In this document: positions 1 to 64,000 of the stretch, piece after piece
How positions within the stretch are numbered: the first letter of the stretch is position 1
How the letters are laid out: each line of letters starts with the position of its first letter
NCBI GenBank assembly: GCA_963971285.1
Contig: OZ020246.1
Coordinates: 22,241,217 to 22,305,216, forward strand
DNA: 64,000 nt
Reading direction: 5' to 3'
Source of the DNA: Astropecten irregularis
Taxonomy: Eukaryota > Echinodermata > Asteroidea > Paxillosida > Astropectinidae
The notes under the pieces: model-generated
What the model saw: the letters and a program-made list of their open reading frames with translations, nothing else
Told to the model about the DNA's origin: nothing
Databases searched by the model: none
Made by a program: the position numbers and the translations under genes

Positions 1-73
1 CAAATTGACAAAGTACAAGTCGGAAACGGGAATAGAATTTGACTCTTCTTGGTATGTTACCATAAAAACCAGA

Positions 74-210
74 GGTCGATTTCACAAAGCCCTACGATCG
101 ATCGTAACCCGAGTTACAAAGGATACCCATCGTATCCTACGTAGGGCTGCAATGCATCACAAGCCCTACGACTGATAGTAAGTTACGATGAGTTTGGTGA
201 AATCAACCCC
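74..210. repeat. Short inverted-repeat element (MITE-like)
   Basis: The left end reads GGTCGATTTCACAAAGCCCT. The right end, read in reverse complement, is close to it (GGGTTGATTTCACCAAA). The interior holds further copies of the CCCTACGA word in both orientations. A related element with CAATTTCACGAAGC ends lies at 22859-23005. It is about 137 bp, non-coding, and most simply a non-autonomous DNA transposon. The superfamily is not clear because no convincing target duplication was found. Confidence 0.6.
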
Positions 211-2249
211 AGTTTACTTACTAGGCCCCTATGTGACAAAGCCAGTGCCATTATTATGAACATTCCACTACACAGTGAAGTCTTATACATGTGGTTTGGT
301 TGTTTCGGTTTCACACTCATGAACCCAGCAAAGAAGGGTCATAATGTTTATTACTTGGAGCACACAACTAAACATTTTTCCACCCAGGGAATGGCTAGCT
401 GTGAGGATAGATTTTATAATATACGAGAATGCCGACTACAATTCAGTGAACTACAGCCGTATACATGTCATTACATTGTAACTTACACTCCCCTAGAGAG
501 CTAACTGCACGTGACAGATTCACAGAATGTTTGCCCATTAGCTAGAGGAATATTTTTTTGGTAAAAGCATGACAGAAGTCAGGTGTGCCACACCTACTTG
601 ATAAACATGTAGGCCTATGTACATGTGCAATACATTGTATCTACAGAGATTTAAACACTATGCACAATATGCAGAATGTCCATAAAGGTAAACATTTATC
701 CCTGTATATCCACAGTGACTCTTGAGTATTCCTCAGACAATGGACTTTTCAGAGTACTAGTACACGGTAAACATACATAGCTTGCCAAGCAATGCTTCAT
801 TTTCCCAAGTACAACAGAGAAAGATATGGAGAAAATGCCTTTTGTTGGGGTAAGAACTACATGTACATCATCCATGATTCCAGCCCTTTATCCTTTTGTA
901 AACAAAGAAGATAACGAGGATGTTTATGGGTTGTTGCCATTCTTAATCACTGTACATATGGTACATGTATGATAATATGACATAATGGTTCATACAGCTA
1001 TTGGCTTGAACATGACTTAGCCCGGTTCATTTCAGAGTTCATAATCAAATGGTGCTATAGTACAGCAAATGTCCTTTTCCTTGGCATACATTCTAATGGT
1101 AATGCAGCTTCTCTGAAGTGTGATCTTTGTGTTCAAGGTGCATAAATGATTGCTGCCATGACTTACGGCCAATGGTTTGGTGCTTCAAGATGCTGGTTAA
1201 TTATAGTTTTACAAAAGAGATTAACCATTACCCTCATGCATACCACAATACACCACAATGTGGCTTGTGTGGTAATGCATGGTTTCAGATCCCCTGTTGA
1301 GACTGCAGTAATGTGCAGTAAGCAGCATTTGTCTTGTGTGGTACATTTAAGTGTAGAGGGTTAGGGTTAAAGGCTTATTACATGTACAACATGTATTATA
1401 ATACAAAATCTTAACCTGACTGAAAATATTTCTCAATCCATTTCCCAATCTCCAACAATATACATTGTAAATGCACCAAGAAGGCTCTGCCGTAATAAAT
1501 AGCAAACAGATGCAGCTGAGATATGAATGGACTAGGGTTCTGACAGGATGCCAAACATTGAGTATGAATATTGAGTTTACAAATTGTCTAACACATAAAT
1601 TACACACGATCCATGACGTCCCAAACAGGAAACGTGTGTGAACATAACACCTCTCATGATACCATAAAATGTATTCCTTCAATGCCTGTATGTTTGCTGA
1701 AGGTTCATCACTTTAGGGTTAAACACTTAGGGTGAATATTTCCTGGTTAAACATAATGACATACACGAAGTATTCAAAAACAGGATTTATTTCTGAAACA
1801 GAATCCATTCTCAGGTGTTCTCAGGCATTGGCAGCTCTCAATGGTTTGCCTTAGCCAGTATACCATTACAAAAACAGAGTTTCCATAATATGAAAGTAAC
1901 CAGGTGAGATCTACATGTAGAGCCAAACAAGTCCAACTCTCAAGAGTCAGTTGAATGATCTTTAAATGACTGAAGTTAGTGAAGTACATTCAGTCTGGTG
2001 GTTCACTGCCCTTTCCTTATTTACACATGGCATTTACTTGTAGACTTTACTTTTGATATCAGGATCCTCCTCTTATTCAAGTCTCTTATTCAAGCCTCTT
2101 ATTCAAGCCTTGCTATTTCATAAAATAAAAGCCTACAGTTGGCCACAATGCAGCATCCATAGTCATCATCATCATGCATCGCTCAATCAAGCAAGCTTTC
2201 CAAATGAACTGTGTGATACCTGATCAATGGCAACATTGTCATGAACTAC
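211..2249. other. Non-coding stretch left of the putative minus-strand gene
   Basis: Open frames here are short and match nothing I recognise. CA/TG-rich words such as ACATGTAC recur, and imperfect copies of CTCTTATTCAAG lie near 2070-2110. It may contain downstream intron or exon sequence of the minus-strand gene that starts near 2958, but I could not place another exon with confidence. Confidence 0.4.
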
Positions 2250-2309
2250 CTTAGAGAGAAACCGGGCAGCCTTCATGACAAACCTTTCTCCATCTTCGCC
2301 AGGGTAGTG
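2250..2309 (-). CDS. Putative internal coding exon, unrecognised protein
   Basis: On the minus strand this 60-bp segment follows a CACAG acceptor and ends with AAG before GTAG. It is open with no stop and codes for 20 residues, HYPGEDGERFVMKAARFLSK, a soluble-looking peptide with mixed charges. It starts and ends in phase 0, so it joins in frame to the putative first coding exon at 2929-2958 about 620 bp upstream on this strand. I do not recognise the family. The downstream exons would lie further left, possibly outside the window. A chance open segment between splice-like sites remains possible. Confidence 0.4.
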
Positions 2310-2928
2310 CTGTGTGAATTAATCATGACCACAATGTACAGTCTTCCGCATTTCATGAATATTATGTAAATCCCTCTACGGATTATACATGTAATGATAT
2401 CACTAGAACTATAGTCTGATGGAAAAAGGAGTTCTAACATTTCAGATCCCTGGACAGCAGTAGGCACATGAATTACAAGAAAAAACCCAGAATAATTCAT
2501 CTCAGCCAACATTTCTGATTAAAAATGCCACATCATGTACATGTACATTGCTTTGCAAAAAGTTCCCCGCACCAAAAAAAAAAAGGAACATCCTGCATAT
2601 TTGAAGCAATCAAATCGAGGCTTGGATTCAAAATAGTCTGGTACCTGTTTTCTTTTTAGAATTGGTGTTAGCTTTTCCAAAGGGTATACAAGGCATGCGA
2701 CAAAATGGATGCGCCATGAATAAGGCCTGTTTAAGTCTTTCACTCAATTGTAATTGAATCATACCAAATTAAGATAAAACTTTTTACACAGTTGGAATCC
2801 ATATCCCATATCCATTATATAATGTACTTAAGCATCTGGTGTGCATATGAGCCCATTCAAATCGCACACATATTTATTACACCACATCAATTAAATTAAT
2901 GTTCACAAAAACGTTCACAATTTCTTAC

Positions 2929-3006
2929 CTTTTCTTCCAATGCCTGTAGCACTGACATGGCTAGTTGAAGGTGTCCACCAGCAACAAGCGAAATTCAGGA
3001 AGTGTA
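2929..3006 (-). CDS. Putative first coding exon with start codon, unrecognised protein
   Basis: The minus strand shows an acceptor (CTCCTGCAG) before 3006 and a strong donor AAG/GTAAGA after 2929. Within it, an ATG at 2958-2956 has G at -3 and opens the frame MSVLQALEEK, ending in phase 0. The part from 3006 to 2959 is then 5' untranslated; it has a stop in the same frame. The next candidate exon is 2250-2309, also phase 0. The splice sites and start context look real, but with only 30 reading-frame residues over two exons no function can be assigned. Confidence 0.42.
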
Positions 3007-3488
3007 CTGCAGGAGTATACATAAAATGAAATGATGCATAATTAATCTGAACCAATTTGGGTGTCAATTGTTAAGATCAGTTTTAAAGTAAACTAATATT
3101 AACATGAAACATCAAACATTTCCTCGTTATTAGACCTAATATACGTGTACAATGAGATTTATGAATATGATGCATTGTGCACAATTCTTTTTGTTTCTAT
3201 TGTAAATAAGTAAACTAATGTACCTTGTGGAAAGTCAGTTTTACTTTCACTATTAGTATCAAAACTACACATATACATGTAATTTCTAGAAACTTTGCAT
3301 ACTGAAAATGAAAACCTGACTAGAGCTCAACATAGCATACAATTACAAGACATATGCAAATTCAATGATAAAACCAAAGTCACAGAGAGTATATGTAGCT
3401 ATATTTATTTATAACTTAGAAAGGAAATCTTTCCATTTCACATATTATCATCAAATCATCGCAATGGGAACATTTTGGACTGGTCTTA
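3007..3488. other. No gene seen
   Basis: AT-rich sequence with only short unrecognised frames. If the minus-strand exon ending at 3006 is real, this would be its upstream intron. Confidence 0.4.
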
Positions 3489-3575
3489 AGTCATTGAAAC
3501 GTGAACAAAGAAATATTGACTGGATTTGGATTCGAACCTGCAACCCTCAAAACACTGTAACCTTGGTTTACCTTT
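3489..3575 (-). repeat. tRNA-derived SINE fragment
   Basis: The stretch around TTGACTGGATTTGGATTCGAACCTGC contains a B-box-like core (GGTTCGAATCC on the minus strand), followed by a degraded acceptor-side half. It is preceded by TCATTGAAACGTGAACAAAG, a body sequence that also precedes the B-box-like motifs at 3857 and 36718. The shared body and tRNA-like head mark it as a SINE, not a tRNA gene. Confidence 0.6.
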
Positions 3576-3856
3576 CAATGACATTTCTCATATTGTTTGA
3601 GAGTATGAACTCTGCCAAAAAGTGCCAATACGTAAAGTGGCCAAACTGCGAGGGAAAGATTTCCATACACTTGACACACTGTGCACTAGCCCAGCCTCTA
3701 TGATGGGACCAAACTGAAGAGTTCTAACTTCTAGTTCTATGTCAATAATTAACCAAATTAAATGCTTCCCACTTTTTACAGGTTAAACTAAAACTATTAA
3801 ACTGAAAAGTGTACATTGTAAGCCACATTAAGAATGTTAACAATAACATGGTTTAT

Positions 3857-3912
3857 TTTATTGAAAAGTGAACAAAGAAAAAATTGGCTGAAGCGGGATT
3901 CGAACCGAATAC
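3857..3912 (-). repeat. tRNA-derived SINE fragment, truncated by minisatellite
   Basis: The sequence TTGAAAAGTGAACAAAG followed by a GCGGGATTCGAACCG B-box-like core matches the SINE body and head seen at 3489 and 36718. It stops at the TCTCGAGAA minisatellite that begins at about 3923. Confidence 0.55.
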
Positions 3913-3922
3913 AAAATGACTT

Positions 3923-4084
3923 GGAATTCTCAAGAAATTCTCGAGAATTCTCGAGAGTTCTCGCGAGTTCCTCGAGAATTCTCGAGAGTTCTCGCGAGTT
4001 CTCGAGAAATTCTCGAGAGTTCTCGCGAGTTCTCGAGAAATTCTCGAGAACTCTCGGGAATTCTCGAGAACTCTCGAGAATTCT
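3923..4084. repeat. TCTCGAGAA/TCTCGCGAG minisatellite
   Basis: About 160 bp of imperfect repeats built from GAATTCTCGAGA, GAGTTCTCGCGA and related words. Each word is nearly self-complementary, so the array can form many alternative hairpins and is open in several frames on both strands. The resulting serine/arginine/glutamate/phenylalanine-rich frames are by-products of the repeat. Confidence 0.85.
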
Positions 4085-4086
4085 GC

Positions 4087-4686
4087 ACGTGTAGATCAGG
4101 GAGTAGACTGGTGCCGTTCGCTCCATTGCACGTAAATGGAATGTAGACTGGACAGGGTACTAGGAAAGAGTTAAATTCTTATGTATTTCCTTATATTATT
4201 TCGCAAAGCACTGTGGGAAATTTGCCGCAGAATCCAAGGCAAATTGTATGTACTGAGATTTGGGCCGAAAATTGCTCGTTTTGTCGAAATCCAAAATGAT
4301 AATTGAATTTTGTTTCTTCTGAATGCTTCTTCACGACATCAGGAACACCAGGGTGAGTCATTATGCCACAGATCGCTAAATAACAGTCATTTTAGGGGTG
4401 GGGAATTCTAAACAGATGACTTCCATATTGATTGACCTGTAGCCCTATATACGACAACAACGTCAGGAGTAATATTGGGCTACAGTTACTGCAGCTAGGT
4501 TGAGTGTTGACATGAACGTCCTCTCCAAAACATCCAATACTATGCCACAGCCTGGTTAATTAAGTAAAGTAAGGCTTAGGCAATGACTAGAAATGCTAAT
4601 TAATTTTGTTACAAAACCAAAACAATTTTTTGCATTTTTGCCATCTTCTTCTTGGTTTTGGAACAAGACATTTTCACAAATAGGCC
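4087..4686. other. No gene seen
   Basis: Mixed-composition sequence with no open frame of note and no clear inverted or tandem repeat. It separates the minisatellite from the 855-bp foldback element. Confidence 0.4.
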
Positions 4687-4695
4687 TAGTAGGCC

Positions 4696-5550
4696 TACTT
4701 CTAGATTTAGAAGGCTACTCCGTGAGCCTTCTAGCACTCTTACTTTTCGGGGTGCCATAACGCTATGGGTTTTGAAAACAACAATTGATAGATGAAATTT
4801 TGGTGAAACATTGCAGCACCTACCGCCACTCCTAGATCGTGAATTCCCCTGAATTATTTTTTTTCCTGATCCTCATACATCGGTTATGCTTGTGCAGTCT
4901 CATTTTTGTAATTGATCCACAACTTTTCGAGAAAAAATTTGACTTTCTGTGTCACTCCACTTGCCGAAATGTCCGATGTTTACCTGCTGCTTGAAGTGGT
5001 CTAGTCCGCATGCGCATGATTGAATCTACCATTTTCTGAAGGGGTGCAACTTGACTTCACTGGTTCCCCCGGTTGCTGCATGCATTGAAATGAGTCTGCA
5101 TGTGCGTGGATACCAGTTGTTGAAGCTTTATCTTTTTTATTGAGGCTGGCTCCCACTTACTGTGTGGTGTGCATGTGGCATGCATGATTTTCATGTCTCC
5201 TTCAATAAGCACACCCCTATACAATAATGCTTTTGCCCATACTATAAAATTTATGAATGAACTCGAAATTAAAAATCTTTCCTGAAGTGGAGTGCCACAG
5301 AAAGTCGCATTTTTTCTCGAAAAGTTGTGGATCAATTGCAAAAATGAGACTGCACAAGCATAACGGATGTATGAGGATCAAGAAAAAAATAATTCAGGGG
5401 AATTCACGATCTAGGAGTGGCGGTAGGTGCTGCAATGTTTCACCAAAATTTCATCTATCAATTGTTGTTTTTAAAACCCATAGCGTTACGGCACCCCGAA
5501 AAGTAAGAGTGCTAGAAGGCTCACGGAGTAGCCTTCTAAATCTAGAAGTA
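4696..5550. mobile_element. 855-bp foldback DNA transposon, non-autonomous
   Basis: Two arms of about 267 bp (4696-4962 and 5284-5550) are inverted copies with only scattered differences. The ends read TACTTCTAGATTTAGAAGG and its complement. A 9-bp direct repeat, TAGTAGGCC, sits immediately outside both ends (4687-4695 and 5551-5559) and is the target-site duplication. The loop of about 320 bp has no transposase-like frame. Nine-base duplications with long inverted repeats are typical of Mutator-like elements, but without a transposase the superfamily is inference. Confidence 0.88.
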
Positions 5551-5559
5551 TAGTAGGCC

Positions 5560-6233
5560 TATCTATAATATAATCTATCTATAATTTCTCCAGTTATGAA
5601 CAGTCAAGTAATTGGATTAAAGCGATACTCTATGAGATAGGTATGCTCGTCTTAAATACTGACCAGAATCACCAGGTTTGTGTTACAGGTCGGTAATTAT
5701 TCTAGTCGAAATTTTCATTTGACTTCATATCGGCTGTGATAACCACTAACCAGACTACACGTCCAGCATTTCATGCATGTCATAGTACTTCCTGATTAAA
5801 CACACTGGAACAAGCAACCCACTCCACCAAAATACCATCAAACTACGCCTATTACAAAACTAAGGTCTCCTAAATCCCACACAGCTCCCCCATAAATAAG
5901 AAATACCTTGAATACCGAGAAATTCGGTTCGAAATTGAATCGTTTTTCGCATCAAACAAAACCCACCTCCACGTCAAAATGGCCGACACAACCACTTCAC
6001 TTTATCTTTGACCTCAAAATCAATTCGCCAATTTATATTTACAAATTTCCCACGTATTAAAACATATTTTTACGACGATTTATGTCAATTGAGAATAAAA
6101 GGAAGACAAAAATGCCCAATATTAATTTCACCGATGAAATCGTGGAAACTTTTGTACAAACAAGTAGATCCGGAAACACCCTCTTCAAAACGTGAGTAAA
6201 ATGTCCCAAACTCGTGGCATCAAAAAACGTCAC
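5560..6233. other. No gene seen
   Basis: Spacer between two foldback elements with no supported coding or repeat feature. It ends at the CCACTAGCG duplication that flanks the giant element. Confidence 0.4.
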
Positions 6234-6258
6234 CCACTAGCGACCTAACTGAACCTAG

Positions 6259-6327
6259 CCGCGGTCTCAGCCGCGGTCTCAGCCGCGGTTTCAGCCGCGG
6301 TTTCAGCCGCGGTCTCAGCCGCGGTTT
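6259..6327 (+). repeat. CCGCGG 12-bp subterminal tandem repeats, left
   Basis: Six tandem copies of CCGCGGTCTCAG or CCGCGGTTTCAG lie 16 bp inside the left end of the giant foldback element. The order of TCT and TTT variants is the same, in mirror image, as at the right end (19885-19953). Subterminal repeats of this kind are often transposase-binding arrays in DNA transposons; that role is inference here. Confidence 0.8.
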
Positions 6328-6420
6328 AAGAAATGCAGAATCCATGCAGTAAAAGGAGGTATGATTTTGCATATTGAAACAACGATTTTAACCACATAAT
6401 TTAAAAAATACCGGCTTTTT

Positions 6421-8290
6421 TTGCAGATTCTAGTTTATCCATCCTTTGGCCAGATCATATTATGGAGGGGGCAAAATCCGTCCACTAATTATATGTTAAT
6501 TAGGGGTCTAATTAAGAGACCGCATTCCCATGCCTCTAACGCGGAATACGGTATAAAGCCTGAAAATACTGCTCCGTAAAAACAAAATGTACACCACATA
6601 CTTTTGAAAATGCTCATTTTTATTGCAGATTCCAATCAATCCATCCTCTGGGCAGATCAAATTTTGTAGCAGGAAAAATCGGTCCACTAATTATGTGTTA
6701 ATTAGGCGTCTAATTAAGAGACCGCATTCCCATACCTCTTACGCGTAATACATATGCGCCTGAAAATACTGCTCCGTAAAAACAAAATGTACACCACATA
6801 CTTTTGAAAATGCTCATTTTTATTGCAGATTCCAATCAATCCATCCTCTGGGCAGACCAAATTTTGTAGCAGGAAAAATCGGTCCACTAATTATGTGTTA
6901 ATTAGGCGTCTAATTAAGATACCGCATTCCCCTACCTATAACGCGTAATACATATGCGGCTGAAAATACTGCTCCGTAAAAACAAAATGTACACCACATA
7001 CTTTTGAAAATGCTCATTTTTATTGCAGATTCCAATCAATCCATCCTCTGGGCAGATCAAATTTTGTAGCAGGAAAAATCGGTCCACTAATTATGTGTTA
7101 ATTAGGCGTCTAATTAAGAGACCGCATTCCCATACCTCTTACGCGTAATACATATGCGCCTGAAAATACTGCTCCGTAAAAACAAAATGTACACCACATA
7201 CTTTTGAAAATGCTTATTTTTATTGCAGATTCCAATCAATCCATCCTCTGGGCAGATCAAATTTTGTAGCAGGAAAAATCGGTCCACTAATTATGTGTTA
7301 ATTAGGCGTCTAATTAAGAGACCGCATTCCCATACCTCTTACGCGTAATACATATGCGGCTGAAAATACTGCTCCGTAAAAACAAAATGTACACCACATA
7401 CTTTTGAAAATGCTAATTTTTATTGCAGATTCCAATCAATCCATCCTCTGGGCAGATCAAATTTTGTAGCAGGAAAAATCGGTCCACTAATTATGTGTTA
7501 ATTAGGCGTCTAATTAAGATACCGCATTCCCCTACCTATAACGCGTAATACATATGCGCCTGAAAATACTGCTCCGTAAAAACAAAATGTACACCACATA
7601 CTTTTGAAAATGCTCATTTTTATTGCAGATTCCAATCAATCCATCCTCTGGGCAGATCAAATTTTGTAGCAGGAAAAATCGGTCCACTAATTATGTGTTA
7701 ATTAGGCGTCTAATTAAGAGACCGCATTCCCATACCTCTTACGCGTAATACATATGCGCCTGAAAATACTGCTCCGTAAAAACAAAATGTACACCACATA
7801 CTTTTGAAAATGCTAATTTTTATTGCAGATTCCAATCAATCCATCCTCTGGGCAGATCAAATTTTGTAGCAGGAAAAATCGGTCCACTAATTATGTGTTA
7901 ATTAGGCGTCTAATTAAGATACCGCATTCCCCTACCTATAACGCGTAATACATATGCGCCTGAAAATACTGCTCCGTAAAAACAAAATGTACACCACATA
8001 CTTTTGAAAATGCTCATTTTTATTGCAGATTCCAATCAATCCATCCTCTGGGCAGATCAAATTTTGTAGCAGGAAAAATCGGTCCACTAATTATGTGTTA
8101 ATTAGGCGTCTAATTAAGAGACCGCATTCCCATACCTCTTACGCGTAATACATATGCGCCTGAAAATACTGCTCCGTAAAAACAAAATGTACACCACATA
8201 CTTTTGAAAATGCTAATTTTTATTCCAGATTCCAATCAATCCATCCTCTGGGCAGATCAAATTTTGTAGCAGGAAAAATCGGTCCACTAA
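6421..8290 (+). repeat. Left tandem array of a 200-bp unit
   Basis: The phrase GCTCCGTAAAAACAAAATGT occurs at 6571 and then every 200 bp to 8171, nine times, so the period is exact. Each unit also contains GGTCCACTAATTATGTGTTA and a GCATTCC...ACGCG segment. Two unit variants (GAGACCGCATTCCCATACC and GATACCGCATTCCCCTACC) partly alternate, giving traces of a 400-bp higher-order period. The outermost unit is the most diverged and merges with the terminal inverted repeat. The array ends mid-unit at about 8290. Confidence 0.93.
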
Positions 8291-8544
8291 TCATTTTCCT
8301 TTACAGTATACAGTTTACATTAAGTATAAAGGTTATAAAATACACGCAAATCTTGAATTTCAAACAAAAACATTAATAGAAATGCATCGATGAGCATGTC
8401 GTCTTTGTAAACAGCTTTATTTATAATTTTTGTATACATTTATAAAATGGTGTAAACTTTTTTAAAGTAGCAAAGTGTTAAAAATTGCGAAAACAACTTA
8501 CTGTGACTGTTAAGGAACACAGGCTCAGGATGGCGATGATATAA
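8291..8544. other. Left edge of the foldback spacer, no gene seen
   Basis: AT-rich sequence between the end of the left array and the first readable retrotransposon segment. No frame or repeat recognised. Confidence 0.4.
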
Positions 8545-8815
8545 ATGTAAATGACCCACATAAAATTGCTGAGCATTTCAACCAGTATTTTGTAGACATT
8601 GGAATAAATCCTGCCTCCACAAGTTCCTCATATAGTACATCCGATCCAATTAAATATATCAATGCTGACTTTCCCATTTCCTTATTCATAAGCCCTATTA
8701 CTCAGGAAGAACTCCTTGATTGTATTAATAAACTTCCTAATAAGGAAAGTTCTGGACATGATGAATTTGATAATATACTAATCAAAGATGTAGCTCCTTT
8801 TATTGTCCAACCTTT
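8545..8815 (+). pseudogene. Decayed non-LTR retrotransposon, segment upstream of and into reverse transcriptase
   Basis: Translation gives IAEHFNQYFVDIG, then ITQEELLDCINKLPNKESSG and a following aspartate-rich stretch. These resemble the N-terminal part of LINE reverse transcriptases of the CR1/Jockey type, where a phenylalanine-asparagine-rich segment precedes a pattern of the form I..L....S.G.D. The frame is interrupted at 8816 by a MITE half and resumes after 9005 with a large part of the reverse transcriptase missing. It cannot make an active enzyme. Confidence 0.75.
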
Positions 8816-9005
8816 AAAGATGATACCATAGTTTTTCATACTTTGGTTTTTATCAAAGATATACAGATTCATGGGCAAAAATATCAAGACAGATACAGTA
8901 ACAGTCATCTGTGAAAATTTCAGTCCCATAAGGTGCACACTTTTTGAGAAAACAGTGAAAAACGGCCACAGTATTTCTGAAGTCCTTTTTCTTTTATTTT
9001 TGATC
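8816..9005. mobile_element. Half copy of the TTAA MITE family
   Basis: The segment from TTAAAGATGATACC to TTTTATTTTTGATCTT matches one half of the TTAA-flanked MITE family seen complete at 20751-21108, including CATACTTTGG, ATTCATGGGCAAAAATATCAAG and GGCCACAGTATTTCTGAAG-like blocks. The other terminus is absent. It splits the retrotransposon remnant. Confidence 0.75.
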
Positions 9006-9523
9006 TTACATTTATATGATATTAGAGGTACAGCACTTGACTGGTTTAAAGATTACTTAGGAAATAGTTGTGTGGCAAAATAAAAAGTCTAGAAATCACT
9101 TAATTGTGGTGTTCCTCAGGGATCAATCCTTGGGCCCATCTTATTTCTTATTTATATTAATGATACTTGTAATTCTTCAAAACTTCTGACTTTTGTCCTT
9201 TTTGCAGATGACACAAGATTAAATTTAACAATAATGATTGATATTAAAAGGGTTGAGTCCTGTACCTTCCTGGGTGTCATTATTGATGACAAGCTAACGT
9301 GGAAAAATCACTGTCCGAAAGTTCTTACACTTGCAGCTCGGAACCTTGGCATTCTTAGAAAACTTAAATATTATGCGCCATCTTGTATCCTACTTTCCAT
9401 TTTTAATACATTATAATTACCCTATCTACAATATGGCATATTGCTTGGGGAAACACCCTCAAAACCCTTCTTGATAAATTGTTCATTGTCCAAAAGAAAT
9501 CCTTAAGAGTGATAAACGGATCT
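9006..9523 (+). pseudogene. Decayed non-LTR retrotransposon, reverse transcriptase core to C-terminus
   Basis: Readable blocks are GTALDWFKDYLGNS, then CGVPQGSILGPILFLIYIND, then LFADDTRLN, and finally ESCTFLGVIIDDKLTW. GVPQGS.LGP and the F-ADD catalytic motif are hallmark reverse transcriptase motifs of LINEs, and FLG..ID..L.W is the conserved thumb-side motif. Stop codons separate the first two blocks, and sequence is missing between the ADD block and the FLG block. At 9518-9523 the frame is cut by the insertion of another element with a GGATCT duplication and continues at 10789. Confidence 0.88.
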
Positions 9524-10782
9524 TATGGTGTTCCATTTGTGCCGTTAACGCGTCGCATTTCTTTTTGCCGTCGCATTTTTTTTTTGCCGTCGCATTTTTT
9601 TTTTTGCGCCGCATTTTTTTTTTCCGTCGCCTTTTTTTTTTGCGGCGCATTTTTTTGACGGTTATGTAAATAGTTATAAGGAGTCCTCTTGAATTTCAAT
9701 TTCCACCTCCATGATAGTGCTAAAAATTGCAAAAAGAAGCTTATATCAGTGTTATCGAGCCCAGAAAAACTTCAAGCGGCATACAGTTTGTAGTTTGTAG
9801 TGGGGGGGGGGGGGGGTTAAGATAGAAGGTAGGGTTGGGAGAGGGTCGTGGTATAAACGAAGGCAAAGAAATGTGCCCGCCCCTCCATAACTGCCCCTTT
9901 CACACCGGGCCTTACGTACAGTTGCGTAGCGTAGGGAGTGTACGCTGCCTATACGTTGCCCTACGTACGCTGTTCCTACGCTACTCTACGCAGAGTACGC
10001 AGGAGTACGCAGGAGTACGCGAGATGTACGCAAAAACTTAAACATGTTTAATTTGTTCGCGTACGTGGCGCAGAGCACTAGACACCAGACGTTATACGCA
10101 GTTTTAACGCAAGTCTACGCAACACTACGCTTCTGTACGCCATGCCTACGCAATAGTACGCTACCCTACGTCTGTTATACGCAACCTACGCGCCTGTACG
10201 CAAATAGTATTATGCTGGTATAGGTGTGCGGTGCCTCTGTACTGGGTACGCAACCATACGCCACACACATTTTACGCAGGCTCACCTAGAGTACGCAACC
10301 TTATTTCGACGTACAAGATACGCAACACCACGCAACTCTAAGTTGACCCGGTGTGAAAGGGGCTAATTAAACCCACATGCGGCGGACACAGGTCACAGGG
10401 GGAAAGAAACCAGCGGAACTAACATAATTAAGTGTGGAAATCAGTTAATTAACATTCCAACTGAGAAGAACAGGGGTGTTCCTTGCCTTGTTTCTAGCAA
10501 TGCCTTGCAGAAAATATAAATCAACCAGATATGTTAATGTAACGCGTTTTGTAAATAATGTTTTAAGCCCCCCCCCCCCCCCCCCCCCCGCATAAAAGGG
10601 ATACAAACAAAGGGCTCAGCATATAATCCCAAAAAAAATGCGACGAAAAAAAAAAGGCGCCGCAAAAAAAAAAGGCGACGAAAAAAAAAAAGGCGCCGCA
10701 AAAAAAAAAAAGGCGCCGCAAAAAAAAAAATGCGACGGCAAAAAAACCCGCTACGCGTTAACGGCACAAATGGAACACCATA
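9524..10782. mobile_element. Foldback element inserted in the retrotransposon
   Basis: The ends are TATGGTGTTCC and GGAACACCATA with inverted match extending through CATTTGTGCCGTTAACGCG. GGATCT is duplicated outside both ends (9518-9523 and 10783-10788). Removing the element and one duplication rejoins the retrotransposon frame without a gap, so the boundaries are firm. Inside each end are inverted tracts of CGTCGCA or CGCCGCA separated by runs of T or A, then a G15 run on the left (about 9802) and a C22 run on the right (about 10568). No transposase is visible. Confidence 0.87.
9893..10363. mobile_element. MITE with GCCCCTTTCACACCGGG ends, TACGC-rich interior
   Basis: The left end GCCCCTTTCACACCGGG and right end CCCGGTGTGAAAGGGGC are perfect inverted repeats of 17 bp. 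The interior is made almost entirely of TACGC and GCGTA words, with TACGCAGGAG repeated. It lies inside the foldback element at 9524-10782, making a third nesting level in the spacer. The flanks are similar but do not give a clean duplication. Confidence 0.8.
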
Positions 10783-10788
10783 GGATCT

Positions 10789-11135
10789 AGATATCGAGAA
10801 CACTCTGCATTACTATTTGTTAAATTTCGCATCTTGTCTATTATTATATTTGATCTGTATAAATATCATTTGTGTGCTCTTACATGTATCAATTTGAAAA
10901 AAAGACTTTGCCCTTAAAAATTAAATCCCTCTTTATAAAAAAACACGAATATTCATAACTACGACACCAGATCATCAAAGAACCTCCATCGTACTAAAGT
11001 TAGAACATCCATACACCAATTCACTGTAAGACACCAGGGACCCCTTCTGTGGAACATTATTCAATCTACCTTACCAATGACGTCTATCAGAGCATTGCAA
11101 AGGATGTTATAAAGAGCAACTAATTCTCTCTGCTT
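10789..11135 (+). pseudogene. 3' end of the decayed non-LTR retrotransposon
   Basis: This continues the frame broken at 9518. In shifting frames it reads the usual LINE C-terminal pattern: a short hydrophobic block, a tyrosine/arginine-rich block, then HQGPLLWNIIQS, which matches the G..LWN.LP motif near LINE C-termini. Frameshifts and stops are present. A poly-A tail cannot be identified. Confidence 0.72.
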
Positions 11136-11195
11136 ATAATCATTAATGGTAAAAATTAATTACTTATATCCTATTTTTTTTTAGGCATTATATGG

Positions 11196-11400
11196 CCCAC
11201 TTTTTGAGAAAACAGTGAAAACGGCCACAGTATTTAAAATCTTTTCACCGTTATTTTATACCTTTTAAAAGATCAAAATTGTTTTGGGTCATTGGTTTTA
11301 CTACTTTCTTGATAAATACAGCACTTCCAGCAGACAAATTTTAATGATCATGTTTATACCATCACAACTGGGTAAAATTTGGATTGGGTAAGGTTAATAC
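11196..11400. mobile_element. TTAA MITE fragment
   Basis: CCCACTTTTTGAGAAAACAGTG, GGCCACAGTATTT and TTTTAAAAGATCAAAATTG are blocks of the TTAA MITE family. Both termini are missing or degraded. It may be the complement of the half copy at 8816, separated by later insertions or deletions. Confidence 0.6.
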
Positions 11401-12010
11401 CCAACTTTTCTGTGTTGGAGGGCCAAAATAAACGTTACATACATTACAACACAATGATAACAACGTTGCATATAAAAATTATGCAAAAAAACATTGAGGG
11501 AAAAAAATTTGTACAAGCATAAAACAGATTAATGATAGCTGGTCGGGAGGGGAGGTATATACACCATCTCATGTAGCACGAGCAGCCACTACCAGAAGAT
11601 CCACAAAACAAGAATCGAAAATAAATACTTTGTTAACGAAACGTTCGAAGTAAACGTAAGGGAAGATGGAGTGGGGTTCACTGGCGTCAGGATGTGGGCA
11701 CATCGAGCCCACTTTCAGCCCGATGCCCCGGGTGGGAACTGGTCAGGCCACCGAGGTGTGCGGTGAGAAGGCGGGTACTACATACACACGCATCGGTGAC
11801 CTGGGGAATAAAACGAATAAATAATAATTTTTGTTGTTAACCTTCTTTATCTTGTGAAATGTGAACAGCAAATGAACTTTCGTAAAGATGCCGATACTGT
11901 GTTAAAATCCCCGCATACACAGTCATTACGAAAGCCCCGTAGTGCCATCAAGTATATATTCTGAAAAAGTGAAGTATATATTTCGAAATGTTTTTTCGAG
12001 ATATATATTT
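11401..12010. other. Foldback spacer, unresolved
   Basis: Part of it (about 11520-11820) is GC-richer than its surroundings and contains CCCGATGCCCCGGGTGGGAA and a tail of AATAAATAATAATTT. That could be the 3' part of a retroelement, but I do not recognise it. No open frame of note. Confidence 0.3.
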
Positions 12011-12122
12011 ACTACGGAAGCGCATTTCTGCCAATTACTATCTCGTTCAAACGACATAATTATCTCGTTTTGAACGACTTAAAAAATTATTCAAGTTGGC
12101 AGGAATGCGCTTCCGTAATTTA
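12011..12122. repeat. Short inverted-repeat element, TACGGAAGCGCATT ends
   Basis: ACTACGGAAGCGCATTTCTGCCAA at the left pairs with TTGGCAGGAATGCGCTTCCGTAA at the right across about 65 bp containing two ATCTCGTT words. The flanks carry repeated TTTTTTCGAGATATATTTT words from 11990 to 12300. Confidence 0.7.
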
Positions 12123-12609
12123 CATATTTGTTTTTTCGAGATGTATTTTTCAAAATTTGTTTTTTCGTGATATATTTTTGGGATCAAATTTCCTTCTTGT
12201 ATCTTTTTTTGGAAACAATGTTACTATTTTTAGAAACATTTTTTTTTTTCGAGATATATTTTAAAGATTTGTTTTTTTTTATAGATATTTCCAATTTTTT
12301 GTATGGGAGAACGCTAAAACGGCTGTTTTTCTAACAAGCCCCTCTCCCATAGACTGTGGTAAATCCAAAGACCGATAAGCAACGGTTGTTTTTGTACGTT
12401 GCGATAATGTAGGGGGTCGTCCATAAAGTACCGGCTCGTACGCACGAAATGCGGACTTTTTTTAGCCATAGCCAGCCCATAGAATATTGCGATACCACAC
12501 TCAAAATAATTTGCATGATTGAGACACAAGTATAAAGGGGAGGAAAAAATCATACTGTGTAACATGGGTGCGATGGCAGTGTTGATTGTATTATTTTTCA
12601 CCAGTTTAA

Positions 12610-12934
12610 AGGTATAATACATGACTGGTTAAGGTCAAACATGTACATGGAATATAGAAACCTGTGAAAAATTGAGTCACGCGAAAATAGTAAAAACCCG
12701 ACTCAATTTTTCTTATAAAACATAAAGAATGGTTTGGATATTACGCCGAGATCAAAACTGTTTTCGGTCTTTGTTTGACTTATTTCTGGATAAGTATTCT
12801 AGGCCTACACAATTTCAGGCGGAAGTATTTTAACAGTATATTTCTACCAGCACCATCTTCATACCCTGTATAAAGTTATACGTAAATCTATGAACATTTC
12901 TGTTTTGGTTTCTGACCGAAGTATGATACTACCT
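12610..12934. mobile_element. TTAA MITE, full length variant
   Basis: TTAA at 12606-12609 and 12935-12938 flanks AGGTATAATAC...AGTATGATACTACCT. Interior blocks ACATGTACATGGAATA, GAGATCAAAACTG, CCACCATCTTCATACCCTG-like and AACATTTCTGTTTTGG place it in the same family as 26953-27299. It lies in the spacer of the giant foldback element. Confidence 0.85.
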
Positions 12935-13004
12935 TTAATACATTTATACATTAATACCACCCCAGCAGTGCATTTAAATTGTTTTTTCGTAGCAGTTATA
13001 TACA

Positions 13005-16000
13005 AATTAGTGGACCAATTTTGCCAGCTACAAAATTTGATCTGCCCAGAAGATGTATTGATTGGAATCTGCAATAAAAATGAGTATTTTCAAAAGTATG
13101 TGGTGTACATTTTATTTTTACGGAGCAGTAAATAAGCCGCATATGTATTACGCGTTAGAGGTATGGGAATGCGGTCTCTTAATTAGACGCCTAATTAACA
13201 CATAATAAGTGGACCGATTTTTTCCTGCTACAAAATTTGACCTGCCCAGAGGATGGATTGATTGGAATCTGCAATAAAAATGAGTATTTTCAAAAGTATG
13301 TGGTGTACATTTTGTTTTTACGGAGCAGTATTTTCAGCCGCATATGTATTACGCGTTATAGGTATGGGAATGCGGTCTCTTAATTAGACGCCTAATTAAC
13401 ACATAATTAGTGGACCGATTTTTCCTGCTACAAAATTTGATCTGCCCAGAGGATGGATTGATTGGAATCTGCAATAAAAATAAGCATTTTCAAAAGTATG
13501 TGGTGTACATTTTGTTTTTACGAAGTAGTATTTTCAGCCGCATATGTATTACGCGTTATAGGTATGGGAATGCGGTCTCTTAATTAGACGCCTAATTAAC
13601 ATAATAGTGGACGGATTCTGCCTGCTACAAAATTTGATCTGCCCAGAGGATGGATTGATTGGAATCTGCAATAAAAATGAGTATTTTCAAAAGTATGTGG
13701 TGTACATTTTGTTTTTACGAAGTAGTATTTTCAGCCGCATATGTATTACGCGTTATAGGTATGGGAATGCGGTCTCTTAATTAGACGCCTAATTAACACA
13801 TAATTAGTGGACCGATTTTTCCTGCTACAAAATTTGATCTGCCCAGAGGATGGATTGAGTGGAATCTGCAATAAAAATGAGCATTTTCAAAAGTATGTGG
13901 TGTACATTTTGTTTTTACGAAGTAGTATTTTCAGCCGCATATGTATTACGCGTTATAGGTATGGGAATGCGGTCTCTTAATTAGACGCCTAATTAACACA
14001 TAATTAGTGGACCGATTTTTCCTGCTACAAAATTTGATCTGCCCAGAGGATGGATTGATTGGAATCTGCAATAAAAATGAGCATTTTCAAAAGTATGTGG
14101 TGTACATTTTGTTTTTACGAAGTAGTATTTTCAGCCGCATATGTATTACGCGTTATAGGTATGGGAATGCGGTCTCTTAATTAGACGCCTAATTAACACA
14201 TAATTAGTGGACCGATTTTTCCTGCTACAAAATTTGATCTGCCCAGAGGATGGATTGAGTGGAATCTGCAATAAAAATGAGCATTTTCAAAAGTATGTGG
14301 TGTACATTTTGTTTTTACGAAGTAGTATTTTCAGCCGTATATGTATTACGCGTTATAGGTATGGGAATGCGGTCTCTTAATTAGACGCCTAATTAACACA
14401 TAATTAGTGGACCGATTTTTCCTGCTACAAAATTTGATCTGCCCAGAGGATGGATTGATTGGAATCTGCAATAAAAATGAGTATTTTCAAAAGTATGTGG
14501 TGTACATTTTGTTTTTACGAAGTAGTATTTTCAGCCGCATATGTATTACGCGTTATAGGTATGGGAATGCGGTCTCTTAATTAGACGCCTAATTAACACA
14601 TAATTAGTGGACCGATTTTTCCTGCTACAAAATTTGATCTGCCCAGAGGATGGATTAATGGGAATCTGCAATAAAAATGAGCATTTTCAAAAGTATGTGG
14701 TGTACATTTTGTTTTTACGAAGTAGTATTTTCAGCCGCATATGTATTACGCGTTATAGGTATGGGAATGCGGTCTCTTAATTAGACGCCTAATTAACACA
14801 TAATTAGTGGACCGATTTTTCCTGCTACAAAATTTGATCTGCCCAGAGGATGGATTGATTGGAATCTGCAATAAAAATGAGTATTTTCAAAAGTATGTGG
14901 TGTACATTTTGTTTTTACGAAGTAGTATTTTCAGCCGCATATGTATTACGCGTTATAGGTATGGGAATGCGGTCTCTTAATTAGACGCCTAATTAACACA
15001 TAATTAGTGGACCGATTTTTCCTGCTACAAAATTTGATCTGCCCAGAGGATGGATTAATGGGAATCTGCAATAAAAATGAGCATTTTCAAAAGTATGTGG
15101 TGTACATTTTGTTTTTACGAAGTAGTATTTTCAGCCGCATATGTATTACGCGTTATAGGTATGGGAATGCGGTCTCTTAATTAGACGCCTAATTAACACA
15201 TAATTAGTGGACCGATTTTTCCTGCTACAAAATTTGATCTGCCCAGAGGATGGATTGATTGGAATCTGCAATAAAAATGAGTATTTTCAAAAGTATGTGG
15301 TGTACATTTTGTTTTTACGGAGCAGTATTTTCAGCCGCATATGTATTACGCGTTATAGGTATGGGAATGCGGTCTCTTAATTAGACGCCTAATTAACACA
15401 TAATTAGTGGACCGATTTTTCCTGCTACAAAATTTGATCTGCCCAGAGGATGGATTGATTGGAATCTGCAATAAAAATGAGCATTTTCAAAAGTATGTGG
15501 TGTACATTTTGTTTTTACGGAGCAGTATTTTCAGCCGCATATGTATTACGCGTTATAGGTAGGGGAATGCGGTATCTTAATTAGACGCCTAATTAACACA
15601 TAATTAGTGGACCGATTTTTCCTGCTACAAAATTTGGTCTGCCCAGAGGATGGATTGATTGGAATCTGCAATAAAAATGAGCATTTTCAAAAGTATGTGG
15701 TGTACATTTTGTTTTTACGGAGCAGTATTTTCAGGCGCATATGTATTACGCGTAAGAGGTATGGGAATGCGGTCTCTTAATTAGACGCCTAATTAACACA
15801 TAATTAGTGGACCGATTTTTCCTGCTACAAAATTTGATCTGCCCAGAGGATGGATTGATTGGAATCTGCAATAAAAATGAGCATTTTCAAAAGTATGTGG
15901 TGTACATTTTGTTTTTACGGAGCAGTATTTTCAGGCTTTATACCGTATTCCGCGTTAGAGGCATGGGAATGCGGTCTCTTAATTAGACCCCTAATTAACA

Positions 16001-16056
16001 TATAATTAGTGGACGGATTTTGCCCCCTCCATAATATGATCTGGCCAAAGGATGGA
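13005..16056 (-). repeat. Right tandem array of the 200-bp unit, inverted
   Basis: This is the reverse complement of the left array. TGGTGTACATTTT occurs at about 13101 and then at about 200-bp steps to 15898, fifteen copies, with one step about 3 bp short near 13600. Alternating variants (GATTGATTGG with GATTGAGTGG or GATTAATGGG; GTATTTTC with GCATTTTC) repeat at 400 bp, so pairs of units were amplified together. The outermost unit matches the diverged outermost unit on the left. A later element cuts the arm at 16056. Confidence 0.93.
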
Positions 16057-17157
16057 CAGTCAGTCCGCACTGCACACAATATCCGTTCCTTTTATATGCA
16101 GCGTATGCACATGTTTTCGGAGCGTGACCTCTCCATGAATATTTAATGAGCATGGGACAGTCTCAGGAAAACTGTCATTTTCTTTGATTCGAAATACCCT
16201 TTTGTCAAGATATTTCCAGATTTCTATAGATGAATAACAGCTCTTCAATCCAGTATGCAATATTAATATGTTTTTGCCAATTTCAAGTACAAAAATGGAC
16301 GTTGTTTTTTTCGTTAAAAAACGAAAAATTTTGGCCCTGAAAACATGGTCCTAACTATTATTTTTCAATGGTACCACAACGTTTTTTTGTACTCACCAGA
16401 AAGACCGTCTTATATTCTATCATATTCGTGTATTTATTGGCATTAATATCATTTAGCTGAGTCAGGGCACGCATTTTGCCAACACTTCTCACAAATCAAC
16501 ACGAACGTCCGTTCATGAGAACGGCGCCATTGCTGTGCACGGATTTCCTGATGTCTGATTGGTCAACCACGCTACGTCACACTTCTCCACACACGCACGT
16601 ACCCGGATGTAAAGATCGCGGTACGGTGTGTATGTTAATTGTGGGAATTAATGCACAAAATTACTATGATATAAAGGCTATGGTCTAGCTCATTAGTCTT
16701 CGGAAAACAAATCTATGGATTGTGGACAAGTTTATATTCTATCTTATATATGAAAATGATACTTTTAGAAAGTAATATTTGTTTTTAAGACGGACACTTT
16801 CAGGACACTTTCAAAGTGATGATAATGCCAAAATCAGAAAGCTATGGACATCTGCTTTGTGGAGTCCTAATTAACTTAATGCACACACACAATAACATAT
16901 GCAAGTGAACAAGACATGATTTCTTTCTATCAACAAATTAATTTATTAAGTCACATCCACTACTCATGCATGTTTCTTGACAATGTGTAACTTCCGGCAC
17001 TTTTATTTTATTTCTAAATTGAAATTACCATATTCAGGTGTAAAATTAAGTTGTAAAAAAATTATAAGTTGAAATTTCAACATGGCAAGCTACATTACTA
17101 ATGAAAAAAAGAAACACATTGGAAAAATAACAATATTATTAAAATAAAATAAATAAA

Positions 17158-17672
17158 GCATGACAAGGTTATGATGGAATTTCGTTAAGTTTAAGCTAAT
17201 AAAAACATTTAAGCTAATAAAAACACACACACAAATCATACCCGACAATATAGGCCAAGAAACTTAATGAGACAAATACATTGTCCCAATGGCAAGCTTA
17301 CATTACATACAAAAAAACAGTGCATTAATACAAAATGTTTACATGATACAATATGGCATAGTTTAGTTGAATGTTAAGGTAAAAGGAAATTCAGCTGCAT
17401 AACTTATACATGTGTATCTTTAATAATCACAACAAAGTTATGATGGAATGTTTCAAATTTATGATGAAGTTTCAAAAGTTAAGTTAAAAAAACCTACAAT
17501 CATACCCGACAATATTAGCAAAGAACCTTACTGAGACAAATAAAATTTCTCAATCGACAACTGCATTCATATAAAATTTCTTACCCATATGTTGGCAATG
17601 TTTACATGAAACAATATGGCATAGTTTATGGTTGAATGTGAAGTTTAGAAAATTCCGCTGCATAACTTAAAG
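17158..17672. repeat. Diverged tandem duplication of about 250 bp
   Basis: 17158-17410 and 17428-17672 share, in the same order, GTTATGATGGAAT, CATACCCGACAATAT, GAGACAAATA, GTTTACATGA.ACAATATGGCATAGTTTA and GCTGCATAACTTA. Between these the copies differ by many substitutions and indels, so the duplication is old. A fragment of the same block starts near 17081. Confidence 0.72.
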
Positions 17673-17814
17673 TTAATGGAATGTATGCGAGTGGTTTTTT
17701 TGTACATTTTCTGGCAACCATAATTTTAACAAGTACAAAATTATACACTAACAAATTCGCTGGAGAGATATAGAGGTAAGTACTTAATGAATCACCTAAT
17801 ACAAGAGCATTAAC

Positions 17815-17895
17815 CTTCCGAATCGGTTGGGACATTGCCTGCTGGGATGGCAATGGCGGTTTGGGGGGTCTGGCCACTTCAATGGCCGGCCTGAC
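17815..17895 (-). CDS. Putative exon inside the nested transposon
   Basis: The minus strand has a pyrimidine-rich tract ending TTGCAATGCAG, then an open 81-bp segment beginning with VRPAIEVARPPKPP and ending QPIRK, then AAG/GTTAAT. It is in phase 0 at both ends and would join in frame to the exon-like segment 19603-19674. The proline-rich peptide is not recognised. It may be a captured host exon or part of the transposon's own gene; chance is not excluded. Confidence 0.3.
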
Positions 17896-18363
17896 CTGCA
17901 TTGCAAAAAAAAAGAAAAGAAAAGAAAATATAAGACATATTACTGGATGTTTACCTATTATACTATAGTGTTCATCCTAATTACCGACCTTCGCCAACAA
18001 TTACTACTGACTATACAGACAGCTGCTGACAACAACTGAAAATAATAATTAATATTGCTAAAACATGCAGACCTTTCAGTTTCATAAAACTGCCCAGCAA
18101 TGAAACCAGTACGGGTTACAAGCAGATAATTAAGTGTTTGTGGGGCGAAAGCACATTTCCTGCCTAAGTGGTATTGATTGGTCGCCAAAATTATCATGTA
18201 GTTGTCGGTTTTTGCTAGTAGTTGTCAGTTGGTCGGTAATGAGTATGATTGATAATAATTGTTGGGCAAGTTTTATACTCTAGCTCAACAATTTTAAAAT
18301 TTTAGTAGAAAGAAGACTTGCAAACTACAAACGACCCAATAATGCAACAAACTGAAGCAGGTT

Positions 18364-18920
18364 AACTTGTACCGCGACCAACTCATACGTGACCAACTTG
18401 TACGCCGCTAAACTTGTACAGCCACTAACTTGTACACCGTGCCTTTAACCTCGTACGCCAACCATCTCGTATGATGGTCAACCAACTTGTATGCAACTCA
18501 AGTAATTTACAATTTTTCGAGATGTTGACTTATTTTTATATCGGGATTTTTCTGTGGGTTTTCATTTGAGGGATGTTTTTTTTCAGGACTGTGAAATAAA
18601 CCTATAAAAACTGTCTTTCCGGCTTTCCTTTTATGGGGAAAGGCCTGCAATTTTTTTTTCAATGGATCACGGGTTTCTTTTTTTTTGTAGATACATTTTT
18701 CAGCGATTAGTATCTTTAAGGGAAAAAACTTAGGAAAAAACTGACATTCCCGTTTATCCTTCAAGTTCAAAATGCATAACCCTTGAAATTCAGAGAAAAG
18801 TCATTTCATTGGAAATAGTGTACGAGTTGGTCGGCGTACGAGTTGGTCGGCGTACGAGTTGGTCGGCGTACAAGTTGGACAACGTACGAGTTGGTCGGTG
18901 TACCCATACAAGTTGACCAG
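18364..18920. repeat. Inverted pair of 16-bp minisatellites
   Basis: The left cluster (18364-18494) has degenerate repeats of ACCAACTTGTACGCCG. The right cluster (18819-18920) has GTACGAGTTGGTCGGC in the opposite orientation, with three near-perfect copies in tandem. About 320 bp of T/A-run-rich sequence lies between. The pair forms a small foldback structure inside the nested transposon. Confidence 0.8.
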
Positions 18921-19602
18921 CATTCCAAGAAAAATAAACTCACTTAGGCCTACTTAGGTAGGCTAGGCCCTATGGTTTTTTTCCATTCGAAAGAAAACAA
19001 TAAAAAAAAAAAAAAAAAAATGAAAACACGGCATGATGGTTAATTATCATTATTATGATTATGATTACTTTTATTATACTAGGCCCTTTTAATTAAAGCT
19101 ATAGCCTAGGGGCCTACTAATACTGCTATAGGGAGGGGCCTATTTTTTTTTTTTATTAATATTAAAATATTACATTTTAGTTGCAGATGTCACATGCATA
19201 TGTACTATGTAGGCCTATGTAGCCTAGGCCCACAAAAAAGGTTATGTGTGTACGGTAGGCACATCATGCACTTTGTATACGAATGGATCAAAACCTACAC
19301 GTAAATTGATGAAGAAAAACGAAATCTCGCAAAACAAAAACGATGTGTAAACAGTAAAATAGTGGCCGCCACAAGTAAAAAATTATATCAAACTAAAGCT
19401 CAACGAACGATCTTTCGAGTTATAGCCATAGTATTTCCTCTTTTTATTTAGCTGAGTCAGGGCACAGCAAATCAAATCAGGTCTAAAATCATCCGTAACA
19501 ACACCCGCTAACTTCGGTTGCCCAAAAAATTGCTAAAACACCGTTCAAACACAACAAATTTGGTATCAATCGATTCAGAAAAAATGACACGTTCACACTT
19601 AC

Positions 19603-19674
19603 CACGCCATCTTGGAAGCCAACTAAAGATGTGGCTGTAGTGCCGTGTGCAAAAACATCGTTGAACTCTCGCAT
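19603..19674 (-). CDS. Putative first exon inside the nested transposon
   Basis: An ATG at 19674-19672 with A at -3 opens MREFNDVFAHGTTATSLVGF and four more residues, ending at GTG before GTAAGT, a consensus donor. The frame ends in phase 0 and fits the acceptor of 17895. It lies about 100 bp inside the right end of the 3.7-kb element and is transcribed inward, a common position for a transposon's own promoter and first exon. No family match is recognised. Confidence 0.33.
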
Positions 19675-19884
19675 TTTAACGCGAAAATCTCGCGGACGAA
19701 TCACGCGCTGTGGCTGTGCAGATAAAGTTCGGGATTTGACCTCATTACAGCACGCAGTGCGGACTGACTGTGGATAAACTAGAATCTGCAAAAAAAGCCG
19801 GTATTTTTTAAATTATGTGGTTAAAATCGTTGTTTCAATATGCAAAATCATACCTCCTTTTACTGCATGGATTCTGCATTTCTT

Positions 19885-19953
19885 AAACCGCGGCTGAGAC
19901 CGCGGCTGAAACCGCGGCTGAAACCGCGGCTGAGACCGCGGCTGAGACCGCGG
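19885..19953 (-). repeat. CCGCGG 12-bp subterminal tandem repeats, right
   Basis: Six copies of CTGAGACCGCGG or CTGAAACCGCGG, the exact mirror image of the left cluster at 6259-6327 including the order of variants. Confidence 0.8.
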
Positions 19954-19978
19954 CTAGGTTCAGTTAGGTCCACTAGCG

Positions 19979-20746
19979 CCCCCATTAGACATAAATTGGT
20001 CACACACCTAGTAGTCTTGTGTGCAAATACAGCGGGTAAAATCATGCACGGTCAGGGGATCTGTTTAATTTGTTTTGTAGGCGGGGATAAGATTATCACC
20101 GTCAATGAATGATGCTCGGGTAAACTATTTTGCCCATCCCACTCCCCTTTTATCACAAGGGTCGTTAAATACATGAGTACATACTGGTCCTACATTGCGC
20201 ATGACTTAGACTGTTTTCGGGCTTGTGAAATTGAAATGGCATTAACAAAATTGACTTTTCAACATTCTAAATTCCCACTAAAATTAAAAAAAGACGAAAA
20301 GCCAGCCTGGTGAAAAGTGGTAATGCCTACCTTTCTCAGGGAATGAATTTGAGAGCCTATTAATAATTATGTCATATACATCAACTGATGACATTTAGAC
20401 CGGTGTCGGCTTAATTTACCCGAATTAGCATCAATAGTATGCACAATAATTGAATAAAAAGAAAACTTTCCAGCAAGTCCATCATGTCAAGCCTACGTCG
20501 ATCACGAAGATAAATATTTTATAATGCAAGGTCGAGAAAGTCTGTTTTAGGGACGTCTTAATTTTTAAAGCAACAACACAAAATGAGTGATGAAACTTGG
20601 GATAATTGTTTCATTTGAATGACTTGACACTTCCTAATAAATAGACCAATTGACCGAACAAATCAAGCCGCCGCGCCCACTAGCCCTTCAGTTGTTTCTG
20701 AATAAACTTACCCATCATAGAGCAACTTGGAAATTGACTTGCCCCA
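19979..20746. other. No gene seen
   Basis: Sequence right of the giant foldback's target duplication. Only short unrecognised frames. Confidence 0.4.
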
Positions 20747-20750
20747 TTAA

Positions 20751-21108
20751 AGATAGTATCATACTTTGGTAAGAGACCAAAACAGAAATGTTCACAGATT
20801 TACGTATAACTTACAGGGTATGGAGATGGTGGTGGTAGAAAAATAAAGTACTGTTAAATCTTTTCCGCCTGAAATGGTGTATTTATCCAGAAATCAGTAA
20901 AACAACGACCGAAAATCTTTTTGATCTTTTAAAAGATCAAATATAAAAGAGAAACTCGCTTAAGAAATTCTGTGGCCGTTTTCTCAAAAAGTGGGCAACG
21001 TATGGGACTGAAATTTACACAGATGTATATTACTACATCGTCCTTGATATGTTTGCCCATGAACTTAATCTGTATGTCTTTGACAAAAACCAATGTATGA
21101 TATTACCT
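20751..21108. mobile_element. TTAA MITE, complete reference copy
   Basis: TTAA at 20747-20750 and 21109-21112 flanks AGATAGTATCATACTTTGG...CAATGTATGATATTACCT. The body contains ACAGAAATGTTCACAGATTT, GATCTTTTAAAAGATC and TGTTTGCCCATGAA blocks shared by all copies. The whole element of 358 bp is an imperfect palindrome at its ends. TTAA duplications are characteristic of piggyBac and Kolobok superfamilies; which one applies is not shown. Confidence 0.88.
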
Positions 21109-21112
21109 TTAA

Positions 21113-22858
21113 TATGGGAGGGCGCGTGTTTAGCTCGGCAGGCTGGGACGTTTGCTGTGAGTGGCAAATGTATTGGAAAACGCGTTTGGTGCCCACGTGG
21201 TCAGCGGGAGGGAAAATTTGATTTTTGAAAATATGACTGACCGTGAGTGTGAACTGAAAAAAAGGAGTCAAGGCTACAAGAAAACTGAGAACCCTGCAAA
21301 ACGTGTATAGGCCTAAGAAGGAATAAACTTAACCATAATCATAGAGCAAGTTGCTCACTTATAACTGTAATACCAAGTTATATAGGCCTAATGATCAAAT
21401 GGCCGCTAGTCCATTTCCGTCAGCTAAAATCATTGTGAGCAACTTGTTTGAGAAGCCTGTAGACGGCATAGAAAGAGCCAACTGACACACAGAGCGCCAA
21501 AGCTGGGGTTAAAATGGCCTTATATTATTAGTTTAGCTCGCTGAAGGTAGGCGATATACGATATTATTCATGTAGTGACGTGACGTCAGTGTCAAATACT
21601 TTAAAGAAAATCCATATTCCTTTTCGAGAAGATTTTTAAATGTACTTCGTTACTTTTCTTCCTTTTTTTCCGGTCGGGTGGACAGGGAAGGTAATGCTGT
21701 TTCTTCTCCTGTTATGGCCTCATTATGCAGCTGCGTTTAATCCTAACACAGTACGTATACAAAAATGTTTTCCTGTTTTAAAAAACTGGAATGTACTCGT
21801 CATATATTAATAATGAACACCAATTTCCACTCAAACACACTCACGCCGTTACCCCACCAAAATTAATATAAAATGAAAATAAGCACCACAAGAAGTCATT
21901 TCTCTGTTTCTATTTCAAACTCAAAAGAGAGTTTTAATATTCATTTTTGAAAAATGTCACAATGGACTTCATAGTCTCTCCTTAAAATCTGACGATGGAT
22001 CCGAGAATACAGAAATGTTACCTACTGGTGACAAGGTTCAGTGGTTAATGTTCATATTGTATGGATTGATTTTTTCAAACGCCAGAAGATAATCATTATA
22101 AATTTTTTGAGTACTTGAAAATTGACAAACAAAACAAACAGTGGAAGCGAGCAAGTAGGTAAGCAAGCAGACAAACAAACATCCCGACAAACAGACGAAC
22201 AAATGAAGAAACAATCCCCAAACTAAAACAAAAATGACACATAAAACCAACTTCAAACTAAAAAGAAAAATACATAAAAGCAAATTTAGATGGTTCTGAA
22301 CACTATGCATAATTATAAGGTTCCCAAACTAATCAGTAAAAAATATTCCATTCTAAGAAAATGTATAACTCTCTAATTCATTACGTATTTTTGTTCTCGG
22401 AAATTATTAAAAATAAAATATAGGAAAAGAACCAAAATACTTTTGCTTGTCAGATCTGAAAATAAACCAAATTATAAATTGAAGGATGAAGTTTTGTTCT
22501 GTGCATTTCTTCCATTACTTCCAAATTAAAAAACAAACTTTTTAGACCAAAACTACATGTATGTTTTGCCGATGGGGAAAAGGGAAGTTTTCAAAATAAT
22601 GCCTCACAAGTACAAACATTATGCCTAGCTGCTTGTTTACAATCTCATTCCGTGTAAGTTCTGTAAGAGGCATTTGTCAACGATAACTAGAATTCCCAAA
22701 CAAACACTCACATTATACCAATGGATAGCCACAGATAAATTTAAAAACCAAAATAATCATGTCTAGTGACAAACTGACAATGATATAACGTCAATAGCTA
22801 AATATCACTGGTTACTATGATATAGACTGGATAAGTGGTTAGTTCATAGCCTGATGAA
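21113..22858. other. No gene seen
   Basis: Short unrecognised frames only. A stretch at about 22130-22210 has repeated ACAAAC/AAGCAAG words that make an artificial cysteine/leucine-rich frame on the minus strand. Confidence 0.4.
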
Positions 22859-23005
22859 TGGTCAATTTCACGAAGCACTACGATCAATCTTAAATTTGAA
22901 TCGATCTTAACTACTTAAGCAAAGTGTGGTGTCACAATACAAATCACTAGGGTAATATTGACAACTAAACTTAAGATCAATCTTACTGTTTCGTGATATC
23001 AAGCT
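22859..23005. repeat. Short inverted-repeat element related to 74-210
   Basis: TCAATTTCACGAAGCACTACGATCAATCTTAA on the left is mirrored by TTAAGATCAATCTTACTGTTTCGTGATATCAAG on the right. The subterminal GATCAATCTTAA inverted motif is exact. Non-coding. Confidence 0.6.
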
Positions 23006-24014
23006 CAGGGGGACCAATTGCCATTTTTAACACTTTAACATTTGCAATGCTACACGCTATGCATGTGGCAGGGATAAGTCTATGATAGATTTTCAAACAG
23101 TAGAGAGTCTTAATGTGTTTTCAGAGTACATACTGACATCAGCTTACGAGTCCCGACATCTAGACAGATCATCAATTAACACTTCTATGTATTGTTTTCT
23201 GGGGTCAAGTAATTTAGCAAAAGCACAAACTGTTCACAAGAAGAAATTGTTCATTTGAATAAACTCGCCAATAGCTTTCACGTCAAATGTGAAACCTAAC
23301 ATACGATTATCAAGCAAACATGAAACACTTGGCTTTTGAAAGCCATGAGCAAGCCAGCTTTTGGCTGGAAAATTAATAGATGTGCATGATTCTCTGTAGC
23401 TCACCACACACGTACAGATATTGTCTCTTGTGTGGCCATCTCTCATGATTTAACTCGGCAAATTTCGGTGCATATCTTGCAATGGCAAACACAATTGCAC
23501 ACGTTCCTATACATCCCGTTGCATAGTCAGGTACTCAGCAATGTACATAGTCTAATGGATATCTGAGTCTTGGAACAAGACAGGCCTAGCCCAATCAATC
23601 ACCAGTGGACATGTATAACAACAACAGAATCAACAGCAAATTCTCAAATTTACCTGATTTTTCCCAAATCAAAGTCAAAAATTCCCGGACACATCAATGA
23701 AATGATTTTACAAACATAATTATAGGCCTTGTGTTTTCCAGGACTCACCAAAATATAACCTCATGTCTTATTCGATAATCAGAACAACTGATGGGATAAC
23801 CAACAACATTATGAATAATGCAAACCATAAAGCTAAATCAAAACGAAATTGCTTTCGGGTAGCGTAAAGCATGTATTATACTTTGTGCAAATTGCAAACT
23901 AAAAGCTGTGATTCCATAATAGTAACACAACAGCATATTAAACTACATGCTGCATCACCAATATTTGCTTTGAATCATAATTCCCAAGAAGGTATAAAGT
24001 TATATCAGGCTTAA
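23006..24014. other. No gene seen
   Basis: AT-rich sequence downstream of the E2F gene without supported features. Confidence 0.4.
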
Positions 24015-24142
24015 AGGCATAATACAGGATTGGTAAAGGTGACAGAACAGCTGCAGACTGCACTATCTACATATCTTGAAAGTTATACATAAATCTGTGA
24101 ACATTTCTGTTTGGGTATGTTACCAATCCTGTACTGTACCTT
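24015..24142. mobile_element. TTAA MITE, internally deleted copy
   Basis: TTAA flanks AGGCATAATACAGGATTGGTAAAGGTGACAGAAC...AACATTTCTGTTTGGGTATGTTACCAATCCTGTACTGTACCT. At 128 bp it keeps both termini of the type seen at 26953-27299 but lacks the middle. Confidence 0.85.
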
Positions 24143-24586
24143 TAAGAAAAGGGTTTACATTAATTTGCAAATTTGTTGATAGGCTTGGGATTAAACTCCC
24201 AAGGAGGTAGTTCTTTCTCTCTGTTTGAAAAAACAACAAAAACAACTAAAAACAAAAACAGGACTAACACTCTCCACAAAAATATAGGAAGAAATCATCT
24301 TTGAGACCAAGAAGGTATTAAGGTTAAGGAGATGCAAGACTGGAAACTCAGTCATGCCACAAAGGTTCTATTTAGCTAACATGGAAAATGGAAAGTGCAA
24401 TATATAAACCCATCGGCTGAAACAAATAACATTACGATGACCTCTCTTCAAAAAATTGTTCAACTTGCAAAAATTACGATAAATTTATAAAATTCATGTG
24501 TTGTGGAATTGAGAAGAAATACGCTCTGTGGCAAATTTCAATCAATTCATAAGTAAATCACAGTTTCGTAAAATAATTTCAGATCA

Positions 24587-24821
24587 GGGGCCAATTTCAT
24601 AGAGCTGCTTCAGCACAAATTTTGAAAAATGAAAAGTCTTCCTTGATCAAGCAGGATTTACCAACCAAATTGTGATGTTTACTGCTTTTGACTTGTATTC
24701 GGCCATTGTTAGCTGAGCATAACATTCACAAGGATTTTTGCCTGGCATACTAATTTTATCTACAAAGGTTTATGGCGCTTAAGCAAGTTTTGGTGATTAA
24801 GCAGTTTTATGAAATTGGCCC
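24587..24821. mobile_element. GGGGCCAATTTCATA MITE
   Basis: Left GGGGCCAATTTCATAGAGCTGCTT, right GATTAAGCAGTTTTATGAAATTGGCCC. Related copies lie at 56735-56975 and 60200-60443, and a disrupted one at 51183-51800. It is about 235 bp and non-coding. Confidence 0.8.
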
Positions 24822-25039
24822 AAGATTAAACAATCAAGCAAACGACAATTTTTTGAAGGTAGGTCAAAAATATCCTTAGAAATAAGGGTTTATAATTTGC
24901 ATCAGAGACACACACTGTCTCTCAATCTTGCACAAATGAACACTTTATCAACTCTGCGAGGAAACATTCAATAAAATTGGAACCAAAAGAAAAAAAAACG
25001 ACCAAACAAAACTTAATAAACGCCACCGGGTTGTCACGG

Positions 25040-25158
25040 CTACGCAAGCAGGGGGATGTCAATCTCAAACAAATCGCAGACGCCCTCGCTGTCGTCCAGG
25101 TTGAAGTAGTAGTCTTGTTCTCCAGGAGGTGGTGAGAGACTGAGGAATGGGACATAGC
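25040..25158 (-). CDS. E2F4/5: E2F4/5 coding exon 7 and stop
   Basis: Reads [20 protein letters not shown] then [18 protein letters not shown] and TAG. The LSPPPG...[12 protein letters not shown] pattern is the transactivation core that binds the pocket proteins p107 and p130 (and RB) in E2F4/5. The stop is at 25042-25040. Confidence 0.97.
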
Positions 25159-28100
25159 CTGGATGCACAGACAGGACAGAAAAACACAGATAGCTTGGTG
25201 AATTACTTTCCTAACATTACCACCCAAAGTCCAAGCTATGTCCAAATATGGCCATCAAAAGGTTATTGTATGTGATAAGGCCTTAAAAAAAATTGTTGTG
25301 TTGCCCTCAAGTGGAAAAATTAAAATTTTGGGTCGGTCGGTTGATTTTTTTTTTTTTTGGCAGACTTTCAAACATTTAAGAAAAAATACAGGATGTATGG
25401 TCACCAGGGCTTATAAATCAACGGTCTTGGGTCGTTTTGAGGAGACACGCTTTTTTACTGCTAAATCTTACATTTTTTTGTCAATAATTGTGAGTTTTTA
25501 TACTTTAGGACTCAGAGAAAAAAGAAAAGAAAAAAAAATCCCGACCCAAAGTTTTGGCACTTTACGGTCGGTCGCTGAGGGCAACACAACAATTTTGTTT
25601 TTTAGGCCTAATGCATCACCTTGGGACATGAGTTTTTATCATTGCCCCATACATAATACTGTATTTGTATACTAACAAATTAAGTTTGTTAGTAAACAAA
25701 TAAATAATAGGCAGTGTTTATTTTGCCGGCACCAGCATTCTTCCTTCAAATGCTACTTTGCTGTTCCCTTACAATTTGCAGTATTAGAACGTACCTTCGG
25801 CAAAATAACATGAGAAAGAAGGCCGGCATGACGTATCAAGAACTGGCTAATGAGAAGAATGACGGTGCCAGCAAAATATACACTTCCTGTATACTAACAA
25901 ATTGACAGGAGCGGGATTTGAATCTGCGACCTGTTGGTAAAGAACCGGTATGGTATTCTGCGGATTGCAGGTTCAAATTCCACTCCAGTCAATTTTTCTC
26001 TGTTCACAATTCAATGACTTTTAGAGTTAGAACTAAGATAAATGTCAAAGAACAAGAAGAATACTTACTTTCTCCAGATATGAGGTCATCTAATAATTGA
26101 CTGTCCATCAGAGAATCTTCACCAGGTTGGAACAGCATGTCCGTTGGAATATCTTTCAAGCTGTCAACTGTATAGATAAAAGAAACAAATAAAAGTCACT
26201 CAAGTTAATTCCAAACCATCGCACCTGAAACTTAAGTTCTTCCAAAAATGTAACCACTACCTACATCTGAATTGTAATAAAAAAGAAGTTCATTACAAAC
26301 TAAGATATTTTACAGTTTGGGGCACCGCCAATTTTAGGACAGCTCAGTTGGTAGAGCATCACTGCTGTATTCTGGATGTCACAGGTTTGAAACCTACTCA
26401 AGCCAAGGTCCTTTGTTCATCTTTGGATAAATTTGTTTTAAACAAAGTGTAAAGTACATGCCTTGGTGTTAGAATAGAGATTCCCCCAGGCTCATTTTAT
26501 GGATTCACGAAATGGAGCCGGAAACGGAGGGGAGCTTTGAGAAAGGCTCCTGGTATTGTATCCCCATTCACATTCCACACATTGGCAAGAAACCAACCTG
26601 GACTTGCTCCGTTTGTATCGCTTTCCTTCTTGATGGTGACAGGGTAAACATCGGCAGGCTTTTCTGGAGGCTCCACCACCCGAGGCGTGACCACCCTGAC
26701 TTCCTTCGGGAAGGCATCGGTGGGGACCAGCCTACTCCCAACCGGTAACCCGCCGCCGCTCAGGACCGCTGGCTGCAAGTCATGAGGGGGAACCGGTACG
26801 ACGACAGGACTGTCACTGCCCTCGTCCTTGTTGACGAGCGTGACGAAGATTGGACCCTTGTAGCTCTTTAGGTGAATTTGGTAGCGTTTCTTGTTGTCTG
26901 GACCCTGCAGTGGAATCAAGGATTCCGTTTTAGTACATATCTCACTGATTAAAGGTATAATACATGATTGGTAAAGGTCACAGAATAGCACTCACACTTT
27001 GTCTGATCAAACATGTACATGAAATAATAAATCTGTGAAATTTTGAGCTCAATCGGACATGAGTCATGAGAAAATAGCGAAAACTGGACTCAGTTTTTCA
27101 TATAAAATACAAAGAATGGTTTTGATCTTACCCCGAGATCCAAAATATTTTGTTTGACTTATCTTGGGATAAATACAGCATTTCAGGCGGAAATATTTTA
27201 AAAGTATGTTTCTACCTGCACTATCTTCATACCCTGGAAGTTATACATAAATCTGTGAACATTTTTGTTTGGGTATGTTACCAATCCTGTACTGTACCTT
27301 TAAGTATACAAATTATGTGCAGCTGACTGGTTTAGAAATAAAACGATGAAGGTCCGAATCCCACTCCAGTCAATTTTTCTTCGTTTACCTTTCAATGATT
27401 TCAAATAAATGCAGTCAGTTGTGAAGTTGTGGTTGTATTTGATGCTTGATAGTTTGTTACATTTTAATTGGACTGTTGTTTTGGCACATGGTAATACCAA
27501 AAGACTTTTGAACCTCTTCTTTTTTTAAAAACATGTTTTAACATGAATACTTACATTTTCTGGGACAGGTACTTGCAGCTGTGTCCCGGAGGGGGCTTGG
27601 GTCGCTAGTAATGTATCTCCTTTAAAACACCTGCAGAGATCTTCATGCGTGACATATGCCAATGTGCAAAGCAAGTTAAAGAAAGTCAAGACAAGTTTGC
27701 AATGTACAAAACACGGAAAATTAAAAAGTTTGAAGGACAGAAACTCTTGCTCTTCTTACTGGCCTCCAGCAGTTAACTGTTTGCACTTTGCTCTTAATTT
27801 GACACAGTTGCCAGACACTACACCCAGTGAGAAAATTCTAACTGTACATTGTAGGTTTATATTTCATGCATGCAACTCGGACTTAACAAAAAACAAGGAA
27901 ATTCCAATCATGATCATATTTTGTACTGCGTTTTTGACCATTCAATAGCATAAGATTGAAGTCAAAAAGAGAAAATCAGCTGATCTGAGGAAAAGTCACA
28001 TGCCCGTTATTTAGGTAATTTTCAATTCTGCTCATTCAACTTTCAGCAGGTACGGGTAATTCATTTCCAATTTTCTACCACTCCACTGCTTATCACAGAA

Positions 28101-31100
28101 ATAAAAACGCATGGGACTCATGTTGTCTTTTTTAACAAATGATTTTTCTGCTAGCTGTTCAATCTTCTTGACTCTCAAAGCTGCATGGGGGACTTGTACA
28201 TGACCAGCCAAAGAAAGAAACAACCTGTGGCCTAAGACTGGCCTGTTGAAATTCATTTACATGGAACTCTTCCAAATTCGAAACCAACACTCTCAACAAA
28301 TGTCAAATTTTTCAACACGGGTCAACCGCTCTCAACCCACCTCACGAATAAGGTTATTTTCAACACGGGATGAATGCTATACATTGGTTCATGCCATGTT
28401 TAAATATTACAATGCAAAAGGGTCAGTCACTTTTAGGGTCAGAGGCTGGGCCAGTATTTAACCAGGAGATTTCTTGTATAGTGTGAAAGCCTTATGCAGG
28501 CATGCACCTTGGACTTAACAGAAAAACAAGAAAATTCCAATCTTCATGATACTTTGTACAATGTTTTTTACTTTTCAATGGTATAAGAGTGAAGTGAAAA
28601 AAGAGGAAATCAGCTGGTCCGAGGAAAAGTTGCATGTCTGCTTATGGAAAGGCTAAATCCTGCAGTCAACGGACAATGCCTATCCAGATGAAGATGATGT
28701 CAGTGTAAAGGATATTTGCTATTTTCTTGATCGTCTGTAACATTCCGAATGCTCTGCTGTACTCTGTTCCTCAGTTCATCTAGTTCTGCCTCCACATATT
28801 CCATCTCTTGTAATTCATCTTTCAATGACTCCAGCCTGTCCGATAACTCTGTTGTATTGCAGCCTGGACCAGCACCCCTGGAAGCGATGTCAAAATACCA
28901 AAGAATGACATCAGCTTTATTTTAAAGGTAGTATCATACTTTGGTAAGAAACCAAAACAGAAATGTTCAAGGATTTACGTATAACTAATACAGGGTATGA
29001 AGATGGCGGTGGTAGAAACATGCCGTTAAAATGTTTCCGCCTGAAATGGTGTATTTATCCAGAAATTAGTAAAACAACGACCGGAAATCTTTTTGATCTT
29101 TTAAAAGATCAAAAATAAAAGAGAAAAGACTCCAGAAATACTGTGGCTTTTTTTCACTGTTTTCTCAAAAATTGGGCACCGCATGGGACTGAAATTTTCA
29201 CAGATGACTGTTACTGTATCTTCCTTGATATTTTTGCCCATGAATCTGTATATCTTTGATAAAAACCAAAGTATGATACTACCTTTATGCTTTGCTTTGT
29301 TACCTGTTCCAGTCTCTAGTAACTTTCGGAGTTAATTTCTATCCTCATACAGTGGAGTGCCACTACCGAACATTTGGCTATACCGAAAATCATCTTAGGC
29401 TCTCAGTTTTTGTGTACAATACATACAGAATATGGTTCTTTAGATCAATATAACAAACGACCACTATAACGGACAATATTTGTGCATCTCATCATGTTCA
29501 TTATAGCAGCATTCTACTGTATACTTATGGGCATACATTCATTTGATTTGAGGATTGTATGCTGCGTGCTATTTGGTAAATAGACTTATTCATTGCTTAC
29601 GTCACAAACGTAATTTGTTCCATCCACCGTGCATTTTGGGTTCCATTCAGTTTATTCCATTGCATGCAAGGGACTTCAAAGTAATTGGTCATTAGAGGGC
29701 CTGTGTTATGCCCATGATCACTGCAAAATAGAGGCGGGTTAATGCAATCTCGTGTTGCTGAATAACGAGGAAACTGCCAAATGACTTGACAGTGTTATAA
29801 ACAAATAATGAATGTTTTTCATTCATGCAGTGAAAAAAGTATTTTTATTCGAAGAAAGATGAAATCTTCCATTCAACTCAAACTATTCTCACCATTGTAT
29901 TTAAACATTCATTATTTGTATATTAAATAGGAACAATTGGAACAATTTAAACAACCTGGTAATACTCACTTCCATTGTATACTATTCTTTGATTTCTTTT
30001 CAATTAAACCGATTCCTTCTAAGACATTTGTGATGTCATAAATTCTTCTCTTCTGTCGTACTGCTAATGTATCAGCTGCCTGTAATTGTAAAAAAAAGAA
30101 GATTTGAAACGTTGAAATGCAAAAATAGCTTGATAATTTAGAAGGAAGTACATGCACATACATACGTGTACACAACTTATTCAACTGATTTGAAGAATTT
30201 TCCTTCTGATATTTTGGTAAAACCCATAAATTAGTTGGAGCACTGGAACAAACCATTATCAGAAAGGGGAGTTGTTTGGTTTGAAGGGTGCGGTAGTGGT
30301 TTGAATATCAAGTCTACGTAAACTGATGTAGTAAAATTCTCATCCTTCAATCCATGTGCTAGAAATCAACAGTTTCCCTAGGCTTAAGGAAATGGTTGAT
30401 CCAATAGGATGATGGCTGCTGCTGCTACCTATATGCACACGTGGTTTCATCACTGCAAGCAGTAATGCAAAGATCAAACTGTCGGCAAGCTTGGGATTAA
30501 ACAAATCTTTCCTCGAATCTTTTCTTCAAAAACTGAAAAAGTTATTGCTCAAAACTGTCACTTAAGTTGCTTAATTAGAACTTCAGACAAGGATCAGGCA
30601 GAGCTCTAATTTAGCCGATATAATGATCTACAACAACTAAACTAATAATGAGATAAAGATAAGATGTTCAAAAGAAATTTCACAAACCAATTTCCTTTTT
30701 CGGCAATAAGCAATTTACGCCACCCCAAAATGTCACAGCCTACACTGCTACAGCCAGGGCTAGAAGGCCAAGGCCTAGATGGAAGTTCTACTATTCTGGA
30801 AACTGTACGTACCGTACAACTAACTTTCACCCAACTTCAACAAGCTCAAGAACACCTTCAACAAGTGATATTGACCTCTGTATTGTTAATCATTTAAGAC
30901 TTCAAGTTAAACGCAAAGCCAAGCCAAGAAGGGCCCTAATTTTTATGGTTAATTTGGACTTTTTTACTAGGAATCTTAATTCAACATAATGCTAGAAAAA
31001 AGGACTACCAACACCACTATGAATAGTATTCAGGGTGGTTGGCCTACTGCAAACTAGACAAAGAAGGCCATATCCCCTGTATCAACGACTCCCTACTTTT

Positions 31101-31392
31101 TCACGGGTCACTACCCCAACTCAACGGTTAACACAATCAATCACTAGTTTACATTACACATTCCATCACACACAAAAATCTTTCTACCACTCGGTCATGA
31201 ACAAAACCTCAAGACGACAAAAACATCCCTTAAATTGCCACCAATCACGCTCAAATCTTCTCCACATACCATTTTAAGATCAAGGACCCCATCTTTGGCC
31301 TCTTGAAGAAGGGCCACAAATTTGGTGGTGAGTAAGCCGAGGCTTTTTTCGTGCCTGTTGGCAGGTGTTCCAGGACTCAGGTCCGCTGCCAT
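25040..31392 (-). CDS. E2F4/5: E2F4/5-type transcription factor, complete seven-exon gene
   Basis: Coding exons run 31392-31270, 30079-29970, 28877-28716, 27663-27555, 26904-26598, 26167-26069 and 25158-25040: 1029 bp, 342 residues plus stop, with all phases closing (0, 2, 2, 0, 1, 1). Family knowledge: E2F4/5 proteins pair with DP, bind TTTSGCGC sites and recruit p107/p130 to repress cell-cycle genes, in the nucleus. Residues 13-78 are the winged-helix DNA-binding domain with [16 protein letters not shown]; 79-168 carry the dimerisation coiled coil and marked box ([34 protein letters not shown]); the C-terminus holds the pocket-protein-binding [16 protein letters not shown] (319-334). There is no extended N-terminal cyclin-A-binding region, which excludes E2F1-3. 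Length is close to vertebrate E2F5. The start codon has A at -3 and G at +4. Confidence 0.96.
25283..25603. mobile_element. MITE in E2F4/5 intron 6, TTGTTGTGTTGCCCTCA ends
   Basis: Left TTAAAAAAAATTGTTGTGTTGCCCTCA; right TGAGGGCAACACAACAATTTTGTTTTTTA. Subterminal GGGTCGG and CCGACCC blocks are also inverted. AGGCC occurs outside both ends but is palindromic, so the duplication is uncertain. A 145-codon plus-strand frame across it is accidental. Confidence 0.8.
25898..26015. repeat. tRNA-derived SINE piece, composite
   Basis: Contains a minus-strand B-box-like GCGGGATTTGAATCTGCGAC at the left and a plus-strand GGATTGCAGGTTCAAATTCC at the right, followed by CACTCCAGTCAATTTTTCT, the SINE body also at 27359 and 62938. 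It looks like two SINE heads joined head to head, in E2F intron 6. Confidence 0.6.
26069..26167 (-). CDS. E2F4/5: E2F4/5 coding exon 6
   Basis: Encodes [20 protein letters not shown] and [11 protein letters not shown], an acidic stretch that corresponds to the segment of vertebrate E2F4/5 containing SSELLEELMSS. Bounded by a TATACAG acceptor and a GTAAGT donor (phase 1). Confidence 0.93.
26333..26410 (+). repeat. tRNA-like SINE head
   Basis: GACAGCTCAGTTGGTAGAGC is an A-box region (TRGCNNAGYNGG type) and CACAGGTTTGAAACCT a B-box. The D-arm and T-arm are recognisable, but the acceptor stem does not pair, so it is a SINE promoter head and not a working tRNA gene. It lies in E2F intron 5. Confidence 0.65.
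26598..26904 (-). CDS. E2F4/5: E2F4/5 coding exon 5
   Basis: Begins [19 protein letters not shown] (end of the marked box: kkYQIhLKS.sGPI.V.LvNK) after a CTGCAG acceptor. It then enters a proline/valine-rich linker with low conservation. The donor CAG/GTTGGT is weak at +3 to +5 but is the one that closes the phase (1) to exon 6. An inserted TTAA MITE ends only about 50 bp upstream of its acceptor. Confidence 0.92.
26953..27299. mobile_element. TTAA MITE next to E2F4/5 exon 5
   Basis: TTAA at 26949-26952 and 27300-27303 flanks AGGTATAATACATGATTGG...CCAATCCTGTACTGTACCT, 347 bp. It fills more than half of the E2F intron between exons 4 and 5, and its end lies about 48 bp from the exon 5 acceptor. 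The branch point is therefore either in that short remainder or supplied by the element. Confidence 0.88.
27340..27410 (+). repeat. SINE 3' part
   Basis: AAGGTCCGAATCCCACTCCAGTCAATTTTTCTTCGTTTACCTTTCAATGATTTC carries a degraded B-box and the body sequence shared with 25980 and 62930. The A-box half is missing; the neighbouring MITE insertion may have removed it. Confidence 0.55.
27555..27663 (-). CDS. E2F4/5: E2F4/5 coding exon 4
   Basis: Follows the AC acceptor and reads [20 protein letters not shown], then [16 protein letters not shown], the marked-box strands most conserved between E2F4 and E2F5. The donor is GTAAGT, phase 0. Confidence 0.96.
27866..28004. repeat. GCATGCAACT-ended MITE, copy 1 in the U12 intron
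   Basis: CATGCAACTCGGACTTAACAAAAAACAAGGAAATTCCAATC...AAAATCAGCTGATCTGAGGAAAAGTCACATG. About 80 percent similar to 28498-28640 and, in reverse orientation, to 63070-63226, which shows the ends as inverted AGGCATGCAACTT. Confidence 0.7.
28498..28640. repeat. GCATGCAACT-ended MITE, copy 2 in the U12 intron
   Basis: GGCATGCACCTTGGACTTAACAG...GGAAATCAGCTGGTCCGAGGAAAAGTTGCATG. Same orientation as the copy at 27866. It ends about 75 bp inside the AT-AC intron from the donor. Confidence 0.7.
28716..28877 (-). CDS. E2F4/5: E2F4/5 coding exon 3
   Basis: Starts with [19 protein letters not shown] and continues through the leucine-rich dimerisation helix to [10 protein letters not shown]. It ends in phase 2 directly before ATATCCTTT, the U12 donor. 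Reading through the intron gives a stop within a few codons, and no GT donor here restores the conserved marked-box sequence. Confidence 0.95.
28926..29284. mobile_element. TTAA MITE in E2F4/5 intron 2
   Basis: TTAA at 28922-28925 precedes AGGTAGTATCATACTTTGG; the right end ACCAAAGTATGATACTACCT is followed by TTAT, a mutated duplication. The body matches 20751-21108 closely, including GATCTTTTAAAAGATC. Confidence 0.87.
29970..30079 (-). CDS. E2F4/5: E2F4/5 coding exon 2
   Basis: Begins [19 protein letters not shown] after a TTACAG acceptor and ends in KNSIQWK at a GTGAGT donor (phase 2). It contains the DNA-recognition helix [19 protein letters not shown], nearly invariant in E2F proteins. 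Confidence 0.97.
30083..31269. other. E2F4/5 intron 1
   Basis: Between exons 1 and 2. A plus-strand open frame near 30664-30897 has no family resemblance. No transposon with clear ends is seen. Confidence 0.6.
31270..31392 (-). CDS. E2F4/5: E2F4/5 coding exon 1
   Basis: Encodes the start [19 protein letters not shown] and the first helices of the winged-helix domain ([20 protein letters not shown]). The donor ATG/GTATGT is phase 0. The short N-terminus before the DNA-binding domain is the normal E2F4/5 arrangement. Confidence 0.95.
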
Positions 31393-31547
31393 GCTGTTTA
31401 CTGCCGATCAATGTTTTTGTGGCCGTTGGTTCCATTCAGCTGGTACCCTGCATCCGTCGTATTGTACGTGGATAAGTGTAGGGTACCTGTTCATTTTCGA
31501 AGGTTAAGGAATCGTCACAAGAGGGCGGTAGATAACATTTACGGTCT

Positions 31548-31690
31548 CATTTGTTTCTAAGATTACGATCCTTCGAGGACCGAAACGTCAGGCCCTTTTA
31601 AGTCCCAACCCTGAGGATTTTATGTATTTTAGGTTAATTTTAATTGGTTGATGAATAATTTGCATTAGTTGTATTGATAAAACTACGTTA
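31548..31690 (+). repeat. GAAACGTCAGG dispersed repeat
   Basis: GATCCTTCGAGGACCGAAACGTCAGGCCC followed by a GGTTGATGAATAATTTGCA block. The same two blocks in the same order occur at 50030-50165 and in part at several other sites. A short stem (GATCC...GGACC) precedes GAAACGTC. Possibly a Penelope-like element end; see the finding. Confidence 0.6.
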
Positions 31691-32085
31691 GAGCACTACG
31701 GAGCTCTGGTTGTGCCATTAGACTTTAAGAAAAGTGAAATACTTGAAGAATGCGGCTAGGCCGCGCCTCCTACCTTATGGATTTCCATGCGTTGCCTATT
31801 TTCTCCATGCATATGCGCTCTTTCTCTAATTGTACTTTCTCCACAAGCAGATGTATTACAATCTTTGTTTTACTGTTGAAAATGTTATCATCTTGAGACA
31901 ATTACCGCGGTATGTCAAAATCTTATTTGCTGTTAGTCGTCATCAGTGATGATACTGGGAAATTGGATGTTATTTTTATAACTGGCTATACCTATTATAA
32001 ATACTCATCTCAATGTATGTTTTTTTTGCCAATGGAAGTTATGTGTGAATGCTATTCACACTTGTGCATGGGTACTCCACATTAA

Positions 32086-33752
32086 AGGTGAAATCATACT
32101 TTGGTTTTTGTCAAAGAAATACAGATTCATGGGCAAAAATATCAAGGAATTAGATACAGCAACAGTCAACTTTGAATTTTTTTGGCCCATAGGTGCCCGC
32201 TTAAAAAAAAACAGTGAAACGCCCACTTTATTTTCTAAAAGTCTTTTCACTTTTATTTTTTATCTTTAAAAGTTATTGTTTTTGGACATTGGTTTTACTT
32301 TTTTCTGTATAAATACAGCACTTCAGGCAGAAAAATGTTAAAGGTATGTTTCTAGCGACCATTCTTCATACTCTTTGCAGGCGCGGATCCAGGATTTTTC
32401 AAGACGGGGGGCACACTCAAAGTGGAACATCTGAATGTCAATCTTTCCTACCTACATGGTACATGGACGAAGATCCAATGTAGGCCTATACATACATGTA
32501 TTGTATTGTCACAAAATTTCATTGGTATCCTATCGGGCGAAGTTTTACGATATATCGTTTGAAGCATTAATAACTGTCATGACATAATATTTGTTACGCG
32601 TGTCATACTGGGGAGCAGTGGCGTACACATGATTTTTCCAAGGGTGTGTTTATAAAAAAGAACCTTGCGAAGCCACGGCGTGGGGTGCGGGGCCCGCTTA
32701 AGGGCCCCGAAACTTTTTTGGATATTAGATGTTCTCTGATGAATTCTAGAGTATTTCCGGGCCCTTTTTGATAGCTTTTTGCCATGGAAATAGGATGGAA
32801 TTTTTTCGTTTTATTTTTAATTTAGGATTTTAGAGACAAAGGATTTTTATATTTTGGGATGGCAAATTTGTTTTCATACAGTTTTCAGTTTGACGAAGGA
32901 TCAAAAGGAAATAATCATTCAGCCACAAAATTCCTTTTAACAATATTAAGAAATATGAAATATGATTATTAAACCATTTGCACCCGTTTTGAAGAAACAC
33001 GGCCAATTATTTTGTACCAGTTATCTGGCGGCCGATACAAAAAACATTCACACCCCAGGAAAAGAAATGTTTTTATACGCAACCGCGAAACTTTATAATA
33101 TTCACACCCGTCAAAATATGTCAAATAAATATATTCATCTGGCACTAATGGGCTTCCGTACAAAGCTGTGTAGTCGACATTTTGAAAATGTTTCATTTCT
33201 AATAATTCAAATGAATTGCTTTTCAATAAACATGGAATTTCAACAAAAATCTAAAGGAAACCCAAACAGAACGAAGTCTCGGACTTCCTTTCAAAAGTAA
33301 GAACAGTGTCCATTTATTTAGTGGAGTAGCGTTACCATGGACTAGAGGAAGGAAATACAAGTAATGTTTGGATCACTGCTTATAAAGTGATCGACAAGAT
33401 TAGGAGGATCGGACTGTGCCGCCCATCCGTACCGTACTCTGCTTCGTGGCCACGTCAGCAGCTGTGTACAGTGCAAAGGAGTTTTTGTTACCGTGCGCAC
33501 TTGTAAAAAGGCGAGCCGAGACATTTGCCTGTTGTAAGTTTTTCTTTGTGTGGCCGATAGAATGAACTGAAGAATAATGATTTTCTGCTCCTCTTCCTTC
33601 TGTCTCCTTTTATCTTTCACCTCGTCAAATTTGACCGGGGGGCACGTGCCCCCGCGGCCCACCCCTGGATCCGCGCGTGCTTTGAGTTGTAGATAAATCT
33701 GTGATAGTGTGAAGATTTCTGTTTCGGTATGCTATAAAAGTATGATAGCTCC
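32086..33752. mobile_element. TTAA MITE split by a hAT-like insertion
   Basis: TTAA (32082-32085) then AGGTGAAATCATACTTTGG starts the MITE. Its body runs to ATTCTTCATACTCTTTG at 32377 and resumes at 33685 with AGTTGTAGATAAATCTGTG...AAAGTATGATAGCT. The right terminus is degraded and no TTAA remains there. Confidence 0.8.
32378..33679. mobile_element. hAT-like non-autonomous element
   Basis: Ends CAGGCGCGGATCCAGG and CCCCTGGATCCGCGCGTG are inverted repeats; CTTTG is repeated outside (32373-32377 and 33680-33684). Termini of the type CAGGGGCGGATCCAGG are familiar from animal hAT elements; a 5-bp duplication is atypical for classical hAT (8 bp) but reported for some subgroups. A G-run/C-run inverted pair lies just inside both ends. 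About 1.3 kb with no transposase frame; an internal CAGTGGCGTACACATG at 32616 may mark a further nested terminus. Confidence 0.75.
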
Positions 33753-34605
33753 ACAAATCAATGCGCCGAGCTGAGAGTGATAACCAAGTGCTTGAACCTT
33801 TTTTTCTCTTCTGGCCCTACATCATTTGGAAAGTGGAGGATTGCTTCGTAAAAACTGATAGCAAGTCGGGTTGTGAAAAGGGAATTATTTTTTTGGGGGA
33901 AATTATAATCAGCAAAAAATCTCAGCGGCCGACATACAAAAAAAAATGATAAGAATTAGATAGATGGGAGTTTAAACTACCTTTTGCAGTACTGTTCATA
34001 AAAATAATATGCTCCTTGGTGAGGTTTTTGGAATATTGTTTAATATTGTACAACCATGGAGGAAGGAAAAGAAAGACCTTCCTCCCTGGTACAACTAAGT
34101 GCATGCACCATCGCATCTATGATTTTTACAGGGACTATTTGGTCCATTAGCGCCCTCTATCGATGAGTTGACGTAAGCAGGAACACCCCATGTGCGTCAG
34201 ATTCATAAACAGTGTGGTCCAACATGTCCAAGCTGAGCAGAAAGAATCAAGATTTATTCACCCAAAACATGACGAACTTCATGTCCAGTTGAGCAGCTCA
34301 GTTCTACATTTTGTCCTGACCATTTTGAATAGTAAGTAGCCAACACCGTTATGTGTACATTAACGTTAGCACTTGGCAAGCACTGACTGATCGAAGCAGA
34401 CGACCACCACCTGACCACTGACATTGAAGATTGACATTGAACAAATTGCCGTGGCTGTACTGCAGTGTACTGTTAATTATATCAGTACAGCAGAGATAGA
34501 ATTGGGGGCAATGACTTGTGACAATTGACATTTTGTTTTTACATTCATGCACCATTCATGTTTCTGCAAATGCTACATTCATTGTGTAAATTATAATTCA
34601 TGCTG

Positions 34606-34768
34606 AATAGCGCTCCGCACTATAATGACGTCACAAAATCCCCGGCTGTCAGACAAACATTGTCTCACACGCGTAGTGTACATTGGACGCGCACACTCAC
34701 GCACGTGCATGGTTGCAATGTTTTTCTGAGATCCGGTGCTATTTTTAGCGTAAGTGCGGAGCGCTATT
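34606..34768. mobile_element. GC-rich MITE, AATAGCGCTCCGCACT ends, copy 1
   Basis: AATAGCGCTCCGCACTATAATGACGTCACAAAATCCCCGG...GTAAGTGCGGAGCGCTATT. It contains a CRE-like TGACGTCA near one end and CACGCGT/CGCACG words. The same element occurs inverted at 37332-37493. Confidence 0.85.
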
Positions 34769-35249
34769 TACAGCTGCCTTAAATTAACCGCTCAGCTTTG
34801 TTAAAATGAAGAAGAAGAATGCACAAAAATTGAAATAAAAGGGGTGGGGTGGAATGGTGGTGTTACTTCGAAATTGAAGGCTCCTCTCAAATGAACATTT
34901 TCACAAAGAGGAGGCGCTTCTGCAAAGCATTGTTGGGTACATCTGGGTCGAACTGCAAGTTCACGTGACACTTGTGCAGTGGTCCAGTGTATGAAAAGAA
35001 TTTCACTCAGACTGACCAAATGTGGTGTGGCTCCCTTTCGACGATCGACCCTTGAATCTACAAGCCTTCTAAGTTTTGCCACTATCACTTTTTTGGTTTC
35101 CACGCCCCCTTTTTCGAAAATCCTGGATCTGTTCCAGTAAGAGTTAAATGCCATGTGTTTCCCATCTCACTCAAGCTAGACTCAGAATATTGTGTGTTGG
35201 TGTACTTATTGCTTTAAAATAGCAATTTACCGGTATCATGTCAACTTGT

Positions 35250-35606
35250 CAAGCTTTGGTACTGACAGGATTTGTCACATACCAAAACAGAAATGTTCAC
35301 AGATTTACGTATAACTTTCAGAATATAAAGATGGTGGTGGTAGAAACATACCGTTAAATGAAATGCTGTATTTACCCAGAAATGAGTCGAGTCAAACAAC
35401 AACCGAAAACAGTTTTGATCTCGGGGTGAGATCAAAACTCCTAGTGTGAATAGATTTGAAAATACAGTGAGTGTTTTCACTGTTTTCTACTGTTTCCAAT
35501 GATGATATGAGCTGAAAATTTCACTGGTTGTTATTATTCCATGACAAATCAAATTATGAACAGTCTGCAGCTGCTCTGTCATCTTTACCAATTATGTATT
35601 ATGCCT
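35250..35606. mobile_element. TTAA MITE, degraded copy
   Basis: CATACCAAAACAGAAATGTTCACAGATTTACG, GAAGATGG-like and CCGAAAACAGTTTTGATCTCGGGGTGAGATCAAAACTC blocks of the family, ending ATGCC before TTAA (35607-35610). The left terminus is not readable. Confidence 0.7.
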
Positions 35607-35610
35607 TTAA

Positions 35611-36717
35611 TGACTCCTTTTATAATTACTATTCATTGTATTTTTAAAATCTCTTGAGTGTTTTCAACAGCACTTCAAATACTGTATAATTTAGCAAATC
35701 TGCCCACGATATTCGTTTTTGTAAGAAAGAACAAATTTATCTACTTGAAATTGAATGAGCAATTAGCCAAAAAAAAAAAATTAATTCCATTCATTTTTTT
35801 TTCATAAACCAATAGAAGCTTAGAATTTGGTAGAATATTTAGATGCACAATATCTACATGTGGGTAGTCATAAAATGTGTACACAACCAGCAATATTCCT
35901 GAGGATTATCAGCCATATTTGCTTTAACTGCCTTTTTGCAAAAATATGTTAAACTAGACCTGTGTTTGTTGACAAACACTGAGCTGTTTCGCGTTTGTTT
36001 TATAAATAATATGAAAAATAAAGATGAGCGCAATTGGCCCAGTACAGAAAAATAGCAAATCAGTGGTGTCTTCATTGCCATTAACAACTATGAGGAGCGT
36101 CGTCAGTTGTCCATAAAATACACCAGCAATATTCCTGAGGATTATCAGCCATATTTGCTTTAACTGCTTTTTTGCAAAAATCTCTAATTACAGAAAATCT
36201 CAATTATACAGTTTTCTCATTGAGTGAAGATTTCACTAATTATCATGCCAGAATGATAGCTAGATGCTAATCACGTGCTATTCTGAAAAAGATACTGATA
36301 TATTGTGGCACACAGGACAATTTTAAAATGAATGTGCGTTATTCATGGAGTGGAACGGCAGCCATCTGTAGCCTAATGACACTAATCAACATAATGAATG
36401 GACAGAGGTGGACTACAGTATTGTAAGAACTGACATGTGTACAATTTATGACTAGGCCATTGAAACACAGGATACTTATACAGCACAGTAATGAATATAA
36501 CACAACTGAATTGAATTGATCTGATGCCCAACTGATTAAACACTATCTAGGACTACTGCATGATTTATGTGACATTGATCACCACGTGCAGGAACTGCAC
36601 CAAGTCATTAAAATATTGTGTGCTTATTATAAACATACTGTACAGTGTACCGTGTCTTGCAAAATCTATTTTGCAATCATCAAATAATAACAAGGGAAAC
36701 TGACTGGATAAATTTAA
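35611..36717. other. No gene seen; short direct repeat
   Basis: CAGCAATATTCCTGAGGATTATCAGCCATATTTGCTTTAACTGC occurs twice in direct orientation (about 35888 and 36123), a recent local duplication of at least 50 bp. Otherwise unremarkable AT-rich DNA. Confidence 0.6.
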
Positions 36718-36865
36718 GTCATTGAAAAGTGATTGAAGGAAAATTGACTGGAGCAGGATTTGAACCAGCGACCTCCAGAACACCGTACCGGCGCACTTAC
36801 CAACTGAGCTATCCAGCCCTCACCACCAACGTATATAGGTCTAGGGCTGATCATAGCTCAATTGG
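36718..36865 (-). repeat. tRNA-derived SINE, minus strand
   Basis: GTCATTGAAAAGTGATTGAAGGAAAATTGACTGGAGCAGGATTTGAACC, then ...CCAACTGAGCTATCCAGCCC. On the minus strand this reads GGGCTGGATAGCTCAGTTGG (A-box) ... GGTTCAAATCC (B-box). The head is followed by the body common to the window's SINEs. A second A-box-like TAGCTCAATTGGTAAG lies at about 36855 on the plus strand. Confidence 0.75.
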
Positions 36866-37007
36866 TAAGAAGCAAAATGACAAAGTAGAGCAAGAACTGA
36901 ATGCAAAAGGAGAAGAATCAGTAGAACTTAGAAGCAAAGATATTTGCTTTTGAAATGGCTAAATTGGGGATGAATTAAAAAAACTAGGATAAAGACTATC
37001 CATCACT

Positions 37008-37122
37008 GAGAGTTTGCAACGTGTTGGCCAATCACATTGCATCAAATCTGTCGACCCAATGTACATCTGGAAAGGGTCAACAGATTCAGTGCATTGTGAT
37101 TGGCCAACGCGTGGGAAACTCT
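37008..37122. repeat. Short palindromic MITE, GTTGGCCAATCACA arms
   Basis: GAGAGTTTGCAACGTGTTGGCCAATCACATTGC on the left pairs with GCATTGTGATTGGCCAACGCGTGGGAAACTCTT on the right; about 115 bp in all. Non-coding. Confidence 0.75.
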
Positions 37123-37331
37123 TGGTGGCTCACTATTGGGAATTGCCCGTATTGTGGTTTTTAACATACACTGTACACTACAGGGCAAAATAGGTGAACA
37201 AGAACCCCCCCCCCCCCCTCTAAAAAAAGAAAATAAATAAATTCACAAGTCTGTGTTAAAACTTATTGGACAGAGGAAATTTATACATTTTGTGACGTTA
37301 GGTGATTCCTTTTATTTGGCTGGATGTACGT

Positions 37332-37493
37332 AATAGCGCTCCGCACTTGCACTAAAAATAGCACCGGATCTCAGACAAACATTGCAACCATGCAAACGTG
37401 TGTGGGTGCTCGTGTAAATGTACACTAAGTGCGTGAGTCAATGTTAGTCTGACATCCGGGGATTTTGTGACGTCATTAGTGCGGAGCGCTATT
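37332..37493. mobile_element. GC-rich MITE, AATAGCGCTCCGCACT ends, copy 2
   Basis: Inverted relative to 34606-34768, sharing the GCACCGGATCTCAGA, CAAACATTGCAACCATGCA and CCGGGGATTTTGTGACGTCA blocks. Both copies keep the TGACGTCA palindrome. Confidence 0.85.
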
Positions 37494-37995
37494 AATACAT
37501 ACATTATGGACATTACATAGGGCATTATACAGTGTCCTATAGATCCAATTTATAAAGTGATGCAGCATATTTAGTTTACACCAGTTGATCAATTGCTTAC
37601 AACAATGAGCAATTAATACCATGCAATCTATCCCAGACCTACCACTTTGTCTCTTTCCAAATTTCTCCATTATGAAGACAGACCCGTCCCCATAATTTCC
37701 ATTTTTGTTTATTATTGAAAGTGCTCCTGGCTTCAGGGTGTTATTCCATGGCTAAGAGTCTAGCTCCAAGTTACCAAAATGGGCAGGATTGACATTTGAG
37801 TCTTGACAGAAATGGGGGGTATGCTTAATTTGCCTGTCTCTACCTTGGTGAAGGTGTTCATCATTAGCCTTTTGCCATTGACAAGGCCTGCAGTGAAAAA
37901 TTAATGACGCAAACAGCAAGGCTACATTGTCATCCCATTTTGCAATTTCCTGGCGGGAGAACAAACAAAATGGCTGGCTCGTTAAAAGTTAGAGA

Positions 37996-38017
37996 GGGGG
38001 GGGGGGGGGGGGGGGGG
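37996..38017 (+). repeat. G22 homopolymer
   Basis: An uninterrupted run of about 22 G. A C run of about 14 lies at 37205-37218. Length is likely uncertain in any assembly. Confidence 0.85.
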
Positions 38018-38610
38018 ACTGGGGATGCTAACGATGTTATGTAGTCAGTTTGTGATTGGTTTGGTTGTATAACTTTCAGATTTCCTTATAAGCTGGAGCT
38101 GTTAGTGTGGTTATAAATGCTTGTATAACCCAAGGTTGAATATTTAACTAAAGGGAGCCATTTATGGAGCTTGGTCGATGTAATTTATGTGAAAAATGTG
38201 AGTTATGTCACAAGTAGGCTCTACATTATATCCAGAACTTGATAGTGTTGTACGTTATTATGCATAGAAATCATTATACACCAATATTATTCACACAATT
38301 AATATGAACTTGAATCTGAATATTGTTGCAATTACGACAAAAATAATGTTGAACCTGTTTGGCATTTACACACCACCCAACAAGTGGATTTATTTGTTAC
38401 AAAATAGAGACTCGAACCATGCTAACAAGTAGTTGAGCATGCTTAGCTTAGAGAGCATTCGGTCACATACGGATAGTGCACACGACTACATTTAGCTTTA
38501 TGTACGTTATATTTTGACTCATTTGTGGTGCATCACTATCAGTGTTGATAATACATTTTCACTTAGTATGTTAGTGCTACAGAGTAAAACGTCACTGCCA
38601 GTACACAAAG

Positions 38611-39310
38611 ACTGATGACATCACAGTTGTTAGAAGTTGCCATTCCGCTAACCGTGCACCATTGAAGCCTCCCTATTGTCTCTCAACTGTTAAAAGGAAT
38701 TGAATTTATTTTGTCTATTTGAATTTGTTTTGTCACTTGGTACGTTCAGACAGCCTTGTATTTAAAACGAATTGAGTTAAACCGCTCGGCAACCGCGGGG
38801 GGTAAGTCGTAAGTTTAAATTCTGTTGTGTCCATACAGCGTTTAACTGTTTGCAGATCTGTTTTACTTTTGGTTTTAAGAGGTCATGCACTTTGCCTTGA
38901 CCCCGTACTAGCTTCCAGTTATAAAATAAAGCACACGGATTTATCTGTGTATTGAATATAAACAAGCGCGCCACAACAGGTGTTACATAACCAGCTGCCA
39001 GGCTTCTCTACACTGAAACAGGATGTCGGAAAGTTATTCTGTCCCAACAGCGTTTTAGCAGTAAACTCGATCGGTTTTAAGTGCTAAACCCTCCTTCCAA
39101 GCAGTTTTAACTTTGGTGTTTTAGCGGCGGATAAAACCGATCTGTTTAAGATAAAACAATTGTTTAAGCGAATTTAACACGCTGTCTGAACGTACCCACT
39201 GGTACACTATTAGACTGATGACATCACAGTTGTTGAAAGTCGCCATCATTCCGCTTACTCTGCACCTTCGAAACCTTTGTATTATCTCTCAAAGGAATTG
39301 AATACATTAT
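38611..39310. repeat. Direct duplication with a MITE inserted
   Basis: A block of about 95 bp, ACTGATGACATCACAGTTGTT...AAAGGAATTGAAT, occurs at 38611-38705 and again at 39213-39306 with a few differences. Between them lies the inverted-repeat element 38739-39196. Confidence 0.75.
38739..39196. mobile_element. MITE with GGTACGTTCAGACAGC ends
   Basis: Left GGTACGTTCAGACAGC and right GCTGTCTGAACGTACC are perfect 16-bp inverted repeats. Subterminal TTTAAAACGAATTGAGTTAAACCG and GTTTAAGCGAATTTAAC are loosely inverted; the centre has GTTTTA/TAAAAC words. A related GTTCAGACA word occurs at 39980. Target duplication unclear. Confidence 0.8.
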
Positions 39311-42300
39311 TTTGTAAATTAAACTGTCTTTTACGAAGCAAGGCTATCGACATTGGTTTGTTTAGTGGGTGCAAAAGCCAGCCCAGACCTACTCCACTGA
39401 AACCTGTTTGCATGCTAATGATAGTGTCGGACCCCCGGTGACGGTACTTAAGGGCTTTCAGCAGTTAGGGGTCAGAAAATCTGCAAGTTTAATATCTCTC
39501 CATCACTCCAAGTTCAATTCAAGCAAGAACTTGCCGGGAAAACAAACCACATCATTGGCTTTTTATATAGGTTCTGAAAGGAGCTGTATATCATTTGGGA
39601 TATAGGAGCAAAAAAACAAAAGCTGTGATTCATTGGCTGTTACTCATTCACTTATCTATCGTATAGTTCATATATAATATTAGGTTGGATATTGAAAAAG
39701 GATGCACAGAATTAACAGGAATGCAACTTTTCCTTGAATCAGCTGATTTCCTCAGAAACTGAACTTCACAAGTAGTGACATAAATCACCAGTGAGTTATG
39801 CACCTGCTCAAGGTCACTATAAACTGGATGTGGTTGAGATCTAGACCGGTCATTCAAATGTCTTAAAGGAACATTTGTAGACCGGTCTACGTACATGTAG
39901 TCTAGACTGTCCCTCCTCTGTGGTCTACGTTTTCAAAGATAGACCGTATTTAGCACCCAAAAGAGTCTATCTGAGACCGTTCAGACACAAGTAAGCAGAC
40001 TCTTTTCAGTTTAAACCAAACATGGACCACTTTTAATACTGTGTCTGAGCGCCCCCCTGTGTACTTATACTTTCTTACAGTGTATAAGTTGATGGTTTGT
40101 CCGAGGCATTCTCTTGTTTATTGGAGGCGACAGTGAAGGTGATTTGTGTTTTAGTGTCCCTGGTTATTGCATTGATGCCCCTCCCAGCTTTTCTATTGTA
40201 GAGTCTCCTTCCTGTCACAGACGAACCTTGCCCAAGGAAAATAAAATAGTCTTGAGCTTCTTTCAAGGGTTCGTGCAGCGCATTTTCCACTCAAGTTCAT
40301 TCATTACAAAACAGAGGAGGCCCAACCTTGTCATTGGGTTTTCCATTAGATGCAAAATAGTGTGCTTCTTAGAAGTTAAAGGCATACGCCTTTAGACAAA
40401 GTTTGCTGAGGGAAAAGCATAGACCTGTATTATCAATAACCTTTAGGCAGACAGTAGAGGGGGTGAGCTTGGAAATTTGGAAACGGATGCCATCGTAAAA
40501 AAAACTATGGGATAACTTGTGCGCCACCTAGTTCGCGAGGCAGCAATTATTTTATTTTGAAATCTTGCAAAGTTTCTTAATAGGCCAGTTGTGCACATAA
40601 TCTCGTGCTAGTTCTTTTTCATAAAATCATGATGAAATTTCAAACACGAAAGTTTTCATTCAATCTTTTCATTATTTGAGAAACATTATTAAAGTACTGT
40701 GTAATGGTACGTGAGGTAAACCTAATGCTCCAATGGGTTTAAAGTATAAATTCGTTTTCATCTAGAATTCCCAGTTTGAATCAATCCTCTCTATTCAATC
40801 GTGCGTAAAAGTAAAATTTTTTGCCCAAAGTTTGGCAAAAGTCGGGTGCCGTCACAATTACGGTACTCCGCCATACATTTGAATAGGCGCTGCCGGTTTA
40901 TGTCCGTGGGGAAAAGTCTAAAGAGTAAATCATCTACATCTCTATATCATGTATGTATCTTGGTTTTAACAAATTAGTTGGGTTGCTAGGGTGTATTGGC
41001 ATGATGACATCACATTGCAAAAAAAAAACAAAACAAATAAATTGCATTCATGAATATGCAAGTTCTAATTTGCATAATAATAATAACCGAGGATGGGACC
41101 TTAGAGAGACTTTCCCATAGGGTCATGCACAAACTTTACTTACCTATTTATAAACATCCTCCAAACCAATGAACTTGAAATTGACATATGTTCATATTGA
41201 GAGCATTCTCTGTCTTCTATTAAAATATGGACATTACAAATATGTCTTTAAAAGTCTCCCTAAGTCACGATGTCTCCTTATGTCCACTTTTAGATATGCT
41301 AACGTGTCTCCCTAATACCCCATTTGTAGTTATAATCAGGATCTCTCTGAATACCGGTACTGTATGTGCACACCAAGAAACAGCTGTGAAAGTTAAACCA
41401 CCGACATTGCATGCAGCCAAGTTGCTTTAAGTTTTCATGCATTAATGTTCCCTTACAGTATGCACAGTACATGTACAATGGACTGACAGTACAAAATTCT
41501 TGTCCAAACATGCACGCATTTAGTGTTCACATGAATGTTAGGTAGCATTTAATGAGTCACATGCGTGTTCATGCATCATGTAGAATAAATTCCCTCTGTC
41601 TTTTTTTACAAATTCATCACGTACGCTCCCCCATTAAGGTGCCTTTAGCCTTTCCTGTTTATTTGTCTGCCTGCATGTTGCTGCATCTTGTCTCTTTCCG
41701 GGGACGATCGGCAGTCGAGCTGCAGTCCAATCCATTATTCAGCATGTCTGGTAAGTTTATAACCAGCATGGGTTGGATTGGAGGGCCGGATCTTTATAAT
41801 ACTTCAGGTCCCAGTCTATGAGTCTATATCCACTTCCCTGTCTGCCGTTCCGTTCCATCAATATCAATTCTATTTGCAGGTTTTGCAGTTGTGTGTATGG
41901 AGGCATTTTATAAGCACGTGACCTGATGAGATTGGATCCTGTGTGTTGAGGCAAACTCAATGTCTGTAACGCAGACTGCCATGCTGATGCACAACAGGTT
42001 GAGGGCTGGTTAGAACCTGTCTCCCAGTTGAAATGTCCTTCCCTACATCGCCCCCACCCTTTTTGGAGATAATTTGATTAATTAAAAACAGCCTACAACA
42101 CCAGTATATGCACGTGTACACGTGTGCCGTGTACAGACCGTTCAGTTGTGTTTTTGTCACGATACTATTCCCTTAATTGTTCTGAATATAACACACGTTT
42201 TACAGCATGAGAAATTTGCATTTTCATTCGTGAAATTCATTTGTTGCCTCCAGTAATTATCTTTTCTTTTAAACTTTTTTTTTATTCCACCAGTCGCATA

Positions 42301-42495
42301 TTTATATTTGATTATTTTTACTTTTAAACCCAAGTACCCAAAATAGGTACAGTAATCTCATTCAAGAATTTGTTCCCCTTTTTTCAAACAATTTTGAATT
42401 TCACAATGTATTTAAAAAATTTAGGGGTATAGGCCAATATAGCTTGAGAGATACATTGTCTGTGCATTTTGCTAAAACGTTGGGTGAAAACAGAT
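39311..42495. other. Long intergenic stretch, no gene seen
   Basis: Only short unrecognised frames. Notable bits are an ACCGGTCTA/TAGACCGGT cluster near 39840-39900 and a GGAATGCAACTTTTCC...CAGCTGATTTCCTC fragment of the GCATGCAACT MITE at 39718-39760. Confidence 0.4.
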
Positions 42496-42590
42496 TTTAA
42501 AAACCTTTATTATAAATTTGAATTCTGTGTAGACGTATACATGTAGGAGCTAGACCCTGTACACAGAATTTATATTTATAATAAAGGCCC
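42496..42590. repeat. Short palindrome, CCTTTATTATAAAT arms
   Basis: AAACCTTTATTATAAATTTGAATTCTGTGTA at the left pairs with TACACAGAATTTATATTTATAATAAAGGCC at the right around a loop of about 30 bp. Probably a small MITE. Confidence 0.65.
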
Positions 42591-45524
42591 TTAGGCCTTA
42601 CATGTAGCTACTAGGGGTGGGCTCTTTGGCTCTGCTGCTGGTCTTACTGATAGTCGTACGCAGCCTCGATTTCAGACAGTCAGTGTATATAATGTAGATT
42701 TGTCGTTTTGGATCCTTGTGTCTAACTCTTAAGGCCATATTACCCTAAATGAGAGCACAGTGTGAGTCATGTGATTCATTGCACGACCTTAATATCTGTA
42801 GCATCCAAATTTGGGAAGAGTCTTTATGAGCTTTCCCTGTATATCATCATCAACTTGCCCTGTATTATCATGATTATGATATATGATGTAGCAACAGACA
42901 CTGATGCAGATTTACGGAGGATGTTGCATATGCTGTATATAATTCAGTTTTTCTAAGTCGGTTTATCAGAGTTTAAACTGTATTATAAGAAGCATGAATT
43001 TCCGCTTAAAAAAAATTGCCACAGTACCTTCTGTTGTAAATCTTCTTGTTTTGGCCATTACAAGTAGTGGTCAGGGCTTGTAATATCCACTAGACCGTGG
43101 ACCGAGTCTAGATATTTCAGTGTCTGTTTAGTAAAGTGTGTACTGCACTAGTCCGGCTGTCTAGTGATTTTCTAGTGATTAAAATGGTGCCTAAATTGAT
43201 GATTTTTGACACAATATTGCATACGATTACGGTTTTCCTATGTTCATGAATGCCACAGGTCTAGTGAAAAAAAGTTCAGGTCTAGTAAAATGCTTCGATT
43301 TCTAGACCTGCTGTCCACAGCTTTTTTTCACGAAATTCGAGCCTTGGTGCTGATATTAATTTGTATCGCTTAAATGTACAAAGCATACATTATCATATAA
43401 TGCATTCATCAGTCCTTTCAGAAATTCAAGGAAATGAAATGCGGAAACATAGATTTAACAGGACAATTCCATTAAAAACCGTCCAATTTCCTGAAAAAAA
43501 AAATCATCTACTCCTTTGCGGGAAAACCGCGGTGACACAAAGGAATGCTCCTAGATAACTGCTTCAGCTGGGCCAATGACTCAATCAGACAGTTTTCCGT
43601 AAGAATATTTCTAAGAATTTAAGAAATTGTTGCCCATTGGTATTCTGAGAAGAATTCCACGGACTGTAAATGAGTAAAGTTCTGGATATTTGCTAGCAAT
43701 GGCCAGGAATACAATGCTCCCGTTCATTGAGGTTCTGTTTAGCACTTCCCTCCTGCGTGCTTTCACAAACTGTGGACTGGAAGTAATTCTACTCAATAGT
43801 TCATGGAAATGCCACCTGTCCTTCTGGGATGTTTGTCTGTAGAATATGACAGCTATAGGTGCGTCCGCGTTTCTGTTATGGCCATGATGCATCTGCATTT
43901 TGTAATGGACTACGTGTTGCGGTTTATACAACTTGAAATGCTAAGTCTGGATGGCGACGTGCATTAGGCAACATACCTGTGCATACATGTTCACACATGT
44001 CTCGTAAGGAAACCGTTACTATCAATACAAATTCTGAAATCATGGCTCTGTTTTGTTTTGTTTTGTTTTTTTAAATGAAGTAACTTTTGTCAAACTTTCA
44101 AATTTATTTTGGTTTGCACTAAGAAAGGTTTTTTGTTTTCTAATCGGGTCACAAAAACTCTGGTTGCAACTTGAGGCTTAGCCGTTTAAATCTGATGAAT
44201 ACACCGATTCAGTTGGCCATGCATGCCTCTCGACAAATTGACCAATCACAACACGTAATTTAAGGTTTGACAAATTGCCGCCATTTTGTCCGTTAAAAAT
44301 TTTGTATTCTTTACTACGCGCTTTTCATTGAGTTTACTTTTGTTATGTATGCATAATATGTACGAGACATTTTTTTTTACAAACTCGAGTCTTATCTTCA
44401 ACCATGGTCAAGCAATGTTTTATATTTTCATTGTTATTCCGATTCTCAATGCCCTGGCAAGAGGGAAAAATAATGTACATTTTAGGCCTTTTCCAAAAAC
44501 CAGTTCAACGCAGAGAAGTGCTTTCAGCGTGCAGCACGTGCACGTGTATGGTGTATGTGTGGGCGATCGTGACACGTTGTGTGCGTGTGTGAGTTGGCCG
44601 TGGGCGGGGCTGGATCAGCGTATTGATGCCGTTTTGGTGTCTGTAATAATTGGTATTAGTTTAAAAGCATTACAATATGAGTCTCATGATCTACTACATG
44701 CAGCTTGATTGCCAAATGAACATTCATCAAATCTGATTATTTCCAGTACATATGCTACCTCATCAGTGGTTGATTCATTCAACGCTGTATTAAGGATATT
44801 GACCCTGTCTAAATATAATACTGAGGTTATTTTTGGTATACATCCGTTTCAGCTGTTTATGAACATGTACACCATGGCTGCCAGAAACATCTGCCAGTGT
44901 ACGGTGTCCATGAATGAAAACATTCGATCATTCACAGAAAGTGAGGGGGGGGGGGGGAGGAGGAGGTGGGTGATGGAGGGGCTACTGGGGGCGGGGCTTG
45001 GGGGAGGAATTTTTGTGAAAATACCAGTTGGTATATTCCCTTTGAACTACGTTGTGCAGAATAATATGCTCATGGCTCCAGTAAACAGTTTTGCAGAAAA
45101 CAGATAAACCTGTTATTTTATTTTAGTATCACGTGTGCATTTCTTTTTGTACTCTTCTTTGCTTGACTCATTTTTAGTGTTTCATCTCAGTCGGCACTTT
45201 AGAATTTGTGACTTTTGTTTAAATTAATGATAACAATAATTAATGCATGTGAATTCTAAGGCACCACAACCACTTATTCTTAAATTAATGCTCAAGGTGG
45301 CACTTAAAGTGAAATAAAGTTTTAAAAAGTTGAGTAAAGATTTTCCTTTAAAAACATTTTTGCATGGAAATGTCTTTTGTCGCATGTTGATTATTTATGG
45401 ATTGAAAAGGACTTTCTCAATCTCAGTTGCTTGAAATGATATACTGAGAAGAAATTATCACATTGAAATTGATATCATTATTACATGTATTTAAAACAAT
45501 AAGCATTGATTACAGTTCTTTTAT
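42591..45524. other. Long intergenic stretch, no gene seen
   Basis: Frames of up to about 140 codons occur around 44286-45107 on the plus strand, but they are low-complexity or composed of cysteine/leucine-rich translation of AT-rich DNA and cross a G14 run near 44944. None resembles a known protein. Confidence 0.4.
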
Positions 45525-45528
45525 TTAA

Positions 45529-45719
45529 AGGTTGTATCATACTTTGGTAAGAGACCAAAACAGAAATGTTCACAGATTTACTTATAACTTTCAGGGTATG
45601 AAGATGATGCTGGTAGAAACCTACCGAAAATTTCACAGATTACTTTTACTGTATCTTCCTTGATATTTTTGCCCATGAATCTGTATTTCTTTGACAAAAA
45701 CCAAAGTATGATACTACCT
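45529..45719. mobile_element. TTAA MITE, internally deleted copy
   Basis: TTAA (45525-45528, 45720-45723) flanks AGGTTGTATCATACTTTGG...CCAAAGTATGATACTACCT; 191 bp, so the central half is missing, with a junction near GAAACCTACCGAAAATTTCAC. Confidence 0.88.
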
Positions 45720-46432
45720 TTAAACAGATACATCATAAAATAACATTTGCAAATGAAATACAAATTAGACATTACCCCTTCTGACCAGCCAACTACACTG
45801 TAGGCCTACATGTTTTCTCTGCTTCCTTTCCAAGCACAATCAACCAATTCTACTTCACGTAGGCTTTTTCAAATTTCAATTTGTTTCACTTTTGTTTGTT
45901 CACATCCAACTCAGTGATATTGCTTTTCCATACAGGAATTGCAGATTTGTATTATTGAATGTTCAATGTATCAGTTCTGACACATTGACGGATTTATGCT
46001 TGGCATGTGAGTGACAGTTTTTAGCCGATTCATTGGCTAATAAAACCCAAGAGATGCTTTTCAGTGCGCCAGGCTGAATAGCAAGTTTGCATCTTTCGCC
46101 ATCACCTCAGTACTGTGCTGTAGGCTTCAGTTCTAATCCCATAAAGCTGCATGAAGATTACATACAACCTCCGCCGGCTCAAGCAAATAGCTGAAAAGTG
46201 TCTGGAGAATGCCCTACTAAAGCCAAAGCAATGATGATCCTGCCCATCTGCTTTCATTCCAGTCATCTAGTTTTCACTCAGAAGCTAAACATATTTTCTG
46301 CTTTACAAATTGTGTGTCATACCTTTAAGGACATCATCATCAATAAGCCATCTGCGAGTTAAATCTGAATAGTATCTGGTACACAGACTTCATTCATTGC
46401 ATATAAACACCCCAGTTTGAATTTCCCAGAAT

Positions 46433-46620
46433 AGACTCCACTATTGCTATGTGGCACATGATTCGGGGCAAGCTTTTGCATAGCGATACCCATCTCTGGT
46501 ATGGACTGGTTCCTTTGTACCATTCTTATCCATTATGAACAGTGCATTCTGTTATGTACTGTAACTCTAAAGCAAAAGTTTGCCCCGAATCATGTGATAT
46601 AGCAACAGTGTCTTTAGTCT
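46433..46620. repeat. Inverted-repeat element, ATGATTCGGGGCAAGCTTTTGC arms
   Basis: AGACTCCACTATTGCTATGTGGCACATGATTCGGGGCAAGCTTTTGC pairs with GCAAAAGTTTGCCCCGAATCATGTGATATAGCAACAGTGTCTTTAGTCT. Arms are about 48 bp with a central loop near 90 bp. Non-coding MITE. Confidence 0.8.
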
Positions 46621-47539
46621 GGACAAGAAAGGTTTTTATGTTTACGTACAGTGTAAGAATTCAGTGTACCGCATATTGTAAATTTTAACTCATGCAAGTC
46701 TTATTGTGAAGTGGACATAAATTATTTGGTTATTTTATTACGAAAATCTGTAATCTGTGTAAATGTATTTGTAAGAAATAAATGACATTACTCCATAATG
46801 TACAATACCCTAACCAGTTTGATTAAAATTGAAAGTTATTTCATTTCTCGTAAAAAAAGAGAGCAAAATCTGCATTTTTGTTCTGATGTAGATATATTTC
46901 CACAAGTTTGACCGCGTATAATAGCCTTTTGATTTAAACTCACTTAATCAAAATTTAAATATACATTCAAAATCAAAATTCTCCCCAAATCCATTTGCCA
47001 TTTGAAAGGTTAATATAAAGCCTTGTTCTCAGCTGTACACTTCTATGTTTGTTGCTTGTCTGGAAGCATGTGTGAATAATTTTCAACGCAGACATCATGA
47101 CTTTTGGTCAGCTGCTAGTGGTTAATGATCGATTGACGATTGCAGACTTCCTGCGATATACACTAGGCAAATTTATCAAAACTCAGCACAATATCCACAG
47201 CATACAGTAACGATTGGAGAGACATTGAACTCTCTGGCTCCCATTGGGAACATAGACTACAGAACTTGCTGAGAACTGTTGCAATGAATTCAGAAATTAG
47301 TTCCTCAAACCTCCAAAACAATCTGCTAGCTTTGATAAATGGGGGTATATTCCTCAGTATGATATAGCCACCCGTTCTGGGTTATGATTTTAACCAATAT
47401 TGTTAAAAGCTACCGTATGTTAGTGGGAAACGTTTTGCAGTAAAAGTCAACGTTAGGGAGAAATCAGATGTTAGGGGGAAATATCGATATCGCCCTAATG
47501 TTACAAGTACCTTTTAAAGAAATGTTAATGTTTTTGGTT

Positions 47540-47600
47540 TTTGTAATAGTGTTCTGCGCCTCGAGCGTCACTTGTGACGGATTTCAGTGCGTTATAAATT

Positions 47601-47631
<31 letters not shown>

Positions 47632-47632
47632 A
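47540..47632. repeat. Retroelement 3' tail with (TTA)n
   Basis: AGTGCGTTATAAATTCTCA followed by about ten TTA units. A G/C-containing ...GCGTTATAAAT... block leading into a triplet run is a common SINE or LINE 3' end. The body upstream is not resolved. Confidence 0.5.
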
Positions 47633-47729
47633 AGAAACATTTTTAAAGTCAGTTTTTGAAATTAGATAAAATATAGCAAAATATATCAATGAGACGTGTT
47701 TGGGTTTAATAATTATAAGGCTTTCTGAA

Positions 47730-47850
47730 AGTATCTTTGCTGCAAACTGCTCATCAACCAAAATAATGACCTATGATATTTAATGCTTGAACTTATGGTA
47801 GCGCCTGACGTTTCGATCCTACCACTAGCAGGATCTTTCTCAACGGCTAA
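47730..47850 (-). repeat. GAAACGTCAGG dispersed repeat
   Basis: CGCCTGACGTTTCGATCCTACCACTAGCAGGATCTTTCTCAACGGC with the CTGCAAACTGCTCATCAACC block 30-70 bp to the left; the minus-strand version of 50030-50165. Confidence 0.6.
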
Positions 47851-49600
47851 ATGAATTCTGGAAAAATAATAATGACTGTACTCTAACCTGTCAACAAATC
47901 CATGTTTTCTGACAAAATATTTTTGTTACGCTCTGTATGTGCATTTTTATTAATGAATTACAGGAATGAGATTTCTCAGATTAAAGTCTGATTTCAGACT
48001 TTTGTGTTTTGGATTTCAGACTTTTTTCCTCACAGGCTGTGTACAAAACTATAGGAGATTTTCAGATTTCAAACTTGTTATGCTCCCTGTCAGGTGTTTT
48101 CAGACATTTTTATCATTGGTCAATCTCATCCCTGGAATTATGCATGTTCCTATAACATGAAGTTACCAGACATCAAAGAGAAGAGGAAAATATATCTGTG
48201 TCTTGTTTCAACAACAAGACAAGAAAACTAGGAGCCCACATGCAAGTCTGTAAGTTGCACATCCGAAAGTACTTTAGCGTCTTCATGCATAAGTATTCCG
48301 TAATGATATCAAGCTCTGGGATTTACGTATGTGACTTTTCCCCATGTATTATGATCTACCGTGCCACGTAGAGTGCTAACAATACTTTTTGAAAGTTCAA
48401 TCTCATGAAACAGGCATTCAATGTTTAACTTTGACCGATAAATTTAATCAACACACAAACAAGAGTCGGAGGCACTGCCTTAAAATCCCGTCAGGCGTGC
48501 ATCTTCACGTGTGAGCGCCAACAGCTCAAATTGAACCGGGCTTGGGAAAAATTTAAGAAAATTATTAAATTTTCCCCGCCACTTGAAATTGAATTATGAT
48601 CACATTATTGGTGGCTGTCTGGTGGGCTCGAATGACGCCTGCATTGAATGGAAATGAATGCTATCATATAATAGAATGTGACTGCAATGATATGGCCACA
48701 TCGTGCGGCATTATTATGTGACATGCCACTTTTTGTCATTTAATTTTCTTCTTCAACATTTGCAAGAAGGTTTTTCTTTCTTCAAAATTTCGTTTTTTCT
48801 TCTTTGCAAATTTTGTTCAGCATTTGTGTATCATCTTTGTATCATTTCTGATTATATAGTTTATAGTTGTCTTAAGAAGAATCTTAATTTATAAATCTAT
48901 TTAATCTGATATTCACACCTGTGGAAAGTTTGTTAGCCATATATAAATGGTTGCAATTTGCAAATATTGCAAAATATGTTTAACACAAAACACAGTAAGC
49001 GGAAATTGAAATGCATGCTATTTTTTAAAAGTTATTTTCCTGCATGTATGGAAAAATCCATATCTATTCTTGTCTTATTGACATGCATCCAAAAATGGTT
49101 GATTGAATTTGAAGTTCAGCGCAAATTGTAGTAATTTCAGATTGTAGAAAATCATTTAATATTCATGTAGTAATTTAACTTGGAATGGTGTGAGTTTAAT
49201 ACATATTGTTTCAGTGAAAAGGCAGTTACGGATACAATTATACTGTAAGTGTAGATTTTGACTGTTAAGTCACTAGCACTGAATCACATAGGCTTAAATA
49301 TTTACCCTACATGATTTCATTGATTTGGCAACCTGTTTCTTGTTGAATAAGCTCTTCTTGAAAATTAAGTAAGCAGTTAATTTATTTGTTCTCAAATTGA
49401 TGACATTATAGTTTAAAAACCTGAATTTTTCATTTACAAAAAAAAGAATAAAAATAATAGACAAATTGCACTCATTGCACAGCATGTTTCTGTAGAGAAA
49501 CAAGTTTTCTTGTTCACTTGGCCCCGCATCAGGGAAATTGCTGCTCACTAGTGCCGATGTGACGCATATATGCATTATTAGTTCACCGTTGGCATCTACG
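47851..49600. other. Region upstream of the WD40 gene, no other gene seen
   Basis: AT-rich with short unrecognised frames. The transition to higher GC at about 49600 precedes the first exon of the WD40 gene and probably marks its promoter and 5' UTR; no TATA box stands out. Confidence 0.4.
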
Positions 49601-49822
49601 CTGCATCACCAATAGGACTCCGTCTTTTTTTTCTCCCCTTCTCACGGACGGACGGACAGACGGACGAGCCTAGCCAAAGAACCAACACTAGAAAGTCTCA
49701 CTCTCTCTCATTCTGTCTCAGTCTACAGTTGATTGTCGTGGAGGTCAGTACTGCATTGAAACAAGCTCCGAGCTCTGAGTTGTCGGGCGGCTGGCTGGCT
49801 GGCTCGTTAGTGAGCCCAACGC

Positions 49823-49956
49823 ATGCATTTTGCCAAGATGACTACGTCGACTCCAAACTACTTTGAATCTCTGAGCAAGTTGAAACTGGGACGGCAGACC
49901 ACTGTGGGCCCGGACAACCAAGACACTTACATTATTGAGATTGATGCCCAGTCAAA
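49823..49956 (+). CDS. WDR89: WD40-repeat protein, WDR89-like, coding exon 1
   Basis: Open from ATG at 49823; an in-frame TGA lies at 49811. A second in-frame ATG at 49838 has A at -3 and is likely the real start, giving MTTSTPNYFESLSKLKLGRQ then TTVGPDNQDTYIIEIDAQ. The donor AA/GTAAGT leaves phase 2. The segment matches the N-terminus of WDR89-type proteins in that a short leader precedes a first WD strand (TYLLGID in vertebrate WDR89). Joined to 63523-63623 it continues in frame. WDR89 is a poorly characterised beta-propeller protein. Human WDR89 coding sequence is, as I recall, in one exon, so the intron is unusual if the assignment holds. Confidence 0.75.
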
Positions 49957-50029
49957 GTAAGTCTTTCCTTGCTTAAATTCTTTTCAGGATCATCTCCTTT
50001 CCAAATGTGTGATGGTTTGAATTAAGCTT

Positions 50030-50165
50030 TCAGAGTTCGATAAAGAACCTGCAATGATCAAAACGTGTCAGGCCCTTCTAATTTCAAGCATTTTATAAAT
50101 TTCAGGTCATTATTTTGGCTGATGAACAGTTTGCAGCAATTTATCACAAAATTCTTCCTTTTTAA
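50030..50165 (+). repeat. GAAACGTCAGG dispersed repeat
   Basis: GATAAAGAACCTGCAATGATCAAAACGTGTCAGGCCC, then AGCATTTTATAAATTTCAGGTCATTATTTTGGCTGATGAACAGTTTGCAGCA. Most complete plus-strand copy; another fragment is at 50625-50700. Confidence 0.6.
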
Positions 50166-51182
50166 ATAATACAGTCTACAGAGAACTTTTCAGATTTTAA
50201 ACTGAAATCACATTTTTTTTCTTCTATTTTAACCCCATTTCTGAATTTTGTTTCCTTCAAATATTTTGAATTGTACAATTTATTTTCGAGTCTCTTTTGA
50301 TGATATTCACTTTTTTCTGTGTTACTGCCTTGGATCGTGCAGTGTGTCTACACATAGCACACAAAATGTACACCAACATTCATTTTCAGATTTGTTTGGC
50401 ATAGGCCAGTTTTATTTCTGATTCTAAGTTTTCAAAGAATAAAAAATGGAGAGAATTTTCGGAAAACATTACTATTTAGGATGATTATTAAATTAAGTAT
50501 TAAAAACTACTGCCAATCATCCAAAAAAATGACCTGAAATATTTGAAATTCTCAGTAAGGAGGACACAACTGTCCCTTCTGCGTCTGTAATTCGTTTGTG
50601 TTTCAACAAACGAATTGTTATATGCCAATTGAGAAAGATCCTGCTAAGATTGAAATGTCAGACCCTCCTAACTCTGAGCATACTTGATATTTCTTATATA
50701 CCTTTCCACACAATAGCTTTTCTTGGAGTGCTTACTAATTTGAAAAAGGATTGAATTTTTTTTTTTCAAGTGGTAGAATTTTAAATGAGTCAGAGAAAAC
50801 CAATACATAATGTAAGATAATTGTATGTGAAGCAATGACTGCCGCCTGTGTGTAAACTCTGCACTAGACAGGCCGGTCAATTCACACTAATTACTCTGCC
50901 AATTTGCTCAGGCTTGCATTGAGTTAAGTGCGCACTTCATTCTGCAGATACAAGTACAAATTTGTTTTGTTGTGTGTACACTACTATAGGCGTGCTGCGC
51001 GCAGGAAAGGCAATGGAGATGGTGTTTGGCTAGAATGCCCGATGGAATAACGCGCGCTCCATCGTACATGACAAACAATACAAACAGGTGGATTGATGTA
51101 TTAATCAGTAGTTGTACATTCCAACATGGTGCTGGATGGGCTGGGAAAGTGTCCCTTGTTAATACACACAGTGAATGTACTG

Positions 51183-51800
51183 GAGCCAATTTCATGAAGG
51201 TAGTTTCTGTTAAAGGTAGTATCATACTTTTGTATAACATACCGAAACAGAAATCTTCATAGATTTACATGTACCTATAACTTAAAGGGTATGAAGATGG
51301 TGATGGTAGAAACATACCGTTAAAATTGTTCTGCCTGAAATGCTGTATTTATCCAGAAAAGAGTAAAAATCAGTGACCAAAATTATTTTTGATCTTTTAA
51401 AAATAAAAAATTAAAGAGAAAAGACTTAAGAAAAACTGTGGCCGTTTTTCACCATTTTCTAAAAAAGTGGGCACCGTGTGGGGCTGAAATTTTCACAGAT
51501 GACTGTTATTGTATCTTCCTTGATATTTTTGCCCATGAATCTGTATTTCTTTGGCAATAACCAAAGTATGATATTCCTTTAAGCACAAAAAAAATGATTA
51601 GCACAAAATGTCTTGCTCAATAAAACAAACCACCATTAAAAATTCCATTTGATATTCATGGTCAGCGTACAACAGCCAAAGAACAATCGCAAGTGATACA
51701 CAACACATGGAAATATGGTTGTCAAATAATCCTTTGATTAAGACAGAAATTTCATGGTTAGCAAATTTGTGTGCTTAGCAGGACCGTGAAGTTGTGTGTC
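51183..51800. mobile_element. GGGGCCAATTTCA MITE split by a TTAA MITE
   Basis: GGAGCCAATTTCATGAAGG at the left; after the TTAA MITE the sequence resumes with GCACAAAAAAAATGATTAGC and runs to CTTAGCAGGACCGTGAAGTTG. In reverse complement this matches the 56735 and 60200 copies block by block (CAGACATGGAAAT-like, CCATTTGATATTCATGGTCAGC). Confidence 0.75.
51214..51578. mobile_element. TTAA MITE nested in another MITE
   Basis: TTAA (51210-51213, 51579-51582) flanks AGGTAGTATCATACTTTTG...CCAAAGTATGATATTCCT, 365 bp. It is younger than the GGGGCCAATTTCA element it interrupts. Confidence 0.87.
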
Positions 51801-52369
51801 CTTATTGAACGTTATTTCATTTCCGTATGTTGGTTTCATTCAGATTCTGAAGAACAGATAACAATGCATATTCATCAATGAGAATACTAATGATTCATTT
51901 GACCTAGAACATAATGTCAAACAGTGCATGTACATCAACTATCCTGCACATATTTTTAGATTTACTGGGTGGAAAAAAGGTACATATGATAACTTTGTCA
52001 GGGTTCTATAAGATATTTAGTCATAAAATGAGATTTAAAAAACATTCCTAGTCCTACATGTAGTTTGAGTTTCTAAGTCAATATGCTCAGAAGGACTAGA
52101 AGAAATATAGTCTTGCCAAGTATCTCATATTTGTTTTATAGTGAGAATAATGATCAAACTTTTGCTGTTTGTGGCTTTGTGGAAACGATAAAACAAAATA
52201 AAACTGATTCAAAACATGATGAATAATTTGCACTGATATTGGTATTTTTTGATGGGGCAATCCTTTACTTGAAATTGTTACTTAGCTGATAAAATGAATA
52301 TTACTTGAATGTTGTAAAAAAAATTACATTTCAAACATAGTTTTTTTTTAATGCTGTTCAGGAGTTTGG

Positions 52370-52760
52370 AGGGCCTGACGTTTCAATCTTAGTAGCAGTA
52401 TCTTCCTCAAAGGCATTTCAGATCATTACACTGTGAAACCCGAAAACGTGAAATCTCTTTGTTGGAACAAAAAACGTTAAAACTAATTAATTATTCTGGT
52501 TGGTGAGCAGTTTGCAGCAGTTTATTACTTGTTTTGTATAGCTTTTAATTGCATAAAATGTATTTATAATAAAAATAAAAGCTATACAAGTAATAAACTG
52601 CTGCAAACTGCTCATCAGCCAAAAAAACCCCTGAAATTTATAAAATGCTTGGAGTTAGGAGGACTATAACGCATTTTGATCCTAGCAGGATCTTTTAGCC
52701 TTTAAGAAAGATCCTGCTATGATTAAAATGTGTCAGGCACTCCTACATGTAACTCCTAGC
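52370..52760. repeat. Inverted pair of GAAACGTCAGG repeats
   Basis: GGAGGGCCTGACGTTTCAATCTTAG at the left; then GGTGAGCAGTTTGCAGCAGTTTATTACTTG and its complement CAAGTAATAAACTGCTGCAAACTGCTCATCAGCC at 52500-52620; then GATCCTAGCAGGATC and GATCCTGCTATGATTAAAATGTGTCAGGC. At least two copies lie head to head, so this stretch can fold on itself. Confidence 0.65.
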
Positions 52761-54473
52761 AAAAAATAAAAGCTATCTGTACCGACTGTAGGTACTGTAT
52801 GTAGTTCTTGTTAATATACATGTAGGCTTACATACATTCAGTACAATGTCTTGAATGAATGTTTCATTATGAGTGAGACCTTGTTAGCAGATGTGGCCAA
52901 GATCTAGAGTCATATAATGATCATCCTGCGTCTCTGGACGTCCCTAGTCGTACCCACCTCCTTCCATTATCTCTTATTACATGATGGTGTTCTTCATTTA
53001 TGCACTGCTTCACTCCATCAGATGGAAATCATATATAGCACTAGATCATATAGATAGACCATGTACACTACACTGTGTGTCGTATCTAATAAACAGTACA
53101 CGTTTGCCTCCACCTGGGATGTACAATGTAATTATAACCATCTCTTAATAACGTTTCTAAATTAGGCACTCATTCCAGTCACCAGTGACTGCACTTTTTT
53201 CATTAAAATAGTTTCCGTTTTTAATGCAGCTAACTATTATCATTCCACGAGAACATTAGAACAGTAAAGGGGAACTTTAATTTATTACTAAATTGAGCTG
53301 ACAGAATCTATTTGAAAAGATGAAAAACCTCCCCAGACTGCCAGAAAAGAAATTTGCTAGAAATACATCATGTACATGTACACCAAATACCATGCATGTA
53401 ATTTCTATGTTTATTAATTCATTCAAAGAACATTTATTTCCACCAATAACAAAAGATCAATGCAATTAATAAGAAAGCATATACTGGAGGAGGCAAATCC
53501 AAAAAAGCAAAAACAATGCTTGTTGATAGAAATGCCTTTGGACAGGAACAAACAAGGAAACAAAACAAACTTAGACGTATGTTTAGCACTCTACATGTAC
53601 ATCTGAAAATATCCGTTTTGATTTGATGTGCAAAAAGCAGCCTTGGAATGTACTACCATCATGGTTTAGAGGTTCACTGACTGATTCTGTTTTCCATAAA
53701 TGTGTGTCAAATTCTATTTTTGAAAATCCAGGATTAGTTTTTCTCCACACACTTTGTGTTATGTGCCATGATGGCCTATGAAATTTGTAAACATACTGTA
53801 AATTAGAAATACAATGGAGACATAATTTATATCTGTAGACAATCAGCATGATAACAATGATGATACATCTCATGTAGGATTTGGCATTTAAACTGGGAAC
53901 AGAGAACCATGAAAAATGTCTTGAAATTTTTGTTTGGAATTGATACATGTAGTCTTCGAAACAAAAGTTTGTTTTAATATACAGATGTACTAATTTACAT
54001 TTTAAGACTAATAATGCTTGTTTCATTGGGTACATGTAAAGTAGGTCTGTGGATGTTGTCTAATATTCCACTCATATACAGGGGATCAGTCATCACTGAC
54101 CCAAGTATCATTTGGAGAGGTTTGCTGAGGATAATGCTTTAAAAATATAAATTTATTAGAGATATATAGTTGCGGTCTGTGACTCTGTGTAATTCCGGAG
54201 TTTACCTAAAATTGTATCCAAAGTTCCTTTTGTCCTTGATTCTTTCTTCTTTTGGATTAACTTTTCCAAAACCCAACATTTCTGTTATGACATTTAATAG
54301 CAACAGCTTTCTTGTGTTTTTTTTACACCATACTGAACGTAGTGCACTAATTGATTACCGGGGTATTCTGTTTATCGAATGTGGATACAAAGTTATTTAT
54401 TCATTTATTTTCCTAGCATTCCTTGAAGTGCGACCATGAATATTTATACTGCATATATTATTTATAAGTATTG

Positions 54474-54617
54474 AATGGGAGACTTTGAAGAACCGGTCTT
54501 GAGTCAACAGCGCATGCGCAAACCATGCTTGCGCAATTGTGAGCATGCGTGCATTGTTTTGCGCATGTGTGCGCGTGTGCTTTTGACTCGAAGACCGGTT
54601 CTCCAAAGTCTCCCATT
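54474..54617. mobile_element. Hairpin MITE, AATGGGAGACTTTGAAGAAC ends, copy 1
   Basis: AATGGGAGACTTTGAAGAACCGGTCTTGAGTCAACAGCGCATGCGCA pairs with TGCGCGTGTGCTTTTGACTCGAAGACCGGTTCTCCAAAGTCTCCCATT. About 144 bp, interior rich in TGCGC. Second copy at 58182-58323. Confidence 0.85.
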
Positions 54618-56734
54618 ATAGTTACACAGGTAAAAGAGCAATTCCAAGGTAATGTAAGTTACCAGTTACATGTTAAGTGACTTTGATCTATTCCTTGATT
54701 AATCATTCTTGAAAGACTCCAATTTAAAAATGTTTTATTGGAATCAGCAAGTATACCACTTATGGTTCCTTAGAAAAAAGAGGCAACTTATGTGACAAAA
54801 TTAAAACCGTTGAAATGCCCAAAACAAAATGCATCTAGGGAAACGTCACTAAATATATAAATGTATCCCAGACATCCTAGCATGTACACTACAGTATAAT
54901 ATATTCAGATTCTTGCAACATATTGCCCGAACCTCTATTGATTGAAACATGATAATATGGATTATGGAAATCCTTAAACATTTGTGCACACCGACCGCTG
55001 CCCAGCAATTTAACCATAAATATCTCTTTGTGGGTCAGTCCTTGCTCCTTGGTGAATATTCTAGGTTGTTTCTTGCCTGGGATGGAATCGTATCCTGTGC
55101 ATCTGATCTTCCACGGAGCTTGCATCCTCCCTGAATGGGCCCCTCTGGTTCGGCCATGTCGGCTGCTGGAAAAACACAAATTTCCCAAATGCCCTGGCTG
55201 AGAAGCCTGCCTGTTTCACCATTCAGATATCAATGTCTGATGAGTGATGACACTGTAAGATTGTATGGTAAAAATGGGGTGGACGTGGATTCAGATTGAG
55301 TGTACAATTACAACAAAACATGTTGATGACATGTTGATGAATAGTTTGTCCTATGCTAGTTATAGTACATTAACATGTACATCATTCATTGGTCATGGAT
55401 TGTCATCGGGTTGTTTTAAAAGAGAATGTTTATTCTAATCATCTTCATTTCAAAATGCATTATATAAATAAAAAAAAAACTAATCAGTGCAAATTGAATT
55501 AATCATCAAATAACCATCTGGGAAACTGACCAAAGGAATCAAATTTCAGTCTTAAAAAAAAAACCCAAAAAACAAAAAAACACCCCAAAACAAAACAAAC
55601 AATTTGAGTTTTTGCTTTGCATTTTCCTGTCATGGTTGATTTCATTTCATTTTTCAAAATGCATTTTTGATAAGATAGCATGTTAAAGCGAAGTTTCTGA
55701 ATATCTTCCAAACTAACGGACACACTTGAAATTGTTGGGCAATGTTGGGAGCAGTCTCCATCTTATATTTATTAACAAAAATGTTTCTTTTAAAAAAAGG
55801 TATTTGTTATGATATGTTAGGGGGAAAGAAAATTTCGACTTTACCAAAAAACATTACCTATTAAACTTACAATAGCTTATAGAAAAATAGTTTTACATAT
55901 AATTGCACATAATAATTGAACAGAACACAAAGATTTACGTTGTACACAAATGATTGCACATGTCTGAAATATCATCTGCAAATTTATTTTCTGGAATGCA
56001 ACAGATAGTATCATAAAGTACATACATCATACATGTGTAGTACATACAGTAGACGTGAATGTCAATATTACTCTTCAATTTCTCATGGGGATCTGTGAAT
56101 CTATTCCCAGGTAATAACGTGTTCACGTACATGTATGCATGCATCAGTGAGATTGAATGAGGAGTGTCAGTTTTCTAATTATAGTAAGAAAAGAGAAAGA
56201 TAGAAGCCTAATTAGAGAACTTGGGAAAGGGAAAAGGGAAATGTTGTATGCACTGTACATGCATGTGGATCAAAGTAAAATCCCTCCCCACCGCTCCATT
56301 TCAACAGCCCTCATCATGGAGGGGATGGCCGGGGCGCTGCTCGGTCTGGGGCTTCTGATGATAATTGAAGCGGGAAATGAGTTGATGTTTTAATGGATGC
56401 CGCTGATGATGACGGTGTCTATAAGTGCTGTTATAGGTCAGAAAGGTTTGATAACATAAAGCAGGGATCAGTGTTCATTGCACTGTGGATGATACTGTTT
56501 TGCTTGCGGATTTTGCATGGGTCCTTCATTTATGTGTACTGTATATGTACATGTACAATCATGCGCAGTACGAAGTACCACATTTACACGTATTCCATTG
56601 ACACATTTGATAATGTTCCCACTGCCCAGAGAATGACATGATATGAGATGTTGCAGTTTCAGCAATGTACAGTACATACATGTATGTACTAACACGGTCA
56701 GGAGACGATGATGAAAATCAATCCCTTATGACCT

Positions 56735-56975
56735 GGGGCCAATTTCACGGCACTGCTTAGCACAAAAATTTGCTAAGCATGACATTTCAGTCTTACTAAA
56801 AACAGGGTTAACAACCAAATATCCATGTGTTATGTATCGCTTATGATTGTTCTTTGGCTGTTGTTGACTGACCATGAATATCAAATGGAATTTTTAACTG
56901 TGGTTTGTTTTATTGGGCAAGACATTTTTGTGCTAAGCAAATTTTTGTGCTTAGCAGCGCCGTGAAATTGGCCCC
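56735..56975. mobile_element. GGGGCCAATTTCACGG MITE
   Basis: Left GGGGCCAATTTCACGGCACTGCTTAGCACAAAAATTTG; right AAATTTTTGTGCTTAGCAGCGCCGTGAAATTGGCCCC. Perfect or near-perfect ends, so one of the better-preserved copies. Confidence 0.85.
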
Positions 56976-57099
56976 TGATTGTTAATGAGTACGTCATATG
57001 ATAATACTGCTTGCATACATGTAGATTCTGTTATGTCATTGGTTTAGAGCACGTCACATGTCAATCATGTCATATTTTTTAAAAAAGTGAGACAAATTG

Positions 57100-57190
57100 A
57101 CTGGACTGGAGCGGTATTTGAACGGGTCACCTCCTGAATAACGTACAGGCGCTCTTTTTACCGGAAACTGAGAAAAGGCTACACAGGCGC
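57100..57190 (-). repeat. tRNA-derived SINE head, degraded
   Basis: AATTGACTGGACTGGAGCGGTATTTGAACGGG then ...GAAACTGAGAAAAGGCT. The orientation and body match 36718-36865, but both promoter boxes have changes. Confidence 0.55.
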
Positions 57191-57472
57191 GACATACACA
57201 CGTATATACATGTAGCAACAAATTTACATAGCAGCCAATGTACTATACATACCGAGCTGCAAGGTACCCAGAATATACAGTGTACACAGCTCATCTTGAA
57301 CCCAAGCAGTTGTGCATCTGTATAATATCAATATCGCATATGACAATGAGGAACGTGTGCAAGGCTGAAAGTAGTCTGGCATCCTTTTCAGATTACATGA
57401 CTCTGCATTGTAACTCCCTCCGAACCGTACTGCACTAATGTAACGCTAAATTCACAACATGAATGCAGAGGG

Positions 57473-57610
57473 TGTTATGAAACAAATATTGACTGCTTTG
57501 ACGTGCTATGGTTAAAACTATGACACCCTCGGTGATCCCCTGAGCGTTCTATCCTCGGGTGTCATAGATTTAACCATAGCACTCTAATTAACAGTCAATA
57601 TTTGTATAAC
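57473..57610. repeat. Inverted-repeat element, CAAATATTGACTG arms
   Basis: TTATGAAACAAATATTGACTGCTTTGACGTGCTATGGTTAAAACTATGACACCCTCGG pairs with CCTCGGGTGTCATAGATTTAACCATAGCACTCTAATTAACAGTCAATATTTGTATAAC. Arms are nearly 60 bp with a loop of about 25 bp. Confidence 0.8.
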
Positions 57611-58181
57611 TAATCACCTGTTAATCAATATTAATCATATTGAGTGGCCTGTTTATACTGTCTTTAGATAAACTGAGATCTTAACAAACAAAATTATTCA
57701 ATCGCTTTTCAAATCTGCCATGGAATTTGCTAAGTCCACATGACAATAATGTGCATCTTTGGATGCAGCATAATGGTTTATAAATGCATAGTCCTCGGTC
57801 CTTCCTTTATGATGCTGTCCACTGATTCTATTAAGTGCTGAATTTGAATGTAAAAGTAGCCAGCTGCGCTTCCATGCATAAATCAACAGTTTGCAATTCA
57901 AATAGCAAAATTTCTATTACAGCAAGGAGGTTCAGTATTGGTTGAGTATCGGCGTTGATATTCTGTAGTACAGTCTCAGAGCAATTGGCAGATGCCAATT
58001 GCCATTCTGCTGCTTTTATTTCAAATGTCTCGAGTAACTGTACACTGATACAGTATGAATAATTTAATCCTACTCACACGACATCTGTATCATTTTATGA
58101 TTGGATTTTGATTTAATGGTTTTTGGAGCAAAGGAACTTGGTATACAGTAGTTTTTATTACTGGCCCAACTTGCCTTTATC

Positions 58182-58323
58182 TGCAATGGGAGACTTTGGA
58201 GAACTGGTCTTCGAGTCACAGCGCAGTGAGCGCACGCCCACGCAATTGTGAGCATGCGCTCGTTGTTTTGCGCGTGTGTGCGCTGTTGACTAGAAGACCG
58301 GTTCTCCAAAGTCTCCCATTGCA
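58182..58323. mobile_element. Hairpin MITE, TGCAATGGGAGACTTTGGAG ends, copy 2
   Basis: Same family as 54474-54617. Here the inverted repeat extends to TGCAATGGG...CCCATTGCA, so TGCA may be the target duplication. Confidence 0.85.
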
Positions 58324-58509
58324 AAATAATCTGGGATCTACAGAACTTAAGATTTTTACCGCAGAGTCAAGAAGTTTCAATGTAAATTGCATCTGGACAT
58401 GCTGGAGGTACTGTGTAGGGTTTATTATGAATAAGTTATCAACAAAAATAATGATGCACGATTGTTGCGTAGTTTGTATGGATTTAACTTATTTTTTCTT
58501 TGCTTTAAT

Positions 58510-58760
58510 TGGAATTAGGAGGGCCTGACGTGTAATGTTTCAATCCTTGCAGGATCTTTATCAAAGGCTAAAAATGATAAAGATCCTGCTACAATCGAAA
58601 TTTGTCAGGCCTCCCTAACTCCAAGCATTCTATGTATTCCAGCGGTCAATTTCACAAAGATTTATGATTCATCTTTTAGTTGAGTTGTACCTCTTTCCAT
58701 AGTAACTTATTAGTCATTATTTTAGCTGATGAGCAGTTTGCAGCAGTTTATTACATGTAC
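58510..58760. repeat. GAAACGTCAGG dispersed repeats
   Basis: AGGAGGGCCTGACGTGTAATGTTTCAATCCTTGCAGGATCTTTATCAAAGGC is followed immediately by the inverted form AAAGATCCTGCTACAATCGAAATTTGTCAGGCCTCCC, then by GCTGATGAGCAGTTTGCAGCAGTTTATTAC at 58725. Confidence 0.65.
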
Positions 58761-60199
58761 ATGTACTTGTAGTGTACAAATTTATTTTTACTTTGATGGA
58801 TGCGTTCTGCTGAGTTCCACTGCATTAAGGCATCATACGCCCCAGTGTATTAGATGCTGAATGCATTGGACCTCTGGTCATATTTTCCACCTCAAATGAA
58901 ATGCTGGAAATGGCCAGCAGCTTGCAATTCTGTCTGATTCTATTTTAGGAATCTGTCGAAGCATTAGTCATGGCATGTTGTGCCGTATAAATTCCCAGAA
59001 TCAATGAATTCCCTCGTCCCACAATGCCATGCTCTAGTCTGCGGACTCATAGTGATAGAGGGTTTTTTTCTTTCCATAATCCATGGCTAGTGTTGAATTC
59101 TTCATTGATCACTTGTTCCGCATTCTCACATTGCTCATGTATGCATGTCTTGGATATTTGAGAGGCCCTTGTTTGGTTCTGTACACTACCGTATAGTTTT
59201 GCTTTCTTAAAAAATATTTTGACGGATATAATCTTTCAGATTTGTTTTCTGCAACAACCCGAAGTTTCCGTTCAGGTTTCTCGGGAAGATTTCTGAAAGC
59301 TTTTGTCTGATTGATGAAAGAATTGGGTCTGATTTTGAGGATTCATCGAATGTTTGGTTGGAACTTGGAAGGCGCCTCCAGATCCTTGCACATTGTGCGT
59401 CATCAAAGACGCTATGAGTTGGGAACATTTGTTGAGAGTTGATTGATGGCCAGAGTATGATGCTTAGGATGAAAAGACGAGAATCAACAACAGTACCTAT
59501 CCAATCCAACACCTCAAAAAATCTAGTCAAGAATTTTCTGGAGAATACGTGTTTTCATTAGCGAGAGGAATGACAGACATTTAGAAGCAGAGACTGAGTG
59601 GCAGACACATTTACCACACCATCTTTTAAACAGGGTTTTCATCGAGGATGACAGGGCACGAACAAATTTGCACGTCTGCGTCCACTCCCGGCCAAATGGT
59701 ACACATTGATTGGCCCAATGTCTCAGTGTGTGTAATCAATTGAACAATTCACTGGGGAAATTACTGAGATTGTTAGTGTGTGCAATTCAATGCATCAAAA
59801 ATTAAGTACTCAAGAGTTCCTTTGATCTTAAGTACACGTGTACAGTATTAAACCATTTTAAACATACATATTTGTGCACTCTGGGAGGGAGAGTGATACA
59901 TACGGTTGCATTTCTCAGCATTTTTTTTCTAAACACCAACCAGAGCCTGTTTTCAAATTTGAATATATATCTGATATATCTGAATTTAGCCATTTGAATT
60001 TCTTATTTCCTTTCTAATTTCATTTTTTCTGTCAAGAGAAACATTTTCACAACATTTGAGATGTTTCAACTTGTTCAATTCTTAAAACCTCAAATGGATA
60101 TTGCTTTTTAATTTGGATAATTCTTTAAAATTAATTTTTTTTAATTCTTTCTTATTTTGCTTTGGAATTGGATGTGTATTTTGTGGATGCCTCATTACA

Positions 60200-60443
60200 G
60201 GGGCCAATTTCATAAAACTGTTAAGCATACAAATTTGCTAAGAATGACATTTCTGTCTTGATAAAAACAGGGTTATAACAACCACATTTTCATGTGTTGT
60301 GTGTCAATTGTAATTGTTCTTTGGCTGTTGTTTGCTGACCATGAATATCAAATGGAATTTTCAATGGTGGTTTGTTTTATTGGGCGAGACATTTTTGTGC
60401 TTAGCAAATTCTTGTGCTTAACAGTTTTATGAAATTGGCCTCT
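60200..60443. mobile_element. GGGGCCAATTTCATAAAAC MITE
   Basis: Left GGGGCCAATTTCATAAAACTGTTAAGC; right GTGCTTAACAGTTTTATGAAATTGGCC. Interior TGACCATGAATATCAAATGG is shared with 56735-56975. Confidence 0.83.
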
Positions 60444-61989
60444 GGTTGACTTGTGGTTTTGAAATACAGTACAGTACATTCATCCTCCTTTAATATTGCT
60501 ATGAAACTGCAACTTTACTTGTTATTTTGAGTGATGTTTGGAAAAATAAATGATGATGATACTTGTAATTATTTCCAGTGCTACAACAAGGTTCAAATCA
60601 CAGCTCTCTGAAATACAGGCCTACAGTATGTTGAATACATATATGTAGATTTGATGTTTATAAATAGAAAAGACATGAATAAAGGTGTACATGAAATACA
60701 TAAATGAATACATTTACTTACAGTCTTGTACATATACACAAAAGACTGTCCGTGTACCAAGTTGATTTGCCTGTGGGAAGGTTGGATTAGCAAATTTCAT
60801 TCGATGATAATGAATGTCACCGCTACATGTGCTGTACATTACGCTGCATATTCACCCAGAGCAATGTGTACATTTCATTTGCCACCTTAGTATGCAAGTC
60901 ATTCCATGGTTGTTGTATGTGGTTCCATGAAGTTTGTGTAACATATTCATCATCAGTACATATGTTTGATTATTAAGATAAAGTTTTGTGATGAGCATTT
61001 CTATTGTTTTTTCTATTGTACTGTTTGGTCTGGTTCAAACACTTATGTTGATTTTCACCCTTTTTCTCACCTTATAATGAAATCCATACTGTTTTGTTTA
61101 TGAGATGGGACAGGCTAGGGCCACCACTTATCTTACTCATGTCCTCAGTTCATTGTAGGGTAGCTTAAATATAACTCAGTCTCATAGCACAGATCTTTCA
61201 CTGGTTGTTATCTACATGAGGTGTGACATTTTTAGAGTTAAACTTCCCTGGAGGGCCTCAGTACCTTCTCCTTGAACACTGAAATTGAATTACATACAGG
61301 TCTGTATGGAACAGCACAGAGACTTTGCTTTCATAGCTGTCAGGGAGAAGTTGAATTGAGCAAGGAACGACAGCGATACGATTTGTTTTCTTTCGACTCA
61401 CACGTCGCTTTTACCCTCCACCTTTACCCTGGCAAAATTAAACAGACCCGTTGATTTAAGATTATTGGCAAAATATTTTTGTTCATATTTTGTCTGCATA
61501 TTCCTTGTAATTGTACAATTTGTGTTTTGGGAATTTAATCAAATGTTCCCTATAAATACGGCTCCGCGCTCGAGCTATTTATAGAATACGCCCTTTGTGT
61601 CGACATTTATAGTTGCCCGGATGTTCAGACAAACTTCACAAGGTTTATGTGTAAGTTAATGGGGTCAACTTGCGACTTCTTTGTCCGAACTTCTGAATGT
61701 GACGTCACGACGAGGAGCCCTAATGCTAAAATATTTGTTAGTGGTTTTTTGTAACGTGTACACATGTATATGCTACATACAGCATGTGCAGAATGGCTTT
61801 TGTTTTTGTATTTTTGTAATGTACAGGTACTGTATGACATATTTGGGTATTCACTACATGTACTATTGTAGCTGCAATCTTGATTAATTCATGTATAGTT
61901 CTATAATTATTACACAATAACAGGCAATCCCTGTTGAAACTGTGCTTGTTTCCAAAGGCCTCAACAGTATTTATTTCAGTTTTCTATTT

Positions 61990-62130
61990 GATACAAGTAA
62001 TAAACTGCTGCACTGCAAACTGCTCATCAACCAAAATAATGACTTGAAATCTCAAAAATGCTTGGAGGGCCTGACGTTTCGATTCCTTTGAGAAAGATCT
62101 TGCTAGGATCGTCAGGCCCTCCTAACTCCA
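61990..62130. repeat. GAAACGTCAGG dispersed repeats, head to head
   Basis: ACAAGTAATAAACTGCTGC..CTGCAAACTGCTCATCAACCAAAATAATG, GGAGGGCCTGACGTTTCGATTCC and then GAGAAAGATCTTGCTAGGATCGTCAGGCCCTCC. The last copy lacks the GAAAC between stem and GTCAGG. Confidence 0.65.
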
Positions 62131-62872
62131 AGTATCAATTGGTTAATGAAACCATGCTTATTTATTTTCATGTTGTAATGTATGGACACAGGTAACCAAA
62201 CTATAATGTTATACAGCAGGTGCATGCACTAACAGTTTATTGCAAGTAGGAACAAAAGTCTGACATGAAATTTAGTCCGACTCTGTTTTCATGGAAACAC
62301 TTGGATTTATATTAGTAGATATAGTTGGCTTAGCCTTAGTTCAGATTAGAGTCATTGTCTCTAAGGGTTTTCATTCCTTGACGGGAGGGTTGGAGAACAA
62401 CCAGGCTCTTTGTAAATCTGTTCTGATGCTTAAAGCTCAGTCCTAGACAGTATGCTGATCAGTTCTTATCCTGCCTAAGTATGCAATTAAAGTCAGTTTC
62501 TGCAATCGGCCCTGTCTTGATAAGTTCAGGAAATTAAAATGCCCTCTCGGCCGCCTCTACTTGATGATTCCTTGTTCATTTCTTTTTTTTTACAAGGAAT
62601 TTAAACCTCAATTCTTAATATCTTTAGAAGTCTGTGTATGTACACGTGTACTGTGTGTTGTGTTTGTAGGGTTTTTCTGCCCAGGGTGGGGTGCTAGGTT
62701 TGTGTTTAAAAAGGGGCGGTGTTAGGGGTTAAATACTTTTAAATACGGTACTTTTTCCTTTTAAAATGATTGGGTTACATTGTAAAATTACCGGGTAAGG
62801 GGCAGCAGAGTCTGTTAGGCAGACAAAGAAAGATAATGGACGTTTTGGGACACTGCCAACTGTTCATAGTGT

Positions 62873-62985
62873 AAGGCTGCATAACTCAGTTGGTAGAACA
62901 CCGGTAAGGTATTCTGGGGGTTGCAGGTTCGAATCCCACTCCAGTCATTTTTTTTTTTTTTTGTCAATGGCATGTAAGGTAAGAT
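62873..62985 (+). repeat. tRNA-derived SINE, plus strand
   Basis: GCATAACTCAGTTGGTAGAAC (A-box region) and GGGGTTGCAGGTTCGAATCCCACTCCAGTC (B-box and body), then a T18 run. It is the best-preserved SINE head in the window. The acceptor stem does not close, so it is not annotated as tRNA. Confidence 0.75.
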
Positions 62986-63069
62986 TTGAATGTGCTACAT
63001 GTACATATAAATAAAGAAGTGAGGATAAATGGTTAAATAATTTCTTGACAGTCAATTGCACTTGCATAC

Positions 63070-63226
63070 TAATTACAGGCATGCAACTTTTCCTCGGATC
63101 AGCCGATTTCCTCTTTTTTCACTTCACTCTTTAGCCATTTAAAAGTGGAAAACACTGTACAAAGTTTGGTAAAGATTGGAATTTCCTATTTTTTTGGTCC
63201 AAGTCCAAGTTGCATGCCTGTAATTA
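63070..63226. mobile_element. GCATGCAACT-ended MITE, complete copy
   Basis: TAATTACAGGCATGCAACTTTTCCTCGG at the left and CCAAGTTGCATGCCTGTAATTA at the right are inverted repeats. The interior GGAATTTCCTATTTTT and AGCCGATTTCCTCTTTTTTCAC match the two copies in the E2F U12 intron in the opposite orientation. Confidence 0.8.
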
Positions 63227-63522
63227 GGGAGAAAGTTTTCCCATCACAGCTCTCCATATTGCAATAATTGATTAAGTATTCAAATGAAATGAAATGATGA
63301 CATTTACTATTTTATTCAAGTTTTCCACTGTGTACAGTACAGTGGACACATTCTACCTCATACAACATTCATGCCGCACACACAGTTAGCTAGCATCTGA
63401 CAGCCCCAGGGCTTAATCTTACTAAGTGTCTATCGCAACGTAAATTTGCTATTAGTAGAAAGGACACCGGTGGTTTGCAGCCGGCCCGTGATCTTATGAA
63501 TTTTTCCTCTTTGTGCCGACAG

Positions 63523-63623
63523 CTCTCTGTGCCGTGGGGATCCTCTGGTAGCTGCAGTCTGCTCGGACAGTGCTGTTCATGTCTATTCTAAGGGGACGCT
63601 TCTGCCTATCGGTACATTCCAAG
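63523..63623 (+). CDS. WDR89: WD40-repeat protein, WDR89-like, coding exon 2 (gene continues)
   Basis: After CCGACAG the frame completes an asparagine codon from exon 1 and reads SLCRGDPLVAAVCSDSAVHV then YSKGTLLPIGTFQ, ending in phase 1 at AAG/GTAAGG. The pattern LVA..CS...V.VY....L.....F.G matches the first blade of WDR89-type propellers (vertebrate: LVAVLCSNGSIRIYDKERL). A general WD40 protein of another family cannot be excluded from one blade. The remaining exons are beyond the right edge. Confidence 0.78.
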
Positions 63624-64000
63624 GTAAGGCCATCAACGAGGTTGATTGTTGGAGGGTTATTCCTAGCTAGTAGGAGGACTAACTCCATAGACCATGTCGC
63701 AAATAGCGACCGCAGGTAGTTGTGGGATGCACAAGGGTCGAAAGTGAGGGCGCCACCGCCTGCTTACTTTTGGTCAGTTGTGTCTTTGTGCACTGTGTGT
63801 ATCACGTGAAGATACACCAAGATGTATTAAACAATGCTTTGCGAAAAAAAAATTGCGGTAATTCTTTTGGGTAAAAATGCTTTTTGCCAAAATACTAATA
63901 TGGCATTGTAATTGGAAGAGGAAGGCTTTATAATTAAATCCAGCCTTTCGTTATACAATGAATGATTACCCGGTACCTAATTTGGTCTTTCAAATTTGAT
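63624..64000. other. Start of the next WDR89-like intron
   Basis: Begins GTAAGG; nothing else recognised before the window ends. Confidence 0.6.

Follow-up and report, generated by a model that had tools for sequence, protein, structure and literature searches.

Positions 6243-19969 of the window (the whole stretch of 64,000 nucleotides that was analysed) hold a foldback DNA transposon of the sea star Astropecten irregularis. We consider it, with a probability of roughly 85%, to belong to a non-autonomous foldback DNA transposon family whose transposase would act in trans and whose arms would have evolved as proposed below. Seven further paired copies were found on five contigs of the host assembly, eight copies in all, with target-site duplications at seven of the eight sites and a common core in six, bearing out the foldback transposon recognized in an earlier note on this DNA. 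The family shows the features of the foldback class, namely long inverted arms with tandem repeats, target-site duplications and dispersed copies, and its 200-bp arrays are located within a dispersed element. As the earlier note suggested, the locus may supply dispersed satellite DNA and, if transcribed through, might yield hairpin RNA for small-RNA silencing.

Table 1. Layout of the window copy (positions in the window)
Feature	Position	Strand	Remark
Left target-site duplication copy, 9 bp	6234..6242	.	CCACTAGCG
Left outer domain, up to first 200-bp unit	6243..6390	+	148 bp
Left arm, 200-bp unit array	6391..8291	+	diverged outermost unit
Core, 4.7 kb, older repeats inside	8292..13004	.	common to 6/8 copies
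Second, smaller inverted-repeat element nested in core	9524..10782	.	
Right arm, 200-bp unit array, ~15.3 copies	13005..16056	-	orientation opposite to left arm
Separate 3,714-bp insertion, foreign to the foldback element	16057..19770	.	within right arm's outermost unit
Right end: rest of outermost unit and outer domain	19771..19969	-	reverse complement of 6243-6441
Right target-site duplication copy, 9 bp	19970..19978	.	

The outermost 199 bp are the same at both ends, 6243-6441 being the reverse complement of 19771-19969 (the BLAST row has 200 columns, 6242-6441 versus 19970-19771, one of them outside the element). A perfect 9-bp target-site duplication, CCACTAGCG, flanks the element on both sides, and the terminal sequence of the family ends resembles ACCTAACTGAACCTAG. 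The left outer domain is composed, in this order, of a 14-bp terminal motif, about six copies of a 12-bp repeat (6257-6325) and a flanking stretch. The arms carry ~9.4 (left) and ~15.3 (right) tandem 200-bp units in opposite orientation; on the left, the repeat finder delimited 6416-8291 (9.4 copies) and unit similarity begins at 6391. Left and right outermost units have their variants in common, and a match between the arms is also seen for units 2 and 3. Thus the mirror-image ends, the 9-bp flanking duplication, the approximately 9 and 15 units in opposite arms and their common diverged outermost unit, all noticed previously at this locus, held up.

A separate insertion of 3,714 bp, not recognized in the earlier note, interrupts the right arm; it has 17-bp terminal inverted repeats and a 4-bp duplication, TGGA. 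The foldback element proper is therefore ~10.0 kb rather than 13.7 kb, and the entire 13.7 kb is ruled out as a single element. The insertion-free unit junction was recovered in 13 of the 16 family arms (up to 4 mismatches allowed), the window's left arm among them; the other three are both arms of copy c19 (no match) and the interrupted right arm of the window. Hence the description of the 13.7-kb span as 'giant' needs correction, as 3.7 kb of it are foreign, but it applies to two copies without such an interruption, of 14.8 and 16.3 kb. Pfam scans of the frames of the insertion gave no lead.

The cores of the six cored copies are 97.8-98.9% alike over 4,378 gap-free columns and fall into three sister pairs, one of which has a common insertion of ~635 bp. 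In the window, the core contains the remnant of a broken reverse transcriptase (8514-9416, plus strand) with an RVT_1 match in 9093-9413 (E 1e-6) that sits slightly below the curated cut-off. The arms of the smaller element nested in the core contain 18-bp tandem repeats, and this element has a 6-bp duplication, GGATCT. Two copies of the family, of 1.3 and 1.5 kb, probably arose by deletion, which left their arms joined head to head without core. Tandem arrays are present in both arms of all eight copies, with arm lengths from 1.5 to 27.4 units, the longest arms measuring ~5.7 kb (27 units). At the array/core boundary, both arms end at the same unit phase, as judged by eye, in all six cored copies. 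It is possible, though rather doubtful, that a small transposon captured a pre-existing genomic satellite, as opposed to an array grown inside the transposon. The presence of the array in every copy would agree with such a capture, and the cited section of a review gives a proposed precedent for a mobile element capturing a tandem repeat (PMC12628747). However, the common diverged outermost unit and the same core phase in six of six copies point to one founding structure, itself compatible with an earlier capture.

Comparison of the units separated the outermost ones from the rest: all 16 were closer to other outermost units (2.2-5.8%) than to the 185 internal units (9.2-13.7%). We then compared arm pairings in five elements, leaving out the short-armed c10b, c1b and c19. 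The own-element pairing was the lowest of 120 pairings, both for the outermost unit and for whole arrays; pairings as low as this one numbered 4 of 120 for the innermost unit and 12, 36 and 94 of 120 for the second, third and penultimate units, respectively. As averages of the distance matrices for these elements, the left and right arms of one element were 2.4 changes per unit apart, whereas the distance between different elements was 4.5 for their left arms and 3.4 for their right arms. One exception was c9b, whose left arm resembled the right arms of c8 and c1a slightly more than its own right arm. The nearest relatives of 199 units were in the same arm for 103.8, the opposite arm for 43.4 and other elements for 51.8, where 20.7, 20.7 and 157.6 are expected from numbers.

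Long collinear tracts between left and right arms were not found: the longest runs were 2, 2, 6, 1 and 2 units, compared with 2, 3, 6, 1 and 2 units in a control with reversed unit order. Copying of long tracts between arms was thus ruled out, no collinear excess over the control being observed. The outer end parts were 96.5-100% identical within elements (7 pairs, the window's pair being absent because its right arm is interrupted) and 96.9% on average between elements (range 93.4-99.7%, 98 pairs), so that within-element ends are only slightly closer. Among 125 unit types, compiled from 218 of 221 units after removal of three short ones, 6 were exactly common to several elements; we set this sharing aside as a sign of short founder arms because few exact twins would be expected in any case at a core divergence of ~2%. 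In sum, similarity between arms is greater within an element than across elements, but does not extend over long collinear tracts.

A model suggested by these unit comparisons would involve founder arms already carrying several unit types behind the diverged outermost unit. Blocks of units would later have been added to and removed from the arrays, and unit variants would have come to be common to both arms of each element, each insertion therefore evolving its own set. Transposase made elsewhere in the genome would act in trans on the outer ends and perhaps the arm repeats as well, and move the whole unit to new sites. More tentatively, and at somewhat less than even odds, each insertion would be a separate replicate of satellite evolution: a mobile founder would bring mirror-image arrays to a new site, where both arms would grow into kilobase arrays with block patterns of their own yet stay matched. 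If true, the common core would date the copies in a genome and make them a direct clock for the rate at which new satellite variants arise.

Pfam scans of core and insertion in the window copy, 17 open frames in all, detected no transposase; therefore, the family copies are probably moved in trans. Since no transposase was found in the core, we can only infer the superfamily, most likely Mutator-like (MULE/Phantom), and the duplications observed fall within the 8-10 bp of these elements. They are 9 bp long at six of the eight sites, 8 bp at one and absent at one (c19), and when left and right flanks of different copies were paired, none of the 56 combinations agreed over 9 bp. hAT and P elements usually produce 8-bp target-site duplications. 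A foldback element of another superfamily, such as P (as Galileo) or hAT, instead of MULE seems unlikely, though worth weighing. According to the cited passages, Galileo subfamily F of Drosophila mojavensis also has ~210-bp tandem repeats in long arms, with repeat number differing between the two arms as here (PMC3573991), and the tandem repeats of Galileo arms contain transposase binding sites (PMC3688188). In contrast to our family, this subfamily, a member of the P superfamily, is described with two or three repeats only and with 7-bp duplications (PMC3573991), whereas the present ones are 9 bp in six of seven cases and 8 bp in one of seven.

A spread of the copies through duplication of larger genomic segments, and not through transposition, would agree with cores differing by only ~1-2%, but is highly improbable and was ruled out by nearly unrelated flanks: comparison of up to 600 bp of sequence next to either end of all eight copies gave two short matches only (27 and 73 bp), each linking c10a with c10b. 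Assembly of inverted satellite arrays is difficult; nevertheless, a locus without any mobile element, in which misassembly or a local inversion placed ordinary satellite arrays head to head, is a very poor explanation and was ruled out, because the search for a second copy of the ends, set beforehand as a possible refutation, returned seven more pairs, the eight copies having the same ends, 8-9-bp duplications at seven of eight sites, a common core in six and the same array/core junctions in all six cored copies.

Satellite DNA inside a transposon is a known but rare kind, which the Astropecten irregularis foldback family extends. Its common core can date the copies, and one genome would then suffice to measure how satellite arrays grow and become matched inside a transposon. 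Echinoderm foldback elements have long arms with short tandem repeats (~15 bp) in their outer portion, and 8-bp duplications; the present family resembles them, by description only, in the tandem repeats of the outer arm. Sea urchin is listed among foldback hosts (PMC4079207), and the literature matches listed included no paper on sea-star foldback elements.

Muta1, an active Mutator-like element of the mosquito Aedes aegypti, is described as having ends of 145 bp that include nine 12-bp repeats, duplications of 8 or 9 bp and non-autonomous copies of varied interiors (PMC5225508). Our family is similar in its outer domain (148 bp and about six 12-bp repeats in the window), its 8-9-bp duplications and its mixed interiors. 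It differs in that Muta1 has a transposase, none being found in the window copy, and in that the cited part of the Muta1 account describes no 200-bp arrays. For Tm1, the cited description likewise gives duplications of 9 bp, and ends that are composite and include tandem repeats (PMC3169594).

For Tetris of Drosophila virilis, the cited passages report a flanking domain, a variable number of ~220-bp repeats, a variable non-coding middle and 8-10-bp duplications; they also report that its transposase was not found, that two alleles differ in repeat number and that free arrays of the repeat occur (PMC4079207). The family matches Tetris, by layout alone, in its terminal flanking domain, tandem units (~200 bp here) and non-coding middle, the latter corresponding to a core with the broken reverse transcriptase remnant. 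The earlier note was fair in calling arms of 200-bp satellite uncommon, but Tetris has this same layout. The sea-star family differs from Tetris in that its outer domain carries 12-bp repeats of its own and six of its eight copies have a common 4.7-kb core, and its arms reach ~5.7 kb (27 units) as compared with up to 1,735 bp in the cited Tetris description (PMC4079207). The Tetris type, described from flies, is thus extended to a sea star, with longer arms.

In the window, the inverted ends of the foldback element begin at 6243 and stop at 19969, and CCACTAGCG flanks them on both sides, so that the borders given in the earlier note are correct. The terminal 199 bp are identical between the left and right ends. 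The repeat finder bears out the roughly 9 and 15 copies of the 200-bp unit given in the earlier note for the two arms (see table), and positions 14200-16056 form an inverted repeat with 6438-8294 at 98%. The outermost units of the left and right arms hold many variants in common, in agreement with the claim that both arms share the same diverged outermost unit, and units 2 and 3 likewise match.

The span of 13.7 kb thus stands, but a single element of that size does not: the right arm is split by a separate insertion with its own inverted ends and duplication. Once the 3,714-bp insertion and one of the two TGGA copies are subtracted, the element proper measures about 10.0 kb. The junction lacking the insertion was recognized, with at most 4 mismatches, in 13 of 16 family arms, the left arm of the window among them. 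The insertion itself contains an inverted pair of 16-bp tandem repeats.

Features of the window, and family copies in the host assembly (units of copies as left/right arm)
Feature	Window coordinates	Length	200-bp units	Remarks
Left array	6416-8291		9.4	96% matches (repeat finder)
Right array	13005-16056		15.3	96% matches (repeat finder)
Smaller nested inverted-repeat element in core	9524-10782			18-bp tandem repeats in arms; 6-bp duplication GGATCT
Separate insertion	16057-19770	3,714 bp		17-bp inverted ends; 4-bp duplication TGGA
Inverted pair of 16-bp tandem repeats	~18364-18903			inside the separate insertion
Inverted repeat	4696-4962 vs 5285-5550 (4696-5550)			267 columns, 96.6%; perhaps a small inverted-repeat element
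Tandem array	3924-4084			10-bp unit GAATTCTCGA
Dispersed repeat	8836-9007 (in core), 20978-21100, 29105-29276, 32094-32266, 45623-45711, 51400-51571
Open frame, minus strand	29966-30307			E2F/DP winged-helix, PF02319, E 7.4e-17
Copy 1 (window)		13,727 bp	9.4/15.3
Copy 2		14,751 bp	21.4/27.3
Copy 3		12,670 bp	13.4/24.4
Copy 4		1,292 bp	3.5/1.5
Copy 5		12,713 bp	20.4/18.4
Copy 6		16,346 bp	27.4/25.4
Copy 7		8,934 bp	8.4/3.5
Copy 8		1,531 bp	4.3/1.7

The earlier note had proposed looking for other copies of the ends. A search of the whole 475.7-Mb assembly (168 contigs) with the 198-bp end, whose counts are lower bounds, gave at least 23 matches, corresponding to at least 8 elements bounded by ends at both sides, plus a single 63-bp fragment located on contig C20; at least seven paired copies therefore exist beside that of the window. 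Target-site duplications are 9 bp long in six of the eight copies and 8 bp in one (c10a), while comparison of the flanks of the remaining copy, c19, revealed no duplication. Contig C168 of this assembly, 16,335 bp long, opens with tRNA-Phe; a large-subunit rRNA match lies on its reverse strand, as do frames read by eye as ND2 and ND1, and a COI frame lies on the forward strand, an order typical of starfish.

The 4.7-kb core is common to six of the eight copies, and unit phase at its border is identical for both arms in all six (by eye). These cores share 97.8-98.9% identity across 4,378 gap-free columns and group as three sister pairs, one of which has a ~635-bp insertion in common, with a further ~886-bp insertion in one member. 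The 1.3- and 1.5-kb copies are devoid of core and their arms are joined head to head, in copy c1b at CTAATTAA, a sequence found by eye in both arms. We scanned with Pfam the 17 stop-to-stop frames of at least 80 aa in the window copy, 11 overlapping the core and 6 the nested insertion. No transposase was found among them. Within the core, a broken remnant of a reverse transcriptase matched RVT_1 (E 1e-6, 29.1 bits vs a cut-off of 29.6), and the other matches were three weak ones below cut-off (DUF3678, zf-nanos and a C2H2 zinc finger). Elsewhere in the window, the E2F/DP-matching frame probably belongs, as an exon, to a host gene of the E2F type.

Each of the 16 outermost units lies nearer to the rest of the outermost group than to the internal units of the long arms, of which 185 were compared. 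Among the five elements in which both arms are long, the true arm pairing was the lowest of 120 possible pairings, both for the outermost unit and for whole arrays; pairings as low as the true one numbered 4 of 120 for the innermost unit, 12 for the second, 36 for the third and 94 for the penultimate. Left and right arms of the same element differ by a mean of 2.4 changes per unit, against 4.5 (left-left) and 3.4 (right-right) between different elements, with the exception of copy c9b, whose left arm is slightly nearer to two foreign right arms than to its own. Divergence alone predicts nearer same-side arms; it is therefore likely that the two arms of an element were partly matched to each other after insertion. 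Long-tract copying between arms was rejected: collinear runs reach at most 1-6 units, not longer than in reversed order.

When 199 units were placed in a tree, the closest relative fell in the same arm for 103.8, in the opposite arm for 43.4 and in other elements for 51.8 (20.7, 20.7 and 157.6 expected from numbers). Ten of the 11 long arms contain repeated blocks of units, in runs of 3-7 with arm-specific spacings, as counted without a chance control. In 9 of the 11, the mean difference between two units of one arm is above 5 changes per ~180 compared bases (~3% or more). This is more than the 1-2% that separates the cores; several types of unit are therefore probably older than the spread of the copies, although array and core rates may differ.

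The element is most likely non-autonomous, and its copies would be moved by a transposase encoded elsewhere. Outside the array, its 148-bp outer domain carries about six 12-bp repeats in the window, and 3-18 over 15 arms, the window's right arm being outside this count. In this domain with its 12-bp repeats and in the 8-9-bp duplications, the element resembles Muta1 of Aedes aegypti and Tm1, both Mutator-like (PMC5225508 and PMC3169594, respectively). In Galileo, a Drosophila foldback of the P superfamily, transposase binding sites lie within the tandem repeats of the arms (PMC3688188); by analogy, the repeats of the sea-star element may be putative transposase binding sites. Among the open-licence PMC papers that our searches listed, none reported a sea-star element of such type. 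The layout of the element is the same as that of Tetris of Drosophila virilis (PMC4079207), so that the family belongs to a known structural kind, with arms longer than the figure given there for Tetris.
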